Assembly: GCF_003003125.1 (NCBI RefSeq)
Contig: NZ_PVTZ01000003.1
Location: 62,001-126,000 of the forward strand
Direction of reading: 5' to 3'
DNA from: Laceyella sediminis
GTDB lineage: Bacteria; Bacillota; Bacilli; Thermoactinomycetales; Thermoactinomycetaceae
Length of the DNA: 64,000 nucleotides
Shown here in pieces: positions 1 through 64,000 of this stretch (position 1 is its first letter; each line of letters begins with the position of its first letter). The position numbers were made by a program, and so were the translations under genes. The notes below the pieces were generated by a model. It had not been told where the DNA came from. It was given only the letters and a program-made list of their open reading frames with translations, and did no database searches.

Positions 1-579
1 CGAATAGCCCATGTCTTGGAACATTTGATCCAATTCGACCAATGAAAGTCCGACAACATTGAAATAACAGCCGTCGATCTTGTCGATCAGACATGCGCCC
101 AAGCCTTGGATTCCATATGCGCCCGCCTTGTCGAGCGGTTCTTTCGAATTCACGTACCACGAGATTTTTTCATCTGAGAGCGACCTCATCCACACATGGG
201 TCATGCGATGGCTGACACGTTCACGCACCACTTGGCCATCAGCCACTTCAACCAAGGCAATGCCCGTGTATACTTGATGCGCGCGGCCTTGGAGCCTGGA
301 AAGCATCTGAACCGCTTCCCGCTCATCCCGCGGTTTGCCCAAAATCTCACCGTCACAGACCACTATCGTATCCGCGCCGATGACAAGAGCGGCATCCAAC
401 TGCCGGGCCACATCCTTGGCTTTGCGGTGCGCCAATTCCTCAGCCACTGCGCTCGGAGGGCACGAAGGGTCAAACGTTTCATCGACCTGGCTCGTTTTCA
501 CCTCAAACGGAACGCCTAAGCCCGCAAGTAACTCTCGTCTCCGTGGAGAACCGGATGCCAAAACAATTTTCGGCCGCAT
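1..579 (-). CDS. maf: Maf family nucleotide pyrophosphatase (partial, 3' end outside window)
   Basis: House-cleaning nucleoside triphosphate pyrophosphatase of the Maf/YhdE family, which hydrolyses non-canonical or modified nucleotides in the cytoplasm. The N-terminus carries the family signature ASGSPRRRELL, then a GADTIV segment and SKEPLDKAGAYGIQG; these form the nucleotide pocket. The frame is open to base 1 (193 codons seen), so only the last residues are missing. ATG at 579 is preceded by an AAAGGTG-type ribosome binding site. It lies just after spoIIB, as in Bacillus subtilis, but two hairpins with U-tracts separate the two genes, so maf may be transcribed partly on its own. Assignment is secure. 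Confidence 0.93.
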   Translation of the reverse strand, partial: MRPKIVLASGSPRRRELLAGLGVPFEVKTSQVDETFDPSCPPSAVAEELAHRKAKDVARQLDAALVIGADTIVVCDGEILGKPRDEREAVQMLSRLQGRAHQVYTGIALVEVADGQVVRERVSHRMTHVWMRSLSDEKISWYVNSKEPLDKAGAYGIQGLGACLIDKIDGCYFNVVGLSLVELDQMFQDMGYS

Positions 580-610
580 ATCGCGTACACACCTTTCAGT
601 GATAAGTAAA

Positions 611-648
611 AAGTAAAAAAGAAGGATGTTCCTTTAAGGAGTGCATCC
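611..648 (-). terminator. Second hairpin terminator between spoIIB and maf
   Basis: Minus-strand stem GGATG/CATCC (624-648) with an inner TCCTT/AAGGA stem, followed by a broken U-rich tract (611-620). It lies directly after the first spoIIB terminator, so the two form a tandem stop ahead of maf. Confidence 0.5.
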
Positions 649-656
649 CGTCCACG

Positions 657-685
657 GAAAAAAGCACCTCTGCGATTAAGGTGCC
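657..685 (-). terminator. Rho-independent terminator after spoIIB
   Basis: Minus-strand stem GCACCT/AGGTGC (664-684) with a nine-base loop, followed by six or more U residues (657-663). It is placed 70 bases downstream of the spoIIB stop codon. Confidence 0.75.
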
Positions 686-753
686 TTCCAACCTTGGAAC
701 AATTTAAGTTTAGCAGATGAAGAACCGCCCAACAAGCGATGGTCAACGCTTTG

Positions 754-1977
754 TCAAAATTTGTTTTCCCCTCCTTCTGCCGCCGCTTTGGCCACCCGTT
801 CATAAGCCAATGCATATCGAACCAACCCTTCTTGAATCTGCCACAGCAACGCTTGATTAGGATGTTTGTCTGCCGTTTCCCCGCTTTGAATCGCCAAATC
901 CAAAGCGCTGAGGCATTGGTTGAGCGACGACCGTAACGCTGGCGGCAACCCCTTTTCCATCGCGTGAAAGTCGGAGAGCATCTGTTCATATTCTTTTTTC
1001 CAAGAGGATTGAAATGCGAATGCCGGCGTCTCCGTTTGGGGATTGCCCTGTATATTGACGATGGCGGCGTTCCCCAGCTGTTGGATCAGTTGGTTTCCAC
1101 GCACAAGCAAGCGGGCCAGCTGTTCCCGCTGGTTCCATTTCTCAGGCAATGTTCCGGTCATCTGCCATTCCTTTAAATACACTTCCACTTCTTTTTTTTG
1201 ATAAATAGCAGAAAGTTTCAACGCTTCATCCCTTGTCCAACCCATTCCCAGGAAGATGCGGTAAGGGGGATGATCAGACATCACCGCGGCTAGCCCTTGC
1301 GTGCGATATTCCTGCACTTTCTTTTGGGCATGCTGCTTGTTTTGAAAATTCCCCGCTTGCAACATCACGACCTTTAGCGCTGGAAGGGGGCTTTCCACTT
1401 CCTTGTCCTTAGCTTTGTTCCCTTTGGCGTCCGTGAGCGGCATCTCAGCCACCATATTGCTCTTGGGCAAGTGATCATCGATCGACCGGGCCGAATGAGA
1501 GGCGTTTTCCAAAAAGAAAATCCGCAATATGGAAAAGCCCATAATCAGTCCCACCACGATCGCGGCAGCGATCGACAGCAGGAGTTGTCCCAATTTCACG
1601 TTTGACGGGCGCATTTTCAACTGTCTTTGCACAAAGGGATTGTTGGGAGAGCTCCACTCGATTACTTGTTGCTTTTTATCGGCGCGCCCCAAGGTAAAAG
1701 AAGGCGTTTGTCGAATCGGCCCGGCGATTGCTTCCTGCGACGCCTGCCACCCCTCCTTCTCTTGCGGATAAGCGGTGGTGGAGACGGGCGCCGTTCTCAC
1801 TTTTTCCCATGTCACTTGTATACCTCGGGCATTGGCTTTTTCCTGCCGCTTCGAAATGGTGATCGCTTGCCCTGTTGGTTTATCCGCTTTGACAGAAGAC
1901 GTTTGGGATGGATGGGGTTGGATGGTCACTTTCATGCCAGACTGCTGGGAAGAAATTCTTGGTTTTGTGTTCTCCAT
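754..1977 (-). CDS. spoIIB: SpoIIB-like sporulation protein with C-terminal SPOR domain
   Basis: Probable stage II sporulation protein B, which helps septal peptidoglycan remodelling and engulfment at the sporulation septum. The 407-residue product has a polar, Gln/Ser/Thr-rich cytoplasmic N-terminus, one membrane segment near residues 130-155 (LLLSIAAAIVVGLIMGFSI) and a SPOR-like segment (VVMLQAGNFQNKQHAQKKV onwards) that should bind denuded glycan strands. ATG at 1977 was chosen over an upstream in-frame start because AAGGAGCGG lies nine bases before it and because the longer form would run into comC. The position between comC and maf matches Bacillus subtilis. The sequence of this family drifts quickly, so the name rests on architecture plus gene order. 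Confidence 0.8.
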   Translation of the reverse strand: MENTKPRISSQQSGMKVTIQPHPSQTSSVKADKPTGQAITISKRQEKANARGIQVTWEKVRTAPVSTTAYPQEKEGWQASQEAIAGPIRQTPSFTLGRADKKQQVIEWSSPNNPFVQRQLKMRPSNVKLGQLLLSIAAAIVVGLIMGFSILRIFFLENASHSARSIDDHLPKSNMVAEMPLTDAKGNKAKDKEVESPLPALKVVMLQAGNFQNKQHAQKKVQEYRTQGLAAVMSDHPPYRIFLGMGWTRDEALKLSAIYQKKEVEVYLKEWQMTGTLPEKWNQREQLARLLVRGNQLIQQLGNAAIVNIQGNPQTETPAFAFQSSWKKEYEQMLSDFHAMEKGLPPALRSSLNQCLSALDLAIQSGETADKHPNQALLWQIQEGLVRYALAYERVAKAAAEGGENKF

Positions 1978-2023
1978 CGCAATGATCCGCTCCTTCAAAA
2001 ATCTATTACTAGAGTTTATGAAT

Positions 2024-2767
2024 TCATAGAGAAGATAGAACCTGAATTTCCGGCCAATCAGCAAACCAGCTAAAACCAGCGCACCATCCATTCAACCAAT
2101 GACTGGCCGCGCCATCGAACAGCAGAGCAGTGATCATCCCTGCCGCCAAATGAGGAGCGTACGGCAACGGGGAACGGCCCGTCCACTGGCCGCAGGCGAG
2201 CGAGCGTCCGACCACCGTCAAAAAGGCACTCCAACTCGACAGCCACAAGGCGAAGAACAAATCCAATCCCAACAGCCAGACCGCCATCGCCAGCAACTTC
2301 ACATCTCCCATACCGATCCCTTTGGTCTTCCGCCATACGAGATAGCCGACACCGTAAATACCCAGTGCCGCCAAGCTGAGCCATCCAAACGAATCTGGAC
2401 GCTCAAACCAACTATGAATAGCAAAGAAGAGGCTCCCCCCCAAAGTGAGGGAATTGGGTATCAGCCAAGCCATCAAATCGGTCAGAACCACGGTGAACAA
2501 AATGGACAAAAATATGACCATGGCAAACTTGTCAGACAAAGAACGCGGCTGTTGCACCACCCACCAGACTAGACCTGCGTAAAACGCCATGATCCCCACC
2601 CGGGCATAGGCGAAAAACAATCGCTCCGCCGTCGGTCGCATCCGACGGTAAAACGCGCGCACCAGTGTATCCTCCCTCCTGCGTCGCAAAAAGCGCTCCG
2701 CACATTCCGGCAACCAATATGCTCCCATTCCCGCCGCTAACACCGCCAATCCTTCCCACTCAACCAT
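2024..2767 (-). CDS. comC: Prepilin peptidase (A24 family), ComC-like
   Basis: Polytopic membrane aspartyl protease that trims type IV prepilins or competence pseudopilins. The two catalytic aspartates are visible: D97 in LTDLMAWLIPN and D155 in the signature GMGDVKL. At least six hydrophobic segments are present across 247 residues, the usual size for ComC. The N-terminal part has none of the paired zinc-binding cysteines of typical bifunctional enzymes (only Cys22), so the N-methyltransferase half is probably degenerate. Its start overlaps the pilT 3' end by eight bases, so the two are probably translated together, and spoIIB follows 46 bases later. No pilin gene is in the window. Confidence 0.88.
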   Translation of the reverse strand: MVEWEGLAVLAAGMGAYWLPECAERFLRRRREDTLVRAFYRRMRPTAERLFFAYARVGIMAFYAGLVWWVVQQPRSLSDKFAMVIFLSILFTVVLTDLMAWLIPNSLTLGGSLFFAIHSWFERPDSFGWLSLAALGIYGVGYLVWRKTKGIGMGDVKLLAMAVWLLGLDLFFALWLSSWSAFLTVVGRSLACGQWTGRSPLPYAPHLAAGMITALLFDGAASHWLNGWCAGFSWFADWPEIQVLSSL

Positions 2768-3773
2768 GGGACAACAACCACTCTTCTTTCACCGCTGCAC
2801 GTTCCACTTCCTTGCTTTTCATCAGAGCCTGCACGGCCATGTCCATCGTTTGCATCCCCACTTGTTGACCCGCTTGCATAATAGAATCAATTTGATGAAT
2901 TTGTTCAGCCCGAATCAAGTGTTGCACCGCCCGGGTGTTTACGAGCACTTCAAACGCGGCGATCTGGTTGTTGTATCCATTGCCAGGAAATAAGCGCTGG
3001 GCGGCGATACCTAGCAAACTCATAGACAATTGCGTACGGATCAGGGTTTGCTCTTCGGCCGGAAACTGATGGATGATGCGTTGGATGGCTTGCGCAGCCC
3101 GAGCAGCGTGCATGGTGGCCATGACCAAACGCCCCGCTTCCGCCGCATACAGCGCCGCCCGAACCGCCTCTGGCTCCCTTAACTCCCCGATCATCAGCAC
3201 ATCGGGATCTTGCCGTAATGCCGCCTGAACACCCGATTGATAACTGTCCGTGTCCAGGCCAATCTGCCGCTGGATCACCAAGGATTGTTGGGAGCGGTGC
3301 GTATACTCAATCGGATCTTCCAACGTGATGATCAAGGAGGAGCTTGTCTGATTTTTCAGCTCCAACAGCGCGGCCAACGTCGTCGACTTGCCGCTACCCG
3401 TAGGGCCGGTGACCAGTAAAATCCCTTGCTTCTTTTGGCTTAAGCTGAGGAGCGCTTCCGGAAGGCGCAATTCCTCGGGGCTGGGAATGTCGCGCGGAAA
3501 CAAACGAATGGCCAACCCTACCCCCGTCTGAAGCCGATATGCGTGGACACGCAACCGAATTTCGTCAAACTGAAAGGCAAAATCCAATTCCCGGTCACGG
3601 ATCACCTTTTTATGCGCGGCCAAGAATGACCAAATCATTTTTCCTTCCACTTGTTCCTCTGCCAACAACTCCATCTTGCCCTGTATGCGCACCCGTGGAG
3701 GCTGTCCTTCCACCAAGTGAAGATCAGAAGCTTCATTTACGATGGCCAAGGATATCCAATCAGTGATTTGCAT
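2760..3773 (-). CDS. pilT: PilT-like type IV pilus retraction ATPase
   Basis: Secretion-type hexameric ATPase. The Walker A motif GPTGSGKST is near residue 123, the Walker B-like QDPDVLMIGE near residue 187, and a His box MHAARAAQAIQRI follows. The C-terminal part reads AVQHLI then GMQTMD, close to the AIRNLI and GMQTMD segments of PilT rather than ComGA. The 337-residue product starts at ATG 3773, eight bases after GGAGG; the upstream in-frame ATG has no ribosome binding site. It is first in a pilT-comC-spoIIB string. No pilB, pilC or pilin gene accompanies it here, so its partner machinery is elsewhere or absent. It could also serve DNA uptake. Confidence 0.85.
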   Translation of the reverse strand: MQITDWISLAIVNEASDLHLVEGQPPRVRIQGKMELLAEEQVEGKMIWSFLAAHKKVIRDRELDFAFQFDEIRLRVHAYRLQTGVGLAIRLFPRDIPSPEELRLPEALLSLSQKKQGILLVTGPTGSGKSTTLAALLELKNQTSSSLIITLEDPIEYTHRSQQSLVIQRQIGLDTDSYQSGVQAALRQDPDVLMIGELREPEAVRAALYAAEAGRLVMATMHAARAAQAIQRIIHQFPAEEQTLIRTQLSMSLLGIAAQRLFPGNGYNNQIAAFEVLVNTRAVQHLIRAEQIHQIDSIMQAGQQVGMQTMDMAVQALMKSKEVERAAVKEEWLLSHG

Positions 3774-3944
3774 GTCTAGCTCCTCCCATGTTCCATTTAT
3801 AACCAATTTCCATTGTAAGGAAAAAACAGCCAAAGAAACGTGTCTATATCAAGAAAATTTGGGCAACATCGATGTTCCCCTTGCCGGACGCGGCGTAATC
3901 GAGTAGATTAACATAAGAATCCATCCAGCTAAAGGAGCGGACTT

Positions 3945-4670
3945 ATGCTAACTGTTCATGAATTGACTGGCGGCTATTCGCGGGTGCAACCCGTCATCCA
4001 TGACTTGTCTTTTGATGTGAAACCGGGTGAAATGGTCGGCTTGATCGGTTTAAACGGAGCCGGTAAAAGCACGACGATCAAACATATCCTCGGCCTGATG
4101 ACCCCAGTTGCCGGGAAAGTCACCCTCCATGGGAAAACATTGCAGGATGATCCCATTGCATTCCGCTCACAAATCGCCTACATACCGGAAACCCCACAAT
4201 TTTATGAAGAACTTACCTTATGGGAGCATCTGGAGTTGACGATCCGCGCATATCGATTGGACGAAGCTGAAGCTAGCCGGCGTGCCCACGACTTGTTGGA
4301 ACAATTCCGTATGGGTAAAGCCAAGCATTGGTTCCCTCACACGTTCTCCAAAGGCATGCAACAAAAAATCATGATCTTATGCGCTTTTCTCGCACAACCT
4401 GCCCTGCTGATCGTCGATGAACCTTTCGTCGGCCTCGACCCACTGGCCATCCAGACGTTACTCGATCTGTTGCAGGAAGGTAAACAGCAGGGGATGGGCA
4501 TCCTGATATCGACTCATATCTTGGACATGGCAGAAAAATACTGCAACCGCTTCATCCTTCTGCATGATGGGCGCATTCGGCTAAAAGGGGATTTGCCAGC
4601 GATGCAACATACGCTCAACAAGCCCGGAGCCAGCTTGGAACAGCTGTTCATTCAGGTCGTGAAAGGGTGA
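3945..4670 (+). CDS. ecsA: ABC transporter ATP-binding protein EcsA-like
   Basis: Cytoplasmic ATPase of an Ecs-type ABC transporter, linked in Bacillus to regulated intramembrane proteolysis, secretion and competence. The 241-residue protein has Walker A GLNGAGKSTT, a signature region FSKGMQQKIMI, Walker B LLIVDEPFVGLD and the switch His in ISTHIL. The AAAGGAG ribosome binding site lies seven bases before the ATG. Its stop overlaps the next gene by four bases, so the ATPase and membrane subunit are made together. The pair is transcribed divergently from pilT out of a 171-base region. Confidence 0.85.
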   Translation: MLTVHELTGGYSRVQPVIHDLSFDVKPGEMVGLIGLNGAGKSTTIKHILGLMTPVAGKVTLHGKTLQDDPIAFRSQIAYIPETPQFYEELTLWEHLELTIRAYRLDEAEASRRAHDLLEQFRMGKAKHWFPHTFSKGMQQKIMILCAFLAQPALLIVDEPFVGLDPLAIQTLLDLLQEGKQQGMGILISTHILDMAEKYCNRFILLHDGRIRLKGDLPAMQHTLNKPGASLEQLFIQVVKG

Positions 4671-5875
4671 ATCGCTTGGAAACCTCCACTCTATTTTGGA
4701 GCCGCATGCGCAGTTCTTGGACAAAGGCATTGCGGCTGATCCGCATCATCGCAGGCGGGGGAGGCACCCCGATCATCTTGGGAATCACCATCATCGCTTT
4801 CTCATTCGGATATAACCAATTGCTGGCTTGGTTGCCTGAATCGTTTCCGTTGGCACCCGTTTTGGCCGTCATGATCGGTCTTTTCCTGACCCACCACCGC
4901 ATCCGAACCTGGATTAAGCCGACTGACGCGGTGTTTCTGTTGCCCTTGGAACCTCATATGGGAAGATATTTCCGGGCGAGCTTGCTCTACACCGGCGCGG
5001 TGAAGCTCCTCCATTTGGGAGTGATCATGAGCATTTTGTATCCGTTATACCGCGCCAACCTAGGCACACTGGGAACCTATGTCGTTACTTGCTTTCTCTT
5101 GGCGGGAGTCCTTCTTCTCAATCTTGTGCAGGAATGGCAGGCGACGAGACTGACCGTCAACTCTGACGCCGGCGACTTGCGCTTATGGAAAATTTGCCGT
5201 TTTGGTTTGAACCTTCTGTTGGCCTACGACGCACTGGCATCCGAATGGTGGTTTGTGCTCTTGCCTCTCACCGCGCTGGCCATCTGGTGCTGGCAAGGGT
5301 TTCGCCTGATCCCACAAGCCCCCTATCCCTGGCAGCGTTTAAGTCGACTGGAGCAAGAAACCTTGGCCCGATATTACACCGTCGCCAATTGGTTCGTGGA
5401 TATGCCCCGCTACAAACGCCCATTGCGCCAACGAAAATGGTTAATCCGCCTCGTCAACCGCTTGATCCGCGACGATGCAGTTTACCCTTACCTCTATTGG
5501 CGCACATTGGTGAGGCAGAGCGATCTGTTGGCGATGTTTGCCCGCCTCTTGGCATGGGTAATCCTGCTCTCTTTCTGCGTGCCCCATCCGTGGGTCATCA
5601 CCCTGCTCACTCTCTTGGGCAACTGGATGTTTACTGTACAATTGCGGAACATTGAACATGCAGCGCATTACCCGGTCTTGTTTAAGCTCATGCCCCGACC
5701 AGCATCTGAGCGGTCACAAGCACTTCAGCAAATCGCACGGCTGTTATCAACCGCGTTTGCGTCGCTCATCGCACTGGTCGGCCTTTTGGTCGGTTGGCTG
5801 GACGGTAAGGGATTGGTCATCTATCTGATAATCAACGGCGCGGCGATTCTCTTCTTTAGCCGCACCAAAAGATAA
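4667..5875 (+). CDS. ecsB: EcsB-type ABC transporter membrane subunit
   Basis: Membrane partner of the preceding ATPase. The 402-residue product contains about eight to ten hydrophobic segments and matches the length and character of EcsB (N-terminal SWTKALRLIRIIAGG, then HHRIRTWIKPTDAVFLLPLE). The annotated start is GTG at 4667 in a GTGA overlap with ecsA. An alternative is ATG at 4706, which has GGAG just upstream; the sequence does not settle this. The substrate is unknown for the family. Two tandem hairpins follow the gene. Confidence 0.82.
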   Translation: MNRLETSTLFWSRMRSSWTKALRLIRIIAGGGGTPIILGITIIAFSFGYNQLLAWLPESFPLAPVLAVMIGLFLTHHRIRTWIKPTDAVFLLPLEPHMGRYFRASLLYTGAVKLLHLGVIMSILYPLYRANLGTLGTYVVTCFLLAGVLLLNLVQEWQATRLTVNSDAGDLRLWKICRFGLNLLLAYDALASEWWFVLLPLTALAIWCWQGFRLIPQAPYPWQRLSRLEQETLARYYTVANWFVDMPRYKRPLRQRKWLIRLVNRLIRDDAVYPYLYWRTLVRQSDLLAMFARLLAWVILLSFCVPHPWVITLLTLLGNWMFTVQLRNIEHAAHYPVLFKLMPRPASERSQALQQIARLLSTAFASLIALVGLLVGWLDGKGLVIYLIINGAAILFFSRTKR

Positions 5876-5959
5876 AAGACGGGAGCGGCTACTGGCCAAT
5901 CCCGTCTTTCTCATGTCAAACGATGAAAAACGACTCCGCAACAACGGAGTCGTTTTTTT
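5876..5959 (+). terminator. Tandem terminators after ecsB; second one bidirectional with sco
   Basis: First hairpin AAGACGGGA/TCCCGTCTT (5876-5908). Second hairpin CGACTCCG/CGGAGTCG (5931-5952) is flanked by A5 on one side and T7 on the other, so it can stop transcription from both the plus-strand ecs genes and the minus-strand sco gene. Confidence 0.85.
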
Positions 5960-6612
5960 CACTTCCCTTTACTCAGAGATGCAACATCTTTAGCAATTTG
6001 CGCCGCATCAGGTTGTAGGCCGTTATAGAATCGAACCACTTTTCCAGTTCCGTCAATCAGGTAAAACTGCGTAGGATGGGTGACTAACAGCGGAACGTCA
6101 GGGGAAGTTCCTTTTTGATGCGCGATTTGCGCCTTGAAAGTATCTTTTGTCACCTTGGTTATTTCTTCTAACGAATAACCTGTTAAGAGATGCCAATTGC
6201 TAAAGTCAGCACCATGTTTCTCCGCATAGGCCTTCAACACTTCTGGTTTGTCATACTCGGGATCCACGCTAAAGGAGACCAATTCCACCTGTACGCCAGC
6301 CTTTTTCAGCTCCTGTTGTACCTTGGCCATGTTGGCCGTCATCGGCGGACACACATTGGGGCAACGGGTAAAAATAAAATCAGCCAACCAGAATTTCCCT
6401 TGCAAATCCTTCAGCCCAAATGGCTTGCCCTCTTGGTTGGTGTACGTAAAATCGGGGACACGCCAATTGAGAGCGGATACATCATTATTGTTAGCGGACG
6501 CATCTTGGTTTTGGCCCGAGTCAGGAGACTCCGTCTTAGTTGGAGCACAACCAGCTACCAGCAAAAAAGCACACAAGATCAGGGAAAGTCGTCTGAATGT
6601 GAATAAATTCAC
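5959..6612 (-). CDS. SCO1/SenC/PrrC family copper-binding lipoprotein
   Basis: Extracytoplasmic thioredoxin-fold lipoprotein that delivers copper to the CuA centre of cytochrome c oxidase (YpmQ/BsSco type in Bacillus). The 217-residue product starts with a lipoprotein signal (LILCAFLLVAGC, lipobox cysteine near residue 22), then a Ser/Asn-rich linker. It carries the copper ligands CPNVC in the sequence FTRCPNVCPPM and the conserved His in VTHPTQFYLID. The start is GTG at 6612 with AGGAGAT nine bases before. It stands alone, convergent with ecsB. No oxidase genes are in the window. Confidence 0.9.
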   Translation of the reverse strand: MNLFTFRRLSLILCAFLLVAGCAPTKTESPDSGQNQDASANNNDVSALNWRVPDFTYTNQEGKPFGLKDLQGKFWLADFIFTRCPNVCPPMTANMAKVQQELKKAGVQVELVSFSVDPEYDKPEVLKAYAEKHGADFSNWHLLTGYSLEEITKVTKDTFKAQIAHQKGTSPDVPLLVTHPTQFYLIDGTGKVVRFYNGLQPDAAQIAKDVASLSKGK

Positions 6613-6724
6613 AAAAAGTCATCTCCTATCTGCATCACATCGCGATGGATGCTTCTTAGTTCAACGTTTGGCAAGCAGCGCCGTCAAACGCCGCACAATC
6701 TTACTATAGCGCGATTAAACGCAA

Positions 6725-6756
6725 CAGGGCAACCCGCATTTAAGCGGATCGCCCTG
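6725..6756 (-). terminator. Hairpin downstream of murC
   Basis: Near-perfect stem CAGGGC...GCCCTG extended by GATCCGC/GCGGGTT. A weak U-content follows on the minus strand. Probable terminator or 3' processing signal for the folC-murC transcript. Confidence 0.5.
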
Positions 6757-6793
6757 AAAGGGAATCAGGCAAAGCGTATGGATAAGTGCAAAT

Positions 6794-8185
6794 TCATCTT
6801 TTCACGGTCCGCTTCTCCAACTCAGGCACCAAACCGTGCGAAACGCGCCAGATGTCTCCCGCGCCCATGGTCAATACGAGGTCGCCCGGCCGGACGTGAT
6901 CTAAAAGATAGGCGATCACATTTTCTTTGGTATCAATGAAGCGGGTGTTGGGGTTGCTATTCTTTGTGATCAATTCGGCCAAGCGCTCGGCAGACACGCC
7001 CGGAATCGGTTGTTCACCGGCCGGGGCGTACAAGGTATTGATAATAACCTCGTCGGCCAAGGCAAACGCCCGGCTGAATTCATCCATCAACAGATGCGTG
7101 CGAGAGTAACGTTGCGGTTGGAACACCACGATCATCCGCCGCCCCAGCGCTTTAGCACCTTTCAAGGTCGCTTCGATTTCAGTCGGATGGTGGGCATAGT
7201 CATCGACAACCACAATGTCGTCCACTTCGCCAATTACTTGGAAGCGGCGTTTGGCCCCTTGAAATTGATACAGGGCAGCTGCCGCGCGTTCAAATGGCAC
7301 GCCCACTTCCAAACAAGCGATGATGGCCGCCAAGGCGTTGGCTACGTTGTGGCGCCCCGGAATCCGCAGGGATACATCTCCCAGCTCCTGGCCATTTTTA
7401 ACCACCGTAAACGTCATTTCGCGCTCTTGTTCGCGGATGTTGGTCGCCATATAGTCGGCTGGATGATCCAACGCATACGTGATGTAACGGCCGCGCACTT
7501 CTGGAGCAATGGCTCGGACATATGCGTCATCCCAGCACAAAATCGCCGCTCCCTCTGGGCGAACCTGGCTGGCAAATACGCGATACGCTTGTTTTAGCTT
7601 TTCGAAGTCACCTTCATAATTCTCCAAATGGTCGGGCTCAATATTGGTTACCACCGCCAAGTAGGGGAAGTATTCCAAGAAAGAGCCGTCGCTCTCGTCG
7701 GCCTCGGCCACCACATAATCGCTTTGCCCCGCTTTGGCGTTGCCTTTTAAGCTGACGATTTCCCCGCCGATGATGTATGTTGGATCGACATCGCACAATT
7801 CCAACGTTTGCGCAATCATGGAAGACGTCGTTGTTTTGCCGTGTGCGCCAGCAACAGCGATCCCTTTCTTGTCGTTTAACAAACGGGCCAGCATTTGCGA
7901 GCGGTGCAACACTTCAATCCCCTGCTCTTGGGCTGCGATGCGCTCCACATTGTTTTCCGAAATGCTTGTGGAGAATACGACCATATCCGCTCCGTTGACA
8001 TTGTCGGCATGATGGCCGATGGTCACCTTAGCGCCGCGTTCAATCAGCTTTTGCACCAATGCGTTTTCCGCGACATCAGACCCGGACACTTCATACCCCA
8101 AGTCCAGCAACACACGCGCGATCGCGCTCATCCCATATCCACCAATTCCAACGAAATGCACTCTTTTCTTATCCAACAGAATCAC
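6794..8185 (-). CDS. murC: UDP-N-acetylmuramate--L-alanine ligase
   Basis: Cytoplasmic Mur ligase that adds L-Ala to UDP-MurNAc, the first amino acid of the peptidoglycan stem peptide. The 463-residue protein has the N-terminal dinucleotide-like [15 protein letters not shown], the ATP loop [11 protein letters not shown] near residue 112 and the [10 protein letters not shown] segment near 330, all MurC hallmarks. The start is GTG at 8185. It follows folC by 17 bases, so they likely share a transcript; in Bacillus subtilis murC is elsewhere, so this pairing is a local rearrangement. Confidence 0.95.
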
Positions 8186-8202
8186 CAGCCTTTTTTAATA
8201 CC

Positions 8203-9540
8203 TTATTCGTCTTTTGCTTGTATCAGTAATGAGCGGGCTTCAGATACGAGATAGAGAGAACCAGCGATCACACCCAGATCGCGTTCACCCAACTCAGCCC
8301 GTAACAACGCCAGCGCCTTTTGCACAGAGGATGCACTTGACACCGACGCGGACGGATGCAGACGCCGTGCCACTTCGGCCAATTCGCGTCCCGTCATGGA
8401 GCGCGGTTGATCAGCCACTTGCGTGGTGATCACATGGTCGGCCACGTCCAACAAGGGTGCCAACATATCCTCCACCCGTTTGTCATTCATCATCGCCAAG
8501 ATCAACACAAGGCGATCATAAGTATAGTGGTCACGAAGTGCGTTGACCAATGAGTGAACCCCGTCGACGTTGTGTGCACCATCCAATAAGATGCGCGGAT
8601 ATTCACTCACTTGTTCCAACCGGCCCGGCCAATGAACAGAAGCCAAACCGCGTTGAATATGTTCATCTTCAATTACCGTGGCATAGGCTTGGCGCAACAC
8701 ATCCAGCGTCATCAAGGCTGTGCCTGCGTTTTTCAGCTGGTGTTCCCCCATTAGGGACACATTGGCCGAAAGCCGACGATAAACATTGGAAAAAGTAAAC
8801 GCTTGTCCTGTCTCCGCCGTCTGTTCTGCTGGCTCTATCCGATAATCGCGGCCCACTTGGTAAACCTTGCAGTTTTTCAATTGTGCCGCTTCATGAATCA
8901 CAGCTTGCACTTCCGCCCGTCCCGCACCGCACACGACAGGTACCCCCGCCTTGATGATGCCCGCTTTTTCCTGCGCGATGTCCGCGAGGGATTCCCCCAA
9001 CCACGCTTGGTGATCCAAACCAACCTCGGTGATCACCGAAACCAGCGGATAGCAGACATTGGTGGAATCGAGGCGGCCGCCAAGGCCGGTTTCCCACACC
9101 ACAAACCAAGGAACGGCATCCTTAGCAAAGTATAAAATCGCCACAAGCGTCCAAAATTCAAACGGAGTGAGCGGGCCAGGCCCTTCCGTTCTAATCTCTT
9201 CCGCCAATGGACGCAACTGATTGGACCAATGCACGAACGCCTCATCGGAGATCGGGTTCCCATCCACTTGAATCCGTTCGCGCCATGAAAGGATATAGGG
9301 GGAAACAAACAAACCAGTCGAATATCCCGCTTCCTTAATCACCGATGCAATCATCGCCGCAGTCGACCCTTTGCCATTCGTGCCAGCGATATGAATAAAT
9401 TTGCATCTTCTCTCTGGATGGCCCAGCCGCTCAAGCACCCACTCCATCCGCTCTAAACCGGGCTGGATCGCTTGCGCACAAGTTTGTTCCATCCAGTCGA
9501 ACACATCACTTGGTACAGCAAATGAAGTCATTCGATCCAT
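8203..9540 (-). CDS. folC: Folylpolyglutamate synthase / dihydrofolate synthase
   Basis: Mur-ligase-fold enzyme that joins glutamate to dihydropteroate or extends the folate polyglutamate tail. The 445-residue product has the ATP loop AGTNGKGSTAAM near residue 51, the SPYIL...ERI folate-binding segment, and DGAHNVDGV near residue 318. The ATG at 9540 has AAGAAGG upstream; a second in-frame ATG lies three codons later. It is downstream of valS with a strong hairpin between them, as in Bacillus subtilis (valS-folC). Confidence 0.94.
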   Translation of the reverse strand: MDRMTSFAVPSDVFDWMEQTCAQAIQPGLERMEWVLERLGHPERRCKFIHIAGTNGKGSTAAMIASVIKEAGYSTGLFVSPYILSWRERIQVDGNPISDEAFVHWSNQLRPLAEEIRTEGPGPLTPFEFWTLVAILYFAKDAVPWFVVWETGLGGRLDSTNVCYPLVSVITEVGLDHQAWLGESLADIAQEKAGIIKAGVPVVCGAGRAEVQAVIHEAAQLKNCKVYQVGRDYRIEPAEQTAETGQAFTFSNVYRRLSANVSLMGEHQLKNAGTALMTLDVLRQAYATVIEDEHIQRGLASVHWPGRLEQVSEYPRILLDGAHNVDGVHSLVNALRDHYTYDRLVLILAMMNDKRVEDMLAPLLDVADHVITTQVADQPRSMTGRELAEVARRLHPSASVSSASSVQKALALLRAELGERDLGVIAGSLYLVSEARSLLIQAKDE

Positions 9541-9622
9541 GACCTTCTTCCCCTTCGTTAAACAATAAAAAAACTACCTCTGTACATTTTGCATTTAAAA
9601 GGACGCTCCGTCAACAATACGG

Positions 9623-9654
9623 GACGGGAGGAATCTTTGGTCGTTCCTCCCGTC
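9623..9654 (-). terminator. Strong hairpin between valS and folC
   Basis: Perfect ten-base stem GACGGGAGGA/TCCTCCCGTC with a 12-base loop, 10 bases after the valS stop. There is no U-run, so it may attenuate or protect a 3' end rather than fully terminate, leaving some read-through into folC. Confidence 0.45.
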
Positions 9655-9663
9655 AACCGCCTT

Positions 9664-12321
9664 TTATGAACCTTTGATCTCCTGAATCCGTGCCAACACT
9701 TTCTCGCGTTTTTCCTTGTACTCTTCCCCTTTTTGCCGTTCCGCTTCCACCACATGTTCAGGTGCTTTGGCGACAAATCCCGGATTGGACAATTTCTTTT
9801 CAACGCGTTCTACTTCGGCGTTTAACTTTTTCAACTCCGCCTCCAAGCGTTTCACCGTCTGTTCCACATCAACCAGCCCCGCGAGCGGCAAGAACAGCTC
9901 AGCACCGGTCACTACCGCAGCCATCGATTTGTCGGGTCGCGCCAATGCAGGATCGATGGTCAATTGGTTCACTCCGCACAAACGCTTGATAGCCGCTTCG
10001 TTCCGTTCAAACGCCTGCCGGGTTTCCCCATCAGGACGCACCATCAATGACACTTGATGCTTAGGAGGTACTTCCATTTCAGCACGGATGTTGCGCACCG
10101 CACGGATCGTTTCGATTAACACTTGCATTTCATGAACCGCTTCTGGCGCGTCAAACGCTTCATTTACCTGAGGCCAAGCGGAAACGGTGATGCTTTCCCC
10201 TTCCACCGGCAGATGCTGCCAAATCTCTTCCGTGATGAAAGGCATCATCGGATGCAACAACCGCAATGCTTGATCCAGCACATGGGTCAGCACCGAGCGG
10301 GTCACGCGTTTGGCTTCTTCATCTTCTCCATACAGCGGTAGCTTGGCAAATTCAATGTACCAGTCGCACAGTTCATCCCAAATGAAGTTGTAGATCACAC
10401 GTCCCACTTCGCCAAATTCGTACCGTTCCAACAGGCGAGTGGCGTCTTTCACTGTCTCGTTGAGTCGGTGCAAAATCCATTTGTCGGCGATGGAGAACGG
10501 CCCTTTGAGTTCCAGTTCTTCAGCCGACACCCCTTCCAAGTGCATGAGCGCAAACCGGGACGCATTCCAGATCTTGTTGGCGAAGTTGCGCGCCGCCTCC
10601 ACCCGTTCAAAACGGAAGCGGAGGTCATTCCCCGGAGTACAACCAGTTGACAGCATATAGCGCATCGCATCTGCGCCATACTGGTCGATCACTTCCATCG
10701 GGTCAACGCCGTTCCCCAGAGACTTGGACATCTTTCTGCCTTCCGCATCGCGAACCAAACCGTTCATCAGCACATCTTTAAATGGAATCTGATCAGTGAA
10801 TTCCAACGCCGTAAAGATCATGCGCGCTACCCAGAAGTAGATGATGTCATAACCTGTCACCAAAACATCCGTGGGGAAATAACGCTTGAGGTCGTCCGTT
10901 TGCTCAGGCCAACCCAGCGTGGAGAAAGGCCACAATGCCGAGCTAAACCATGTGTCAAGCACATCCTCGTCTTGGCGCAATGCGTTGCTTTGGCAATGCG
11001 GACAAGTGGTCGGTTCCTCTCTAGCCACAGTCATTTCACCACACTCGTCGCAATACCACGCCGGGATGCGATGCCCCCACCACAATTGGCGCGAGATGCA
11101 CCAATCGCGCACGTTTTCAATCCAATTCAAGTAGATTTTCTCAAAGCGGTCAGGCACAAACTTTACGCCTTTCCCCTGTGTTTGCGCGTTGATGGCCCGT
11201 TCGGCGAGAGGCTTCATGGAAACGAACCATTGCGTGGACAGATACGGTTCGACTACGACTCCCGTCCGTTCACTGTGACCCACCGAGTGGACATGCTCCT
11301 CGATTTCAATCAACAAACCCGCCGCTTCCAAGTCTTTGACGATCTGTTTGCGGCATTCAAAGCGATCCATGCCTTGGTATTTCCCAGCCAACTCATTCAT
11401 CCGACCCTCTTCATTCATCACGAGGATTTGCGGCAATTGATGGCGTTGCCCCATCTCAAAGTCGTTCGGGTCATGAGCCGGCGTGATCTTCACTGCTCCG
11501 CTACCGAATTCCGGGTCAACATACGCATCGGCGATAATCGGAATCTCCCGCTCCACGAACGGCAAGATAACTGTTTTGCCGATAAGCCCTTGATACCGCT
11601 CATCATCGGGGTGAACGGCCACCGCCACGTCACCCAACATCGTTTCGGGACGCGTTGTCGCTACTCGGATGTAGCCTGAACCATCTTTGAGCGGATATTT
11701 TAAGTGATACAACGCGCCTTTAACTTCTTTATGGATTACTTCAATATCAGACAAAGCCGTGCGAGCTTTGGGGTCCCAGTTGATGATATATTTGCCGCGA
11801 TAAATGAGCCCCTTCTCATACAAGCGCACAAACACTTCTCTCACGGCGGCGGATAACCCTTCGTCCAATGTGAACCGCTCACGGCTGTAATCCAAGCTCA
11901 ACCCCAATTTGCGCCACTGGTCGGCGATGTTCTGGGCGTATTCATCTTTCCATTTCCACACTTCCGCCAAGAATTTTTCCCGACCCAAGTCGTGTCGGCT
12001 GATCCCTTGCTCCCGCAACTTCGCCTCGACCCGCGCCTGGGTGGCGATGCCAGCGTGGTCCATTCCTGGCAACCACAGGGCGTCATACCCGTTCATCCGT
12101 TTGAAACGAATTAAGATATCCTGGAGCGTTACGTTCAGCGCATGGCCAATGTGTAGCTTGCCGGTGACGTTTGGCGGGGGAATGACAATCGTAAACGGCT
12201 GTTTGCTTTGGTCTTTCCCCGCTTCGAAAAACTTCCCTTCAATCCAATAGTTGTACCATTTCGTTTCCGCCTGTTTCGGGTCGTAGGCGGATGGCAAATT
12301 GCTTTTCACTGGTTCACCCAT
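9664..12321 (-). CDS. valS: Valyl-tRNA synthetase
   Basis: Class I aminoacyl-tRNA synthetase charging tRNA-Val, with an editing domain that removes misactivated Thr. The 885-residue protein has the HIGH-type motif [16 protein letters not shown] near residue 49, KMSKS near residue 525, an editing region around residues 190-350, and a C-terminal coiled-coil arm ([15 protein letters not shown] onwards) that is typical of ValRS. The ATG at 12321 is nine bases after GAGGAGG. Expression should be governed by the T-box leader immediately upstream. Confidence 0.97.
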
Positions 12322-12350
12322 CTTACATCCTCCTCACTGTTAGACAAAAT

Positions 12351-12386
12351 AAAAAACCTTCCGTCCCATGCAAAGGACGAAAGGTT
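12351..12386 (-). terminator. T-box regulated terminator of valS
   Basis: Minus-strand stem AACCTTTCGTCC/GGGACGGAAGGTT followed by a U6 run. It directly follows the T-box sequence and competes with the antiterminator that uncharged tRNA stabilises. Confidence 0.9.
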
Positions 12387-12625
12387 GTTTCGCGGTACCA
12401 CCTTTGTTCACCGAACCCAACTAGTCAGTTCAGTGCACTCTAGGGCCAGGTATCGGTTGGCGCCGGAACATCTTACACAGCAACACCCTTCAGATGTTCA
12501 GCTCAAGGGCGACGTTCAACGGTGTAACCTGAAGAAGCCTTCCAGCCGTGGGCTCCTCTCTCTGACAGGCTCTCTATCCCGCCTACTCTTCCCTTTCATA
12601 GCTTAATTAATCATTTATTGATTGT
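12351..12625 (-). promoter_or_regulatory. T-box leader of valS
   Basis: The canonical T-box AAGGTGGTACCGCG is at 12391-12404 on the minus strand, just before the intrinsic terminator. About 200 bases upstream lie stem I-like sequence and an AGAGAGAGGAG element near 12560. By family knowledge the leader pairs with the anticodon and 3' end of uncharged tRNA-Val to switch valS on. The specifier codon could not be placed with certainty by eye; a GTC triplet is present in the stem I region. Confidence 0.9.
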
Positions 12626-12631
12626 TTTATT

Positions 12632-12660
12632 ATATTACAACCTTTGAATGTGAGAGTCAA
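12632..12660 (-). promoter_or_regulatory. SigA-type promoter of valS leader
   Basis: -35 TTGACT (12655-12660), 17-base spacer, -10 TAATAT (12632-12637) on the minus strand. This places the transcript start just upstream of the T-box stem I. Confidence 0.75.
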
Positions 12661-12678
12661 ACAAACGCCCAAACAAAA

Positions 12679-12701
12679 TAAAAACGGCGATGGAGATCGC
12701 C
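12679..12701 (-). terminator. Terminator after the small membrane-protein gene
   Basis: Stem GGCGAT/ATCGCC (12686-12701) with a four-base loop, followed on the minus strand by GTTTTTATTTT. It separates the small gene upstream from the valS promoter. Confidence 0.8.
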
Positions 12702-12733
12702 AATGAATCATATGAGTCCAGTCCTGCCATATA

Positions 12734-12892
12734 TCAGCGAACACCAAACGTTTGTCTGATGTGATCATACATCGCCTGAGGATCGGCCAAGAAGGTCATC
12801 AACAATACTGTCACCAGCATCAGAATACTGAGAAACACCAAAAACAAAACACCGCGATATGCTTTTTTCACCATGGTTTTTACCATACTCAA
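12734..12892 (-). CDS. Small single-pass membrane protein, unknown
   Basis: A 52-codon ORF not resembling any family I recognise. It has a basic N-terminus (VKKAYRG), one long hydrophobic segment (LFLVFLSILMLVTVLLMTF) and a polar tail ending QTFGVR, so it should span the membrane once with the N-terminus inside. TTG at 12892 is preferred because AGGAAGGGG sits nine bases upstream; ATG at 12886 has poorer spacing. A good terminator follows, so this looks like a real monocistronic gene. Moderate confidence that it is expressed; function unknown. Confidence 0.55.
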   Translation of the reverse strand: MSMVKTMVKKAYRGVLFLVFLSILMLVTVLLMTFLADPQAMYDHIRQTFGVR

Positions 12893-13132
12893 CTTGAAAA
12901 TCCCCTTCCTGTCAGCATCCGCTTTTGGTCCCTATAACATATTCCTATTCTCCACGTTTCGTTCACTTCTGTCTAGTCTTTCTCCCAAATCTCCAAAAAA
13001 ACAAGCAACCACGCAACCTGTGGCATATAATTTGGTCATAAGCAACTTTTTTTCATTGGGCAACAAAAGATGAGGGGACGCTTGTCCCTTACCCTTTCTA
13101 TACCATCTTCTATGTAAGTGAGGAGATCCTTG

Positions 13133-13222
13133 ATGTTGGAAGTGATCTTATGGGTGCTTGCCCTTAGTTTACCATTAAAAGCCCTGCACAAACTTTTACA
13201 AAAAATAAAAAACCGGGGATAA
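13133..13222 (+). CDS. Possible 29-residue hydrophobic peptide
   Basis: A tiny plus-strand ORF with a strong ribosome binding site (GTGAGGAG, about six bases before the ATG). The product is a hydrophobic stretch (MLEVILWVLALSLPLKAL) followed by a basic tail (LLQKIKNRG), which would form one membrane helix anchored by positive charge. The TAA stop lies in the loop of the hairpin that terminates the opposing ysxE gene, so the two units converge. The layout recalls type I toxin peptides, but no antitoxin RNA was identified and this may be chance. Confidence 0.35.
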   Translation: MLEVILWVLALSLPLKALHKLLQKIKNRG

Positions 13223-13230
13223 CCCCGATT
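13201..13230 (-). terminator. Terminator after ysxE
   Basis: Stem CGGGG/CCCCG with loop TTAT in the minus-strand direction, followed by a U-rich tract (GTTTTTTATTTTT). It lies immediately downstream of the ysxE stop. Confidence 0.8.
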
Positions 13231-13234
13231 CAAA

Positions 13235-14308
13235 CTAGCGATAATTTGCCCTTTTCCTTTTCTTCTTGCGTCCGGGTTGGTGAGAGGCGACCTGGACTTT
13301 TTCCCGCTCTTCTTTTTTCTTTTTGGACGGCCACAAACTTTTCACCAGCTCCTGCATTTGTTCATGCTGGCTGATCTCGCGCTCGAAACGCTTGGTGAAT
13401 TGCGGCTCTGCCATGGCGGTACGCGGTTTGTCGAAATACCGCCCTAGTGTTTTCAATATTCGCTCGGGGTATGACAAATACAAGGCCAACAACCGTTTCT
13501 CTTTGGGCTCTAACTTCCACACCCGTTCATAAGCCTCAAACAGCTTGAACGGATCTGCCTCATCATGGAGCGAAAAACGCTGGATGGCGAGAGCTACATC
13601 ACGGGCTGGCGTATCTACTTGCGCGTGGTCAAAATCAATCAGATACACTTGCTCCTCGTCCTGTACCACATTGCTGGGATGAACCCTGCCATGGCAGAGA
13701 ACGGCGCGCGGCAAGGAGGCGTTCTCACTTTCGCGGTAGCGTTCCAATCCCCGGATGGCAAATTGAAAGCTACGGTCCAGCTGTTCTTTGGCGCTTGCGA
13801 AGGCCTGTTCAAATGGGGAGATGAATTCGCGATCCTTCCCGTGTTTCGCATATTGATCCAACATCTCCATCTTGCGCTTCCAAGACTCGATGTCTTCTTG
13901 CCGGATGGACGGCGCCAACTCATCCAATTTTTTGCAACCTGGTTCCGTCGCCTGATGCAAACGGGCTAAAGCCCCCATCGCTTCCTCAGATGACCAGCGC
14001 TTTCCATCTGGGACAGACCGCCGCTTCCAAGGAACCATATACCAACAGGTGCCTTCCACTTCGGCCACTGGCTCCCCTTGTTTGGTCTCCATCCAAGGCA
14101 ACAGATGGTTACACCCCGATTGAATTGCCTCATTCAACAGTTGGTGCAAGAGGTACAATTTTTCACGTGGGGCTCTGGAACACTTCAGCGCATATTCCCC
14201 TTCAGGCAAAGCCAGGTAGATCACGCTACCCACTTTTTCCATATACGCATCTTCATAACCGTATTGCCGCAACACTTCCCACACTAAAGCTGATCGGTCC
14301 ACTGCCAC
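13235..14308 (-). CDS. ysxE: CotS/YsxE-family spore coat kinase-like protein
   Basis: Protein of the aminoglycoside-phosphotransferase fold found in spore coats. The 357-residue product has the kinase-like catalytic segment VLCHGRVHPSNVV near residue 219 and IDFDHAQVDTPARDVA near residue 240, with the usual HGD replaced by HGR, so phosphotransfer may be lost. The C-terminus is strongly basic (KKKKEEREK, then RKKKRKRANYR). The GTG start at 14308 follows AAAGGGGG. It comes 18 bases after spoVID, the same order as in Bacillus subtilis, where ysxE is part of the sporulation unit. Confidence 0.85.
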   Translation of the reverse strand: MAVDRSALVWEVLRQYGYEDAYMEKVGSVIYLALPEGEYALKCSRAPREKLYLLHQLLNEAIQSGCNHLLPWMETKQGEPVAEVEGTCWYMVPWKRRSVPDGKRWSSEEAMGALARLHQATEPGCKKLDELAPSIRQEDIESWKRKMEMLDQYAKHGKDREFISPFEQAFASAKEQLDRSFQFAIRGLERYRESENASLPRAVLCHGRVHPSNVVQDEEQVYLIDFDHAQVDTPARDVALAIQRFSLHDEADPFKLFEAYERVWKLEPKEKRLLALYLSYPERILKTLGRYFDKPRTAMAEPQFTKRFEREISQHEQMQELVKSLWPSKKKKEEREKVQVASHQPGRKKKRKRANYR

Positions 14309-14326
14309 TCCCCCTTTCCGTGGGCA

Positions 14327-15418
14327 TCAACGCTTTTTGCCGTGCCAACCAAACGCAGAAATCTCTGCATGCGGACTTGGGTGTTCAGGCTGCTTGGGCA
14401 CATTTAAAATCTGCCCTTCAACCAGCACGTCTGTCTGCAATCGGTTTAGCCTGATCAACTCATTAGCCGATACGTTATATCTGTTCGCCACTGTGTCAAT
14501 CGTGTCATCTTTCTGGACAATAACCATTTTCATCGGCACAAACGCTTCTTCTTTTTCCCGCAACAACCAGCCGATCCAGGAAGCGTTTTCCTGCTTCTCG
14601 TCGGGTTGTGCGCCATCCGCTTGTTCCGTATCGGCTTTTTCCGAGTCATCCGAATCCGACATTTCCACCGGCTCAGGCTGTTCCCCTTCCTTGATCGACT
14701 CCGCCGTCTGTGCCTGCTTGCTCGCCTGGCGTTCACGCCAGAAGTCTTGGGGATCGACTGTCAACGCCTTTTGCTCTTCGGAATTGGCTTGCATCGACTC
14801 GATCGACTCCACCGGTTGAATCAAATGCACATCTTGCTCTTCGTGCTCGGCGTCACCCACCTGCGGATCATCAGGTGTCTCCAATTCAATCTCCACTTTG
14901 GCGTCATCAAAATCATGCTGTTGCGCAAGCGAAGCCATCGGTTGGGCCGACTGTCCCGAAAAGACCGGCAGGGATTCTTCCTCTCCGGACCGTGCCACTT
15001 CGCTAGGCGTCTCCTCATTTCTTTCAGGCAACAACCCGTCGATCATCAGAATCGCATCGATCTTCAATTCGTAAGGGGACAACACTTGATAATCAAATGC
15101 CTCCACCTCCGCCGAGATCTGGTCTTCTTCCGCGCGGTCACGCGGGAGCGTGATCTCAACCGGAATGACATAAGCCAGTTCTTGCTGATCGTCCTCTCCA
15201 TTCGTATGTACATCTGGCTCACTTTCGTCTTCCCGCTGCTTGAGATAAGACCCATTCAGCCGCAGATACCCCTGGATCTTCAAATGTTGCCCTTCATCCT
15301 TGATTTCGATGTCGGGATACAAGTCCAGCTCCAGGAGGGTGTCAATGCCAGGTTGCTGTGATTGGAGGCGAACATTTTCCGATATGTCGAAACGGAGTTG
15401 GGTGAAACTGCTTTCCAT
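14327..15418 (-). CDS. spoVID: SpoVID-like spore coat morphogenetic protein with LysM domain
   Basis: Spore coat assembly protein that encases the forespore. The 363-residue product has an N-terminal SpoVID-type region (FTQLRFDISENVRL onward), a long acidic Glu/Asp/Gln-rich middle, and a C-terminal LysM domain (VQKDDTIDTVANRYNVSA). The ATG at 15418 is nine bases after AAGGAGGG; upstream residues in the same frame are not needed. It is followed by ysxE, which supports the name. A possible SigE promoter lies about 100 bases upstream. The acidic central region is the least conserved part of this family. Confidence 0.88.
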   Translation of the reverse strand: MESSFTQLRFDISENVRLQSQQPGIDTLLELDLYPDIEIKDEGQHLKIQGYLRLNGSYLKQREDESEPDVHTNGEDDQQELAYVIPVEITLPRDRAEEDQISAEVEAFDYQVLSPYELKIDAILMIDGLLPERNEETPSEVARSGEEESLPVFSGQSAQPMASLAQQHDFDDAKVEIELETPDDPQVGDAEHEEQDVHLIQPVESIESMQANSEEQKALTVDPQDFWRERQASKQAQTAESIKEGEQPEPVEMSDSDDSEKADTEQADGAQPDEKQENASWIGWLLREKEEAFVPMKMVIVQKDDTIDTVANRYNVSANELIRLNRLQTDVLVEGQILNVPKQPEHPSPHAEISAFGWHGKKR

Positions 15419-15503
15419 ATACACAATCCCTCCTTGTGAGGTTCGTGCCGTACCGCTTGACTCAACGTTCAAACACGTGGGTCATCGGTTAAGACGTTAC
15501 TGT

Positions 15504-15533
15504 ATCTATATGCGTTCAAAATGGAGTTATAAC
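15504..15533 (-). promoter_or_regulatory. Possible SigE-type promoter for spoVID
   Basis: Minus-strand GTTATAAC (15526-15533) and CATATAGAT (15504-15512) separated by 13 bases resemble the SigE -35 ATA and -10 CATACAAT elements. The match is partial; the call leans on the known mother-cell expression of spoVID. Confidence 0.3.
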
Positions 15534-15603
15534 CCAACCCAGACAAGACCGGGTCTTTAAGCGGAGAGCTTGTAGGGAAAACTGCCGGAGTGATGCCGCG
15601 CAA

Positions 15604-15645
15604 CAAAAAAAGCCTATCTTTTCGCCAACGCGAAAAGATAGGCTT
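15604..15645 (-). terminator. Terminator after hemL
   Basis: Perfect 15-base stem AGCCTATCTTTTCGC/GCGAAAAGATAGGCT with a four-base loop, then a run of U on the minus strand, 15 bases after the hemL stop. Confidence 0.93.
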
Positions 15646-15659
15646 TCATTAGAACAAAT

Positions 15660-16952
15660 TTATTTTTTCAAGCGGGCCAGTGCGCGGCGGTTCGCTTCCA
15701 ACGTACGGTTCAAATCCTCATCCTGATGAGCCATCGAAATAAACATGCCTTCAAATTGTGAAGGGGGAATCAGAATCCCTTCCTCCATCATCAGGCGGAA
15801 ATACTCGGCAAAACGCTCCGTATCCGCTTGCTTCGCTTGGGTATAGCTCGTAACCGCCTCTCCGGTGAAAAAGAGACAGACCATCGAACCAACACGGTTG
15901 ATATGGTGTGGGATGCCCGCTTCTTCCGCATTGCGGCGCAAACCCTCCTCCAAAATCCGTCCTTTGCGTTCTAACTCTTCATAAGCAGCTGGTGTCATTT
16001 CTGACAAGGTAGCATAACCGGCGGCCATGGCCAGCGGATTGCCCGACAGCGTTCCCGCTTGGTACACCGGACCAACTGGTGCGACCTGTTCCATAATCTC
16101 CTTTTTGCCACCATAAGCCCCCACCGGAAGGCCGCCGCCGATCACTTTGCCCATCGTCGTCAAATCAGGAGTGATGCCGTAGCGCCCTTGGGCCGAGTGA
16201 TAACCAACCCGGAAACCGGTCATCACTTCGTCAAAAATGAGCAATGCTCCATGCTGTTCCGTCAACTCCCGCAACCCCTCAAGGAACCCAGGCTGAGGAG
16301 GAACGACGCCCATGTTTCCAGCCACCGGCTCCAAGATGACGGCGGCAATTTCTTCACCCACTTTTTCAAACACCAGCTTGACGCTATCCAAATCATTGTA
16401 AGGTACCGTCAAGGTGTGCTGAGCGATATTCTCGGGCACGCCGGGGCTGTCCGGCAAGCCCAAGGTGGCCACGCCGGAGCCAGCTTTAATGAGCAGGCTG
16501 TCGGAATGTCCGTGATAGCTTCCTTCAAATTTGAGGATCTTGTTGCGTCCGGTGTATGCGCGAGCCAAACGCAAGGCACTCATCGTGGCCTCCGTTCCCG
16601 AGTTGACCATGCGCACAATCTCAACCGATGGCATGCGTTCAACCACTGTCTCAGCCATCAAGGTCTCCAATTCGGTCGGAGCACCAAAGCTGGTTCCCTT
16701 CTCCGCAGTCGTTTTGATAGCTTCCACCACTTTAGGGTGAGCATGCCCCAAAATGAGAGGCCCCCATGAACCGATGTAATCGATGTATTCGTTTCCGTCC
16801 ACATCCACCACTTTGGAACCGAACCCGCGCTCAACAAACACCGGATTCATCTTCACTGATCTAAATGCGCGAACCGGACTGTTCACTCCGCCTGGAATCA
16901 CTTGTTGGGCTTGCCGGTAATTCGCGATGGAACGATCATATCCTTTATGCAT
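15660..16952 (-). CDS. hemL: Glutamate-1-semialdehyde 2,1-aminomutase
   Basis: PLP enzyme that converts glutamate-1-semialdehyde to 5-aminolevulinate in the C5 pathway. The 430-residue protein has [10 protein letters not shown] near the N-terminus, [30 protein letters not shown], and the PLP lysine region [18 protein letters not shown] near residue 265. ATG at 16952 has AAAGGTAG eight bases before; a GTG three codons upstream is also possible. It is the last gene of the tetrapyrrole cluster, separated from hemB here by an aminotransferase gene and terminators. Confidence 0.96.
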
Positions 16953-17040
16953 CCATATCACTACCTTTTATGTAAAACTCTTCACAAACATATTGTACCT
17001 CAAATAAAGCAAACCCATCTAATGGAAAAGCGACTTTTTT

Positions 17041-17080
17041 GAGAAAATGGGAGCTTCGCCCGTAAACCGGCCCGCTCCCA
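17041..17080 (-). terminator. Probable terminator after the aminotransferase gene
   Basis: Stem TGGGAGC/GCTCCCA with internal pairing (GGGCC with GGGC region), followed by ATTTTCTC on the minus strand. It stands between the aminotransferase and hemL, suggesting hemL has its own promoter. Confidence 0.55.
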
Positions 17081-17135
17081 TCTATGATGTAAGTCTGATC
17101 AAGCTATTGAGGAGTATCGGGTGCAGCCGATAACC

Positions 17136-18365
17136 TCACTCTACTAGATTGACCGGCATTCCGGCGCTTGCCTCCACCTCGTCCCCGCCGAAGAACGCCC
17201 GCAATTGGCGAAACACGTCCTTAGAACGCTGGATTTGTTCCAGCGACACACTGAAGGACACGCGGAAATGACCCGCTCGGCCAAATTGGCTACCCGGCAC
17301 AACCAAGAGATGGAACCGCTCCATCGCTTCCATGCAAAAAGCCACGTCATCGGGAATGGGCGACTTCGGAAAGATAAAAAATCCCCCTTGCGGCGGGAGA
17401 AACGAAAAGCCCGCTTCCCGCAGGATATCAGACATCATCTCGCTACGAAGCCGATAAGGAGAAGCATCCACTTCTAGACTACCCATACCGGCGATAGCCC
17501 GTTGCATCAGCATCGGAGCGTGCAAAAATCCCATCACCCGGTTGCAGTAAGCCAGCGCAGCCGCAAGCAAATCCTTGTGCTCAAATGCTTCATTGAGCGC
17601 AATATAACCGACCCGTTCCCCGGCGAGTCCCAATTCTTTGCTGAAGGAACCAACAAAAATCACACGGTCGCTGGCGGAAAACGGATTAGCGTATGTGCCA
17701 CCAAAGGTCAATTGGTCATAAGGGGAGTCATACACCAAAAACAGCTGGCGCCCTGTCTCTGCTTCCCACTCAGCCATCATCCGGCCCAATTGCGACAGGT
17801 TCTCCTGTGAAAACACTTTGCCGGTCGGATTGTGGGGTGAATTGACCATGATCGCTTTCGTCTTGTCCGTAAGCGCCTCTTTAACGCAGTCGATGTCGAT
17901 ATCAAAAGACTCCTCCGTCAGCGGAACGATGGTGCAGGCTCCACCGAAGTTGGTCACATACCGCTCGTATTCCAAAAAATACGGAGCCAGTAATACCACT
18001 TCATCACCGGGGTTCAATATACTTCTAAACACCAGGTTCAGCGCTCCCGCCGCCCCCGATGTCATTACTACATGTGCCGGTGAGAATCCAGTTTGATAGC
18101 GGTTGGCCAAGTAAGCGGCAATGCGCTCCCGGGCTTCATACAACCCTTGATAATCACCATAAGAATGCTTGCCGGCCAGAGGTTCATCCACAACCTGGCG
18201 CAAGGACTGATAAAAGGCTTCCGGTGGCTCCAAGGCAGGGCCACCAATGGAAAAGTCAAACACATGCTCCTCACCATGCAACTGTTTCAATCTCTTCCCT
18301 TCTTGAAACATGACGCGAATCCAAGAATGCTCATTGAGTGAATTGGCAATGTCATGGGAAATCAT
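17136..18365 (-). CDS. PLP-dependent class I/II aminotransferase
   Basis: A 409-residue fold-type I aminotransferase. Visible motifs are the pyrophosphate/phosphate loop TSGAAGALNLVFR near 105, NSPHNPTGKVFS near 174, YDSPYDQLTF near 212, the PLP Schiff-base lysine in VGSFSKELGLAGERVGY near 240, and the C-terminal FRVSFSVSLEQI with the substrate carboxylate Arg. Aspartate or aromatic substrates are possible; the sequence alone does not decide. ATG at 18365 follows AAAGGAGAA. Its place between hemB and hemL is unusual, since the two flanks are heme genes, but it is bounded by terminators on both sides. Confidence 0.85.
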   Translation of the reverse strand: MISHDIANSLNEHSWIRVMFQEGKRLKQLHGEEHVFDFSIGGPALEPPEAFYQSLRQVVDEPLAGKHSYGDYQGLYEARERIAAYLANRYQTGFSPAHVVMTSGAAGALNLVFRSILNPGDEVVLLAPYFLEYERYVTNFGGACTIVPLTEESFDIDIDCVKEALTDKTKAIMVNSPHNPTGKVFSQENLSQLGRMMAEWEAETGRQLFLVYDSPYDQLTFGGTYANPFSASDRVIFVGSFSKELGLAGERVGYIALNEAFEHKDLLAAALAYCNRVMGFLHAPMLMQRAIAGMGSLEVDASPYRLRSEMMSDILREAGFSFLPPQGGFFIFPKSPIPDDVAFCMEAMERFHLLVVPGSQFGRAGHFRVSFSVSLEQIQRSKDVFRQLRAFFGGDEVEASAGMPVNLVE

Positions 18366-18574
18366 CGTATTCTCCTTTTACCGTCTTTTGCGGATAGGTA
18401 TGGGCAGGCAACCGCACAACATCGCTTGTCCCACCCTCTTACCACTAGCAGAATGGTCAGACGAATCCGACTTAATATCAAATCATACCGCATAACCATC
18501 TGCTTATCCAGAACCTCTTACAAAAAAATATCTCCCCTTGTGATTCCGCCGACATTTCCTATAAAACGTGCAAT

Positions 18575-18640
18575 CAAAAAACGAGCCTCTGTTTTCCAGG
18601 AGGCCCGTCATGCGGCTGGACTCTTGGCTAAAGTCCAGCC
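18575..18640 (-). terminator. Double hairpin terminator at the end of the hemA-hemB operon
   Basis: First stem GGCTGGACT/AGTCCAGCC (18614-18640), then ACGGGCCTC/GAGGCTCGT (18581-18608) followed by U6 on the minus strand. This and the aminotransferase promoter region fill the 300-base gap before hemB; no gene is seen there. Confidence 0.85.
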
Positions 18641-18667
18641 ATCCTTTATGCATTTGCTTGCATTGGC

Positions 18668-19642
18668 TTATCCTTTTCGCAACCAGCGGGCGATGTCTTT
18701 GGCATGGTAGGTGATAATGAGGTCAGCACCAGCACGTTTAAACGAAAGCATGGTTTCCATCACTACTTTTTCCTCATCAATCCATCCATTGAGCGCCGCG
18801 GCTTTGATCATGGAGTACTCCCCGCTCACATTGTAGACAACGACGGGCAAATCAAACCGCTCTTTCACCCGATAGATCACATCCATATAAGACATCGCTG
18901 GCTTGACCATCAGCATATCGGCCCCTTCAGCGACGTCGGATGCCGCTTCCCGCATGGCTTCACGGGCGTTGGCTGGGTCCATCTGATACGAACGGCGGTC
19001 ACCAAATTCCGGAGTGGAGTGGGCTGCATCACGGAATGGACCATAGTAGTTGGAAGCGTATTTCACAGCATAAGACAGAATTGGAATATGCGCGTAACCC
19101 GCCTCATCCAAGCCTTTCCGAATCGCGTAAACAAACCCATCCATCATATTGGAAGGAGCAATCATGTCAGCGCCCGCTTCCGCTTGCGACACGGCGGTCG
19201 CCGCCAACCGGCGCAGGGAGGGATCATTGAGCACTTCCCCATTTTCCACGATACCGCAATGGCCGTGCGAAGTGTATTGGCACAAACAGGTGTCGGCAAT
19301 CACATAAAAAGAAGGATGCGTTTCTTTGATCTTGCGAATCGCTCGTTGCACAATGCCATGATCGTGGTCTGCTTGGCTACCCACCTCATCTTTCTCGGCG
19401 GGCACACCAAAAACCATCAAAGATGAGATGCCCAATGCCTTGAGTTCCTCCAACTCTTCTTCAAGCCGGTCTAGCGACAAGTGGAACACGCCAGGCATTG
19501 ATGGCACTTCATTTTTAATGTTCTCCCCTTCAACCACAAACATGGGGTAAATCAAATCCTCCACATGCAGATGGTGTTCGCGCACCAAGTTACGGATCAC
19601 TTCGTTGGCGCGTAAACGACGATGGCGCATGAATGGTTGCAT
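18668..19642 (-). CDS. hemB: Delta-aminolevulinic acid dehydratase (porphobilinogen synthase)
   Basis: Condenses two 5-aminolevulinate molecules into porphobilinogen. The 324-residue protein contains the cysteine-rich zinc site [14 protein letters not shown] near residue 120, marking the zinc-dependent type, and the catalytic lysines in [14 protein letters not shown] near 196 and [12 protein letters not shown] near 249. ATG at 19642 is preceded by GAGGAG. Last gene of the hemA-X-sirC-C-cobA/hemD-B string, with a double terminator after it. Confidence 0.97.
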
Positions 19643-19699
19643 TGCGACTACTCCTCTCTGTTCCTTGAGCCTGAGTAAACTCTCAGCATTTCGGGTGCG

Positions 19700-21214
19700 T
19701 TACAATTGTTTCATTGTCTCCACAAGCCCGTCAATCGTGTATGTTTCAGCGGTCGCATCGACTCGCACTCCAAGTTCCCGCGCAGTTTGTGCGGTGATGG
19801 GGCCGATGCACACAACTTTCGTTGACGCCAGCAATTCCTCGGCTTCTTCTGTGACTGATCGCACTGCCTTCAAAAAATTGCGTACGGTGGAAGAACTTGT
19901 GAAAGTAATCACATGAATGGCGCCTTCTTGCAACAGTTTAACTACTTCGGATGCCTCCGTTGCATCTGCTACCGTGTCATAAGCATCGACTTCCGTCACA
20001 TGGCATCCCATGCGCGCCAGTTCGGTCGGCAACACCTTGCGGGCGATATTCGCGCGCGGTAACAAGATTTCCTGCCCCGCTTTCACCAAGGGGCGCAAAT
20101 GCTCAACCAACGCTTCTGCTTGATACTCCCCTGGCAAAGATTCAACCAGCAACCCTCTATCAAGCAAGGCTTCCGCTGTTTTAGCGCCTACCGCCCCGAT
20201 GCGCGCCCCGGCCAATGTCCGGATATCGATGCGCAATTCGCGTAAGCGTTTGAAAAAACAGTCCACCCCGTTGACGCTGGTGAAGATAACCCAATCATAT
20301 TTATCTAGTTGCTTGACGGCTTCATCGAACACATCCTGCCGTTTGGGCGAAGTGATCCGAATCACCGGGAACTCTATGGCTTCTCCGCCTAAGGCTTCGA
20401 TTTTTTCAACCAGCGCGCTGTTCTGGCTACGCGCCCGGGTCACTAAGATCCGTTTGCCAAACAAGGGCTTTTTCTCAACCCACTGCAAACGTTCGCGCAA
20501 TTTCACTACTTCACCGACAACAATGACAGCCGGGGAGCGTAATCCGGCCTCCTCTACCTTCTGCACGATGTCTGCAAGGGTGCCGACAATGGTGCGCTGT
20601 TCCGCCCGCGTGCCCCAGCGAACCAATGCGATCGGTGTGTCCTCGGAGCGTCCGTGCTCCAGCAAGCTACTCACGATATGCGGCAGGTTACTCACACCCA
20701 TCAAAAACACCAGTGTCTCCGAAGCCAGTGTCACCTTATCCCATCGAACCGACGACTTAATTTTCTTGGGGCACTCATGTCCCGTCACCACTGTAAAAGA
20801 CGTATTATAATTGCGATGTGTCACGGGTATACCCGCGTAAGCAGGCACAGCAATGGCAGAAGTGATACCGGGAACCACCTCAAAAGCGATGCCCTCTTCC
20901 ACACAGCATTCCGCCTCTTCGCCACCTCGGCCAAAGATGAAAGGGTCGCCTCCTTTGAGGCGGGTGACCACCTTGCCCTCCTTCGCCTTTTCCACAATCA
21001 GTTCATTGATCTTCTCTTGTTTAAGCGTATGGCGATCAGGTAGCTTTCCCACATAAATCAATTCCGCACCAGGGCGTGCGTGCTTTAACAGCTGGGGATT
21101 CGCCAGACGGTCATAGATGATCACATCGGCTTTCTTGATGGCTTCCAAGCCTTTCACTGTGATGAGACCTGGGTCTCCGGGGCCCGCACCCACCAAATAC
21201 ACTAAGCCGGTCAT
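19700..21214 (-). CDS. cobA-hemD: Fused uroporphyrinogen-III C-methyltransferase / uroporphyrinogen-III synthase
   Basis: Two-domain enzyme of 504 residues. Residues 1-245 are a SAM-dependent uroporphyrinogen methyltransferase: VYLVGAGPGDPGLITVKG at the N-terminus, GGDPFIFGRGGEE near 89, VPGITSA near 112, GIPVTHR near 127. Residues 250-504 are uroporphyrinogen-III synthase (GKRILVTRARSQNSALVEKI, then VIFTSVNGV and ITFTSSSTVRNF). It both closes the tetrapyrrole ring as uroporphyrinogen III and diverts some to precorrin-2. In Bacillus subtilis hemD is separate and no methyltransferase is in this operon. The start overlaps the hemC stop (ATGA), with AGGGG upstream. Confidence 0.95.
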   Translation of the reverse strand: MTGLVYLVGAGPGDPGLITVKGLEAIKKADVIIYDRLANPQLLKHARPGAELIYVGKLPDRHTLKQEKINELIVEKAKEGKVVTRLKGGDPFIFGRGGEEAECCVEEGIAFEVVPGITSAIAVPAYAGIPVTHRNYNTSFTVVTGHECPKKIKSSVRWDKVTLASETLVFLMGVSNLPHIVSSLLEHGRSEDTPIALVRWGTRAEQRTIVGTLADIVQKVEEAGLRSPAVIVVGEVVKLRERLQWVEKKPLFGKRILVTRARSQNSALVEKIEALGGEAIEFPVIRITSPKRQDVFDEAVKQLDKYDWVIFTSVNGVDCFFKRLRELRIDIRTLAGARIGAVGAKTAEALLDRGLLVESLPGEYQAEALVEHLRPLVKAGQEILLPRANIARKVLPTELARMGCHVTEVDAYDTVADATEASEVVKLLQEGAIHVITFTSSSTVRNFLKAVRSVTEEAEELLASTKVVCIGPITAQTARELGVRVDATAETYTIDGLVETMKQL

Positions 21215-22137
21215 CCGACTAACCCCTCTCGCACCTCACTCAACAATTCCCCTGCGCCCTGTTCCTTGAGCTCCGCGGCTAATTCTCGACCTACGGCTTT
21301 TTCATCCGAACCCTGTTTGATTCCTTTGATCACTCTGGTTCCGTCCGGATGCGCGACCAACCCAGTCAGACACACCTCATCACCGAGCACTTCCGCATGC
21401 GCGGCCAGCGGCAAATGGCAACCTCCTTCAAATGCACGCAAGAAGGCCCGTTCCGCTTGAACCGCCCGCGCCGTCTCTACATGATGAATTTCCAACAGCA
21501 ATGCCAGCAGTTCATGGTCGTCTTCGCGGCACTGGATCGCCAAAGCCCCTTGACCCACCGCCGGCAACAAGATATCCTTCGACAGGGTTTCCGTCACCTT
21601 ATCCTGCCAGCCCATACGAGCCAGTCCGGCCTGCGCCAACAAGATCGCATCAAATTGCCCTTCTTCCATCTTAGCAATGCGCGTATCCAGATTGCCACGC
21701 ACCGGTTTCACCTTCAAATCGGGACGGTAAGCCAATATTTGCGCTTGGCGGCGCAAACTGCTGGTGCCGACCACCGCGCCAGATGGCAATTCAGCCAAAG
21801 AAAGACCGTTCCGCGACAACAGGCTGTCACAAGGGTTTTCCCGTTCAGGAATCGCTCCGATCACCAATCCCTCAGGCATTTCTCCCGGAAGGTCTTTCAT
21901 GCTGTGAACCGCAAAATCAATCCGCCCATCCAACAGCGCCTGTTCAATCTCTTTGACAAACAGTCCTTTGCCGCCCACTTTTGACAAGGTCACATGAAGA
22001 ATCTTATCCCCTTTGGTCACAATCTTTTCCAATTGGACGGTCAGATCAGGACGTACCTTCTTCAGTTGTTCGACCACCCAGTTGGTCTGGGTTAAAGCGA
22101 GCAGGCTCTTTCTCGTTCCTACCGTAATCGTGCGCAC
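21211..22137 (-). CDS. hemC: Porphobilinogen deaminase (hydroxymethylbilane synthase)
   Basis: Polymerises four porphobilinogen units into hydroxymethylbilane on a dipyrromethane cofactor. The protein (308 residues) has VGTRKSLLALTQT at the N-terminus, the catalytic Asp in DFAVHSMKDLP, GTSSLRRQAQ near 130, RGNLDTRI, and the cofactor cysteine in FEGGCHLPLAAHAE near 240. GTG at 22137 is chosen because GGAGG lies eight bases before it; the in-frame ATG at 22152 overlaps that ribosome binding site and has none of its own. Confidence 0.95.
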   Translation of the reverse strand: MRTITVGTRKSLLALTQTNWVVEQLKKVRPDLTVQLEKIVTKGDKILHVTLSKVGGKGLFVKEIEQALLDGRIDFAVHSMKDLPGEMPEGLVIGAIPERENPCDSLLSRNGLSLAELPSGAVVGTSSLRRQAQILAYRPDLKVKPVRGNLDTRIAKMEEGQFDAILLAQAGLARMGWQDKVTETLSKDILLPAVGQGALAIQCREDDHELLALLLEIHHVETARAVQAERAFLRAFEGGCHLPLAAHAEVLGDEVCLTGLVAHPDGTRVIKGIKQGSDEKAVGRELAAELKEQGAGELLSEVREGLVG

Positions 22138-22153
22138 GCGTCCAACCTCCATT

Positions 22154-22801
22154 CTAGGTTTGCGGGGACAAGGCGTGATCCAACCACTGATACATCTTGC
22201 TCCGCACTTTCTCCGGATTGGCCCGGCACTCTTCCAACCATTCTTCGCCGGCCAATTCTTTCACCAATCGGTACCGTTCTTTGGGAACCGGTACGCGTTG
22301 TTGAATGATCCCGCGCATTTCTTGAAGCAACTCCAAGTGCAATTCATACTCTTCCCCATACATCGACGCCAATTGGTCGCGTATCATTTGGGCCAGGGAA
22401 GGGCTGGCCCCGCCGGTGGAAACGGCAATGCAGAGCTTGCCCCTCGTCACCGTCGCGGGAACGGTGAACGTGCACAGCTCTGGATGGTCGATCACATTCA
22501 CCCACTGGCCGCGCGCGTCGGCTTCGTGGCGGATCTGAACGTTGACCTCCGCTTGGTCGGTCGCAGCGATAACCAAGCGGCATCCCTCATGATCTTCCCG
22601 CCGATAAAGGCGACGCCGCCACACAATCTCACCGGTGTCCGCCCATTGCGCCAACTGAGGAGTCAGCTTCGGACTCACCACGGTGACCAAAGCTCCCGCA
22701 TCGAGTAGCCCTCGCGTTTTCCTTTCGGCCACCTTGCCGCCCCCTACCACCAGACAGCGCAATCCGTTGATGTCCACCATCATGGGATAGTATTTTTTCA
22801 T
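22154..22801 (-). CDS. Precorrin-2 dehydrogenase (SirC/YlnF/Met8p N-terminal type)
   Basis: NAD-dependent oxidation of precorrin-2 to sirohydrochlorin. The 215-residue product has an N-terminal Rossmann motif CLVVGGGKVAERK, then VSTGGASPSLAQMIRDQL, the family's diagnostic segment. There is no CbiX-type chelatase domain; iron insertion would need this protein's own weak activity or another gene. It stands between hemX and hemC, 24 bases from hemX and adjacent to hemC, so siroheme and heme synthesis share the transcript. Confidence 0.9.
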   Translation of the reverse strand: MKKYYPMMVDINGLRCLVVGGGKVAERKTRGLLDAGALVTVVSPKLTPQLAQWADTGEIVWRRRLYRREDHEGCRLVIAATDQAEVNVQIRHEADARGQWVNVIDHPELCTFTVPATVTRGKLCIAVSTGGASPSLAQMIRDQLASMYGEEYELHLELLQEMRGIIQQRVPVPKERYRLVKELAGEEWLEECRANPEKVRSKMYQWLDHALSPQT

Positions 22802-22825
22802 CTCCTGAACCCCTTATCGCCCGAA

Positions 22826-23641
22826 TCATATCCAGTGATGAAATGAAAAACCGGAGCGTGTGATGATATAATTGCTCAACACGGCAAACAGGGACAACAG
22901 CGTCCACCAAGCCAACTTGCGGCCATGCCACTGGCGCCTCGTCCACTTCCACAAGATGAATGCGTACAGCGCCAACACCCAGAGCGAGCTCCACACCTTG
23001 GCATCCTCCCAAAACTGGGCGCCGATTGTTTGGTACGCGTAAATCGCCCCCAACGTCATGGCTGTCAACAACAGGCTGGTGCCCAATACTAACAGCCAGG
23101 CCGACATCCCTTGTAAACGGTCGAGACTGGGAAGACGCCGCAACAAATCATTCCATTTTTTTTGTTTCAACAAATAATTGTTCACCAAATAAAGACCCGC
23201 TCCAATGCTGGCCAAAGAGAAAAACGCGTTGGCCATCATTGCTAGCGTCACGTGCAAAAAAACCAATTCCGACAGTAGCAGCTTCTCCATAACGGGTGAT
23301 GATGACCTCACAAAAAAAAGATGGATGGCCAGCATGATGAAACTCAAAGAGTTGGCAATAAAGAAAAGAATGGACATCCGATACACAAAATGCATGACCA
23401 AGGTAAAGCTGATCAACACCCAACTATAAATGGACAAAGCGTCAATACTGGCAGAAATGGGAATCAGCGCCAATCGCTGTACGACCAACACGATGGTCTG
23501 TAAGACCCACACCCCTGATAAAAAGAGGATGGACAATTGTTCCAACCGCTTGCTAGGGCGCAACAGATCGGCAAATGAAAACGCCAAGCTGATCGCATAG
23601 ACGTACACCATGAAATCGATGATCCAACGCTCTTGGAACAA
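22826..23641 (-). CDS. hemX: HemX-like cytochrome c assembly family membrane protein
   Basis: Integral membrane protein of the CcsA/HemX family; in Bacillus subtilis HemX lowers the cellular level of glutamyl-tRNA reductase. The 271-residue product has eight hydrophobic segments. The TTG start at 23641 has GGGGGAGG six bases before; an ATG ten codons later lacks one. It lies 15 bases after hemA, matching the Bacillus order hemA-hemX. Confidence 0.88.
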   Translation of the reverse strand: MFQERWIIDFMVYVYAISLAFSFADLLRPSKRLEQLSILFLSGVWVLQTIVLVVQRLALIPISASIDALSIYSWVLISFTLVMHFVYRMSILFFIANSLSFIMLAIHLFFVRSSSPVMEKLLLSELVFLHVTLAMMANAFFSLASIGAGLYLVNNYLLKQKKWNDLLRRLPSLDRLQGMSAWLLVLGTSLLLTAMTLGAIYAYQTIGAQFWEDAKVWSSLWVLALYAFILWKWTRRQWHGRKLAWWTLLSLFAVLSNYIITRSGFSFHHWI

Positions 23642-23655
23642 AGGCGCCTCCCCCT

Positions 23656-24999
23656 TTAAGCGTTTCCGCTGGCAAGCGCTGCCGTGTTAGGAAGCTCGAC
23701 AGAATCAGACTCTTCTTGCTCCTGCTCCGCATTCAGCTGTTTTTCAAGAGCGAACAATGCGACGAACATCTCTTGCGCCAATTCTTTTTGAGGGGACGTT
23801 GCCAACTCTTTGACCCGCACGATGGGGTCACGCATCAATTGGTTGACAATGCTTTTGGTGTGCTTGCGGATGACGCGCTTCTCCTTCTCCGTCAATTCCG
23901 GAAGTTTGCGTTCGATCCGCAACACTGCCTCTTCTTGGATGGCAAGTGCCTTATCGCGTAAAGCGGTGATGAGCGGAACCACCCCAAGTGTGTCAAGCCA
24001 CTCGTTGAACTGCCGCAATTCTTCTTCGATCCACAGCCGCACTTTGGCCGCCTCTTGTTCCCTAATCGCCATGTTGGCGTCAACGATTCCGTTCAAGTCA
24101 TCAATATCATACAAAAACACTTGGTCGAGCTCATGGATCGCCGGATCGATGTCCCGCGGCACCGCAATATCAATCAGGAACAAAGGGGAGCGGCGCTTCT
24201 TGAGCACAGGCTCGACCATCGCCCTAGTCAATACAGGCTCCTTGGCGCCAGTCGAGCTCACAACGATATCCGCCTTTAACAGGGCGGGGATCAGCTCGTC
24301 CCATGTCCGGGCCTCGCCTTGAAACTTGCGCGCCAATTCCTCCGCTTTGCTGAGCGTGCGGTTGACCACCAACACCCGGTTGGCGCCGATTGCATGAAAA
24401 TGCTTGGCGGTGAGCTCACTCATCTTTCCAGCTCCGATCAACAGAATCGTTTTGCCGGAAAAAGAATCAAACATTTTCTTGCCCAATTCAACCGCCGCAT
24501 AACTGACGGACACGGCGTTCTGTCCAATTTCGGTCTCCGAGTGGACGCGTTTTCCAAACGTGACCGCTTGTTTGAACAACGCATTAAACAGCGTTCCCGT
24601 CGTCCCCGTCTGCTGGGCGGTCAGAAACGCTTGCTTCACTTGTCCCAGAATCTGCGTCTCTCCCAACACGAGCGAATCCATTCCGCACACGACGTGGAAC
24701 AGATGACGCACAGCTTCTTGATTCGCTTTCACATAAAGGTGTTCGGCAAACCCCTCTTTGGGCAACCGGAACCAGCTTTCCAAAAAGGCTTTCGCATAAT
24801 ACTCTCCTGTGTGCAGTTGGTCAGCGACCACATACAGTTCCATGCGGTTGCAAGTGCTGACAATGACACATTCGAGCACACTCTTCATGTCCCGCAAACT
24901 CTTTAGCGCTAGCTGAAGCCGGTCTTCCTGAAACGCCAACTGTTCTCTGATCTCCACTGGAGCTGTTTTATGGTTTAAACCAATTACTAGCGTATGCAT
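23656..24999 (-). CDS. hemA: Glutamyl-tRNA reductase
   Basis: Reduces glutamyl-tRNA to glutamate-1-semialdehyde, the committed step of the C5 pathway. The 447-residue protein has VIGLNHKTAPVEIRE at the N-terminus, the catalytic Cys in IVSTCNRMELY near residue 50, GETQILGQVKQAF near 113, the NADPH-binding ILLIGAGKMSELTAKH near 183 and a C-terminal dimerisation helix. First gene of the operon, with promoter and a leader hairpin upstream; GGGGTG precedes the ATG. Confidence 0.97.
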   Translation of the reverse strand: MHTLVIGLNHKTAPVEIREQLAFQEDRLQLALKSLRDMKSVLECVIVSTCNRMELYVVADQLHTGEYYAKAFLESWFRLPKEGFAEHLYVKANQEAVRHLFHVVCGMDSLVLGETQILGQVKQAFLTAQQTGTTGTLFNALFKQAVTFGKRVHSETEIGQNAVSVSYAAVELGKKMFDSFSGKTILLIGAGKMSELTAKHFHAIGANRVLVVNRTLSKAEELARKFQGEARTWDELIPALLKADIVVSSTGAKEPVLTRAMVEPVLKKRRSPLFLIDIAVPRDIDPAIHELDQVFLYDIDDLNGIVDANMAIREQEAAKVRLWIEEELRQFNEWLDTLGVVPLITALRDKALAIQEEAVLRIERKLPELTEKEKRVIRKHTKSIVNQLMRDPIVRVKELATSPQKELAQEMFVALFALEKQLNAEQEQEESDSVELPNTAALASGNA

Positions 25000-25021
25000 G
25001 CTTTGTCACCCCGAACTTCAG

Positions 25022-25042
25022 TTTAGCCGCTTTTCGGGCTAA
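25022..25042 (-). promoter_or_regulatory. Leader hairpin upstream of hemA
   Basis: Inverted repeat TTAGCC/GGCTAA with an eight-base loop in the hemA 5' leader, ending about 25 bases before the start codon. It has no U-tract; it could affect translation or mRNA stability. No known riboswitch motif was recognised. Confidence 0.3.
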
Positions 25043-25075
25043 GCTGGCCGAAAAAATCATTCTTAATCAAATTAC

Positions 25076-25103
25076 ATTATAGCACAACCTTTTTCAATCC
25101 CAA
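25076..25103 (-). promoter_or_regulatory. Extended -10 promoter of the hemA operon
   Basis: Minus strand: -35 TTGGGA (25098-25103), 16-base spacer, -10 TATAAT (25076-25081) with an upstream TGC (extended -10). The leader is about 70 bases. No clear PerR inverted repeat, as known in Bacillus subtilis hemA, was seen. The rest of the 260-base gap to the lysozyme gene shows no gene. Confidence 0.7.
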
Positions 25104-25262
25104 GTTCTGGGCTGTGAACAGATTTTGAAGGGCCGGGCAGATGGCGGCATGGCAATCGGAGAATTTGTCGGCCATTGTTCATCTTTTTGCTCCCTTGCCA
25201 ACTTGTTCAACAAGTGCTTCCCTTTACAATATAAGTTGACAGCATTGAGAGAGGAAACTGCT

Positions 25263-25979
25263 ATGAGACCTTATCTACGCTACATCCTCATCCTAATCGC
25301 TATTGTCCTCCTGTTGACTCTCGCCGCCGCACTCGAATACTTTGGGATCATTTGGCACAATGACCTGTTTGCGTGGCCTTATCAAGTGAAAGGCTTAGAT
25401 GTTTCCCATCACCAGGGTGACATTGATTGGCATACGGTCCAGGCCGAAAATGATTTTCACTTCGTGTTCATCAAAGCCACTGAAGGACAAGACTTCATCG
25501 ACAAACGCTTTAAGGAGAATTGGCGGGAGGCGAAAAAACAGGGATTGCTCGTGGGCGCTTACCATTTTTTCTCCATGCAAAGCCCGGGCGCGCGACAGGC
25601 GGACAATTTTATCCGCACCGTCCCCAAAGAGCCTGACAGCCTGCCCCCTGTGATCGATGTGGAAATCCACTTAAACCACGACCGACAGAAAGTGCATCGG
25701 GAGTTGCTGGTGCTCTCCCAGCGCTTGGAACAATACTATGGCCAAAAACCAATCCTTTATGTGACGTATGATACATACGGGCAATACATCGAGTCTAGCT
25801 TCCCGACTCATCCCATTTGGATCCGCGACATCAAAAAATTCCCTACCTTAGACCGGGACTGGCTTTTCTGGCAATACAGCAACCGCGGGCGTATCCGAGG
25901 CATAGACACATATGTGGACATCAATGCCTACCATGGGGAGCTTGACGAGTTTCTACAACGCTTCACCACCGTGAAGTGA
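25263..25979 (+). CDS. Membrane-anchored GH25 lysozyme-like muramidase
   Basis: Glycoside hydrolase family 25 protein expected to cleave the MurNAc-GlcNAc bond outside the membrane. The 238-residue product has an uncleaved-looking N-terminal anchor (YILILIAIVLLLTLAAALEY), then GH25 motifs: KGLDVSHHQGDIDW with a catalytic Asp, FVFIKATEGQDFID, and the catalytic PPVIDVEIH near residue 135. ATG at 25263 is chosen over an ATG 46 codons upstream because GAGAGG lies eight bases before it. It is the first gene of a block that splits the Bacillus hemA-ysxC order. Role: wall remodelling, possibly spore-related; this is an inference. Confidence 0.88.
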   Translation: MRPYLRYILILIAIVLLLTLAAALEYFGIIWHNDLFAWPYQVKGLDVSHHQGDIDWHTVQAENDFHFVFIKATEGQDFIDKRFKENWREAKKQGLLVGAYHFFSMQSPGARQADNFIRTVPKEPDSLPPVIDVEIHLNHDRQKVHRELLVLSQRLEQYYGQKPILYVTYDTYGQYIESSFPTHPIWIRDIKKFPTLDRDWLFWQYSNRGRIRGIDTYVDINAYHGELDEFLQRFTTVK

Positions 25980-26001
25980 AACCTCCTAGACTAGCTTGGA
26001 C

Positions 26002-26049
26002 GGGGAAGATGGCGCTGGCAATGCTTCCGGCACCGCCTTCCCCTTCATT
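26002..26049 (+). terminator. Hairpin after the GH25 gene
   Basis: Stem GGGGAAG/CTTCCCC with inner GGCGCTGGCA/TCCGGCACCGCC pairing, followed by TTCATTT. Probable intrinsic terminator. Confidence 0.55.
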
Positions 26050-26153
26050 TAGGCCATGAAAATGATTAAACGGCAGAATATTTACAATTTCTTGTCAAAT
26101 TTCGCCGGAAATGTCAAAATGAAATTAATCCAATGAAAAAGAGGTGGCGTTTG

Positions 26154-27158
26154 ATGGCAAAGAAAATCAAGCCGTTTTGCATCCGGTTGTTGATATTCTG
26201 CATCGTTTGTCTGCTCGCCGCCTGTTCCCCCTCTACCCCGTCGAATCAAATCCGACTGGTCGAGGTGACGCATTCCCTCTTTTATGCCCCACAATACGTC
26301 GCTCTGAGCAAGGGCTTTTTTAAGCAGGAAGGGCTTAACATCGTGTTAACCAACGGCAACGGCGGCGACAAAACGATGGCGACCCTTCTCTCTGGTGACG
26401 CCGATATCGCTTTGGTCGGTGCCGAAGCCGCCATTTATGTGACCGCCCGCTCCACCAACCAACCCGTCAACGCCTTTGCTCAACTGACACAAACCGATGG
26501 GACATTCCTCGTCTCGCGGACACCCATTTCCTCATTTAAATGGAGCATGTTAAAAGGAAAAAACCTGCTTGGCCAGCGGCGTGGGGGGATGCCCCAGATG
26601 GTGAGCGAATATGTACAACGCATCAACGGCTTAGCCCCTCATCAGGATGTTAACATCATCCAGAACGTAGACTTCAAAAACTTGGGCAATGCGTTTCTCG
26701 CAGGAACTGGCGATTTCGCCCAACTGTTTGAACCCACTGCCTCCAAAATCGAGCAAGCCGGCAAAGGAACCATCGTCGCTTCTTTCGGCAAAGACAGCGG
26801 ACGCCTGCCATATACCTGTTATCTCGCCAAAGAGAAATGGCTTGCGCAACATCCTGATTTGGCCCGGCGTTTCACCCGCGCCATCTATCAAGCACAACAA
26901 TGGGTCGCTTCTCACTCCGCTGAAGAAGTGGCCACCGCCATCCAAAGTCATTTCCCCGACACCAGCAAAGACATCCTGATCCGCGTCGTAAAACGTTATC
27001 AAGAGCAACAGTCCTATGCCACTTCCCCGATGATTGAAAAGCCAGAGTACAATCACCTGTTACGCATTATGAAAGAAAGCGGGGAACTGCCCAAATCCAT
27101 ACCTTACAGTGAGCTGGTCAATTCGGAAATCGCCAGCCACGTGGTAAAGGGGGGATAA
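26154..27158 (+). CDS. ABC transporter substrate-binding lipoprotein (SsuA/ThiY/NMT1 type)
   Basis: Extracellular lipid-anchored binding protein of a nitrate/sulfonate/taurine/thiamine-precursor type importer. The 334-residue product has a signal with lipobox cysteine (VCLLAACSP), then the family motif SLFYAPQYVALSKGFFKQEGL and GDADIALVGAEAAIY. The start is ATG at 26154, seven bases after GAGGTG; the ATG at 26133 has no ribosome binding site. The CCCFC motif of ThiY is absent, and no TPP riboswitch was seen upstream, so thiamine precursor transport is not supported. The true ligand is unknown. Confidence 0.85.
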   Translation: MAKKIKPFCIRLLIFCIVCLLAACSPSTPSNQIRLVEVTHSLFYAPQYVALSKGFFKQEGLNIVLTNGNGGDKTMATLLSGDADIALVGAEAAIYVTARSTNQPVNAFAQLTQTDGTFLVSRTPISSFKWSMLKGKNLLGQRRGGMPQMVSEYVQRINGLAPHQDVNIIQNVDFKNLGNAFLAGTGDFAQLFEPTASKIEQAGKGTIVASFGKDSGRLPYTCYLAKEKWLAQHPDLARRFTRAIYQAQQWVASHSAEEVATAIQSHFPDTSKDILIRVVKRYQEQQSYATSPMIEKPEYNHLLRIMKESGELPKSIPYSELVNSEIASHVVKGG

Positions 27159-27161
27159 AAC

Positions 27162-27944
27162 ATGGCTTCAGACTACGCGGTACAGATTGAATACCTCACG
27201 CACACTTACTTTACCAAGACGGAAGAGGTAACCGCCATCCGCTCGCTCTCCCTGACCGTCCAACCCGGGGAATTCGTGGTCTTGGTCGGTCCTAGCGGCT
27301 GTGGCAAGAGCACCATCCTCTCTCTGATCGCAGGATTAATCACCCCCGCCAGCGGGCGCATTCAGTTGTTTGGCGACCCGGTGAATGGCCCTTCTCCCCG
27401 AATCGCCTATATGCTGCAAAAAGACGGACTGCTGGCATGGCGCACCGTCGCACAAAACATGATCCTCGGCTTGGAACTTCGCCGACAAGCCACCGCCGCG
27501 GCGATCGCCGACACACACCGGCTTCTGGATGAAATGGGCTTATCCCATGTAGCCCACCACTACCCCCACCAACTGTCAGGAGGCATGCGACAACGCGTGG
27601 CCCTCGTTCGCACCTTGGCGGTACGCCCCGATCTTCTGCTATTAGATGAACCCTTCTCCGCACTGGATATCCAAAACAAAATCCACTTGGAGCACCTGCT
27701 GACAAACGTGTTGAAAGAGCAACAGAAAACAGCCATATTGGTCACCCACGATCTGGAGGAAGCGATCGCCATCGGGGACCGCGTCCTCGTCATAGGTGGA
27801 CGACCGGGGCAAATCAAGTACACACTCCCGATTCCGGCAGACATCCGCGCGCTTCCCCCTCTTGAAGCGAGAGCCCACCCATCCTTCCGTTCGTTGTTTA
27901 GCGAGTTGTGGCGGGAGGTGAATCGCATTGAAAAGCTGGCTTGA
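27162..27944 (+). CDS. ABC transporter ATP-binding protein (SsuB/TauB type)
   Basis: ATPase subunit of the importer. The 260-residue protein has Walker A GPSGCGKSTILS near residue 43, signature LSGGMRQRVALVRTL near 139, Walker B LLLLDEPFSALD, and the switch His of VTHDLEEAI. It begins three bases after the binding-protein gene, with AAGGGGGG upstream, and overlaps the permease gene by 17 bases. Confidence 0.92.
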   Translation: MASDYAVQIEYLTHTYFTKTEEVTAIRSLSLTVQPGEFVVLVGPSGCGKSTILSLIAGLITPASGRIQLFGDPVNGPSPRIAYMLQKDGLLAWRTVAQNMILGLELRRQATAAAIADTHRLLDEMGLSHVAHHYPHQLSGGMRQRVALVRTLAVRPDLLLLDEPFSALDIQNKIHLEHLLTNVLKEQQKTAILVTHDLEEAIAIGDRVLVIGGRPGQIKYTLPIPADIRALPPLEARAHPSFRSLFSELWREVNRIEKLA

Positions 27945-28752
27945 GCGCGGTGCGGCAAGTCCCCATCACGCCCTTTATCTGCGTCGGCTCCGCATCCGGC
28001 AAACATGGGTATGGGTCCTTCGCATCCTGATCTTCATCGCCTTTGTGGCAGTGTGGGAAGGGGCGGCCCGTGTCGGCTGGATTGATCCGTTTCTCTTCAG
28101 TAGTCCGTCTCTCATCTGGTCGCAGGCGGTACAATTGGCAACAGCAGGCGAACTGTTCCATCACATCGGTTTGACATCATTGGAGACCGCCGCCGGATTC
28201 ATCCTGGGCACTGTCGGCGGGATTAGCTTGGCCACATGCATTTGGGCGTCTCCGTTTCTGTCACGCGTGCTTGACCCTTACCTCGTCATCTTAAACAGCA
28301 TGCCTAAAGTGGCCTTGGGTCCTTTGTTCATTGTGACATTGGGTGCCAATGGCGCCTCCATCCTGGCCATGGCTGTCGCTATCACGATCATCATTACTAC
28401 CTTGGTCATCTACACCCGCTTCCAGAGCGTGGATGAGAGCTATCTGCACCTGGCCCGCTCGTTTGGCGCCACCCGCAGCCAAATCTTCCGCAAAATCATC
28501 TTCCCTGCCTGCATCCCCGACATGATTGCCGCTTTAAAAGTAAATGTGGGATTAGCCTGGGTAGGAGTGATCGTCGGCGAATTCCTGGTGTCCAAAGCAG
28601 GACTTGGTTATTTGATCATTTATGGATTCCAAGTGTTCAATCTCAATCTGGTCATGTTGAGCTTGGTGGTAGTGGCCATCATCGCCACTGTGATGTACCA
28701 ATTGATCGCTTGGTTGGAAGCCCGGTTGTTGCGCCACCGTCAGCGCGGTTGA
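27928..28752 (+). CDS. ABC transporter permease (SsuC/TauC type)
   Basis: Membrane subunit of the importer. The 274-residue protein has about six membrane segments and the cytoplasmic coupling loop EAA-type segment SFGATRSQIFRKIIFPACIPDMIAA (near residue 180; only part is essential). The TTG start at 27928 lies inside the ATPase gene, preceded by GGGAGGTG. A terminator follows the gene, closing a three-gene operon. Confidence 0.9.
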   Translation: MKSWLERGAASPHHALYLRRLRIRQTWVWVLRILIFIAFVAVWEGAARVGWIDPFLFSSPSLIWSQAVQLATAGELFHHIGLTSLETAAGFILGTVGGISLATCIWASPFLSRVLDPYLVILNSMPKVALGPLFIVTLGANGASILAMAVAITIIITTLVIYTRFQSVDESYLHLARSFGATRSQIFRKIIFPACIPDMIAALKVNVGLAWVGVIVGEFLVSKAGLGYLIIYGFQVFNLNLVMLSLVVVAIIATVMYQLIAWLEARLLRHRQRG

Positions 28753-28785
28753 TGTAGTGGTCGCCGGCAACCAAATTATCGGATA

Positions 28786-28830
28786 AAAACGGGGGACGTC
28801 TGACACCGACGCCACCCCGTTTTTCATTTT
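28786..28830 (+). terminator. Terminator of the SsuABC-type operon
   Basis: Stem ACGGGG/CCCCGT with inner GACGTC/GACGCC pairing, followed by TTTTTCATTTTT. Confidence 0.85.
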
Positions 28831-28907
28831 TCTGTCCTGACTCGTCGCTGAATTGTGATAAGATGGAAAAGGAAAAATCTACTGATCTTCAAGGAGAGAC
28901 GCTTTTC

Positions 28908-29378
28908 ATGCAATCAAAGCTGATCGGATTTATCCTGATCCTTGGCGGAGCCTTGTTGTTGGTAACCAAATTTGAACTCGCTCCGCTCCAATCATTTATC
29001 ACCTGGCCCTTTATCATGTTTTTAATCGGAGCGATCCTGCTATTTGTCGCTTTTCTAAAACGAATCGGCTCCTTGGCCTTATGGGCTGGGTTAATTGCCT
29101 TTCTCGGATTGTCGGTCTGGGGCATAAAATATGTAGAAGGCTGGCCCAACCACTGGAGCATCCTGCTCGTCTTCGTCGGTTTGTCCGTCTTGTTACAGTA
29201 CCTCCTCACCAAACACAACATGAGCGGGATCGTGGGCGGCATCTTGGTCTTGACGGGTGTGGTCGCTTATCCGGGTGTCACGGAACTGCCGATCGTTTCC
29301 CCTGTCACCACCGTTTTGCATAACTATTGGCCGGTTTTTATTGTCGTTTTGGGATTGATCTTCTTGTCCAAAAAATAA
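28908..29378 (+). CDS. Small polytopic membrane protein with LiaI/LiaF-like membrane region
   Basis: A 156-residue protein of five or six hydrophobic helices (IGFILILGGALLLVT, FITWPFIMFLIGAILLFVAF, ALWAGLIAFLGLSVW, and others), reminiscent of the transmembrane part of LiaF/DUF5668-type proteins of cell-envelope stress systems. No soluble domain remains. ATG at 28908 was selected because AAGGAGAG lies about ten bases upstream; the longer frame starts without one. It is 18 bases ahead of the methionine aminopeptidase gene, so they are likely co-transcribed. Function is not assigned. Confidence 0.7.
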   Translation: MQSKLIGFILILGGALLLVTKFELAPLQSFITWPFIMFLIGAILLFVAFLKRIGSLALWAGLIAFLGLSVWGIKYVEGWPNHWSILLVFVGLSVLLQYLLTKHNMSGIVGGILVLTGVVAYPGVTELPIVSPVTTVLHNYWPVFIVVLGLIFLSKK

Positions 29379-29395
29379 TGCGAGGAGTCAAGCCA

Positions 29396-30151
29396 ATGAG
29401 CAAATCATCGGAAGGGATTCGTCACATGCGAACAGCCGGCCGAATTTTGGCTGCCTGCCACCGGGAAATTCGCAAACGCATCCGCCCGGGCGTTTCCACT
29501 TGGGACATCGACCAATGGGTAGAATCCTATTTAAAGCGGCACGGGGCCACCCCAGAGCAAAAAGGATACATGGGCTATCCTTACGCCACTTGCGCTTCCA
29601 TCAACGATGAAGTCTGCCACGGATTTCCCCGCAAAACCCCACTCTCAGAAGGCGATATCGTAACTATCGACATGGTGGTGAACTATAACGGCTGGTTGGC
29701 CGATTCGGCTTGGACTTACCCCGTCGGCGTGATCAGCGAGGCTGCGCAACGGTTGCTAGAAGTCACCAAAGAATCGCTGTACCGCGGAATCGCCCAAGCA
29801 CAAGTGGGAAACCGCGTCGGTGACATCTCCCACGCAATTCAAACTTTTGCCGAATCTAAAGGGTATGGCGTCGTTCGCCCGTTTATCGGCCACGGGATCG
29901 GGCAGCACATCCATGAAGAGCCAGAAGTGCCCCACTATGGACCGCCCCACCAAGGCCCATTGCTAAAAGAAGGCATGGTGATCACCATTGAACCGATGCT
30001 GACATTGGGCAACCATCATGTCACCATTGCAGCAGATGGCTGGACAGCCAAAACTGTGGACGGCAGTCTCGCGGCCCAATATGAACACACCATCGCCATC
30101 ACCAAAGACGGCCCGGAGATTCTAACTGATCAAGGCGAAGCGGGCGCCTGA
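29396..30151 (+). CDS. map: Type I methionine aminopeptidase
   Basis: Removes the N-terminal Met from nascent proteins using two metal ions. The 251-residue protein has the five metal ligands of M24A enzymes: two Asp in VTIDMVVNYNGWLADSAW, His in FIGHGIGQHIHEEPEVP, and two Glu in ITIEPMLT and QYEHTIAI. ATG at 29396 is nine bases after GAGGAG. The location outside the ribosomal protein cluster suggests it is the second, YflG/MapB-like paralogue; the first would be near secY-adk elsewhere. Confidence 0.92.
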   Translation: MSKSSEGIRHMRTAGRILAACHREIRKRIRPGVSTWDIDQWVESYLKRHGATPEQKGYMGYPYATCASINDEVCHGFPRKTPLSEGDIVTIDMVVNYNGWLADSAWTYPVGVISEAAQRLLEVTKESLYRGIAQAQVGNRVGDISHAIQTFAESKGYGVVRPFIGHGIGQHIHEEPEVPHYGPPHQGPLLKEGMVITIEPMLTLGNHHVTIAADGWTAKTVDGSLAAQYEHTIAITKDGPEILTDQGEAGA

Positions 30152-30167
30152 CAAAAAAGCGCCCGCT

Positions 30168-31100
30168 TCACACGTATGGATATTCCTCTCGCTCCCGCTG
30201 GTAACCCCGCTCCAGCCCCCGCGACACCAAATATAACGAAAACAGCAACAACAAAAACAATCCAACCGGGATCAGGATAATTTCCGGATAAGAAATGACA
30301 AAGCTTTTGTTCTGCGTCAACAATCCCGCCCACTCAAATGAACGAGTGATCGCATGTTCCCGTTCAAACACATTTTCTATGCGAATCATTCCGCCGACAA
30401 ACACCCCCAACACCCCCAGTTGTCCCAACAAATTTAACACCAGGATACATTCCTGAAACATAAACAAAGCACCCACATCTTTCAACCACGGCCACAAGTG
30501 CTTACGCGCTAGCCACCATTTGCTGCCACCCATGAGTTTCGAGGCCTCCACAAACGCTTGCCCCTTCCATTCAATCACATATGCTTTAAAAATATGTGCC
30601 ACCTGTGGGATACCGATCAACACCAACACCGCCAGTTGAATCAAGGCGATGGTCAGCACCTCCACACTTTCCATTTGGTTGATGTTAAACAACAGAAAAA
30701 AAGCAATGAAAAACACTGGGAATAGCCGGGCTACCCGCATCAGCGTACCATCCTGGCGGCGCTTCCCTGCCTGCGGGGACAATCCTTTTAGTACGCCAAT
30801 CATCCCACCAAACAAGATGCGAAGCCCCGCTACCAACAAAACGGTCAGCAATGTGTAACGCAGCCCCAACAGAACCAACGTCAACATATCGCGACCAAAC
30901 GCATCCGTCCCCAACCAATGCCTCTCCGAAGGAAGTTCTGGCGGCCCGACGATTTCCCCAGCCCTGACGGGGAGCAAAAACATTTGATGAGGAGAGTAGG
31001 GAATCACCCACGGCCCGATGAGCGCCACCAGCGACAATAATAAAAGCAACCCCATTCCTGTATAAAAAGCGACTGGACGGCGTAATTTCCGTTTAATCAT
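30168..31100 (-). CDS. Oligopeptide-type ABC transporter permease (OppC/DppC-like)
   Basis: A 310-residue inner-membrane permease with six hydrophobic segments. Recognisable features are the HWLGTDAFGRDMLTLVLLG loop typical of the OppC/DppC family and the EAA-like VEASKLMGGSKWW. It overlaps the preceding permease gene by eight bases. No ATPase and no binding protein accompany it, which is unusual for this transporter class. Substrate is unknown. Confidence 0.82.
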   Translation of the reverse strand: MIKRKLRRPVAFYTGMGLLLLLSLVALIGPWVIPYSPHQMFLLPVRAGEIVGPPELPSERHWLGTDAFGRDMLTLVLLGLRYTLLTVLLVAGLRILFGGMIGVLKGLSPQAGKRRQDGTLMRVARLFPVFFIAFFLLFNINQMESVEVLTIALIQLAVLVLIGIPQVAHIFKAYVIEWKGQAFVEASKLMGGSKWWLARKHLWPWLKDVGALFMFQECILVLNLLGQLGVLGVFVGGMIRIENVFEREHAITRSFEWAGLLTQNKSFVISYPEIILIPVGLFLLLLFSLYLVSRGLERGYQREREEYPYV

Positions 31101-31986
31101 GAGCTACCCCCCTGACAATCAGCGAAAATGCCAGCCGCATCAAGCCGTAAAGGCACATAAACAAGATGACCAACAGGAACAGCGAATTGACCAACACTGG
31201 ATAGGTAAGCAGTGGCGTAATCTCAAACTTATGCAGGATAAACCAACCCACACCATTAACGTTCATCCACTGCTCCACAACAATCATACTTCCGATCATC
31301 GCGGACACCAATTGGGGCAAGTGTGCCCTTACCTGTGGCAACACATTGCGCAAGACATGCCTGTTGAGAATGGCCGAGCGCGGAATGCCTTTTGCTTTGG
31401 CTAACAATACATACTCTTTGCTCAATTCGGCATAAGTGAGATGGGAAACCAGACGCACAACGTAGACAAAAGGCAAGATAAATAACACCAATATCGGCAA
31501 CAACACCGCCTCTTCTTGCTCGATGGTCATCACATTGGCGAGCAGCACTCCTGTTCGCTTATACACCCAGATGACCAATAATTGCAATGTCATGGCCATC
31601 ATGAGATCGGGAACTACATTGCAAAACCCCACCACTTCTTTCAACCAACCTGTGGAACTGGCAAACCGCACTCCCACCCAGATCCCAAGGAACAAGGCGA
31701 TCACCCCGGCTCCGCCCACATAAGCGCAAGAATACCAAAACAGCGGCCAAACCGCCTGCAAGAAATTTTCATGCACCAGCTCCAAGTTATGTAATCGGTT
31801 ATACATCAAACTTTCGCCACTATAAATGCCAGCGAAATAGTCAACCACCGAGTGAATTGCTTGACTAACCGATTGAATCTGCTTAGTTGGCTCCACTATC
31901 TCTCCAAACGGCAGCAAAGGGCACAGCGCCAACAAAAAGACCAGCGCCAGCACGGCAAAGAAAGACGAACTCCAACGGCGTATCAT
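31093..31986 (-). CDS. Oligopeptide-type ABC transporter permease (OppB/DppB-like)
   Basis: A 297-residue integral membrane protein with six or seven segments and the coupling-loop motif YVLLAKAKGIPRSAILNRHVLRN near residue 210. It pairs with the OppC-like gene that overlaps it. ATG at 31986 follows AGGAG; the longer frame starting at 32040 lacks a ribosome binding site. The N-terminal extracytoplasmic loop (residues 35-80) is long and poorly conserved. The pair lies between map and ddl without other transporter components. Confidence 0.8.
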   Translation of the reverse strand: MIRRWSSSFFAVLALVFLLALCPLLPFGEIVEPTKQIQSVSQAIHSVVDYFAGIYSGESLMYNRLHNLELVHENFLQAVWPLFWYSCAYVGGAGVIALFLGIWVGVRFASSTGWLKEVVGFCNVVPDLMMAMTLQLLVIWVYKRTGVLLANVMTIEQEEAVLLPILVLFILPFVYVVRLVSHLTYAELSKEYVLLAKAKGIPRSAILNRHVLRNVLPQVRAHLPQLVSAMIGSMIVVEQWMNVNGVGWFILHKFEITPLLTYPVLVNSLFLLVILFMCLYGLMRLAFSLIVRGVAHD

Positions 31987-32112
31987 AAGATCGACTCCTG
32001 CCTTTGTTGTTATAAATATCAAACAATTCCAATATAACATATAAATTCTTTTTCATTTTTTCAAATAGCCTTTCCACTCGGCCGCTTGCCTCCCTTGTAT
32101 ATTGCAACAAAA

Positions 32113-32144
32113 CACAAAACCCCCTTTCCAAATGGAAAAGGGGT
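32113..32144 (-). terminator. Terminator after ddl
   Basis: Stem ACCCCTTTTCC/GGAAAGGGGGT with a four-base loop, followed by TTTTGTGTTTT on the minus strand. Confidence 0.85.
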
Positions 32145-32153
32145 CTCTTGTTG

Positions 32154-33251
32154 TTATTCAGCGGCAAAGTCGGTGCGAAGTTGGCTTTTTTCCTCATATC
32201 GTTCCAGGGCCAGCTGGATCAATTTGTCTACCAGTTCCGCGTAGGTCAAGCCGGAATGCTCCCACAATTTTGCATACATGCTGAATTGGGTAAACCCTGG
32301 CATCGTGTTGATTTCGTTCAACAAGATCTCACCCGTGTCTTTGCGGATGAAGAAGTCCACCCGCGCCAGTCCGCTACCATCAATGGCCTTAAACGCGCGA
32401 ATCGCCATTTCGCGCAGTTGCTCGGCGGTGTCTTGAGGCAGTTCAGCGGGAATGCGCATGACCGATTTGCCATCGATATATTTTGCTTTGTAATCATAAA
32501 ACTCATTGGACGAGACAATTTCTCCCGGCACAGAAGCTTCCGGTTCGTCATTGCCTAATACCGCAACTTCCACTTCATGAGCCGGCACAAATTCTTCGAC
32601 CACGATTTTCCGGTCATACGCCGACGCCAAAGCGAGCGCCTCGATCAGTTCCTCACGGTTTCTCGCTTTGGAAATCCCCACACTTGAACCGAGATTAGCC
32701 GGTTTGACAAAACAAGGGTAACCCAATTCCTTTTCGATGCGCGCAAGCACCGCTTCTTGATTGCGCACCAAGTCAGCCTTCAAGAAAGAGACATAGTTGG
32801 CCTGTGGCAAGCCGGCTTCGGCAAACACCTTTTTGGAAACGGCTTTATCCATACCAACGCTGGAAGCCAGTACACCAGCGCCTACGTAAGGGATGTTGGC
32901 AATCTCCAGAAATCCTTGAATCGTCCCGTCTTCCCCATAAGTACCATGCAACACCGGAAACACGACATCGATCTCTTCTCGCTGAAACGCAGGCAATGCA
33001 TGCGTCCCGGTCGTCACGGCGGGCATCATCTGTTGCAAGCGGTTGATCTCCGCCTGTTCCGCCTTTCCTTCCAACATCGGCAATGCAGCTTGCCCCAATA
33101 GGAACGATCCTTCTTGAGTGATACCAATGGGAATGATGTCGTATTTCTTGTGATCCATCGCTTTCATCACTGAAGAAGCCGAAGCCAAAGAGACCTCATG
33201 CTCTCCCGATTTTCCCCCAAACAGTACGGCCACCCGTAATTTCTTGCTCAT
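32154..33251 (-). CDS. ddl: D-alanine--D-alanine ligase
   Basis: ATP-grasp enzyme making the D-Ala-D-Ala terminus of the peptidoglycan stem peptide. The 365-residue protein has FGGKSGEHEVSLASA at the N-terminus, HGTYGEDGTIQGFLE near 109, PCFVKPANLGSSVGISK near 180, and the ATP/Mg site ILLNEINTMPGFTQFSMY near 316. Sequence near residue 316-330 (SMYAKLWEHSGL) is of the D-Ala type, not D-Lac. GGGGTGG precedes the ATG. It is a single gene ended by a terminator. Confidence 0.96.
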   Translation of the reverse strand: MSKKLRVAVLFGGKSGEHEVSLASASSVMKAMDHKKYDIIPIGITQEGSFLLGQAALPMLEGKAEQAEINRLQQMMPAVTTGTHALPAFQREEIDVVFPVLHGTYGEDGTIQGFLEIANIPYVGAGVLASSVGMDKAVSKKVFAEAGLPQANYVSFLKADLVRNQEAVLARIEKELGYPCFVKPANLGSSVGISKARNREELIEALALASAYDRKIVVEEFVPAHEVEVAVLGNDEPEASVPGEIVSSNEFYDYKAKYIDGKSVMRIPAELPQDTAEQLREMAIRAFKAIDGSGLARVDFFIRKDTGEILLNEINTMPGFTQFSMYAKLWEHSGLTYAELVDKLIQLALERYEEKSQLRTDFAAE

Positions 33252-33285
33252 CCTTCCCCACCCCTTCTTCTGTTATGACTCATGT

Positions 33286-33894
33286 TTATGTGGTTAGCTC
33301 TGCATTCTGTTCTTCCATTCGTTGGGTGATTTCCCGCCACACTTCATCGCGCCCTTGTCCCGTTTCGGAAGAAAAGCAGATGAGTGGGTCTCCTTTTTGA
33401 AGCTCAAGCCCTTCTCTGATTACTTTCAAATGTTTCTGCCATTGCCCTTTTGAAATCTTATCCGCTTTGGTTGCCACGACAATGGTTGGAATGCCGAAAT
33501 GCTTCAAGTATTGATACATATTGTAATCATCATTGCTTGGCGGGTGGCGCAAGTCAACCACCTGAATCACCGCCTTGAGCTCGTCGCGCTGACTCAGGTA
33601 CGTTTCCATCATCTTTCCCCAAGCATTGCGCACGCTCTTAGGCACTTTGGCGAAGCCGTAGCCCGGCACATCAGCAAAATATAGGGCATCATTGATCTTA
33701 TAGAAGTTGATCGTCTGCGTTTTGCCAGGCTTGGAACTTGTACGGGCCAAGTTTTTGCGCCGAATCAGGCAGTTGATCAACGAAGATTTGCCCACATTGG
33801 AACGCCCAGCCAGCGCGAATTCTGGCAGGGCGTCGTCTGGATACTGCGCCGGCTTCACAGCGCTTATCACAAATTCAGTTGTTTTCACGATCAT
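33286..33894 (-). CDS. engB: Ribosome biogenesis GTPase EngB/YsxC
   Basis: Essential GTPase for assembly of the large ribosomal subunit. The 202-residue protein shows the G1 loop [12 protein letters not shown] near residue 32, G3 [10 protein letters not shown] near 74, and G4 TKADKI near 142. The ATG at 33894 lies inside the lon 3' end (20-base overlap), with GAGGGAT upstream, as in the Bacillus lonA-ysxC pair. GTPase and protease are thus translationally linked. Confidence 0.95.
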
Positions 33895-36220
33895 AAGGAT
33901 CCCTCACTAACGCCAACTTCAACACCTCATCCATTTGGCTGACCGCGGTGAAAACCAAATCTTTGCGAACGCTTTTTGGAATTTCCTCCAGGTCTTTTTC
34001 ATTGTCTTTTGGAATGATCACATGTTGAATGCCGGCTCGATGAGCGCTGAGCGCTTTCTCTTTTAATCCACCAATCGGTAGCACCCGTCCGCGCAACGTG
34101 ATCTCCCCAGTCATCGCCACAAAGCGGGATACCGGAATGTTGGTCAAGGCCGACACCAATGCGGTAGCCATGGTAATCCCGGCGGATGGCCCATCTTTGG
34201 GAATCGCTCCTTCCGGCACATGAACATGAACATCCATTTTCTCATGGAAATCGGGGTCGATGTTGAGCGCTTCCGCCCGGGAACGAATGAAGCTGAACGC
34301 CGCTTGCGCCGATTCTTTCATCACGTCCCCCAGTTGACCGGTCAAGGTCAATTTTCCTTTGCCCGGCAAGAGTGAGACTTCAACCGATAACGTATCGCCG
34401 CCTGTCTCCGTCCAAGCGAGACCGGTGGCCATGCCGACTTGATCTGTCTCTTCTGCCCGACCATACCGGAATTTTTCTGGGCCGAGGTATTCTTCCAAAT
34501 TCTTGGCCGTGATAACAACTTTATTCTTCTTACCCGACACAATCTGCTTGGCAGCTTTACGGCATAATGTGCCAATCGTGCGTTCCAGGTTGCGTACGCC
34601 CGCTTCCCTGGTATAATGGCGAATCAGCTTCAATGTAGCCGCTCCCTGAATTTGCAATTGCTCTTTGGTCAGCCCATGTTCTTTCAGTTGCTTGGGAATC
34701 AGGTACGATTTGGAAATTTGCTCCTTTTCCAGCTCAGTGTACCCGGAGATGTAAATCACTTCCATCCGATCCAAAAGCGGGCGTGGAATGTTGTGCACAG
34801 CGTTGGCCGTGGTTACGAACATCACTTTGGAAAGGTCAAAAGGAATTTCTATGTAATGATCGCTGAATGTGTTGTTTTGGTTCGGATCTAAGACCTCCAA
34901 CAACGCTGCTGATGGATCACCACGGAAATCCATTGACATTTTATCAATTTCGTCCAGCAAGAAGACGGGGTTCGCGCTACCGGCTTGCTTCATCCCCTGA
35001 ATGATCCGTCCGGGCATCGCACCCACGTAGGTGCGCCGGTGGCCGCGAATTTCCGCTTCATCGCGCACGCCGCCTAGGGAAATCCGCACAAAATGACGAT
35101 TTAATGCCCGTGCGATGGAACGCGCCAATGACGTTTTCCCCACTCCGGGAGGACCCGCCAAACAGAGGATTGGCCCTTTCAACTGTTTCACCATCTGCTG
35201 CACGGCCAAGTATTCCAAGACCCGTTCCTTTACCTTTTCAAGTCCATAATGGTCTTCATCCAAGATGGTTTCCGCTTTGGCCAAGTCCAGATCGTCCACA
35301 GTCACCCGCTGCCACGGCAGGTCAAGCAACCACTCGATGTACGTGCGCACCACGCCGCCTTCAGCAGATGTGGTCGGGATTTTCTCCAAACGATCGATCT
35401 CTTTTTCGATCTTCTCTTTGACCTCCTCCGAAGCTTCTAATTCTGCCAGCTTCTCACGCAACTCTTCCGCTTCGGCGAGGCGCCCTTCTTTTTCTCCCAA
35501 CTCTTTTTGAATGGCTTTCATCTGTTCGCGCAGATAATATTCTTTTTGCGTTTTTTCCATTTGTTTTTTCACGCGCGAACTGATTTTCTTCTCAAGCTCC
35601 AGCACTTCTTTCTCGTTGTGGATGATGGCGAGCAATTTTTCCAAACGCGCTTTGACATCAATCGTTTCGAGAATGGACTGTTTGTCGGAAATCTTGAGGG
35701 GCAGATGAGAAGTGATCACATCGGCAAGGCGTCCCGGTTCTTCAATGTCAGATACGACAGAATAGGTTTCAGGAGAGACTTTTTTGGACAGGCGCAAGTA
35801 TTGTTCAAAATGGTCCAATACGGAGCGCATCAGGGCTTCCGTGTCCATATCTCCCTCATCTATGCCTGCCAATTCTTCATAAGTGACGATATAACATTCT
35901 TCTGAATCTACATATTCCTTGATACGGGCTCTTTTTAACCCTTCCACCAGAACCCGAATGGTGCCGTTGGGCAATTTAAGCATCTGCCTCACTTTGGCGA
36001 CCGTGCCGATCTCATAAATGTCTTCGGCCAAAGGTTCTTCTATTTGAATTTCCTTTTGTGTCGCAAGTAAAATATGATGTTCATCATCAACCATTGCCTT
36101 TTCCAAAGCTTGAACAGAGCGTTCCCGCCCCACGTCCAAATGCAAAACCATTGTCGGAAAGACAATCAACCCTCTTAAGGGGAGCAAAGGCAATGTGCGT
36201 TCCTCTTCTTTTACAGCCAT
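33875..36220 (-). CDS. lon: ATP-dependent Lon protease LonA
   Basis: Soluble AAA+ serine protease for misfolded and regulatory proteins. The 781-residue protein has an N-terminal substrate-binding domain, coiled coil around 190-250, Walker [15 protein letters not shown] near residue 350, Walker [11 protein letters not shown]-like segment, and the catalytic Ser in [15 protein letters not shown] near 670 and Lys in [17 protein letters not shown] at 36220 follows GGAGG; the upstream ATG lacks spacing. A consensus promoter is upstream. Confidence 0.96.
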
Positions 36221-36268
36221 ACATGCACCTCCGTTGCTGACACTCAAGGAACTGAATAACTTTGTACG

Positions 36269-36297
36269 ATTTTATCTTATTCGATTTGTTTTGTCTA
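36269..36297 (-). promoter_or_regulatory. SigA-type promoter of lon
   Basis: Minus strand: -35 TAGACA (36292-36297), 17-base spacer, -10 TAAAAT (36269-36274). No CtsR direct heptad repeat or CIRCE element was seen near it. Confidence 0.7.
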
Positions 36298-36305
36298 TGA
36301 CATAA

Positions 36306-36340
36306 CCAAGTCGGATTCCCACTGCGGGAGGCCGACTTGG
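36306..36340 (-). terminator. Hairpin between lonB and lon
   Basis: Perfect nine-base stem CCAAGTCGG/CCGACTTGG with an inner TCCC/GGGA stem. The following sequence is only slightly U-rich. It probably ends the lonB transcript. Confidence 0.6.
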
Positions 36341-36345
36341 CACGT

Positions 36346-36358
36346 TTGACCAGGTCAA
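36346..36358. promoter_or_regulatory. 13-bp palindrome TTGACC-A-GGTCAA
   Basis: A perfect inverted repeat just after the lonB stop region and upstream of the lon promoter. It contains the GGTCAA core found in CtsR sites, but as an inverted repeat rather than the direct repeat CtsR needs. Significance unknown. Confidence 0.2.
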
Positions 36359-36371
36359 TTCCGCTCTTACA

Positions 36372-38048
36372 TCACACTGGTGCCGAGGTGGGGGCAAACA
36401 CGGACGGCACAGTCGCGTCCTCGGTCTGCTTTTCCTCCTCTACAAGTGCCAGATCCAACACCGCTTCAATCCGTTCTACGGGAATTACTTCAATCCCTTC
36501 CATGTGCTCGAAAATGGATTGCATATTCTCACGCGGTATCAGCACTCTGTTCGCACCTGCTTGTTTGGCCGCATCTACTTTGGCTATGATCCCCCCCACT
36601 GGCTTCACATAGCCGTGTATGCTCAATTCACCCGTCATCGCCAAGCGATGATCTACGGGTTTCCCTTTGATTGCCGAATAGATAGCCGTGGCGATCGCCA
36701 CCCCGGCCGAAGGGCCATCAAGCGGCATGCCGCCTGGGAAGTTGATATGCAAATGATAATCGTCGGGATACAGGTCCGTGCTTTGCCTCAAGACAGTGAT
36801 CACATTTTCAACGGAACCCCGAGCCATGCTTTTGCGACGGATGGTACGCTCGCGCCCGGCCATCTCTTCTTCTTCGACCACTCCCGTGATCTGGATGCAC
36901 CCTTTGCCTGATTCTGCGGGTGTAGCTGTCACTTCGACCTCGATCACGGTGCCAAGATGAGGGCCGTACACCGCCAATCCCGTCACCAATCCCACTTGCG
37001 GGGCGACAGGCATTTTCTGCTCTGGCCGCGGATTGAGCTGACTACTGTGGACAACCCATTCCACATCTCTCGCCTCAACCACTCGGCGATTTTCCGACAA
37101 GACAAGCCCGACAGCGGTTTGGACGATGTTTACCGCGTCACGCCCGTTCGTCGCATAACGGGTGATCACTTGAACTGCTTCCGGCTCATAGTCAAAATTG
37201 ATGCGTTTCAACGCTTGTTCGGCCACTTGTTCGATCTCATGTGCTAACAAGGGACGGAAAAAGATCTCCATGCACCGGGAGCGAATGGCCGGTGGGATTT
37301 CAGCAGGCGTGCGAGTGGTGGCGCCGATCAGTCGGAAATCAGCGGGTAGCCCATTTTGAAAAATATCATGGATGTGACTGGGGGTGTTGCTATCTTCAGA
37401 GCTATAGTAAGCGCTCTCGAAGAAAACTTTGCGGTCTTCCAACACTTTCAGGAGCTTATTCATCTGCACCGGGTGCAATTCACCGATCTCATCGATGAAC
37501 AAAACTCCCCCATGCGCTTTTGTCACCGCTCCGGGTTTAGGCTGGGGCACGCCGGCGACTCCCATCGCCCCCGCCCCTTGGTAGATCGGGTCATGCACAG
37601 AACCGATCAGCGGGTCTGCGATACCCCGTTCATCAAACCGCGCCGTCGTCGCATCGATCTCCACGAATTTGGCATCGCGGGTGAAGGGCGAAGCGCTATT
37701 TTTAATGGCTTCTTTCAAAATAATGCGCGCCGCGGCCGTTTTGCCCACCCCTGGCGGACCATAAATGATCACATGTTGGGGATTGGGGCCGCACATGGCC
37801 GCCTTCAACGCGCGTATCCCTTCTTCTTGCCCGATGATTTCGCTCAATTCCGAGGGCCGGGTCTTTTCCGCCAATGGTTCCGTAAGAGAAATCTTGCGCA
37901 TGGATTGCAATTTCTCCAATTCCCTCTTGGCTTCGCGATCCACGGCGCTACGGTTTGTCTGTTGGCTTTTAAGCAAGTTCCAAAAGTATAACCCGATGAC
38001 GATGGAGAAGAACACTTGTAAAAACATGAGTAAAGCAGTCCAACTCAT
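36372..38048 (-). CDS. lonB: Membrane-anchored sporulation Lon protease LonB
   Basis: Forespore-type Lon, expressed under SigF in Bacillus. The 558-residue protein has an N-terminal membrane segment (LLMFLQVFFSIVIGLYFW), Walker [14 protein letters not shown] near residue 94, LFIDEIGELHP near 156, and the Lon catalytic Ser in LDGPSAGVAIATAI near 450 with Lys in GGIIAKVDAAKQAG near 493. Length and anchor match LonB rather than LonA. The ribosome binding site is AAAGGA, a little distant from the ATG. It lies between the femAB-like gene and lon. Confidence 0.94.
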   Translation of the reverse strand: MSWTALLMFLQVFFSIVIGLYFWNLLKSQQTNRSAVDREAKRELEKLQSMRKISLTEPLAEKTRPSELSEIIGQEEGIRALKAAMCGPNPQHVIIYGPPGVGKTAAARIILKEAIKNSASPFTRDAKFVEIDATTARFDERGIADPLIGSVHDPIYQGAGAMGVAGVPQPKPGAVTKAHGGVLFIDEIGELHPVQMNKLLKVLEDRKVFFESAYYSSEDSNTPSHIHDIFQNGLPADFRLIGATTRTPAEIPPAIRSRCMEIFFRPLLAHEIEQVAEQALKRINFDYEPEAVQVITRYATNGRDAVNIVQTAVGLVLSENRRVVEARDVEWVVHSSQLNPRPEQKMPVAPQVGLVTGLAVYGPHLGTVIEVEVTATPAESGKGCIQITGVVEEEEMAGRERTIRRKSMARGSVENVITVLRQSTDLYPDDYHLHINFPGGMPLDGPSAGVAIATAIYSAIKGKPVDHRLAMTGELSIHGYVKPVGGIIAKVDAAKQAGANRVLIPRENMQSIFEHMEGIEVIPVERIEAVLDLALVEEEKQTEDATVPSVFAPTSAPV

Positions 38049-38154
38049 TTGACGCCCATTCCTTTCTGCTTCGCGGAACTCACCGTTTCTTTGTTTTGTA
38101 TTATGACCGCCAACATGAAGGGCTACTCATGTTTTTATTTCCTTCCCCGCCGTC

Positions 38155-39291
38155 CTAACGCCGTTTCATATACATGTCAAACGCCCAGTGCAACATCGGT
38201 ATCACCGGGTAATCCCATTCGCCGACCATTTCGCACGCTTCGCCCCCAAAACCCATTTTGAAATGCAACAATTCAAAATTAGGGTGGTTCTCGTCCAACG
38301 TAGTGCTGATCCCACGGAAATCAAAGATGCGATCTCCCTGCTGATAGGCGTCTTGGATCATTTTCCAACGCAACAGATACGGAGAAGGCTCTTCCATTGT
38401 TTCGCTCAACCGGGCGTTATATAAATCCCAGGTGTGGCCGTCGACGCGCACAGCAAGCGATGTGCTCAACAGCTTGTCCCTCTTGCGGGCCAAATAAAGG
38501 CGAACGCGATAAGGGTCTTCCAATATCAACGTTTCAAACATTTTTTCAAAATAAGACACATCACGAACTTGCGATTTTTCGCGTTTTGCCGCTAAAGCCA
38601 GTAGCCGGTGAAATTCCGGCAAATCCCGCTCCGTGCCCAATTGAACGCGAATCCCGTCCCGCTCCGCATTCTGGATGCGGTTTTGCCAGTAAGGATGGAA
38701 CCCTTTATATACTTTTTCCAGTGTCTTGTTTTTCATGTTGAGCCGATACACAAACTGCGGTTGCACCGTTTCAAAACTATCTTCCACCACATGCTTCCGC
38801 CATCCCATGTCAGCCAATTCCTGCTGAACGTATTCTACCGCGTTGAACACCTGATCTGGCCGGATATCTGTCAACCGTCTCCCACGCAAACCGTGTGATT
38901 TGAATTCCTGGATGGATTGATTGATCGTATCACAAGACCATTTCCGGCGCACCAGCGGAGGGTCCATTTTGACGCTGAATACTTGCCTTTGTTTCAAATG
39001 ATTGAATAAGGGAGCGAACCATTCTTTCATCTTGCGGTCGGAAAACCAGTCGATAATCGGACCGCGAGGTATGTATGCCAAAAATTTATTCATGCCTGGC
39101 ACTTTGCGGTACAGCACAACCGCGCCGCCAACCATCTTGCCATCTTTGTTTACCCAGCCTAAGAAATCACTATTCCATTGCCACTCCCGCTTGAGATCAG
39201 CCCATGAAGGGTATTGCAAAAAATTGCGATAAGGTTGGGTTTTGACAAAATTGATATAGCGTTCACGATCAATTGCAACAATTTTCAACAT
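38155..39291 (-). CDS. FemAB-family peptidoglycan interpeptide/aminoacyl transferase
   Basis: A 378-residue protein of the FemX/FemA/MurM group, which use aminoacyl-tRNA to add amino acids to lipid II stem peptides. Two GNAT-like subdomains are joined by a coiled coil: NFLQYPSWADLKREWQWN near 23, VYRLNMKNKTLEKVYKGFHPYWQNRI (helix start near 185), and a C-terminal LYNARLSETMEEPSPYLLRWKMI. It lies between clpX and lonB, where Bacillus subtilis has no such gene. The ribosome binding site is GAGGTGAAAGGG. Amino acid specificity is not known. Confidence 0.85.
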   Translation of the reverse strand: MLKIVAIDRERYINFVKTQPYRNFLQYPSWADLKREWQWNSDFLGWVNKDGKMVGGAVVLYRKVPGMNKFLAYIPRGPIIDWFSDRKMKEWFAPLFNHLKQRQVFSVKMDPPLVRRKWSCDTINQSIQEFKSHGLRGRRLTDIRPDQVFNAVEYVQQELADMGWRKHVVEDSFETVQPQFVYRLNMKNKTLEKVYKGFHPYWQNRIQNAERDGIRVQLGTERDLPEFHRLLALAAKREKSQVRDVSYFEKMFETLILEDPYRVRLYLARKRDKLLSTSLAVRVDGHTWDLYNARLSETMEEPSPYLLRWKMIQDAYQQGDRIFDFRGISTTLDENHPNFELLHFKMGFGGEACEMVGEWDYPVIPMLHWAFDMYMKRR

Positions 39292-39400
39292 ATCCCTTTC
39301 ACCTCTTTCTTTATCGAAAAAGCAGCCCTACCCCACAAGCAGTAGAACCGCTCCATTGTCGAATGGAAACTCCTACATTTTAACATATCACGACTAAATG

Positions 39401-39431
39401 AAAAAAGCATCTGCCTTGGAAAAGCAGATGC
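39401..39431 (-). terminator. Terminator after clpX
   Basis: Eight-base stem GCATCTGC/GCAGATGC followed by U6 on the minus strand. Confidence 0.9.
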
Positions 39432-39451
39432 CAAATTTCGCGCTTTTATGG

Positions 39452-40720
39452 CTAAGCGGTTTCTTCTTGTTTGTTGTTGAGAACGTGCCCTTCTTTTGTC
39501 ATCAATTTTGGGGGCACACCATGGATCACCGTTTCTTTGGTAACCACGCACTTGATGACATCATCCCGGGACGGCAACTCAAACATGACATCAAGCATGA
39601 TCGACTCAATGATCGCTCTCAAGCCGCGCGCACCCGTTTTGCGTTTGATGGCCTCTTGAGCAATCGCCTCCAAGGCCTCCATCTCGAACTCCAACTCAAC
39701 ATTGTCCATTTCGAGCAGTTTTTGGTACTGCTTGACAAGAGCGTTTTTGGGCTCTGTCAAAATGCGCACCAATGCGGTTTCATCCAGCGGTTCCAAGGTG
39801 GAAATGACCGGCAGGCGACCGACGAATTCGGGAATCAATCCGAATTTCAACAGGTCTTCCGGCAGAACCATCCGCAAGAACTCGCCTGGCTTCATGGTGA
39901 CCGTTTGCGTATCCATGCCAAAACCGATCACTTTTTTGCCGATCCGGCGCTTAATGATGGTCTCCAATCCATCGAAAGCGCCACCGCAGATGAACAGGAT
40001 ATTGCTGGTGTCGATTTGGATGAACTCTTGATGCGGGTGTTTACGCCCGCCTTGCGGAGGCACGCTCGCAACAGTTCCTTCCAAAATCTTCAGCAGTGCT
40101 TGTTGCACCCCTTCTCCTGAAACATCACGGGTGATAGATGGGTTCTCCGATTTGCGGGCAACTTTGTCGATTTCATCGATATAAATGATGCCGCGCTCGG
40201 CCTTTTCAATATCGTAATCGGCAGCCTGTATCAGTTTGAGCAAAATGTTTTCCACATCTTCCCCAACATATCCCGCTTCCGTGAGTGAGGTTGCGTCGGC
40301 AATGGCGAAAGGAACATTCAAGATGCGAGCCAGCGTTTGGGCCAGCAAGGTTTTCCCGCTCCCCGTGGGACCCAGCATCATGATGTTGGATTTTTGCAAT
40401 TCTACCTCATCCGACTTGGCCGTATGTGAGTTGATGCGTTTGTAGTGGTTGTACACCGCGACGGACAGCGATTTTTTCGCATGTTCCTGGCCGATGACGT
40501 ATTGATCAAGGATTTGGCAAATCTCTTGCGGTTTGGGCAAGTTCGCCAAGTCGATATCCTCTTCGTTCCCCAGTTCTTCTTCAACTATTTCGTTGCACAG
40601 CTCAATGCACTCGTCACAGATGTAAACACCCGGACCTGCGACCAATTTGCGCACTTGATCTTGCGATTTGCCGCAGAAGGAACATTTGAGCTGCCCTTTT
40701 TCTTCGTTGAATTTGAACAT
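39452..40720 (-). CDS. clpX: ATP-dependent Clp protease ATP-binding subunit ClpX
   Basis: AAA+ unfoldase feeding ClpP. The 422-residue protein has the N-terminal zinc site CSFCGKSQ...CDECIELC, Walker [13 protein letters not shown] near 118, Walker [10 protein letters not shown] near 180, and sensor regions. The IGF loop that docks on ClpP is seen as IGFGMDTQ near 265. ATG at 40720 has GGGGTG seven bases before. It follows clpP by 16 bases and is the end of a tig-clpP-clpX cluster. Confidence 0.97.
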
Positions 40721-40736
40721 GTCTCTCACCCCTTTC

Positions 40737-41318
40737 CTAAGTCCGTGCCATCACCTGATCCACGAGGCCGTATTCTTTCGCTTCTTCGGCACTCATAAAG
40801 AAGTCACGATCTGTGTCGCGCGCAATCTTATCCAATGGCTGCCCAGTGCGTTCAGCCAGAATTTTGTTAAGTTGGTCTTTGGTGCGCAAAATCCAATCCG
40901 CGTGGATCTTTATGTCGGAAGCTTGCCCTCTGGCGCCACCCAGTGGTTGATGGATCATCACTTCACTGTTTGGCAGGGCATAACGTTTCCCTTTGGTTCC
41001 AGCCGCTAGCAGGAAAGCACCCATGCTAGCCGCCAGTCCCACACAAATGGTGGATACATCGGGCTGGATATGGTTTATGGTATCGTAGATAGCCAATCCA
41101 GCCGTCACGGAGCCGCCGGGAGAATTTATGTACAAATGAATGTCTTTTTCCGGGTCTTCTGCGCTGAGAAACAACAATTGGGCTACAACGAGATTTGCGA
41201 CGTTATCATCAATCGGACCGCTCAGAAAGATGATCCGGTCTTTCAATAGCCGGGAGTATATGTCGTACGCACGTTCGCCCCTGTTGGACTGCTCCACGAC
41301 CATTGGCACTAAAGGCAT
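40737..41318 (-). CDS. clpP: ATP-dependent Clp protease proteolytic subunit
   Basis: Serine protease forming the 14-mer chamber of ClpXP and ClpCP. The 193-residue protein has the catalytic Ser in [14 protein letters not shown] near residue 97, His in MIHQPLGG near 122, and Asp in [15 protein letters not shown] near 171. ATG at 41318 follows GAGGTG and matches the usual start [11 protein letters not shown]; the longer frame is discarded. In Bacillus subtilis clpP is away from tig-clpX, so this clustering is a distinguishing feature. Confidence 0.97.
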
Positions 41319-41348
41319 AGGAAACACCTCATTTCGGAGTTTCAAATT

Positions 41349-41377
41349 TTAAAACAAGGCACGTAGTTTCACGTGCC
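41349..41377 (-). terminator. Hairpin after tig
   Basis: Seven-base stem GGCACGT/ACGTGCC, then TTGTTTTAAAATTT on the minus strand. Partial terminator before clpP. Confidence 0.6.
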
Positions 41378-41401
41378 CCGTTCCCTGACTCCCTATCACC
41401 A

Positions 41402-42694
41402 TTATGCCTTATTTTTACTTTGGGATACAAGTAGATCAATCGTTTTCTTAACGCGAAGTTGTTCTTTGACGGACTCCAGCGCGTTTTGCGCCTCCAAGAT
41501 ACGGCGAACTTCATCCGCCTCGCGGCTCATCTCTTTAGCCATTTCTTGGATTTCCTGTTCGATGTCTGCTTCAGTTACTTCGATGTTTTCCGCTTTGGCG
41601 ATCGCTTCCAACACCAAGTTGGCACGTACGCGTTTGCCTGCATCATCTTTGAATTGCGCTTTCAAAGCGTCTTTATCCTGACCCGTGAATTGGGCGTACA
41701 GATCCAAGTTAAGCCCTTGTTGCATCAGGCGTTGTTCAAATTGGTGCAACATGTTTTCGGCTTCATTTTCGATCATGACTTCCGGAATTTCCACTTCGGC
41801 TTTTTCCGAAGCCAGTTCTACCAATTCGTTACGGATATAGTTTTCTTTCTCTCTTGCCGCTCTTTCGTTCAGGTTTTTCTCGATGTCAGCTTTCAGCTCA
41901 GCCAATGTGTCAAATTCGCTCACATCTTGCGCGAATTCATCATCCAGCTCCGGCAGGTTGAGGCGCTTGATTTCATGCAATTTCACTTTGAAGGTGGCTG
42001 GTTTCCCTTTCAACTCTTCCGCATGGTACTCTTCCGGGAAAGTGACGTTAACGTCTTTCTCTTCGCCGACTTTCATGCCAACCAATTGGTCTTCAAATCC
42101 AGGGATGAATGTACCAGAACCTACTTCCAAGGTGTATCGCTCGGCTTTGCCCCCTTCAAAGGCTTTACCATCAACAAATCCTTCAAAGTCGATGATTACA
42201 CGGTCGCCGTTTTCCACTACGCCGTCTTCAATCGCTTCCAATTGGCCTTGTTGCTTGCGCATTCTCTCCAATTCAGCATCCACATCTTCCGGTTTGACGG
42301 AGAAATCTTTGTCTTCAACTTCCAGTCCTTTGTATTCGCCCAGAGTTACTTCTGGCTTCACCGTCACCGTCGCTTTGAAGATCAGAGGCAATCCTTTTTC
42401 CAATTGCTCGATGTCGATTTCCGGACGATCCACTGGCTCGATGCCGGTTTCGTTTACCGCTGCTTCATAAGCTTCCGGCAGCAGAATGTCCAACGCGTCT
42501 TGGTAGAGGGCTTCTACACCGAAACGCTTTTCAAAGATGGGACGTGGAACTTTCCCTTTGCGGAATCCTGGGATGTTTACTTGTTTCACGACTTTTTTAA
42601 ATGCTTGATCCAATGCTTCTGCCACTTTTTGTGCATCGGCTTCTACTGTAAGTACGCCTTTGTTTGTTTCTGTTTTTTCCCAACTTGCCTTCAT
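41402..42694 (-). CDS. tig: Trigger factor
   Basis: Ribosome-bound chaperone with peptidyl-prolyl isomerase activity. The 430-residue product has the ribosome-docking signature [17 protein letters not shown] near residue 43, the FKBP-type PPIase domain ([18 protein letters not shown] near 163 to 245), and a long helical C-terminal chaperone arm. GGAGGG precedes the ATG. First of the tig-clpP-clpX cluster, with its own extended -10 promoter. Confidence 0.97.
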
Positions 42695-42775
42695 TAACTG
42701 TACCCTCCTGCAATCTATGAATGATTGACATCAGTCCGATTTCAAAGTAGTCAATAAAGCCACAATAACCCTTTC

Positions 42776-42803
42776 ATTATAACACAGCGCGCCCGCTTTG
42801 CAA
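42776..42803 (-). promoter_or_regulatory. Promoter of tig
   Basis: Minus strand: -35 TTGCAA (42798-42803), 16-base spacer, -10 TATAAT (42776-42781) with TG one base upstream (extended -10). The rest of the 280-base region to the next gene shows only the hairpin at 42953-42975. Confidence 0.72.
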
Positions 42804-42952
42804 GAAAACAACGTCAACAGGCGTAACCCCTTGGGCAAAGGGGGAGGAACAAGTTGTTATGTAGCCTTCTTGCCAACTTACTTTATGTTACTTCAGGAGC
42901 GTCGGGATGTAAAGGATGAACCAAGATATACCATGCCACGCCACAACCTGAT

Positions 42953-42975
42953 CCCGCTGGAAAAACGGCAGCGGG
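42953..42975 (-). terminator. Hairpin after the 179-residue gene
   Basis: Seven-base stem CCCGCTG/CAGCGGG just past the stop codon. There is no U-run, so termination strength is uncertain. Confidence 0.4.
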
Positions 42976-42978
42976 AGG

Positions 42979-43518
42979 TCAAGATCGCTTCGGCGCAAGG
43001 TTGATATGGACGATGTCCTCCGTGATCATCTCTTTCAAAAACTCCAAGACATCATCCACAATGTAGACAATCCCGCTCACCTCTTCGCTGCTCCATACCT
43101 TTTTCAGCCGCTTTCCATAACTGTTCAGATCCATGTGAAGTGATTCTAGCGCGGCCAATTCCTCTGCTGAGATGATTTCTTGGTAGCGTTTTCGCTCGAT
43201 GTGCTTGGCCACTTCATCTTTCAGCCCGATCAAATCCCGGTAAGCGTCATCCACATCGGTAATCGCCAGGAAATTGCCGATAATTTCTTTAATCACCGTG
43301 CCCAAGTGGAAACTCGGCACCTCAATCCCCGAATTTTGTAGCGTATGCTCTAATTCCACCGCGCCCTGCAACGCCTTCATTGCCTTCTGTTTGTTCGCCT
43401 CGATGTACTTTAACGACCACTCCAGCTTTTCAATCACCTGCTCGATCCGTCGCGTCCAGTCCGTGATATCCACAGCGCATTTCTCTTGCAAGTGCATTTT
43501 GTGCAAATGGCGGATCAT
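42979..43518 (-). CDS. Helical hypothetical protein, 179 residues
   Basis: Not a family I recognise. The product is mainly charged helix with likely coiled-coil segments (RRIEQVIEKLEWSLKYIEA, GLKDEVAKHIERKRYQEI) and no membrane segment or signal peptide, so it is cytoplasmic. AAGGAGG is placed eight to nine bases before the ATG, an excellent ribosome binding site. A candidate promoter TATGAT with a TG extension and a Fur-box-like sequence lie 55-85 bases upstream. It sits between the tig promoter and the short-transcript locus, transcribed alone. Confidence 0.75.
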   Translation of the reverse strand: MIRHLHKMHLQEKCAVDITDWTRRIEQVIEKLEWSLKYIEANKQKAMKALQGAVELEHTLQNSGIEVPSFHLGTVIKEIIGNFLAITDVDDAYRDLIGLKDEVAKHIERKRYQEIISAEELAALESLHMDLNSYGKRLKKVWSSEEVSGIVYIVDDVLEFLKEMITEDIVHINLAPKRS

Positions 43519-43581
43519 CCGTCAATCCTCCTTCCCGTTCAACATGCGACATTGGATAGTTATCCCTATCATATCAGTAAT

Positions 43582-43600
43582 CAGAATGATCTGCATTATC
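43582..43600 (-). promoter_or_regulatory. Fur-box-like sequence upstream of the 179-residue gene
   Basis: The minus-strand 19-mer beginning GATAATGCAG and ending ATCATTCTG matches 14 of 19 positions of the classic Fur box. It lies upstream of a possible -10 element for the 179-residue gene. Weak on its own, because 14/19 matches occur by chance in AT-rich spacers. Confidence 0.25.
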
Positions 43601-43705
43601 ATCTTGACTGGGGTGTGTCAGGCAAATCAAGTTAGTTGGGATGCCCTATTCATCAGACACGCCCCGAAAGTCCATCCTATCGTTATGCGAACACACGATG
43701 CTAGA

Positions 43706-43745
43706 ACGTAGAAACGCCTCCGTTTCACCGAAAACGAAGGCGTCT
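43706..43745. other. Intergenic hairpin between the 179-residue gene and the short-transcript locus
   Basis: Inverted repeat GCCTCCGTTT/AAACGAAGGC with a short loop, no U-tract in either direction. The surrounding 43519-43930 stretch holds no convincing gene. Confidence 0.3.
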
Positions 43746-43915
43746 GCTCACATTCGTCCTGCAAGCGTGAAAGTGACTCCACGTGCTTCGCTCCGCTTGC
43801 TCCCCTCTCATGTGACACTATGCACAAGCCAAGGCTGACCGTCACTGTCTTCATCGATCTATCTGATTCCACTCCATCCTCCTAAGACCGTTTTGCATCG
43901 TCTTCGCCCGCGCGC

Positions 43916-43945
43916 ATTCCATTTCCATCCAAATCATGTTATAAT
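43916..43945 (+). promoter_or_regulatory. Extended -10 promoter facing a nearby terminator
   Basis: Perfect -10 TATAAT at 43940-43945 with TG one base upstream, and a weak -35 TTCCAA at 43916-43921 (18-base spacer). The next plus-strand structure is an intrinsic terminator only 30 bases further. Confidence 0.6.
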
Positions 43946-43951
43946 AAGGGC

Positions 43952-43997
43952 AAACTAACATCGCATAGTTCAGAGCCGTTTTGTTGGCTCTTTTTTT
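43952..43997 (+). ncRNA. Possible very short (about 46-base) transcript
   Basis: Defined by the promoter at 43916-43945 and the terminator hairpin at 43972-43991. No ORF fits. It could be a small RNA, a truncated leader whose gene was lost, or an abortive unit that opposes read-through from the minus-strand pair. Prediction from signals only. Confidence 0.3.
43972..43997 (+). terminator. Terminator of the short plus-strand unit
   Basis: Stem AGAGCC/GGCTCT (43972-43991) with an eight-base loop, followed by T7. The U-run is on the plus strand, so it does not serve the minus-strand gene that ends at 43996. Confidence 0.8.
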
Positions 43998-44319
43998 ATT
44001 CCCTGCGTTCATAGCGACTCACCGTTATGGTCCCCACCTCAAGTTGCTGCACCTCGGCATGGTTAAATGGCGTACAACTCAACATTCGTCCCATCTCTTC
44101 CACATCATCAATCATCTGGGTACGCCAATAGCGGATCACACGTTTCTTTTGATCGTGACAGTGGGGACACTGATGAACTTGCCCCATTCTCGGCATGACC
44201 GTCTGGCAATGATGCCGCGTGACAAAACGGTCGCAGTCCTGGCAATATATACGGGACAAGTACAATCTCATCGTTTCGCAAAGCATTCCCTCACACCCAT
44301 TGTTAAGAGAATAGGTCAT
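43996..44319 (-). CDS. Small putative zinc-ribbon protein, unknown function
   Basis: A 107-residue product with two cysteine pairs, YCQDC and CPHCH, spaced about 25 residues, plus HHC between, giving a likely zinc ribbon. The remaining part is charged. Its start overlaps the preceding gene by 17 bases and has no ribosome binding site of its own, so translation is probably coupled; the internal ATG at 44286 is another possible start. I do not recognise the family. Both proteins of the pair are small and cytoplasmic. Confidence 0.6.
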   Translation of the reverse strand: MTYSLNNGCEGMLCETMRLYLSRIYCQDCDRFVTRHHCQTVMPRMGQVHQCPHCHDQKKRVIRYWRTQMIDDVEEMGRMLSCTPFNHAEVQQLEVGTITVSRYERRE

Positions 44320-44593
44320 AACAGCGGCCGGTCAACACATACTTGCCATCCTCCAACTCCGCACACACCAGATCGAGCATTGGAATCGCAATCTCACAAC
44401 CGGAGCGATCTTGCAAACGGACTACACTCAATTTGCTTGCCGGCTGATGTTGCACATCGCATGTTACCTCTCTCTCCTCCGCATCTGTCACTTCCACTTC
44501 CTCTGGAATCAGTTTTAATTCCATCAGTTGGCTTAACTCATAAAGGAAATGATTTACTTTATGGGCATTCCCCTTCACCGTGATCGATAGCAT
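44303..44593 (-). CDS. Small hypothetical protein coupled to the zinc-ribbon gene
   Basis: A 96-residue acidic protein (MLSITVKGNAHKVNHFLYEL start, then a Glu/Asp-rich segment and CEIAIPMLDLVCAELEDGKY) with no membrane segment. GGGAGGTGAAGGGAG just before the ATG makes it a strong translation start. It is the first of a two-gene unit, transcribed divergently from the HTH-TPR regulator out of an AT-rich region. No family is recognised; the alternating hydrophobic pattern suggests a small alpha/beta fold. Confidence 0.7.
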   Translation of the reverse strand: MLSITVKGNAHKVNHFLYELSQLMELKLIPEEVEVTDAEEREVTCDVQHQPASKLSVVRLQDRSGCEIAIPMLDLVCAELEDGKYVLTGRCYDLFS

Positions 44594-44639
44594 CTCCCTT
44601 CACCTCCCTCGATTTCAGCTCGAACCATTCTTTTTATAA

Positions 44640-44735
44640 ATGAATGGCTTATCTATATAAATTGTAATATAATTTAATATATTCATACAATACAAATTTG
44701 ATTTAATATCATTCCTTTAAATCATTTCTTTTTTC
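44640..44735. promoter_or_regulatory. AT-rich divergent promoter region
   Basis: About 95 bases very rich in A and T with several TATAAT-like hexamers on both strands, between the minus-strand pair and the regulator gene at 44884. Its composition contrasts sharply with the flanking GC-rich DNA. Probable control region for one or both directions. Confidence 0.45.
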
Positions 44736-44883
44736 ATTGGCACAAGCACGAAAGGGCGCCTTCTTCGCACCACTCTCCGCATTGATTTAAGCCGATTCCG
44801 TTAAATGAACACGCTCTCACTCGCCCTCGGCCTCCTTTCACAGCGGCACGCCGACCCATTACCAACAAAGCGAGGGAAAACGC

Positions 44884-46224
44884 ATGGTATATGGACTTGA
44901 CCCGCATGTTGTTCGTTACGTCATGCGCAAAGTGAGAAAAGAAAGCGGCTATCGTCAAGAGGACATCGCCGACGCCACCATGTCGTACGGCACCATTTCC
45001 AACATTGAACGCGGTGTGGGGAATGTGGATGTGAAAACCGTAACCAAATACCTCACCAAACTGGGACTTAATGAAGCGACACTGAAAAATTTGGTCAAAA
45101 AAGAGCTGGAACGCATGGAAGAACTCTCTTTTCAGCTTCAGTTGATCGAAGCCATGCTGGACAACAACAAACTGGTAGAACATGCCGAGCAATTGCTCAA
45201 AAGCATTGCCATTGAACGCTACCACCCCCTCGCCCCTTTTTACACATACTTGGAGGGGCGGTGTTTCCACGCGAAAAAGGCATACACCAAAGCCGAGAAG
45301 CATTACAAACTGGCAATCCGCTTAAACAACCAATACAAATTGTGCTCCAGAGACAACATCGTCTCCATCTGTTACAACGAATTAAGCATCTGCCACTATG
45401 TACAAAACAACATGAGCAAAGCCCTCCATTACGTGGAAAAGGGGCTGGACGCATATTCGGAGCGCAACGGCGGGCGGGATGTGAAACACCCCATGCTATG
45501 TAACAAAGCGCTTTATCTCCTGAACATGACCCGGTTCGAAGCAGCCAAACAAATCGTCGATGAGTTGTGGGCCAAGCGCTTTCACATCAGAAGCAGTTTA
45601 TATACTTTGCTCAATATTTACAAATATCGGGCCATCCTGTTGCGCAGAATGGAAAAATACAGCGAAGCCATCGAGATCTGCAAAGAAGGCATCAACATCG
45701 GCATCTGCAATAAAATCCAAAACCGCTATCTTGATATCATGAACATTTTGGGCAGTGTTTATCTGCTTCAAAAACAATGCGACAAAGCTGAAAACTGCTT
45801 CCAAATGGTGCTCAATTATGATTACGAACGCAATCATCCCCGTAGCCATATTGACGCCTTGATCTATCTATCCATCATTTATTCCCATGAAAAAAATTGG
45901 CCCAAAGCGGAACAGCACATCGACAGCGCGCTTCAGATCGCCCGGCGTGCCACCCGAAACCAATTGTCCAAAGCATTGATTGTCGCCGGTAACATCTACG
46001 CGGCGCAACACAAATTTGCGGAAGCGATTCCCTGCTATCAGGAGGCTGAGCAAGCCGCGCTTCAGGCAAACCTGCCAAAGCGTCAGTACACCGCATTATT
46101 GCAGATGGCCAAGTGCTTTGATAGTATGAAGGCAGAAACCGAATGGAAAGTCACGATCAAAAAACTTCTCAATCTTCAGCAAAAATTGAATTTACAAAGT
46201 GAGGAGGAAATTTATGAGGTATGA
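44884..46224 (+). CDS. HTH-TPR transcriptional regulator (RRNPP/PlcR-NprR type)
   Basis: A 446-residue regulator with an N-terminal helix-turn-helix of the Xre class (residues 10-65, GYRQEDIADATMSYGTISN then VKTVTKYLTKL) and about nine tetratricopeptide repeats filling the rest (for example FAEAIPCYQEAEQAALQA). This arrangement is that of peptide-sensing regulators such as PlcR, NprR and AimR, whose TPR groove binds a signalling peptide. No enzymatic domain is present. The start follows GCGAGGG. The 3' end overlaps a 23-codon ORF by 11 bases, a layout also known for some receptor/peptide pairs. Confidence 0.85.
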   Translation: MVYGLDPHVVRYVMRKVRKESGYRQEDIADATMSYGTISNIERGVGNVDVKTVTKYLTKLGLNEATLKNLVKKELERMEELSFQLQLIEAMLDNNKLVEHAEQLLKSIAIERYHPLAPFYTYLEGRCFHAKKAYTKAEKHYKLAIRLNNQYKLCSRDNIVSICYNELSICHYVQNNMSKALHYVEKGLDAYSERNGGRDVKHPMLCNKALYLLNMTRFEAAKQIVDELWAKRFHIRSSLYTLLNIYKYRAILLRRMEKYSEAIEICKEGINIGICNKIQNRYLDIMNILGSVYLLQKQCDKAENCFQMVLNYDYERNHPRSHIDALIYLSIIYSHEKNWPKAEQHIDSALQIARRATRNQLSKALIVAGNIYAAQHKFAEAIPCYQEAEQAALQANLPKRQYTALLQMAKCFDSMKAETEWKVTIKKLLNLQQKLNLQSEEEIYEV

Positions 46225-46285
46225 CATTTCCGCCTTAGTGCGCCTGCCAAGAGAAGACAACGATGACGAGCCGGATCGCCAATAA
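46214..46285 (+). CDS. 23-residue ORF overlapping the regulator 3' end (possible cognate peptide)
   Basis: The ORF starts inside the regulator gene, with AGGAGG placed five to six bases before ATG, and ends before a perfect 12-base terminator. The product starts MRYDISALVRLPRED and ends in an acidic Asp/Glu-rich tail. It has no hydrophobic export signal, so it does not look like a classical secreted pheromone precursor; it might act inside the cell or be exported otherwise. The strong ribosome binding site, overlap and terminator favour a real gene. Confidence 0.5.
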   Translation: MRYDISALVRLPREDNDDEPDRQ

Positions 46286-46305
46286 AACAAATTTCTGTGA
46301 CCGTG

Positions 46306-46350
46306 AAGCCATTTTCCCACTCGGTTGTATGGAAAATGGCTTATGTTTAT
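46306..46350 (+). terminator. Terminator of the regulator/small ORF unit
   Basis: Perfect 12-base stem AAGCCATTTTCC/GGAAAATGGCTT, then ATGTTTATTTA, 20 bases after the small ORF. Confidence 0.85.
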
Positions 46351-46434
46351 TTACAGACAAAAAAACCGCCCTTTAGGCAGCTTATCCGTTGTTTGATATT
46401 GATTCATGCTGGCACAACACCGACATGATGCATT

Positions 46435-46542
46435 ATGTATTTGGCGTATGCCGCTGATCGAAACCTGTATCCGTTCATCGCCTATACGAATGAACATGCC
46501 GTCGGTTTTAGACTTCAGAAAATTTTCCGGCCGTCATCCTGA
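46435..46542 (+). pseudogene. Possible relic of a GNAT-like acetyltransferase
   Basis: A 35-codon frame (LAYAADRNLYPFIAYTNE then HAVGFRLQKIF) resembles a middle part of the N-acetyltransferase fold, where Tyr/Phe-rich strands precede a VGF turn. It has no ribosome binding site and no upstream or downstream domain. It lies end-to-end with the minus-strand GNAT gene. Weak evidence; chance similarity is possible. Confidence 0.22.
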
Positions 46543-47013
46543 TTAGTCTAGTATTTTCACATATTTAATCGTTTCCTCTGTATAGTTCATTTTTTCATAC
46601 AGACTACGCGCCTTTTTGTTTTTTGCGAAAACATACAATACGATTGTTCCATATCCTTGTTCTTTTGCCCACTTCTCAGCAAAGCACATTAAAGACTTGC
46701 CAACTCCTTTCCCTTCGGCTTCTTTTGCTACTGCTATTGAATCTATAAACCCTTGTTTCGTCTTAGTGAACGAGTCCGTAAATTCTCCGAGCTGAATATA
46801 TCCTAAAAACAAACCGTTTGAGTCTTCGGCAACAAAAATGTTATATTCAGGGTTATTGACAGCTTCTAATGATGCTTGTTTTTGTGCATCTTCCATAGCC
46901 TTTCGATCTCTCCAACTTGAAAGTTCAAACTCTGTATAACGAGAAGAAAGGGAAATGATTGCTTCTTTATCTTTCTCTTCCATGGGTCGAATATTAACTT
47001 GCTCAATTCTCAC
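46543..47013 (-). CDS. GNAT family N-acetyltransferase (AT-rich, possibly acquired)
   Basis: A 156-residue acetyltransferase with the acyl-CoA motif A segment GFIDSIAVAKEAEGKGVGKSL (about residues 90-110; key Gly residues visible) and a typical C-terminal KNKKARSLYEKMNY. GTG at 47013 follows GGAGGT; the longer frame has none. The gene is clearly richer in A and T than its neighbours and lies next to tRNA-Arg, as do many horizontally acquired genes. Substrate is unknown. Confidence 0.85.
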   Translation of the reverse strand: MRIEQVNIRPMEEKDKEAIISLSSRYTEFELSSWRDRKAMEDAQKQASLEAVNNPEYNIFVAEDSNGLFLGYIQLGEFTDSFTKTKQGFIDSIAVAKEAEGKGVGKSLMCFAEKWAKEQGYGTIVLYVFAKNKKARSLYEKMNYTEETIKYVKILD

Positions 47014-47193
47014 AAGAATACCTCCAAGATTTATTTTGAAACGTACTTTAAATAAGATCATTTTAACTCATTCGTCATTTAAAAACAGAGTTTTGAACTG
47101 ACTACTTCATTAATCATATTCTCTTGTGGCAAACGAATCCGTCCATCTGCTTACGATCATTCCGTCTGGTTACTCGCCAGCTTTTCTCGACAT

Positions 47194-47246
47194 AAAAAAT
47201 ACACTTACCTTCGCAACGTGCAACACACGGCTAAGGCAAGTGTATT
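47194..47246 (-). terminator. Terminator after tRNA-Arg
   Basis: Stem AATACACTT/AAGTGTATT extended by GCC/GGT, with an inner hairpin, followed by U6 on the minus strand. It ends the tRNA transcript before the acetyltransferase gene. Confidence 0.82.
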
Positions 47247-47259
47247 CGGTAAACTGATT

Positions 47260-47336
47260 TGGCGTCCCAGGGAAGATTCGAACTCCCGACCGACGGCTTA
47301 GAAGGCCGCTGCTCTATCCAGCTGAGCTACTGGGAC
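47260..47336 (-). tRNA. tRNA-Arg (anticodon TCT)
   Basis: Cloverleaf read on the minus strand: acceptor GTCCCAG/CTGGGAC, D-arm AGCTCAGCTGGATAGAGC, anticodon loop CTTCTAA with TCT (47300-47302), T-arm GGGAGTTCGAATCTTCCC, and encoded CCA after discriminator G. Reads AGA codons. It stands alone, with a terminator 14 bases beyond the 3' end. Confidence 0.97.
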
Positions 47337-47492
47337 ATGTTGAATATCAATGATATCGCATCAGCGACAAAATTATATTAACTCATCTAAGAACACTTCG
47401 TCAAGACTTTTTTTTTGCTAATTTTTCTTTTTCCATTCCAATTTATGCGCAAAGCCAGGCCATGGTTCCTACAAAGCCCGGCTCTGCTTCAT

Positions 47493-47996
47493 TTATGCCC
47501 AAGATTCCTCATAGCCGCGTGCGGTAATCAACGTCCCGTCCGTTTTATAATAGGTCACTGCCAGCTTTTTGTCGGTTTTCTCCAACACGGCGTAGGTGGC
47601 ATGTGGAAACCCTCGAGGGTAAGAAATGCTTCCCGGATTGATCAGCAACACCTCTCCCACTTTTTCACAAAATGGAAAGTGGGAATGACCAAAACAGCCA
47701 ATCTGCGCTCCCACCTCTTCCGTCCGGTAGCGCATGGGCAATGGCGTCGTTTTCACTTGGTATTTATGGCCGTGGGTGATGAAAAAACGCACTCCTTCGC
47801 CTTCCCAGATTTGTTCTTGGGGAACCTGCTCCCAATCGCAATTCCCACGCACCACGGTGAGCGGCACTTTGGGCAACTCCGCTTCATCCGTACAGAAATC
47901 CCCGCAGTGAATCACATGATCGGCTTTGACCCGCTTGACGATTTCGTTTAACAGCTTCGCTTCGCCGTGAGAATCGCTTATGATTAGCACTCTCAT
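47493..47996 (-). CDS. YsnB/YfcE-type metallophosphoesterase
   Basis: A 167-residue calcineurin-fold phosphoesterase with all five metal motifs: ISDSHG, HCGDFC, GNCDW, THGHKY and GHSHFP. Substrate unknown for the family. ATG at 47996 is eight bases after GAGGAG, and lies just before the rdgB stop. The order rph-rdgB-ysnB is as in Bacillus subtilis. Confidence 0.9.
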   Translation of the reverse strand: MRVLIISDSHGEAKLLNEIVKRVKADHVIHCGDFCTDEAELPKVPLTVVRGNCDWEQVPQEQIWEGEGVRFFITHGHKYQVKTTPLPMRYRTEEVGAQIGCFGHSHFPFCEKVGEVLLINPGSISYPRGFPHATYAVLEKTDKKLAVTYYKTDGTLITARGYEESWA

Positions 47997-48001
47997 CAAG
48001 C

Positions 48002-48640
48002 TCACTCCTCTTTCCCACCGTCAAAATCATATTGAGCCTTCAATAGCTGGATCAGTTTTCCCGTCGCATTAGCGCGGTGGCTAATCTGGTATTTGCGTTC
48101 CTTAGGCAGCTCAGCCATCGTCTTCCCTTCTTCCGGAACATAAAACAGCGGATCATAGCCAAACCCCTCCTGCCCGCGAGGTTGACGGGTGATGACACCG
48201 TGACACTCCCCGCGCACCACTTGGCTCTCCTCACCCGGAACAGCCAACGCCATGGCGCAAACATACTTGCCCTGCCGATGCTCATCAGGCACCTCGCTCA
48301 TCTCCGCCAGCAATTTCTCGTTGTTGGCTTCATCTGTCGCACCTTCCCCGGCGTATCGGGCAGAGTAAATCCCAGGCGCACCTTGCAAAGCGGGGACAAC
48401 CAACCCAGAATCATCGGAAATGACAGGTGCCTGCAAGGCAGCGGCAATGGTTTCCGCTTTTTTAAGGGCGTTTCCCTCAAAAGTGTCCCGATCTTCCACG
48501 ATTTCCGGTAATTGCGGAAACTCATCTAATCCTTTTACCCTGAGATGGAGATGATCTTGAAAAAGGTCAGCAAATTGTTTCAACTTTCCTTTGTTTTTGG
48601 TTGCGATGATGATATAGGGAAACGGCCAACGCTTTTTCAC
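48002..48640 (-). CDS. rdgB: RdgB/HAM1-type non-canonical purine NTP pyrophosphatase
   Basis: Hydrolyses ITP, XTP and dITP to monophosphates, keeping them out of nucleic acids. The 212-residue product has IIATKNKGKLKQF near residue 13, ETFEGNAL-like DTFEGNALKKA, the metal site SDDSGLVVPAL near 80, and GFGYDPLFYVPE near 157. GTG at 48640 is chosen for its AGGGTGG ribosome binding site and because the upstream extension is not conserved in length. No gene is seen in the 210-base gap to rph. Confidence 0.93.
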   Translation of the reverse strand: MKKRWPFPYIIIATKNKGKLKQFADLFQDHLHLRVKGLDEFPQLPEIVEDRDTFEGNALKKAETIAAALQAPVISDDSGLVVPALQGAPGIYSARYAGEGATDEANNEKLLAEMSEVPDEHRQGKYVCAMALAVPGEESQVVRGECHGVITRQPRGQEGFGYDPLFYVPEEGKTMAELPKERKYQISHRANATGKLIQLLKAQYDFDGGKEE

Positions 48641-48852
48641 TCGGCGCCACCCTTTCTTCATTATTTTTATCAAGAAAAAGCCCATGCCCCATGATCATGG
48701 ACTCACCCTTGCCGAATGCATGGCCGGAAGCGGCATCTCGCCGCACCACCATGGTGGAACCAATCGCATGTGTCTACCTTTCCTTCTCTTACCTATGCCA
48801 CGCCGATTGGCCCCACCGCGGTTTGCGAACCTTTTGAGAAACAATCAAACCG

Positions 48853-49608
48853 CTAGGATTTGCTTGTTTTTTGAGCCCCTATCAACTGCGCGTCTTCTCC
48901 CAACAGCTCGCTTTGCAACGCAATCAATTCATCTGTCCCTTTTTTCGCCAATGCCAAAAGCTGGTTCAACTCTTCGGGCGAAAATGGGGCTTCCTCTCCC
49001 GTACCTTGCACTTCCACATATTTGCCTTCACCAGTCATAACAATGTTCATGTCGACAATCGCGCTGGAATCTTCTTCATAACAAAGATCAAGGCATGGCT
49101 GCCCATCGATGATTCCCACACTGGTGGCCGCCAAGAAATCCTTGATCGGTAACACAGGGAGTGTGCCGTTTTTAACAAGGGGAACCAATGCGTCAACCAT
49201 GGCTATGAACGCGCCGGTGATCGATGCTGTTCTGGTTCCGCCATCCGCTTGAATGACATCACAATCAATCCACAGCGTCCGTTCACCCAACGCGTTCAAA
49301 TCGACTACGGAGCGCAAAGCCCGGCCGATCAAGCGCTGGATTTCCATGGTGCGGCCACCCAGTTTCCCTTTACTGGCCTCACGGATCGTCCGGGTTTGGG
49401 TCGCGCGGGGCAACATAGAATATTCAGCGGTGATCCAACCCTTGCCGGAGTTGCGCAAAAACGGAGGCACGCGATCTTCAACTGTAGCAGTGCACAGTAC
49501 GCGCGTATCCCCAACAGATATGTAGACAGAGCCTTCCGCGTGTTTGATGTAGTGACGCTCCATCTCTACTTTTCTTAGCTCATCAAGTGCACGTCCATCT
49601 ACTCTCAA
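48853..49608 (-). CDS. rph: Ribonuclease PH
   Basis: Phosphorolytic 3'-5' exoribonuclease for tRNA 3' ends. The 251-residue product has the family start [14 protein letters not shown], the phosphate-binding [20 protein letters not shown] (near 80-95; Arg and Gly key) and [20 protein letters not shown] near 125. TTG at 49608 is chosen since GAGGGG lies seven bases before it and it gives the usual N-terminus; the longer frame starting with ATG would add 13 residues. Confidence 0.95.
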
Positions 49609-49675
49609 TGATGTCCCCTCCTGTGTGAAGTCCCTTAAGTATAGCATACCCGATGTTCAATTTCCGAATGTGAAA

Positions 49676-49706
49676 ACAAAAAAGGAATGACGTTGTGATC
49701 ATTCCT
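49676..49706 (-). terminator. Terminator between gerM and rph
   Basis: Eight-base stem AGGAATGA/TCATTCCT followed by U6 on the minus strand. It suggests rph can be transcribed separately from gerM. Confidence 0.85.
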
Positions 49707-49736
49707 GTGTAAATCTCTCTGGTTCCTATGTTTTTT

Positions 49737-50771
49737 CTACAACGATTGCGGATTGATTTTTTCCGGCCGCATGACCGGCTTGGTCAAATCCCCTGCGCTC
49801 CCGGAGACGCTCACATTTTGTTTGCCGTTGACAGTCAACTTCACTCGCTTTAACCCTGTGTTCTCCGTCAGGGACAGGACCAGCGCACCGACGGCGTCTT
49901 TGGAGGCGCGATGATCCGCGCTGTATTGCAACAACTGCTCACCCACATCAGCGACAACCATGTTCTTGTTGACACTCACCTTGTTCACTTGCAATGTTTG
50001 ATCGATGGCGCTGGAGAGGGAGGATTGTTGCCTTGGACCTTTGATCAATTCAGAAAGGGTTGCCTGGGCCACATTTTCCGTCCGTTTAACCATCCGGGTG
50101 ACGGGGACATAATACACCTCATTGTCTGGTGTTTGCCCCAAGAAATAAAGTGTCACAGGCATGCTGTTCGAGATGTCAATCCCTTCAGCCCTTTCCAGGT
50201 TGATGCCACGGTTACGGGTGAGACGGAGAGCGGGCGTTTTTTTCTTCGGCATCTCAGCCAGCGGCTTTCCCTCTATCCAGATGTTGACTTCTTTCACTTT
50301 TGGGAAACCGGTCAATGTCCAAGTGACCGCACTCAATACCTTTTCTTCCAGGTCGGCGGGATAATTGAGAAATTCTTTCGAAAAATCGACTGTCGCCGTG
50401 CCCTCTTCAATGTTTAGGGCCTTGATCTTGGTGTTTTTCGGCAATATCGGCTCAAACCCCGCAGGCAGCATTTGTTCACCGGCTTCGCCCTTCACCATCA
50501 GACGCATCGCCGCTTTAGCCACTTCCTTGGTAGCCGGCACCTCCACTGTATAGGGTACGACATAGCCAGCATCCGTCAAGAAATAAAGCTCGGTCCCCCG
50601 CCCTTTTTTCACCTCAGCCCGCTTGACGACAACCGGCTCAGCATCCAGCTTGGCGTTGGTCGGCGGAGGATCGATCGCTTGGGAAGCGGGTTTGTCCCCC
50701 CAAGTACAGCCAGTGAGCATCAACGGCAGAATCAGCCATGCGAACGACCTTTTTATCAGTGAATTCGGCAT
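49737..50771 (-). CDS. gerM: GerM-like lipoprotein with two GerMN domains
   Basis: Sporulation/germination lipoprotein, in Bacillus bound to the mother-cell engulfing membrane complex. The 344-residue product has a lipobox signal (LILPLMLTGCTWG), then two GerMN repeats, each with a pattern like ELYFLTDAGYVVPYTVEVP near 62 and VTLYFLGQTPDNEVYYVPV near 207. The surrounding order murI-gerM-rph is as in Bacillus subtilis. Confidence 0.92.
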   Translation of the reverse strand: MPNSLIKRSFAWLILPLMLTGCTWGDKPASQAIDPPPTNAKLDAEPVVVKRAEVKKGRGTELYFLTDAGYVVPYTVEVPATKEVAKAAMRLMVKGEAGEQMLPAGFEPILPKNTKIKALNIEEGTATVDFSKEFLNYPADLEEKVLSAVTWTLTGFPKVKEVNIWIEGKPLAEMPKKKTPALRLTRNRGINLERAEGIDISNSMPVTLYFLGQTPDNEVYYVPVTRMVKRTENVAQATLSELIKGPRQQSSLSSAIDQTLQVNKVSVNKNMVVADVGEQLLQYSADHRASKDAVGALVLSLTENTGLKRVKLTVNGKQNVSVSGSAGDLTKPVMRPEKINPQSL

Positions 50772-50883
50772 TGCATATCCCTCCAGGACAAGTCATGGTA
50801 GTAACATGTATACGGTCTTGGAGGGATTTTAGCACTCTCTTTTCGTAAATATTTGCGCGAATGGCAGGCGTCAGGCTGAAAAA

Positions 50884-51738
50884 TCACCAGGTTTGCGTTT
50901 TCAGGCCAGCCGCATCTGACTCACTCAACGTGATCTGCTCCACCTCAATCGGGTAGCCAAACCAATCTTCGGCGATCTGGGCAAACGGTTCAGCTTCTCC
51001 GGTAGTGAAGAAACGATGGCGCGGCGCTTTCATCATGGTCAACAACCCCTGATGTTGCAAAATGGTGCTGAGTTCAACCGCAGTTTCTTCTGCCGAGCTG
51101 ATGATATTAACATCCGGCCCCATCGCCTTCTGCACCGCGTCAGCCAACAACGGATAATGGGTGCACCCCAAAATTAACGTGTCCAGCTCTGTTTTTTTCA
51201 GCGGTTGCAAGGTGTCATGCACAATCCGATCAGCCAACTCCGTACGCCGATATCCACTCTCCACCAACGGGACAAAAGCTGGACAGGCCAAGCTGTGCAC
51301 TGTCAAGTGGGGATGGATGCGGCGGAGGGCTTGCTCATACGCCCCGCTTTCAATCGTTCCTTGCGTTCCGATCACTCCCACCACATGGTTTTGGGTCACT
51401 TTGATCGCAGCACGCGCTCCTGGGTCAATCACTCCCAGCACGGGGACAGACACTCGTTCTCTCACTGCTTGCAGGGCTGCGGCCGTTGCCGTGTTACAAG
51501 CGATGAGGATCGCTTTTAGCGGCTGGCTCATCAAAAACTCGACGATTTCCAGGGTATAACGTCGTACTTCTTCTGTACTGCGCGGTCCATATGGGCAGCG
51601 CGCGGTATCCCCTACATAATAGATTGTCTCGCGAGGCAGTTGTCTCATCACCTCTCTGGCGACCGTCAAGCCCCCAACTCCCGAATCCAGAATGCCAATG
51701 GCACGCTCCGTAGCTGAAACTGTCATGTTCACATTCAT
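50884..51738 (-). CDS. murI: Glutamate racemase
   Basis: Makes D-glutamate for peptidoglycan. The protein has ILDSGVGGLTVAREV at the N-terminus and the two catalytic cysteines in ACNTATAAALQ near residue 79 and GCTHYPLLADAV near 190. The start is uncertain: ATG 51738, GTG 51732 and ATG 51726 all lie before the conserved core; a GGGG is placed best for the GTG. The terminator after marR suggests a separate promoter. Confidence 0.95.
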   Translation of the reverse strand: MNVNMTVSATERAIGILDSGVGGLTVAREVMRQLPRETIYYVGDTARCPYGPRSTEEVRRYTLEIVEFLMSQPLKAILIACNTATAAALQAVRERVSVPVLGVIDPGARAAIKVTQNHVVGVIGTQGTIESGAYEQALRRIHPHLTVHSLACPAFVPLVESGYRRTELADRIVHDTLQPLKKTELDTLILGCTHYPLLADAVQKAMGPDVNIISSAEETAVELSTILQHQGLLTMMKAPRHRFFTTGEAEPFAQIAEDWFGYPIEVEQITLSESDAAGLKTQTW

Positions 51739-51857
51739 CCCCAATCGTCGCTACACTGTTCATTGTTGCAATAAACAGTATAGCGGTTATGTCAAAAGCC
51801 TTTTTCAATGAACGCCCCACCTTCGCCACAAGTGCGTGGGAAAACGGGCATCGCATC

Positions 51858-51888
51858 AAAAAAAATCTCCCTCTTTGGCACAAGAGGG
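51858..51888 (-). terminator. Terminator after the marR gene
   Basis: Stem CCCTCTT/AAGAGGG with a six-base loop, followed by GAGATTTTTTTT on the minus strand. Confidence 0.85.
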
Positions 51889-51895
51889 AATGGAT

Positions 51896-52345
51896 TCAAG
51901 ACTTTTTCATCTCTTCATGCAATACAGACAGATACTTTTTCATATGCAATGCCTCTTCGTCGGACAGATGGGACAAAATCTCGGAAAGATATTGGCGTCG
52001 CGTTTTCATCACTTCATCGATAATTTCTCTACCTTTTTCCAACAGATGGATCCGAACGACGCGCCGATCCCGTTCATCCCTCACACGCTCGACCACCCCG
52101 TTTTTCTCCATGCGATCAATCAAATCGGTCATTGTGCTGCAAGCCAAAAACATCTTCTGGCTCAATTCGCCGATGGTCATGTCGCCGTCTTCATACAGCC
52201 ACAACAGCGCGTTAAATTGCGGCGGAGTGATCGGAAAATGATTTAAAATGTCTCTGCCCTTTCGCTTCACAATCACGCTGATCTCGCGTAAGAGCCGCTC
52301 AATCTCGTTTACCGTTTCTGGTGACAAGGGTTGATGTTTATTCAT
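51896..52345 (-). CDS. MarR family transcriptional regulator (YsmB-like)
   Basis: A 149-residue winged-helix repressor with the MarR core ITPPQFNALLWLYEDGDMTIGEL... (key Gly/Leu positions near 39-60) and MTDLIDRMEKNGVVERV followed by DRRVVRIHLLEKG. AAAGGAG precedes the ATG. Its place upstream of racE-gerM-rph matches ysmB of Bacillus subtilis. The 270-base region upstream shows TTGACA hexamers but no clear palindrome to propose as its operator. Confidence 0.9.
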   Translation of the reverse strand: MNKHQPLSPETVNEIERLLREISVIVKRKGRDILNHFPITPPQFNALLWLYEDGDMTIGELSQKMFLACSTMTDLIDRMEKNGVVERVRDERDRRVVRIHLLEKGREIIDEVMKTRRQYLSEILSHLSDEEALHMKKYLSVLHEEMKKS

Positions 52346-52613
52346 AAAGCACTCCTTTAAAGCCCCACGTCAAGGGTGTTGACATAAATGTTAGTTGTGA
52401 GTGGAGGCAGGTTTGAATCTGCCCCTCGGCCAATCGGCTCTTTCGCTTTCATCGCTGACATCCACTCATCGATTCGCGGCCGTTCAACAATGACACTAAA
52501 TAATAGGTTCCATTGACAAAAAGTATATTAAAAAAATGGGCGCGTGACAAATGCGAACAGTTTTTCGCACTGGGATGCGGGTCAATGTGCAAAAGAGAAG
52601 CGATCTTCCTAGC

Positions 52614-53009
52614 CTAATGTCGGCTTCTCACATACTTAACCCAATCCCCTTCTGGGATCACCATCCCCCTCTCTTTCAGCCCATCCGCATCAACATAGAC
52701 GTAAGTGTATGCGGTGTATTGCCTATCCGGCGACCTTACTGCCACAGTGATCCGCTCATACAGATTATCGGGATGGCCGGTTCCGTGATAATCCTCCAAC
52801 TGATCAATCCATCTCAACTCTTGATTGGAGACCTGGTACACCTCTCCCCATACGCGCTTGCTACCTGCGACTAATCCCGGATATCCGTAGCCGGTGTCAT
52901 ACAGCGCGCCGCTTATCCAAGCTTTCTCCGCGATCAAGCGCGCCTTACGCAAAAGAGAAGCATTTCGCATCCCGCGCCGCAAACTGCCGTACACAAACAG
53001 CAATGTCAC
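52614..53009 (-). CDS. Gamma-glutamylcyclotransferase-like protein (AIG2/BtrG fold)
   Basis: A 131-residue single-domain protein with the N-terminal FVYGSLRRGMRN signature (glycine-rich substrate pocket), GEVYQVSNQELRWIDQLEDY and a YVY-rich strand. The conserved acidic residue of the fold lies in DQLEDY. GTG at 53009 follows AAGGAGTG. It may cleave gamma-glutamyl amides; substrate unknown. Divergent from speE. Confidence 0.8.
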   Translation of the reverse strand: MTLLFVYGSLRRGMRNASLLRKARLIAEKAWISGALYDTGYGYPGLVAGSKRVWGEVYQVSNQELRWIDQLEDYHGTGHPDNLYERITVAVRSPDRQYTAYTYVYVDADGLKERGMVIPEGDWVKYVRSRH

Positions 53010-53123
53010 TCTCTCTTCACTCCTTTTGACAGTGCTTTCCCAATCTCCCCTGCAAAAAAGGCATCACATCTGCTAAAATGTCTTTTTGTAACCTTGCATC
53101 AGACCAAAGGAGGTTGTATCCAC

Positions 53124-53972
53124 ATGAATGATATGCCAAAATTCTTGCAGCGCATCAATCAAGATCTGTGGCTCGTGGAAGATGAGCGGGAAAACATGAA
53201 GATCAGTTACCGCATCAAAGACGTGATCTTCTCTGCCCAATCAGAATTCCAACATGTCATGATTTTGGATTCCTATGATTTTGGCCGTATGCTGGTGTTG
53301 GATGGGGTCGTACAAACCACTTCTTTGGACGGACACATCTATAACGAAATGATCACACACATCCCATTGTCGATCCATCCCAATCCCGAGCGCGTCCTCA
53401 TCATCGGCGGCGGCGACTGCGGTGCAGCCCGGGAAGCAGCCAAGTACGACGAGGTCAAACACATCGATATGGTGGAAATCGATGAAATGGTGGTCAAAGT
53501 ATGCAAAGAGCATCTTCCCGCCGTCTCTGGTAATTTGGCTGATCCGCGGGTTCATTTCATTTATGCTGACGGCATGGAGCATGTGAAAGAAATGAAAAAC
53601 CATTACGATGTGATCATCGTAGACTCTTCCGATCCTATCGGGCCAGCCAAACAATTGTTTGAATATGATTTTTATCGGAACATCCATGATGCATTGAAAG
53701 AAGACGGATTGATGGTCTGCCAAAGCCAATCTCCACTCTTCCACCGCGAAATCATGGAACAAACCGTGAAACACATCAAACAATTGTTTCCCATCCACAA
53801 AATTTACACGGCAACTGTGCCAACCTATCCCGGCGGATTTTGGAGTTTCACGCTTGGTTCAAAAAAACATCAGGCTTTGCCGGAAGAACCGTTCGACAAA
53901 AAAACCAAGTATGTAAACGACGCGATCTTGCGCACTTGTTTCGAATTGCCGGAGTTCTTACGCACAAAGTAA
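53124..53972 (+). CDS. speE: Spermidine synthase
   Basis: Transfers aminopropyl from decarboxylated SAM to putrescine. The 282-residue protein has SEFQHVMILDSYDFGRML near 45, GGGDCGAAREAAK near 92 and the catalytic VDSSDPIGPAKQLF near 169. The usual GGGDGG dcSAM loop reads GGGDCG here. ATG at 53124 is nine bases after AAAGGAGG. A TGC-extended -10 TAAAAT lies about 45 bases upstream. It is monocistronic; speA/speB/speD are not in the window. Confidence 0.9.
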   Translation: MNDMPKFLQRINQDLWLVEDERENMKISYRIKDVIFSAQSEFQHVMILDSYDFGRMLVLDGVVQTTSLDGHIYNEMITHIPLSIHPNPERVLIIGGGDCGAAREAAKYDEVKHIDMVEIDEMVVKVCKEHLPAVSGNLADPRVHFIYADGMEHVKEMKNHYDVIIVDSSDPIGPAKQLFEYDFYRNIHDALKEDGLMVCQSQSPLFHREIMEQTVKHIKQLFPIHKIYTATVPTYPGGFWSFTLGSKKHQALPEEPFDKKTKYVNDAILRTCFELPEFLRTK

Positions 53973-53977
53973 CCGTC

Positions 53978-54021
53978 GATCCCTGGAGGAACTCGTCCTA
54001 CTCACCGCGCCTCCAGGGATC
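53978..54021 (+). terminator. Long hairpin after speE
   Basis: Perfect 12-base stem GATCCCTGGAGG/CCTCCAGGGATC with a 20-base loop, five bases after the stop. No U-run follows. Probable terminator or 3' stabiliser. Confidence 0.5.
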
Positions 54022-54098
54022 AAACCTTCTTTCCGGCAAAACCCTTCCCAAGAAAAAGAAAGAATCAGGAATAAAACATATTTTCATAATAGATTCAA

Positions 54099-54127
54099 TT
54101 GACAATTAATTTATTATACAATAATAT
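54099..54127 (+). promoter_or_regulatory. Consensus promoter of the C39-like protease gene
   Basis: -35 TTGACA (54099-54104), 17-base spacer, -10 TAATAT (54122-54127); the region is AT-rich. Confidence 0.75.
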
Positions 54128-54167
54128 CGCATCACCACACATCTCGCTGAAGGAAGGGGTTTTTGCC

Positions 54168-55322
54168 ATGCGCACGTGGATCGTTTGTGTTGTTGCGACA
54201 ATGGTGCTCAGTTTACTTTTTGTCCCCCATTCAGCCAACGCCCGCGCCGCTTCGAGCAACAAAAAGTATGTGGAGACGTCCCGCTTCATCTTCGGCTCTT
54301 TCAGCGGCACCCGCAACAAAGGCGGTCAATTGCAATTGGACGGAAACCGGCTTCGGCAGGGAACCGATTCAACCGGGCGATACAATCAAGGCACTTATTA
54401 CTACGGTCAATGGCTTTCCCCAATCTCCCATCACCGTTTCAATGAAGCCATTGTCTCTTGGCAAGCCAACACCCCGGTCAACACTTGGATTGAGGCCGAA
54501 CTTCGCGCCAAGGTGAACGGTCACTGGACAAAGTGGTATTCCATGGGCGTCTGGCTTGAACACGATCAGCCTTTCAAGCGCCATTCCGTTTCGGGACAAG
54601 GGGATGAACACGGCCGCGTCGCCACCGACACACTGATTTTAAAAAGCTCGGCCACAGCTTATCAGACGCGGATCAAGCTGTTTACAACAGACCCTGCAAA
54701 GACGCCAAGCTTGCGCGCTTATGGGGTGGCCCTCTCCAATGGGCAAGACGAACCCGGCACCTTCCCCAGCCGCGGGTTGAACAAAGCCCTGGATGTGCCG
54801 ACACGCTCACAGATGGTCTTCCCAGATGGCGGCGAAGTGTGGTGCTCCCCCACTTCCACATCCATGGTCATGGCCTATTGGGCAAGGGTGACCGGCCATG
54901 CGGAATGGGACCAGCCCGTTCCCCATGTCGTCAGCAAGGTGTGGGATTATGTATATGACGGAGCGGGCAACTGGCCGTACAACACGGCATATGCCGCATC
55001 CCAAGGCTTAGATGCCAAAGTGGTCCGCTTCAGAAGCTTAAGCGAGGTGGAACCTTGGATTCGAGCGGGTGTCCCCGTGATTGCCAGCATCGCTTTTGGG
55101 CCAGGTGAGCTGCCAGGCGCCCCAATCTCCCGTTCCAATGGCCATCTCTTGGTCATCCGTGGCTTCGACCGTGATGGCAATGTGCTCGTCAACGATCCTG
55201 CCGGTCCCGCAGATGACCAGGTGCGCTTCACCTATGGACGAAAGGAATTCGAAAGCGCTTTCCTCAAGCATTCCAATGGAACCGCCTATCTCATCCATCC
55301 GCACGGATGGAAAACGCCATAA
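54168..55322 (+). CDS. Secreted C39-like cysteine peptidase
   Basis: A 384-residue exported protein. It has a Sec signal ending near NARAA, an N-terminal beta-rich domain of about 180 residues (GGQLQLDGNRL, then AELRAKVNGHWTKW), and a C-terminal papain-like C39 domain: catalytic Cys in EVWCSPTSTSMVMAYW near 225, His in NGHLLVIRGFD near 322 and Asp in NDPAGPADDQ near 340. The N-terminal domain may bind substrate or wall. ATG at 54168 follows GAAGGAAGGGG. Substrate is unknown. Confidence 0.85.
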   Translation: MRTWIVCVVATMVLSLLFVPHSANARAASSNKKYVETSRFIFGSFSGTRNKGGQLQLDGNRLRQGTDSTGRYNQGTYYYGQWLSPISHHRFNEAIVSWQANTPVNTWIEAELRAKVNGHWTKWYSMGVWLEHDQPFKRHSVSGQGDEHGRVATDTLILKSSATAYQTRIKLFTTDPAKTPSLRAYGVALSNGQDEPGTFPSRGLNKALDVPTRSQMVFPDGGEVWCSPTSTSMVMAYWARVTGHAEWDQPVPHVVSKVWDYVYDGAGNWPYNTAYAASQGLDAKVVRFRSLSEVEPWIRAGVPVIASIAFGPGELPGAPISRSNGHLLVIRGFDRDGNVLVNDPAGPADDQVRFTYGRKEFESAFLKHSNGTAYLIHPHGWKTP

Positions 55323-55326
55323 CCTT

Positions 55327-55350
55327 ATGCCGCTCGTCTCGGAGCGGCAT
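55327..55350 (+). terminator. Hairpin after the C39-like gene
   Basis: Nine-base stem ATGCCGCTC/GAGCGGCAT, six-base loop, just after the stop; no U-run. Confidence 0.5.
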
Positions 55351-55392
55351 CCTATTAACGCCGCAAAACCGCCCGCTCGTCCCGCCACTTAT

Positions 55393-56439
55393 TCAACCAT
55401 TGGCTTTCTCCAATTTTTCCGTGTGTTTCAATTCCGTGACAGCACGGATGCCTGAGGCGAACATGCATATGCGCATTTCCAATTCAATCTGCTCCAATCG
55501 CTGCATGAGCGCATCCAAATCCATGTCTGCGGCCGGTTTCAACAACGTTCGGCCAAATCCGGCCAAATCGGCCCCTAACGCAATGGCTTTAGCCGCGTCC
55601 ACGCCATGATGAAGCCCTCCGCTAGCAATGACCGGAACGTCGGGGACGTGGCGGCGCACATCGATGACACACTGTGCTGTGGGAATCCCCCATTCGCGAA
55701 AAGCATCCGCCGCGGCAAAGCGGACCGGGTTATGCGAACGATATTTTTCTACTTGGCTCCATGACGTGCCACCTGCGCCGGCCACATCGATAAACGCAAT
55801 TCCCCGCTCAACTAACGCTTTGGCTAATGGGCCGTGAATACCCCACCCCACTTCTTTCACACCCACCGGGAATTCCAACGTCCGGCACAGGTGTTCAATC
55901 TTTTGCAACAGCCCGCTGAATTGGGTGTCCCCTTCCGGCTGAAACACTTCTTGCAAAGGGTTTAGATGCAACACCAAGCCATCCGCCCCAATAAGGTCAA
56001 CCAAGCGCCGGCAATCGTCCACTTGCAATCCTTTGTTCAATTGCACGGCGCCGATGTTGGCCAGAATCGGAATGTCCGGGGCGAATTTACGCACTTGAAA
56101 CGTCTCCAATGCTTCCGCGCTCTCCAAAGCGACCCGCATCGAGCCCAGCCCCAACACCCATCCCCGCGCTTGTGCCGCCTGCGCCAACCGGCGGTTGATT
56201 TCACCCGTCTCCTTTGTGCCTCCAGTCATAGAGCTAATGAGCAAGGGCGCTTTCACCTGTTTGCCCAAAAAAGACGTCACCAAAGAAACCGCGTCGAAAT
56301 CGAGCTCCGGCAAGGCTTGGTGCCGAAAACGGTACTGTTCAAAACCGGTGGTGATCGTTTTGCCCGTCACATCCCGCTTCAGCACAATATCGATATGTTC
56401 CGCTTTGCGGCGTTTCGTTTCATCGGGCCGCTCAAGCAT
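55393..56439 (-). CDS. fni: Type 2 isopentenyl-diphosphate isomerase (FMN-dependent)
   Basis: Interconverts isopentenyl and dimethylallyl diphosphate. The 348-residue protein has KAEHIDIVL near the N-terminus, PLLISSMTGGTKETGEINRRL near 60-80, GLGSMRVALE, VGVKEVGWGIHG near 185, and IASGGLHHGVDAAKAIALGAD (approx. 270-290, FMN-phosphate loop). ATG at 56439 was chosen because GAAAGG lies nine bases upstream; it gives the usual length near 350. Confidence 0.93.
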   Translation of the reverse strand: MLERPDETKRRKAEHIDIVLKRDVTGKTITTGFEQYRFRHQALPELDFDAVSLVTSFLGKQVKAPLLISSMTGGTKETGEINRRLAQAAQARGWVLGLGSMRVALESAEALETFQVRKFAPDIPILANIGAVQLNKGLQVDDCRRLVDLIGADGLVLHLNPLQEVFQPEGDTQFSGLLQKIEHLCRTLEFPVGVKEVGWGIHGPLAKALVERGIAFIDVAGAGGTSWSQVEKYRSHNPVRFAAADAFREWGIPTAQCVIDVRRHVPDVPVIASGGLHHGVDAAKAIALGADLAGFGRTLLKPAADMDLDALMQRLEQIELEMRICMFASGIRAVTELKHTEKLEKANG

Positions 56440-56608
56440 CGTCTTCATCCTTTCGTCACGCTGTCCGTTATCAATAATATCTCCCACCCGTCTGTTTTTG
56501 TATCCTGCCAGGCAGATCATCGCATGGACACGCGTGCAAAAAAAAAAAAGCGGCTACGCGCCGAATAATGATTTTTAGAGGCACCGGATAGATTGCTACA
56601 AACGCACC

Positions 56609-57430
56609 CTAACGCCGATCCGGCACTACATCTGCCTCTTCTTCTCTTCCCCTCACCTGATCGGTGAAAATATCTAGTCTTCTTCCTTCGATTCGAACCG
56701 TACGGTTATTCAGCCAGGTTCCATCCGGCCAGCATTCATTTTCTTTAATATATATCTCTTTTGAAGGGCGAAAGGGATTCTCATTGCTCGATACTTTCAC
56801 CCTGGCCAAACACTTGGTCGTGAGGCTGGAAGCATGATTGACGGCGATGGTCAAGCGATACCTGCCGTCCGGGGAATCCACTTCCTTGATCACATCATCA
56901 TGGGCGATGAGTGTCAACACAAAAAAAGGCTGGGTGAACAGGAACACAGACCCCATTCCGACCGCCCCCAAGACGGTGATCGCTTTCGTCATCCGCCGAT
57001 CCCAGTCCTCCGTCCGCTCTTGAACCCATTGGGAGAATGGAATCCTGAAGCGGTAATCGGCATACCAATATCCCATGAAACCGGCCAAAAATAACATTTT
57101 CAGCAAAAAATCCCCTTGGTACAAAACCACCAAATAAAAAAGGGACACCACCAGATGCGTCGCCAAGGATAAGATGGCTCGGTTGGGACTAAGCTTTAAC
57201 AGAATCAAGTAGTCGATCCAAAACGTGAGTGGAAATATCACGCCATAGGTAAAGAAAAAATAGGACAGGATGATGACGCTCCAATGAATGGAGTGTCCCG
57301 GATATGCGATAATCATCAGACTCAAAACCAGCCACAGGAAAAAGCAAAAGAATCCTTTTCTGATCATATGAAGACCAAAGGATGAAAACCCTTTTGCTTG
57401 CCGACTGCTTTGTGCGTAAACTGCCTCCAC
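56609..57430 (-). CDS. Membrane protein with DUF5412-like C-terminal domain
   Basis: A 273-residue protein with about six hydrophobic helices in the first 180 residues, then an extracytoplasmic domain with SPDGRYRLTIAVNHASSL near 193 and NNRTVRIEGRRLDI near 245, similar to DUF5412 proteins. The GTG start at 57430 has AAAGGAGGG upstream. It is a single gene between fni and the yitT-like gene. Function unknown. Confidence 0.72.
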   Translation of the reverse strand: MEAVYAQSSRQAKGFSSFGLHMIRKGFFCFFLWLVLSLMIIAYPGHSIHWSVIILSYFFFTYGVIFPLTFWIDYLILLKLSPNRAILSLATHLVVSLFYLVVLYQGDFLLKMLFLAGFMGYWYADYRFRIPFSQWVQERTEDWDRRMTKAITVLGAVGMGSVFLFTQPFFVLTLIAHDDVIKEVDSPDGRYRLTIAVNHASSLTTKCLARVKVSSNENPFRPSKEIYIKENECWPDGTWLNNRTVRIEGRRLDIFTDQVRGREEEADVVPDRR

Positions 57431-57555
57431 GGGTCGCCCTCCTTTGACAAAATTGTCCGGTCAATCTTCACCATTCACCATTTTTCGCCCCGCAGTTGGC
57501 ATATTCCTTTTTTTGCAAGCTGCAAATATCTCTGCCGCGTCGGCTGACGGCAAAG

Positions 57556-57596
57556 AAAAAACCCCTTGATGCCCTAGGAACGGGACTGAAGGGGTT
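57556..57596 (-). terminator. Terminator after the YitT-like gene
   Basis: Stem AACCCCTT/AAGGGGTT enclosing a second stem, followed by U6 on the minus strand. Confidence 0.88.
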
Positions 57597-57604
57597 GCCT
57601 CACG

Positions 57605-58471
57605 CTATCCGTCTCTGCGAAAATATCCCATCACTTCAACTGTCTCCATGACATTGACAAATGCTTTGGGATCGATTTCTTTGATCAAGCGCTTCACACC
57701 AGCCAGTTCGTAGCGGGAAATGATCATGAATAACACTTTACGCCGTTCACGCGTATAGGCACCTTCACCATCCATGATCGTAATGCCTCGAACCAATTTA
57801 GAAATAAGGTGCTCTCTTACCTTTTCACCGTTATCGGTGATGATCATCAATGTTAATTTAAGGTGTTTGGTATGAATCGCATCAATGACTTTGCCGGAAA
57901 CGAAAATAGACAGCATCGTGTACAATGCGCTATCCCAATCAAACACAAAGCCAGCCACAAAGATGACAATCGCATTTAACGCAAACATGAGCATTCCCGC
58001 CGGAAGCTCTTTTTTTCGCGTCAACATAAAGATGATAATGTCGAATCCACCGGTCGAACCGGAAGATTTAAAAATCAAACCCGTGCCGATCCCGGCCAGC
58101 ACGCCGCCGAAAACCGAAGACAAAATAGGGTCTGACGAAATCGCCTTGATGGGAATCAACAATAAGGCAATCGATGTGACAGTAACCGAAAAAATCGTGT
58201 AAAACATAAACCGCTTGCCCAACTTGCAAAATCCGAGCACCATCAGCGGAAGATTGAGGGCGTAGTTGATAATCCCCGTATTGATTGGCGTAATTAGCGC
58301 CAACATCATCGCGATGCCCGCAACGCCGCTACTCAGAATCTTGTGTGGCAGCAAAAACATATTCCAAGCGAAAGCGATCAACACGGACGACAGAAAGATG
58401 TTCACGAAATTAATCACACGCAGTTTAACCATATCCACCACTTTTTCCAATCCTTTTGTTATCAAATCCAT
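57605..58471 (-). CDS. YitT family membrane protein (DUF161/DUF2179)
   Basis: A 288-residue membrane protein with five or six helices (IFLSSVLIAFAWNMFLLP, IAMMLALITPINTG, VFGGVLAGIGTGLIFKSSGS) and a C-terminal cytoplasmic DUF2179 domain (LMIITDNGEKVREHLI, then RGITIMDGEGAYTRE). Function not known for the family. The start is ambiguous: ATG 58471 is listed; GTG 58492 and ATG 58432 are possible, none with a strong ribosome binding site. Confidence 0.88.
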   Translation of the reverse strand: MDLITKGLEKVVDMVKLRVINFVNIFLSSVLIAFAWNMFLLPHKILSSGVAGIAMMLALITPINTGIINYALNLPLMVLGFCKLGKRFMFYTIFSVTVTSIALLLIPIKAISSDPILSSVFGGVLAGIGTGLIFKSSGSTGGFDIIIFMLTRKKELPAGMLMFALNAIVIFVAGFVFDWDSALYTMLSIFVSGKVIDAIHTKHLKLTLMIITDNGEKVREHLISKLVRGITIMDGEGAYTRERRKVLFMIISRYELAGVKRLIKEIDPKAFVNVMETVEVMGYFRRDG

Positions 58472-58630
58472 CCATGAGTATACCACCGGCACAGCACCAT
58501 CGACATGTCACATCGTACACATTTCCACGGTCATTTCTCTGACACCTTGTATGAATACAGCCACACCTGCGCCGCGCTATACTATCAGGTTTCCTACATG
58601 CGTTGCCGGATAAACATGAACACCGCGCTC

Positions 58631-58671
58631 AACAACAAAGCCCCTCTTTTCCGTTTAGAGGGGCTTGTTGT
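58631..58671 (-). terminator. Terminator after the radical SAM gene
   Basis: Stem AGCCCCTCT/AGAGGGGCT with flanking CAACAA/TTGTTG pairing; followed by TTGTTGTTG on the minus strand. No gene in the 235-base gap. Confidence 0.75.
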
Positions 58672-58705
58672 TGATGTTAATTGTATAAGAAACTGCTGTA
58701 GAGAG

Positions 58706-60472
58706 CTAAGCCAATCGTACCGCGCCTTCATCCAATTTCATCGCGTAGCAACGCACCGGCTCCCCGCCTTTTGGCCGATATACCGCAAACAAGGCGGTTC
58801 GTTGCTCCAACACGCGGCCAGTGGCGAGATAAGCATCCAAATCAAACGGCAATATCTCCACCACGGCATGCTTATGCAAGTCCCGTTCGTTCAAGCGGTT
58901 TGAAGCAAACTCGTCCGACAAGCGCCCCGGCTGTTCAGCTGCCTGGCGCAACAAGTCGGCATGCGTGGCCTTGTCCATGTTAAAATCCCACCAAACCTTG
59001 CGAGGACGTTGTTTGTGGTTCAGGTAATAATCATATTTCATCAAGCCGAGGATTACATCCATCCGCTTGGTTCCGCGCTGTTGCAAAAAATCCCGCAAAC
59101 GCGTAAACAAATCCTCCAACTGATGGCCGATCTTCCGCCATCCGCGCGCTTCCCAATAATCACCGAATTCCTGGAAAAAATCAAACGGCGATGGGAATTC
59201 GTGCCGGATCAAATAGCCGATGGTGTGATCCATGCGGTGGGCATTCCAATATTTCTCCAAAACATCCTCCACCCGCTTGATTCGGACGATGTCCGAAAAC
59301 GGCAGGTGATCGTTGCCCAAAATTTCATAAGGGGCCCGCTCCATGAAGACGTAATTGTATTTTTCCGCATCATGGCGCATACCCGTCCCCCGTAACATCT
59401 TCAAGAAACCGAGCTGCAACTCCTCTGGCTCCAAGGCAAACACATCGTTAAAGGTCTTTTTGAACGTGGTGTAATCCTCCAACGGCAACCCCGCGATCAA
59501 ATCCAAGTGTTGAGCAATCTTACCGCTTTCTTTCACTTTGGTTACCGTCCGGGCGAGTTTGGTGAAATTTTGGCGCCGCTTCACCAGCAAATTGGTAGGA
59601 TCGTTGGTTGACTGGACACCGATTTCAAACCGGAAGATGCCCGGCGGCGCATGCTCTGCCAAAAAGTCGAGCACTTCCGGGCGCATGATGTCCGCTGTGA
59701 TCTCAAATTGAAACACGCAACCTTGGTGGTTGTCGATCAGAAACTGGAAAATTTCCATCGCATAGTCCCGTTTGATGTTAAACGTACGATCCACAAATTT
59801 AATCAGCTTGGCACCATGGTTGATCAAGTAGAGCAAGTCTTGTTTGGTACGCTCTATATCGAAATAACGGACACCCACTTCAATGCTGGACAGGCAAAAC
59901 TGGCAACTAAATGGACACCCCCGGCTCGTCTCAAAATAAACGACGCGATTGGACAAGTGGGCCACATCCTCCGGGAAGCGGTGCGGAGATGGCAAGTGAT
60001 TCAAGTCCAATTTGGGGCGCGGGGGGTTGATCCGCACCTCGTCCCCATCGCGGTAGGCCAAACCCAATACAAAATGGAACTTCTGCTCACCGCGCAATTC
60101 GGTCAATAGCTGGTGAAATGTAGCTTCCCCCTCGCCGACGACAATGAAGTCGACTTGGGGTAGACGCTTCATCCAATAATCGGTGTCATAGGAAACCTCT
60201 GGCCCTCCTAGTACAATCTTCACATCCGGCTTCACTTTCTTCAGCATGTCGATCACGGTGATCGTCTCTTCTATATTCCAGATGTAACAAGAGAACCCCA
60301 CCACATCAGGTTGTCGTCCATACAGGTCGGACACAATGTTCATCACTGGGTCCTTGATGGTGTATTCGACAATCTCGATCTCAAAATCCCGCTCACTGTA
60401 CGCCTTCAGATAACGCAAGGCCAATGAGGTGTGGATATATTTTGCATTCAATGTAGCTAGCGCGATTTTCAT
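58706..60472 (-). CDS. B12-binding radical SAM protein (DUF4080 type)
   Basis: A 588-residue protein with an N-terminal cobalamin-binding domain (residues 1-140), then a radical SAM core with the 4Fe-4S motif SRGCPFSCQFCLSS near 190, SAM-binding FEIGVQSTN near 282, and a C-terminal DUF4080 domain. The ATG at 60472 follows GAGGT. By family it may transfer methyl or modify a tetrapyrrole/nucleotide; the substrate is unknown. No neighbour hints at a pathway. Confidence 0.88.
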   Translation of the reverse strand: MKIALATLNAKYIHTSLALRYLKAYSERDFEIEIVEYTIKDPVMNIVSDLYGRQPDVVGFSCYIWNIEETITVIDMLKKVKPDVKIVLGGPEVSYDTDYWMKRLPQVDFIVVGEGEATFHQLLTELRGEQKFHFVLGLAYRDGDEVRINPPRPKLDLNHLPSPHRFPEDVAHLSNRVVYFETSRGCPFSCQFCLSSIEVGVRYFDIERTKQDLLYLINHGAKLIKFVDRTFNIKRDYAMEIFQFLIDNHQGCVFQFEITADIMRPEVLDFLAEHAPPGIFRFEIGVQSTNDPTNLLVKRRQNFTKLARTVTKVKESGKIAQHLDLIAGLPLEDYTTFKKTFNDVFALEPEELQLGFLKMLRGTGMRHDAEKYNYVFMERAPYEILGNDHLPFSDIVRIKRVEDVLEKYWNAHRMDHTIGYLIRHEFPSPFDFFQEFGDYWEARGWRKIGHQLEDLFTRLRDFLQQRGTKRMDVILGLMKYDYYLNHKQRPRKVWWDFNMDKATHADLLRQAAEQPGRLSDEFASNRLNERDLHKHAVVEILPFDLDAYLATGRVLEQRTALFAVYRPKGGEPVRCYAMKLDEGAVRLA

Positions 60473-60652
60473 TCGATTCAACCTCATCACTTTGTTCTCA
60501 AATCCATTGTCTCCGCGTCGGGAAACAATCCTGCCCCTATTCTACACTGTTCCCAGTTAAAAAGGGAATCTCCACCCATATTTCATAATCCGCCCCTGCC
60601 ACGGAATATGCTGTAGCATGCACATAGCTAACGCAGAAATGGAGGGTACGGA

Positions 60653-60733
60653 TTGAAATCATACTCTGTCTTGATCCGGTCCTACTCGTACTCGCACCGA
60701 TTCTCGATAAGCAAGGCCCTTGGGGAAGGCTGA
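60653..60733 (+). CDS. Possible 26-residue Ser/Tyr-rich peptide
   Basis: A plus-strand ORF starting with TTG at 60653, six bases after GGAGGG, ending TGA at 60733 just before a bidirectional terminator. The product contains SYSVLIRSYSYSHRFSISK, basic and rich in Ser and Tyr, without a hydrophobic signal. A weak promoter (TATGCT near 60608) may serve it. Chance ORF is possible, but the ribosome binding site and terminator are well placed. Confidence 0.35.
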   Translation: MKSYSVLIRSYSYSHRFSISKALGEG

Positions 60734-60739
60734 TTCCAT

Positions 60740-60777
60740 AAGAAAACCCCTGCCAGTCACGGCAAGGGCTTCTTTTA
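60740..60777 (-). terminator. Bidirectional terminator between the 26-codon ORF and the GNAT gene
   Basis: Stem CCCCTGCC/GGCAAGGG with one mismatch and flanking AGAA/TTCT pairing, and U-rich runs on both sides. Confidence 0.8.
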
Positions 60778-60785
60778 TGCCCGAA

Positions 60786-61358
60786 TCACACATCACTTAT
60801 CTTCTCCCTTTCCGCTTGCTCCCAATCCTCCCGGGTCAGGGCATAGATAAGATGATCCTCCCACACTTGATTGATATATAGATATCGTTTGGACAACCCT
60901 TCATAGCGAAAACCCGTTTTTTCAAGAACCCGACTAGACCGCCGATTGCGTGGCATCACCGCCGCTTGCACCCGGTGCAAATCCGCTTCATTGAAGGCGA
61001 AACGAAGTGCCAGCCCCACTGCTTCGACCATCAATCCTTTTCCTTGTTGCTCCTCGGCGATGAAATAGCCTAAAGTGCAGTTTTGCCAGACCCCGCGCAC
61101 GACATTGCTCAAATTGACCCTGCCTATTAATGAACCCGTCTCATTTAGAAAAATGCCGAACCCATACCCTTGATCCTGATCCCACTTTGCCAAATCGCGC
61201 TCAATCACTTCCAGTTGCCCGGCCATCGTAAAATGACTATCGGGAAACCTTGGTTCAAACGGCTCCAAATACTGCCGATTGGCCACCCGCAACTGCAACA
61301 GCGCTTCTGCATCTTCCCGTTCCAAACGGCGAATCGTGATTCGTTCTGTTGACAGCAT
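60786..61358 (-). CDS. RimJ/RimL-type N-acetyltransferase
   Basis: A 190-residue GNAT of the RimJ family, which acetylate N-termini of proteins such as ribosomal proteins. It has TERITIRRLEREDAE at the N-terminus, IGRVNLSNVVRG near 78, and the CoA motif CTLGYFIAEEQQGKGLMVEA near 95-112, then RNRRSSRVLEKTGF near 137. GGTGGAGA precedes the ATG. Substrate unknown. Confidence 0.9.
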   Translation of the reverse strand: MLSTERITIRRLEREDAEALLQLRVANRQYLEPFEPRFPDSHFTMAGQLEVIERDLAKWDQDQGYGFGIFLNETGSLIGRVNLSNVVRGVWQNCTLGYFIAEEQQGKGLMVEAVGLALRFAFNEADLHRVQAAVMPRNRRSSRVLEKTGFRYEGLSKRYLYINQVWEDHLIYALTREDWEQAEREKISDV

Positions 61359-61432
61359 GACTCATCTCCACCCTTTTTTTCGTATATTCCCAATCATCGG
61401 GTTTACAGTATAAATGGGAAATGGTGAGAAAG

Positions 61433-61463
61433 TCAAAAAACCCGGGTCCTTGATCAACCCGGG
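61433..61463 (-). terminator. Terminator after the acidic secreted-protein gene
   Basis: CCCGGG/CCCGGG stem with inner TTGATCAA, followed by TTTTTTGAC on the minus strand. Confidence 0.85.
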
Positions 61464-61483
61464 CGTGATGCATAAGCCTAGCT

Positions 61484-62428
61484 TTATCGGTATGCGTTTT
61501 TCACATAATCGGTACTAAATTGGCCCAATCCATTGAAGTAACTATCGGTCAGTCGGGCGGGATCGGTAGCCATGGCCCCACGAGCGACAGAATCATCTTT
61601 GTCATCCCATCCCCATGCGGCGTTGGCCGCGTTATCCTTGCCATTGTCTCCGGCAAACGTCCCCCAGCTGGCAAAGGTTTGACTGTCTGAACGGTGATCC
61701 CACAACCCCCCGGCTTCAAATGTGTTTACCAACCGATATTTAACATGGCGATCATTCCCATGCTCCGGCACCTCTGCTACTGAACGGTCTGGGTAGTAGA
61801 TCACACCATCTCCACCTGGGAATTCTCCACCGTTCCACGCTTTCAGTCCATGCCCCTTCGCTTCTTGGAAAGTAGCCGGGTGCAACGCACCGTCATAAGT
61901 CACCATCCGCAATTGGCCGTCAATATTCTCTTCCCCATCGGTAAGCGGACTGCCCGCTGGAGTGAAAGAATAGAAGTTGGTGTGGAAGACGGTGACCATG
62001 CCTTCCAATTTGCCGTAGGCGCTCCCATCCTTCCGCACAATCGCCATGGCTCCCTCCATGTCATTCTCATGTGTGTCTAGCCCGAAATCGGGATAATCCA
62101 CCCAATCACGCGGATGAAAAAAGCTGTAGACGATATACCAGTGAGTGCCAGTCTCCACGACAGAATAGTATACAGTCGCCCGCAGGCGGCCTAGATCATC
62201 GTCTTGGTTTTCCCAATTGTTTTTGGCGTTCCAATCCCCGTCATAGTCGACCGCTGTCAAGTAATCGGCGTCCGCGTCAGTATCATCCGTATCCTGATAG
62301 TGAACAGGAGCCCAGCGATAAGCCAAGTCCAAATCGTCGGCCGCTTTTGCTGGTTGGGGCCATACGACCGATGTACACACTACCACCACCGCACAACAAA
62401 TCCATGTTTTCCATCGGCTAAAATCCAT
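61484..62428 (-). CDS. Acidic secreted protein of unknown function
   Basis: A 314-residue exported protein with a Sec signal (ICCAVVVVCTSVVWPQPAKAA), an Asp-rich stretch near residue 45-60 that could bind calcium, WAPVHYQDT near 40, HWYIVYSFFHPRDW near 97 and LDTHENDMEG near 117. Those His/Asp/Glu-containing motifs recur in secreted proteins that include NPP1-type folds, but I cannot assign a family with confidence. AAGGAGGAG precedes the ATG. It is monocistronic, divergent from yyaC. Confidence 0.75.
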   Translation of the reverse strand: MDFSRWKTWICCAVVVVCTSVVWPQPAKAADDLDLAYRWAPVHYQDTDDTDADADYLTAVDYDGDWNAKNNWENQDDDLGRLRATVYYSVVETGTHWYIVYSFFHPRDWVDYPDFGLDTHENDMEGAMAIVRKDGSAYGKLEGMVTVFHTNFYSFTPAGSPLTDGEENIDGQLRMVTYDGALHPATFQEAKGHGLKAWNGGEFPGGDGVIYYPDRSVAEVPEHGNDRHVKYRLVNTFEAGGLWDHRSDSQTFASWGTFAGDNGKDNAANAAWGWDDKDDSVARGAMATDPARLTDSYFNGLGQFSTDYVKNAYR

Positions 62429-62619
62429 ACGTTCTCCTCCTTCAAATCAATTATCACACTTTTCGATCTTACTAATAAATTCTTATCTCAACAAGAGAAT
62501 ATCCTATAAACCAACAAAAAATTGATCCATTCTTAAAGGAACATGATAAACTATTACCGATATTTAGGAGCCTGATCCCACTGACTGCGCGATGGATCAA
62601 GTTTTTGTTGGAGGTTTTC

Positions 62620-63174
62620 ATGGAGAAAGAAAAGTGGCAAATCCCTTTCGATCACCCCAATGCGGTATCCCTCCTCACCCAACGCTTGGATGAGTTGCTG
62701 GCGCCGCATTCCCATCGGCCGCTTCTATGCCTGTGCATCGGAACAGACCGCAGTAGCGGCGACACCTTGGGTCCCTTGGTCGGCACGTTGCTAACTGAAG
62801 CGCCTTCACCCAAAATCCAAATCTGCGGCACCTTGGCCCAACCAGTCCATGCTTTTAGCTTGAATCAAACGGTCGCCGAAATCAAACAACTCGCCAACGC
62901 ACCGTTCATTATCGCCATCGACGCCAGCCTGGGCAAACAGAAAGAAGTCGGCATGGTTGAAGTTGGGGAAGGTGCGCTTGTTCCGGGAAAAGGTGTCGGC
63001 AAAAAACTGCCACCGGTTGGGGACATCCATATCAAGGGCTTCGTCAACGCTGCCGGAGCTATGCCCTCTCACATTCTGCAAACCACCCGATTCCATGTGA
63101 CGTATGAGATGGCAACCAAAATTAGCCGCGCGCTGTTAACCGTGGCCGCGGCCCATAGCACGCCACCCGACTGA
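62620..63174 (+). CDS. yyaC: YyaC-like spore protein (DUF1256 family)
   Basis: A 184-residue protein of the YyaC/DUF1256 family, related to germination protease and seen in spore formers. It has LCIGTDRSSGDTLGPLVGT near 38, AIDASLGKQKEVG near 96 and KGFVNAAGAMPSHILQTTR near 135, typical of the family. ATG at 62620 follows GGAGG. A hairpin (ACGCCACC/GGTGGCGT, 63160-63182) spans its stop codon. Confidence 0.9.
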   Translation: MEKEKWQIPFDHPNAVSLLTQRLDELLAPHSHRPLLCLCIGTDRSSGDTLGPLVGTLLTEAPSPKIQICGTLAQPVHAFSLNQTVAEIKQLANAPFIIAIDASLGKQKEVGMVEVGEGALVPGKGVGKKLPPVGDIHIKGFVNAAGAMPSHILQTTRFHVTYEMATKISRALLTVAAAHSTPPD

Positions 63175-63182
63175 GGTGGCGT
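63160..63182 (+). terminator. Hairpin spanning the yyaC stop
   Basis: Perfect eight-base stem ACGCCACC/GGTGGCGT with a seven-base loop; no U-run. May be a weak terminator. Confidence 0.35.
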
Positions 63183-63300
63183 CCGGCTCAACATTTGTCC
63201 TCGAGAATGTTTCCTGATACATTGAAATTATCAGCTAGATCTTTATGCTTGGCCATGTGCAAACATTCTTTTTAACTATCGTCGAAAACGGAGCGGATGA

Positions 63301-64000
63301 ATGATGAGAAAATGGCAAACCACGGCGCAATTGGTCGATCTTTTATGCGAGCTAGTCCATATTCCAAGCATCACCGGCAGTGCGGGAGAGATTATGCTTC
63401 CCGGATTGGTGACACAACAACTACGATCCCTTTCTTATTTCCAAGCCCACCCCGATCATATCGAAACCCATCCGACCGGCGATGGGCGCGAATTTGTGAC
63501 GGCGCTGGTCAAACATCCAAGCAATGTGAGCAAAACGGTCATCTTGATCAGCCATTTCGATGTTGTGGATGTGATCGATTACGGGATATGGGAACAACAC
63601 GCGTTTGATCCAAAGACGCTCACTTCCCTGTTTCGCGACAATCGGGAGACCCTGCCCGACGCGGTCCGGGCCGACCTCGAAACCGGTCATTGGCTTTTCG
63701 GCAGGGGCATCATGGATATGAAATGCGGCTTGGCTCTGCACATGGCCATGATTGAACAAGCTTGTTATCAAGCCTTTGACGGCAACGTGTTGTTGTTGAC
63801 CGTGCCTGATGAGGAGATCAATTCGGTAGGGATGCGGGCAGCGGTTCCCAAACTTTTGGAATTGGCTGAACGGCATGGACTCGTTTACCGAGCTGTCCTA
63901 AACTCCGAACCCATGTTCACTCGCTATCCCGGCGATGAAACAAACTACATTTACACCGGCTCCATCGGCAAAGTGTTGCCTGGGTTCCTGTGTTATGGCA
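63301..64000 (+). CDS. RocB-like M20 family peptidase (partial, 3' end outside window)
   Basis: First 233 codons of an M20-type zinc hydrolase similar to arginine-utilisation protein RocB. Visible: VHIPSITGSAGE near residue 20, the first metal motif ISHFDVVDV near 82, GRGIMDMKCGLALHM near 137 (the metal-bridging Asp), and VPDEEINSVGMRAA near 174 with the catalytic Glu. ATG at 63301 (or the adjacent 63304) is seven bases after GGAG. The rest lies beyond the window. Confidence 0.85.
   Translation, partial: MMRKWQTTAQLVDLLCELVHIPSITGSAGEIMLPGLVTQQLRSLSYFQAHPDHIETHPTGDGREFVTALVKHPSNVSKTVILISHFDVVDVIDYGIWEQHAFDPKTLTSLFRDNRETLPDAVRADLETGHWLFGRGIMDMKCGLALHMAMIEQACYQAFDGNVLLLTVPDEEINSVGMRAAVPKLLELAERHGLVYRAVLNSEPMFTRYPGDETNYIYTGSIGKVLPGFLCYG

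Follow-up and report, generated by a model that had tools for sequence, protein, structure and literature searches.

The 64,000-nucleotide stretch of Laceyella sediminis DNA analyzed here (the window) encodes an HTH-TPR regulator whose gene ends inside a small open reading frame (ORF), with a divergent gene upstream and a hairpin downstream (Table 1). Pfam places an HTH_3 domain at residues 14–64 of the regulator and finds several TPR matches in it. The end of the receptor gene overlaps the small ORF by 11 nt (46214–46224), and the Shine–Dalgarno (SD) sequence of the small ORF lies 6 nt before its start. Rereading of the sequence reproduced exactly the two ORFs and the 11-base overlap described in an earlier, sequence-only reading, and the AGGAGG that it had called near-perfect is in fact perfect. 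Its assignment of an RRNPP layout also held, given a 446-aa protein with HTH_3 and TPRs and a directly adjoining peptide gene with an 11-nt overlap. The hairpin pairs 46306–46317 with 46331–46342 around a 13-nt loop, and RNA from 46286 to 46360 folds at −23.8 kcal/mol (z = −4.06). The perfect 12-bp stem reported earlier thus stands, but the label of a perfect terminator is generous, because the U-tract is weak and interrupted and a terminator scan of the window did not list the 46306–46342 hairpin.

Table 1. Positions of the receptor–peptide locus and its flanking features within the window.
Feature	Position	Strand	Basis and remarks
179-aa protein, possibly also part of the regulated region	42979..43518	-	Beyond the divergent gene, same strand
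Divergent 96-aa gene, probable regulated target	44303..44593	-	Conserved divergently upstream of leaderless-pair receptors
Conserved intergenic element, candidate operator	44659..44710	-	52 bp; sigma-A-like promoter toward the divergent gene (by eye)
HTH-TPR receptor/regulator	44884..46224	+	446 aa; ORF and Pfam HTH_3, TPR_12/TPR_2
Shine–Dalgarno AGGAGG of the small ORF	46202..46207	+	Direct sequence; inside receptor codons (SEEEIYE); same codons in relatives
Leaderless peptide gene, 23 codons, MRYDISALVRLPREDNDDEPDRQ	46214..46285	+	ATG 46214, TAA 46285
Perfect 12-bp hairpin; probable terminator, U-tract weak	46306..46342	+	RNA fold

The window receptor is at least 99.8% identical to one protein of Laceyella sacchari DSM 43356 and has 19 matches in its own genome at E ≤ 0.001, fragments counted; phage and plasmid collections gave no match. 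The locus adjoins genes that we take, naming them by eye from their sequence, to be tig-clpP-clpX-like, and these neighbors point to a chromosomal setting. When the receptor family was searched as a profile against PDB sequences, generic TPR proteins ranked first and swamped the comparison with NprR, PlcR and AimR. About 40 kb away, positions 4688–5821 (+) of the window encode an EcsB-family ABC transporter membrane protein (PptB family), a possible peptide exporter.

Conservation of the small ORF was assessed in 23 genomes of Thermoactinomycetaceae, at the 3′ ends of 92 receptor ORFs. The window receptor falls in a clade with 100/100 tree support that spans eight genera at 31–58% identity, and nearly every receptor of this clade is accompanied by a short ORF whose start lies at −11 to −35 nt relative to the receptor stop. 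These overlapping ORFs are nearly always in the same frame, their SD lies inside the codons for ..SE(E/D)EIYE.., and the encoded peptides mostly end in G-D-D-D-(D/E), with M-G-D-D-D-D-T-E as a common form. An SD-preceded overlapping ORF is found at 35 of the 37 full-length clade receptors; at 29 of the 37 it also encodes an acidic motif (three consecutive Asp/Glu/Asn residues near the C-terminus), compared with 0.86 expected from dinucleotide shuffling of the downstream DNA. No ORF with the motif was found behind the receptors outside the clade (0/38), and a scan of 283 long-ORF ends from the same loci matched clade receptors exclusively. Typical peptides are MKSFSTNTHSFLLIGDDDDTE (locus L029), MSLNNNSFFYFGDDDDTDRC (L030), MESTKFYYQNISTNIMSQMGDDDDTEH (L045) and MKLLRLTVLRGEDDDQE (L002). 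The window peptide is a diverged member that has REDNDDEPD instead of GDDD, with the acidic C-terminus PREDNDDEPDRQ; its close relatives end in LGDEDETDRR (L027) and MGDDDTTE (L028). The peptide ORF is disrupted in the relative L046, and a few receptors have no clear peptide ORF.

The motif glycine is present in 34 of 34 aligned motif peptides, with T at the third base of its codon in only 47%. In the three Asp codons that follow, bases 1 and 2 are fixed at 94–100% across the 34 peptides and base 3 is T in ~60%. Fixed first and second bases with a free third base indicate that selection acts on the peptide. The comparative check proposed with the sequence-only reading came out in favor of the ORF: start region, SD, frame and C-terminal residues are kept behind related receptors in eight genera, and the motif changes mainly at third codon positions. 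The 23-codon gene appears, from these comparisons, to be a real and conserved partner peptide of the receptor.

In the sister families of the order, the same slot (mostly −14, −17 or −20) is again preceded by an SD of this kind and encodes propeptides of secreted type, 38–92 aa long. These have a hydrophobic N-terminus and C-terminal pheromone-like (G/S/T)(D/E/N)P-x-x motifs, some of them repeated up to about seven times, and the repeated motifs include SAFPGP, SEDPGMS and NPGEY. With secreted pheromone-like precursors occupying this slot in sister families, the option of an unrelated small protein, which the earlier reading had kept, is now unlikely. In Thermoactinomycetaceae a second leaderless group, with peptides ending in (D/E)PP, accompanies the acidic one. 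For peptides picked by hand and judged by a hydropathy criterion, the median of the maximum 12-residue hydropathy is 2.70 in the secreted propeptides of the sister families and 2.62 in a same-family secreted clade, compared with 0.11 in the acidic peptides and −0.95 in the (D/E)PP leaderless ones. The window peptide reaches −0.13 and has, by this measure, no Sec (or SHP-like) export signal; the missing signal remarked on before is thus borne out, as a trait that the entire clade shares rather than one peculiar to the window copy.

In the receptor tree, the acidic clade groups with receptors whose same-slot propeptides are of the Sec type, and its sister is the L124 receptor, with a secreted GDPIHT propeptide. 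Intermediate forms are GDDDEPP (L064, L072), GDDPNE (L075) and the leaderless MRKTTSEPIHT (L179, L191, L192). These sequence relationships indicate that the window pair shares descent with a pair of receptor and secreted propeptide. The receptor tree shows two separate signal losses, but a single origin is compatible with the data of a reduced set (AU test, p = 0.297). The tree being unrooted, secretion is taken as ancestral because it is widespread in the order and among known RRNPP systems. On the best reading, the window peptide descends from a secreted RRNPP pheromone precursor and is itself leaderless.

A separate receptor clade of the same family (L005, L022, L039, L081, L082, L084, L088, L091, L093) has kept secreted propeptides, in which (S)EPGGL or SQPGG is repeated, and a conserved neighborhood of a membrane protein, an acyltransferase and an aminotransferase. 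In sister family f2, the HTH-TPR receptors of L113 and L121 are paired with secreted propeptides that carry six to seven tandem SAFPGP-type repeats.

The receptors differ in charge along the same divide. The mean net charge of the TPR region is +1.8 in acidic-clade receptors and −4.8 in secreted-type receptors, and four basic residues have been gained in the former relative to the latter: K247 (basic in 94% vs 0%), R320 (94% vs 15%), R354 (83% vs 26%) and K363 (97% vs 7%). In the Pfam TPR_2 alignment, K363 corresponds to position 2; K247 falls at position 5 by the conserved Ala-20 spacing. We take both positions to face the ligand in TPRs generally. The AlphaFold2 single-sequence model of the receptor was too poor to use (mean pLDDT 48.6), so the placement of the basic residues in the groove was read from TPR register only. 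The charge shift that accompanies the acidic peptide is a clade-level correlation, not proof, and marks these residues as putative contacts. The TPRs of Hop and CHIP, in the eukaryotic chaperone system, bind acidic EEVD tails. By analogy, the acidic C-terminal peptide may be read by basic helix-A residues of the TPRs (K247, K363); the Hop/CHIP system is a eukaryotic chaperone system, however, and we claim no homology.

Divergently upstream of the receptor, a gene for a ~100-aa protein accompanies 44 of 56 leaderless loci but none of 48 secreted ones, in flanks of about 1.5 kb in many loci (Fisher p = 1e-18, an overstatement because the loci are related and not independent). The gene occurs in 22 of 23 genomes of Thermoactinomycetaceae, with up to 21 copies in one genome, compared with 0 of 19 others of the order, and was not found outside Thermoactinomycetaceae in a 300-genome sample of the class. 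In a prospective test on 20 previously unexamined copies, a divergent HTH-TPR receptor was present at 18; about 12 of these 18 have a clear short leaderless ORF, mostly of the (D/E)PP type and some of them tandem or repeated. Two tandem divergent genes stand upstream of one receptor at L045, L058, L060, L072 and L018. The protein has no confident match in Pfam, PHROG, NCBIfam or the PDB; 10 of 37 members match DUF3970 weakly (best 9e-5), and its AlphaFold2 single-sequence model (mean pLDDT < 50) was not used. The conserved 52-bp intergenic element lies at −215 to −234 of the receptor start in L001, L027, L028, L044 and L045, where a position weight matrix seeded without L044 scores 49–71 against a shuffled maximum of −2.7. 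An exact dyad search for an operator rose barely above background. The divergent gene is likely the regulated target of the receptor, and, most simply, the receptor would regulate the promoter between the two genes.

The 179-aa protein beyond the divergent gene is 29% identical (E = 6e-23) to a comparably placed protein upstream of the paralogue L002 (L161:1237-1731). A 107-aa Cys-rich, zinc-ribbon-like ORF at 43996–44319 (−), with sub-threshold Pfam matches only, overlaps the end of the divergent gene. At other loci (L153, which is the L045 locus, L156, L157, L161 and L162), radical SAM, PqqD/RRE-like or asparagine-synthetase-like (lasso-type) proteins and tiny ORFs were recognized by eye beyond the divergent gene. 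Such gene content suggests RiPP clusters under these regulators, and with radical-SAM, PqqD-like or lasso-type genes nearby, some of the pairs may control peptide natural products.

Based on these findings, we propose that the locus encodes a receptor–peptide pair of RRNPP layout whose propeptide has lost its Sec signal, and in which the acidic C-terminus of the peptide would bind the TPR domain, switch the HTH and control the divergent gene; we give this reading a probability of roughly 0.7. Receptor and peptide are encoded head to tail, with the SD of the peptide embedded in the last codons of the receptor. The acidic C-terminus would then bind the TPR groove via the clade-specific K247, R320, R354 and K363, and binding would switch the hold of the HTH on the promoter between the receptor and the divergent ~100-aa gene. 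This gene, and whatever follows it, would thereby be controlled. The proposal is supported by the conservation and frame of the ORF, its positional homology with secreted propeptides, the co-occurrence of the divergent gene and the charge change of the receptor; the peptide–receptor binding, the operator and the direction of regulation are inferred. Counting against it, a peptide that is never exported would be constantly visible to its receptor, and the reason for keeping the pair is left unexplained.

Where such a peptide would act can be read in two ways. It could be an intercellular signal that is exported by a non-Sec route, for instance through an EcsAB/PptAB-type ABC exporter, then trimmed and taken up again by Opp, a course of events that we regard as plausible though short of even odds. 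Intercellular action is on record for the leaderless peptides of RopB-type receptors (PMC10518010). Each paralogue in one genome has a distinct peptide sequence, which resembles private codes, and peptide copies stand in tandem after a single receptor at L029, L044, L181 and L183 or as an internal repeat in L186, which suggests trimming. The genome also encodes six oligopeptide-binding (Opp-type) proteins and one EcsB-family transporter, but such homologues are common and do not discriminate; moreover, no conserved exporter was seen adjoining the pairs, and the peptides are acidic, unlike the hydrophobic SHP or LCP peptides.

The action of the peptide could instead be confined to the producing cell, where it would serve as a co-translated ligand or brake, a former pheromone turned into a cofactor tied to receptor dosage; we entertain this with the odds tilted somewhat further against it. 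In favor of this view, the hydrophobic segment is lost throughout the clade and the peptide start sits inside receptor codons; at L010-L014, L016, L044, L181, L185 and L189 the peptide forms an in-frame fusion with the C-terminus of the receptor, an arrangement that would place ligand and receptor together. An always-present ligand, however, carries no obvious information, and the tandem and repeated copies are more easily explained by a trimmed pheromone.

That the ORF is a separate small protein, or a C-terminal receptor extension produced by frameshifting, with no ligand involved, is improbable. Nearly all acidic-clade ORFs do share one frame with respect to the receptor, and some loci carry fused versions. 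The small ORF nonetheless keeps its own SD and start even in fused loci: in L010, L011 and L014 an 8-nt SD match precedes the internal ATG, compared with 0 of 638 other internal ATGs, which we read as continued independent initiation of the peptide. Its position is homologous to that of the secreted propeptides, and stand-alone tandem copies occur further downstream (L029, L044). Least likely by far is that the conserved acidic codons form a non-coding DNA or RNA element. GAT-rich runs do resemble simple repeats, but the motif codons vary at the third base (GAT 114/GAC 52; GGT 19/GGC 12/GGA 6), and an Rfam search gave no match.

The (D/E)PP leaderless C-terminal extensions of L010, L011, L013, L014, L016, L181, L185 and L189, with their internal SD and ATG, are candidates for naturally tethered ligands. 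Broken or fragmentary receptor paralogues of the same genome are found at L016/L018 (G000:C14:23972-25254) and L019 (G000:C8:147121), and downstream of L019 an intact-looking MNVNLLTKTKRGGDDDDTSH ORF is still present.

The proposed leaderless RRNPP-type pair resembles the RRNPP/RRNPPA systems (PlcR-PapR, NprR-NprX, Rap-Phr, AimR-AimP) in its ~450-aa HTH-TPR regulator with a short ORF directly downstream, in the conserved residues at the C-terminus of that ORF and in the several paralogous pairs per genome. At 446 aa, the receptor is within the ~250–500 aa of RRNPP receptors, which contain TPRs and in most cases an HTH; the peptides differ in being 14–41 aa long, acidic, hydrophilic and free of a Sec signal. 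Leaderless communication peptides (LCP/SIP), mostly 8–10 aa and strongly hydrophobic, work with RopB-like Rgg receptors (PMC10518010, PMC6565748). Those of RopB reportedly leave the cell by a non-Sec route and are re-imported, and both how leaderless peptides arose and how they are exported are described as unknown (PMC10518010). Common to both is a short leaderless receptor-adjacent ORF with a strong SD and a cytoplasmic TPR-type receptor. In contrast to LCPs, the window peptide is 23 aa, hydrophilic and acidic, the clade peptides are acidic or x-PP, the peptide ORF overlaps the receptor gene and secreted relatives occupy the same slot; the NCBIfam matches of the window receptor include no Rgg family, which sets it apart from Rgg/RopB receptors.

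The AloR-AloP systems of Paenibacillus, compared here by description, comprise numerous HTH-TPR paralogues; a short ORF lies behind each of them, in some cases with partial overlap, and in the Alo12 clade the conserved short ORF has no hydrophobic signal (PMC7425212). They share with our pairs the paralogous HTH-TPR receptors and short downstream ORFs, leaderless in Alo12, but are reported essentially only in Paenibacillaceae, and neither an acidic motif nor a divergent partner gene is described for them in the text consulted (PMC7425212). Leaderless receptor-adjacent peptides thus have precedents in LCP (PMC10518010) and in Alo12 (PMC7425212). As far as the literature searched shows, what is new is the acidic family itself, its association with a family-specific divergent gene, and the presence of secreted relatives in the same slot. 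Published RRNPP surveys rely mainly on the secretion signal (PMC10075063, PMC9765709), so pairs of this kind would show up in them as receptors with no partner, or would be confined to the loosest output.

More broadly, we tentatively suggest, as a scenario with the odds against it, that Thermoactinomycetaceae turned a secreted pheromone system into an intracellular receptor–ligand module: the signal would have been lost, the peptide become acidic, the groove basic and a new divergent target acquired, giving a three-gene module specific to the family. Because leaderless and secreted forms share one slot within a single order, with intermediates, the loss of the signal, the change of the receptor and the gain of the target can be traced stepwise. 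These bacteria could therefore help to show how such signals evolve and whether the peptides still leave the cell.
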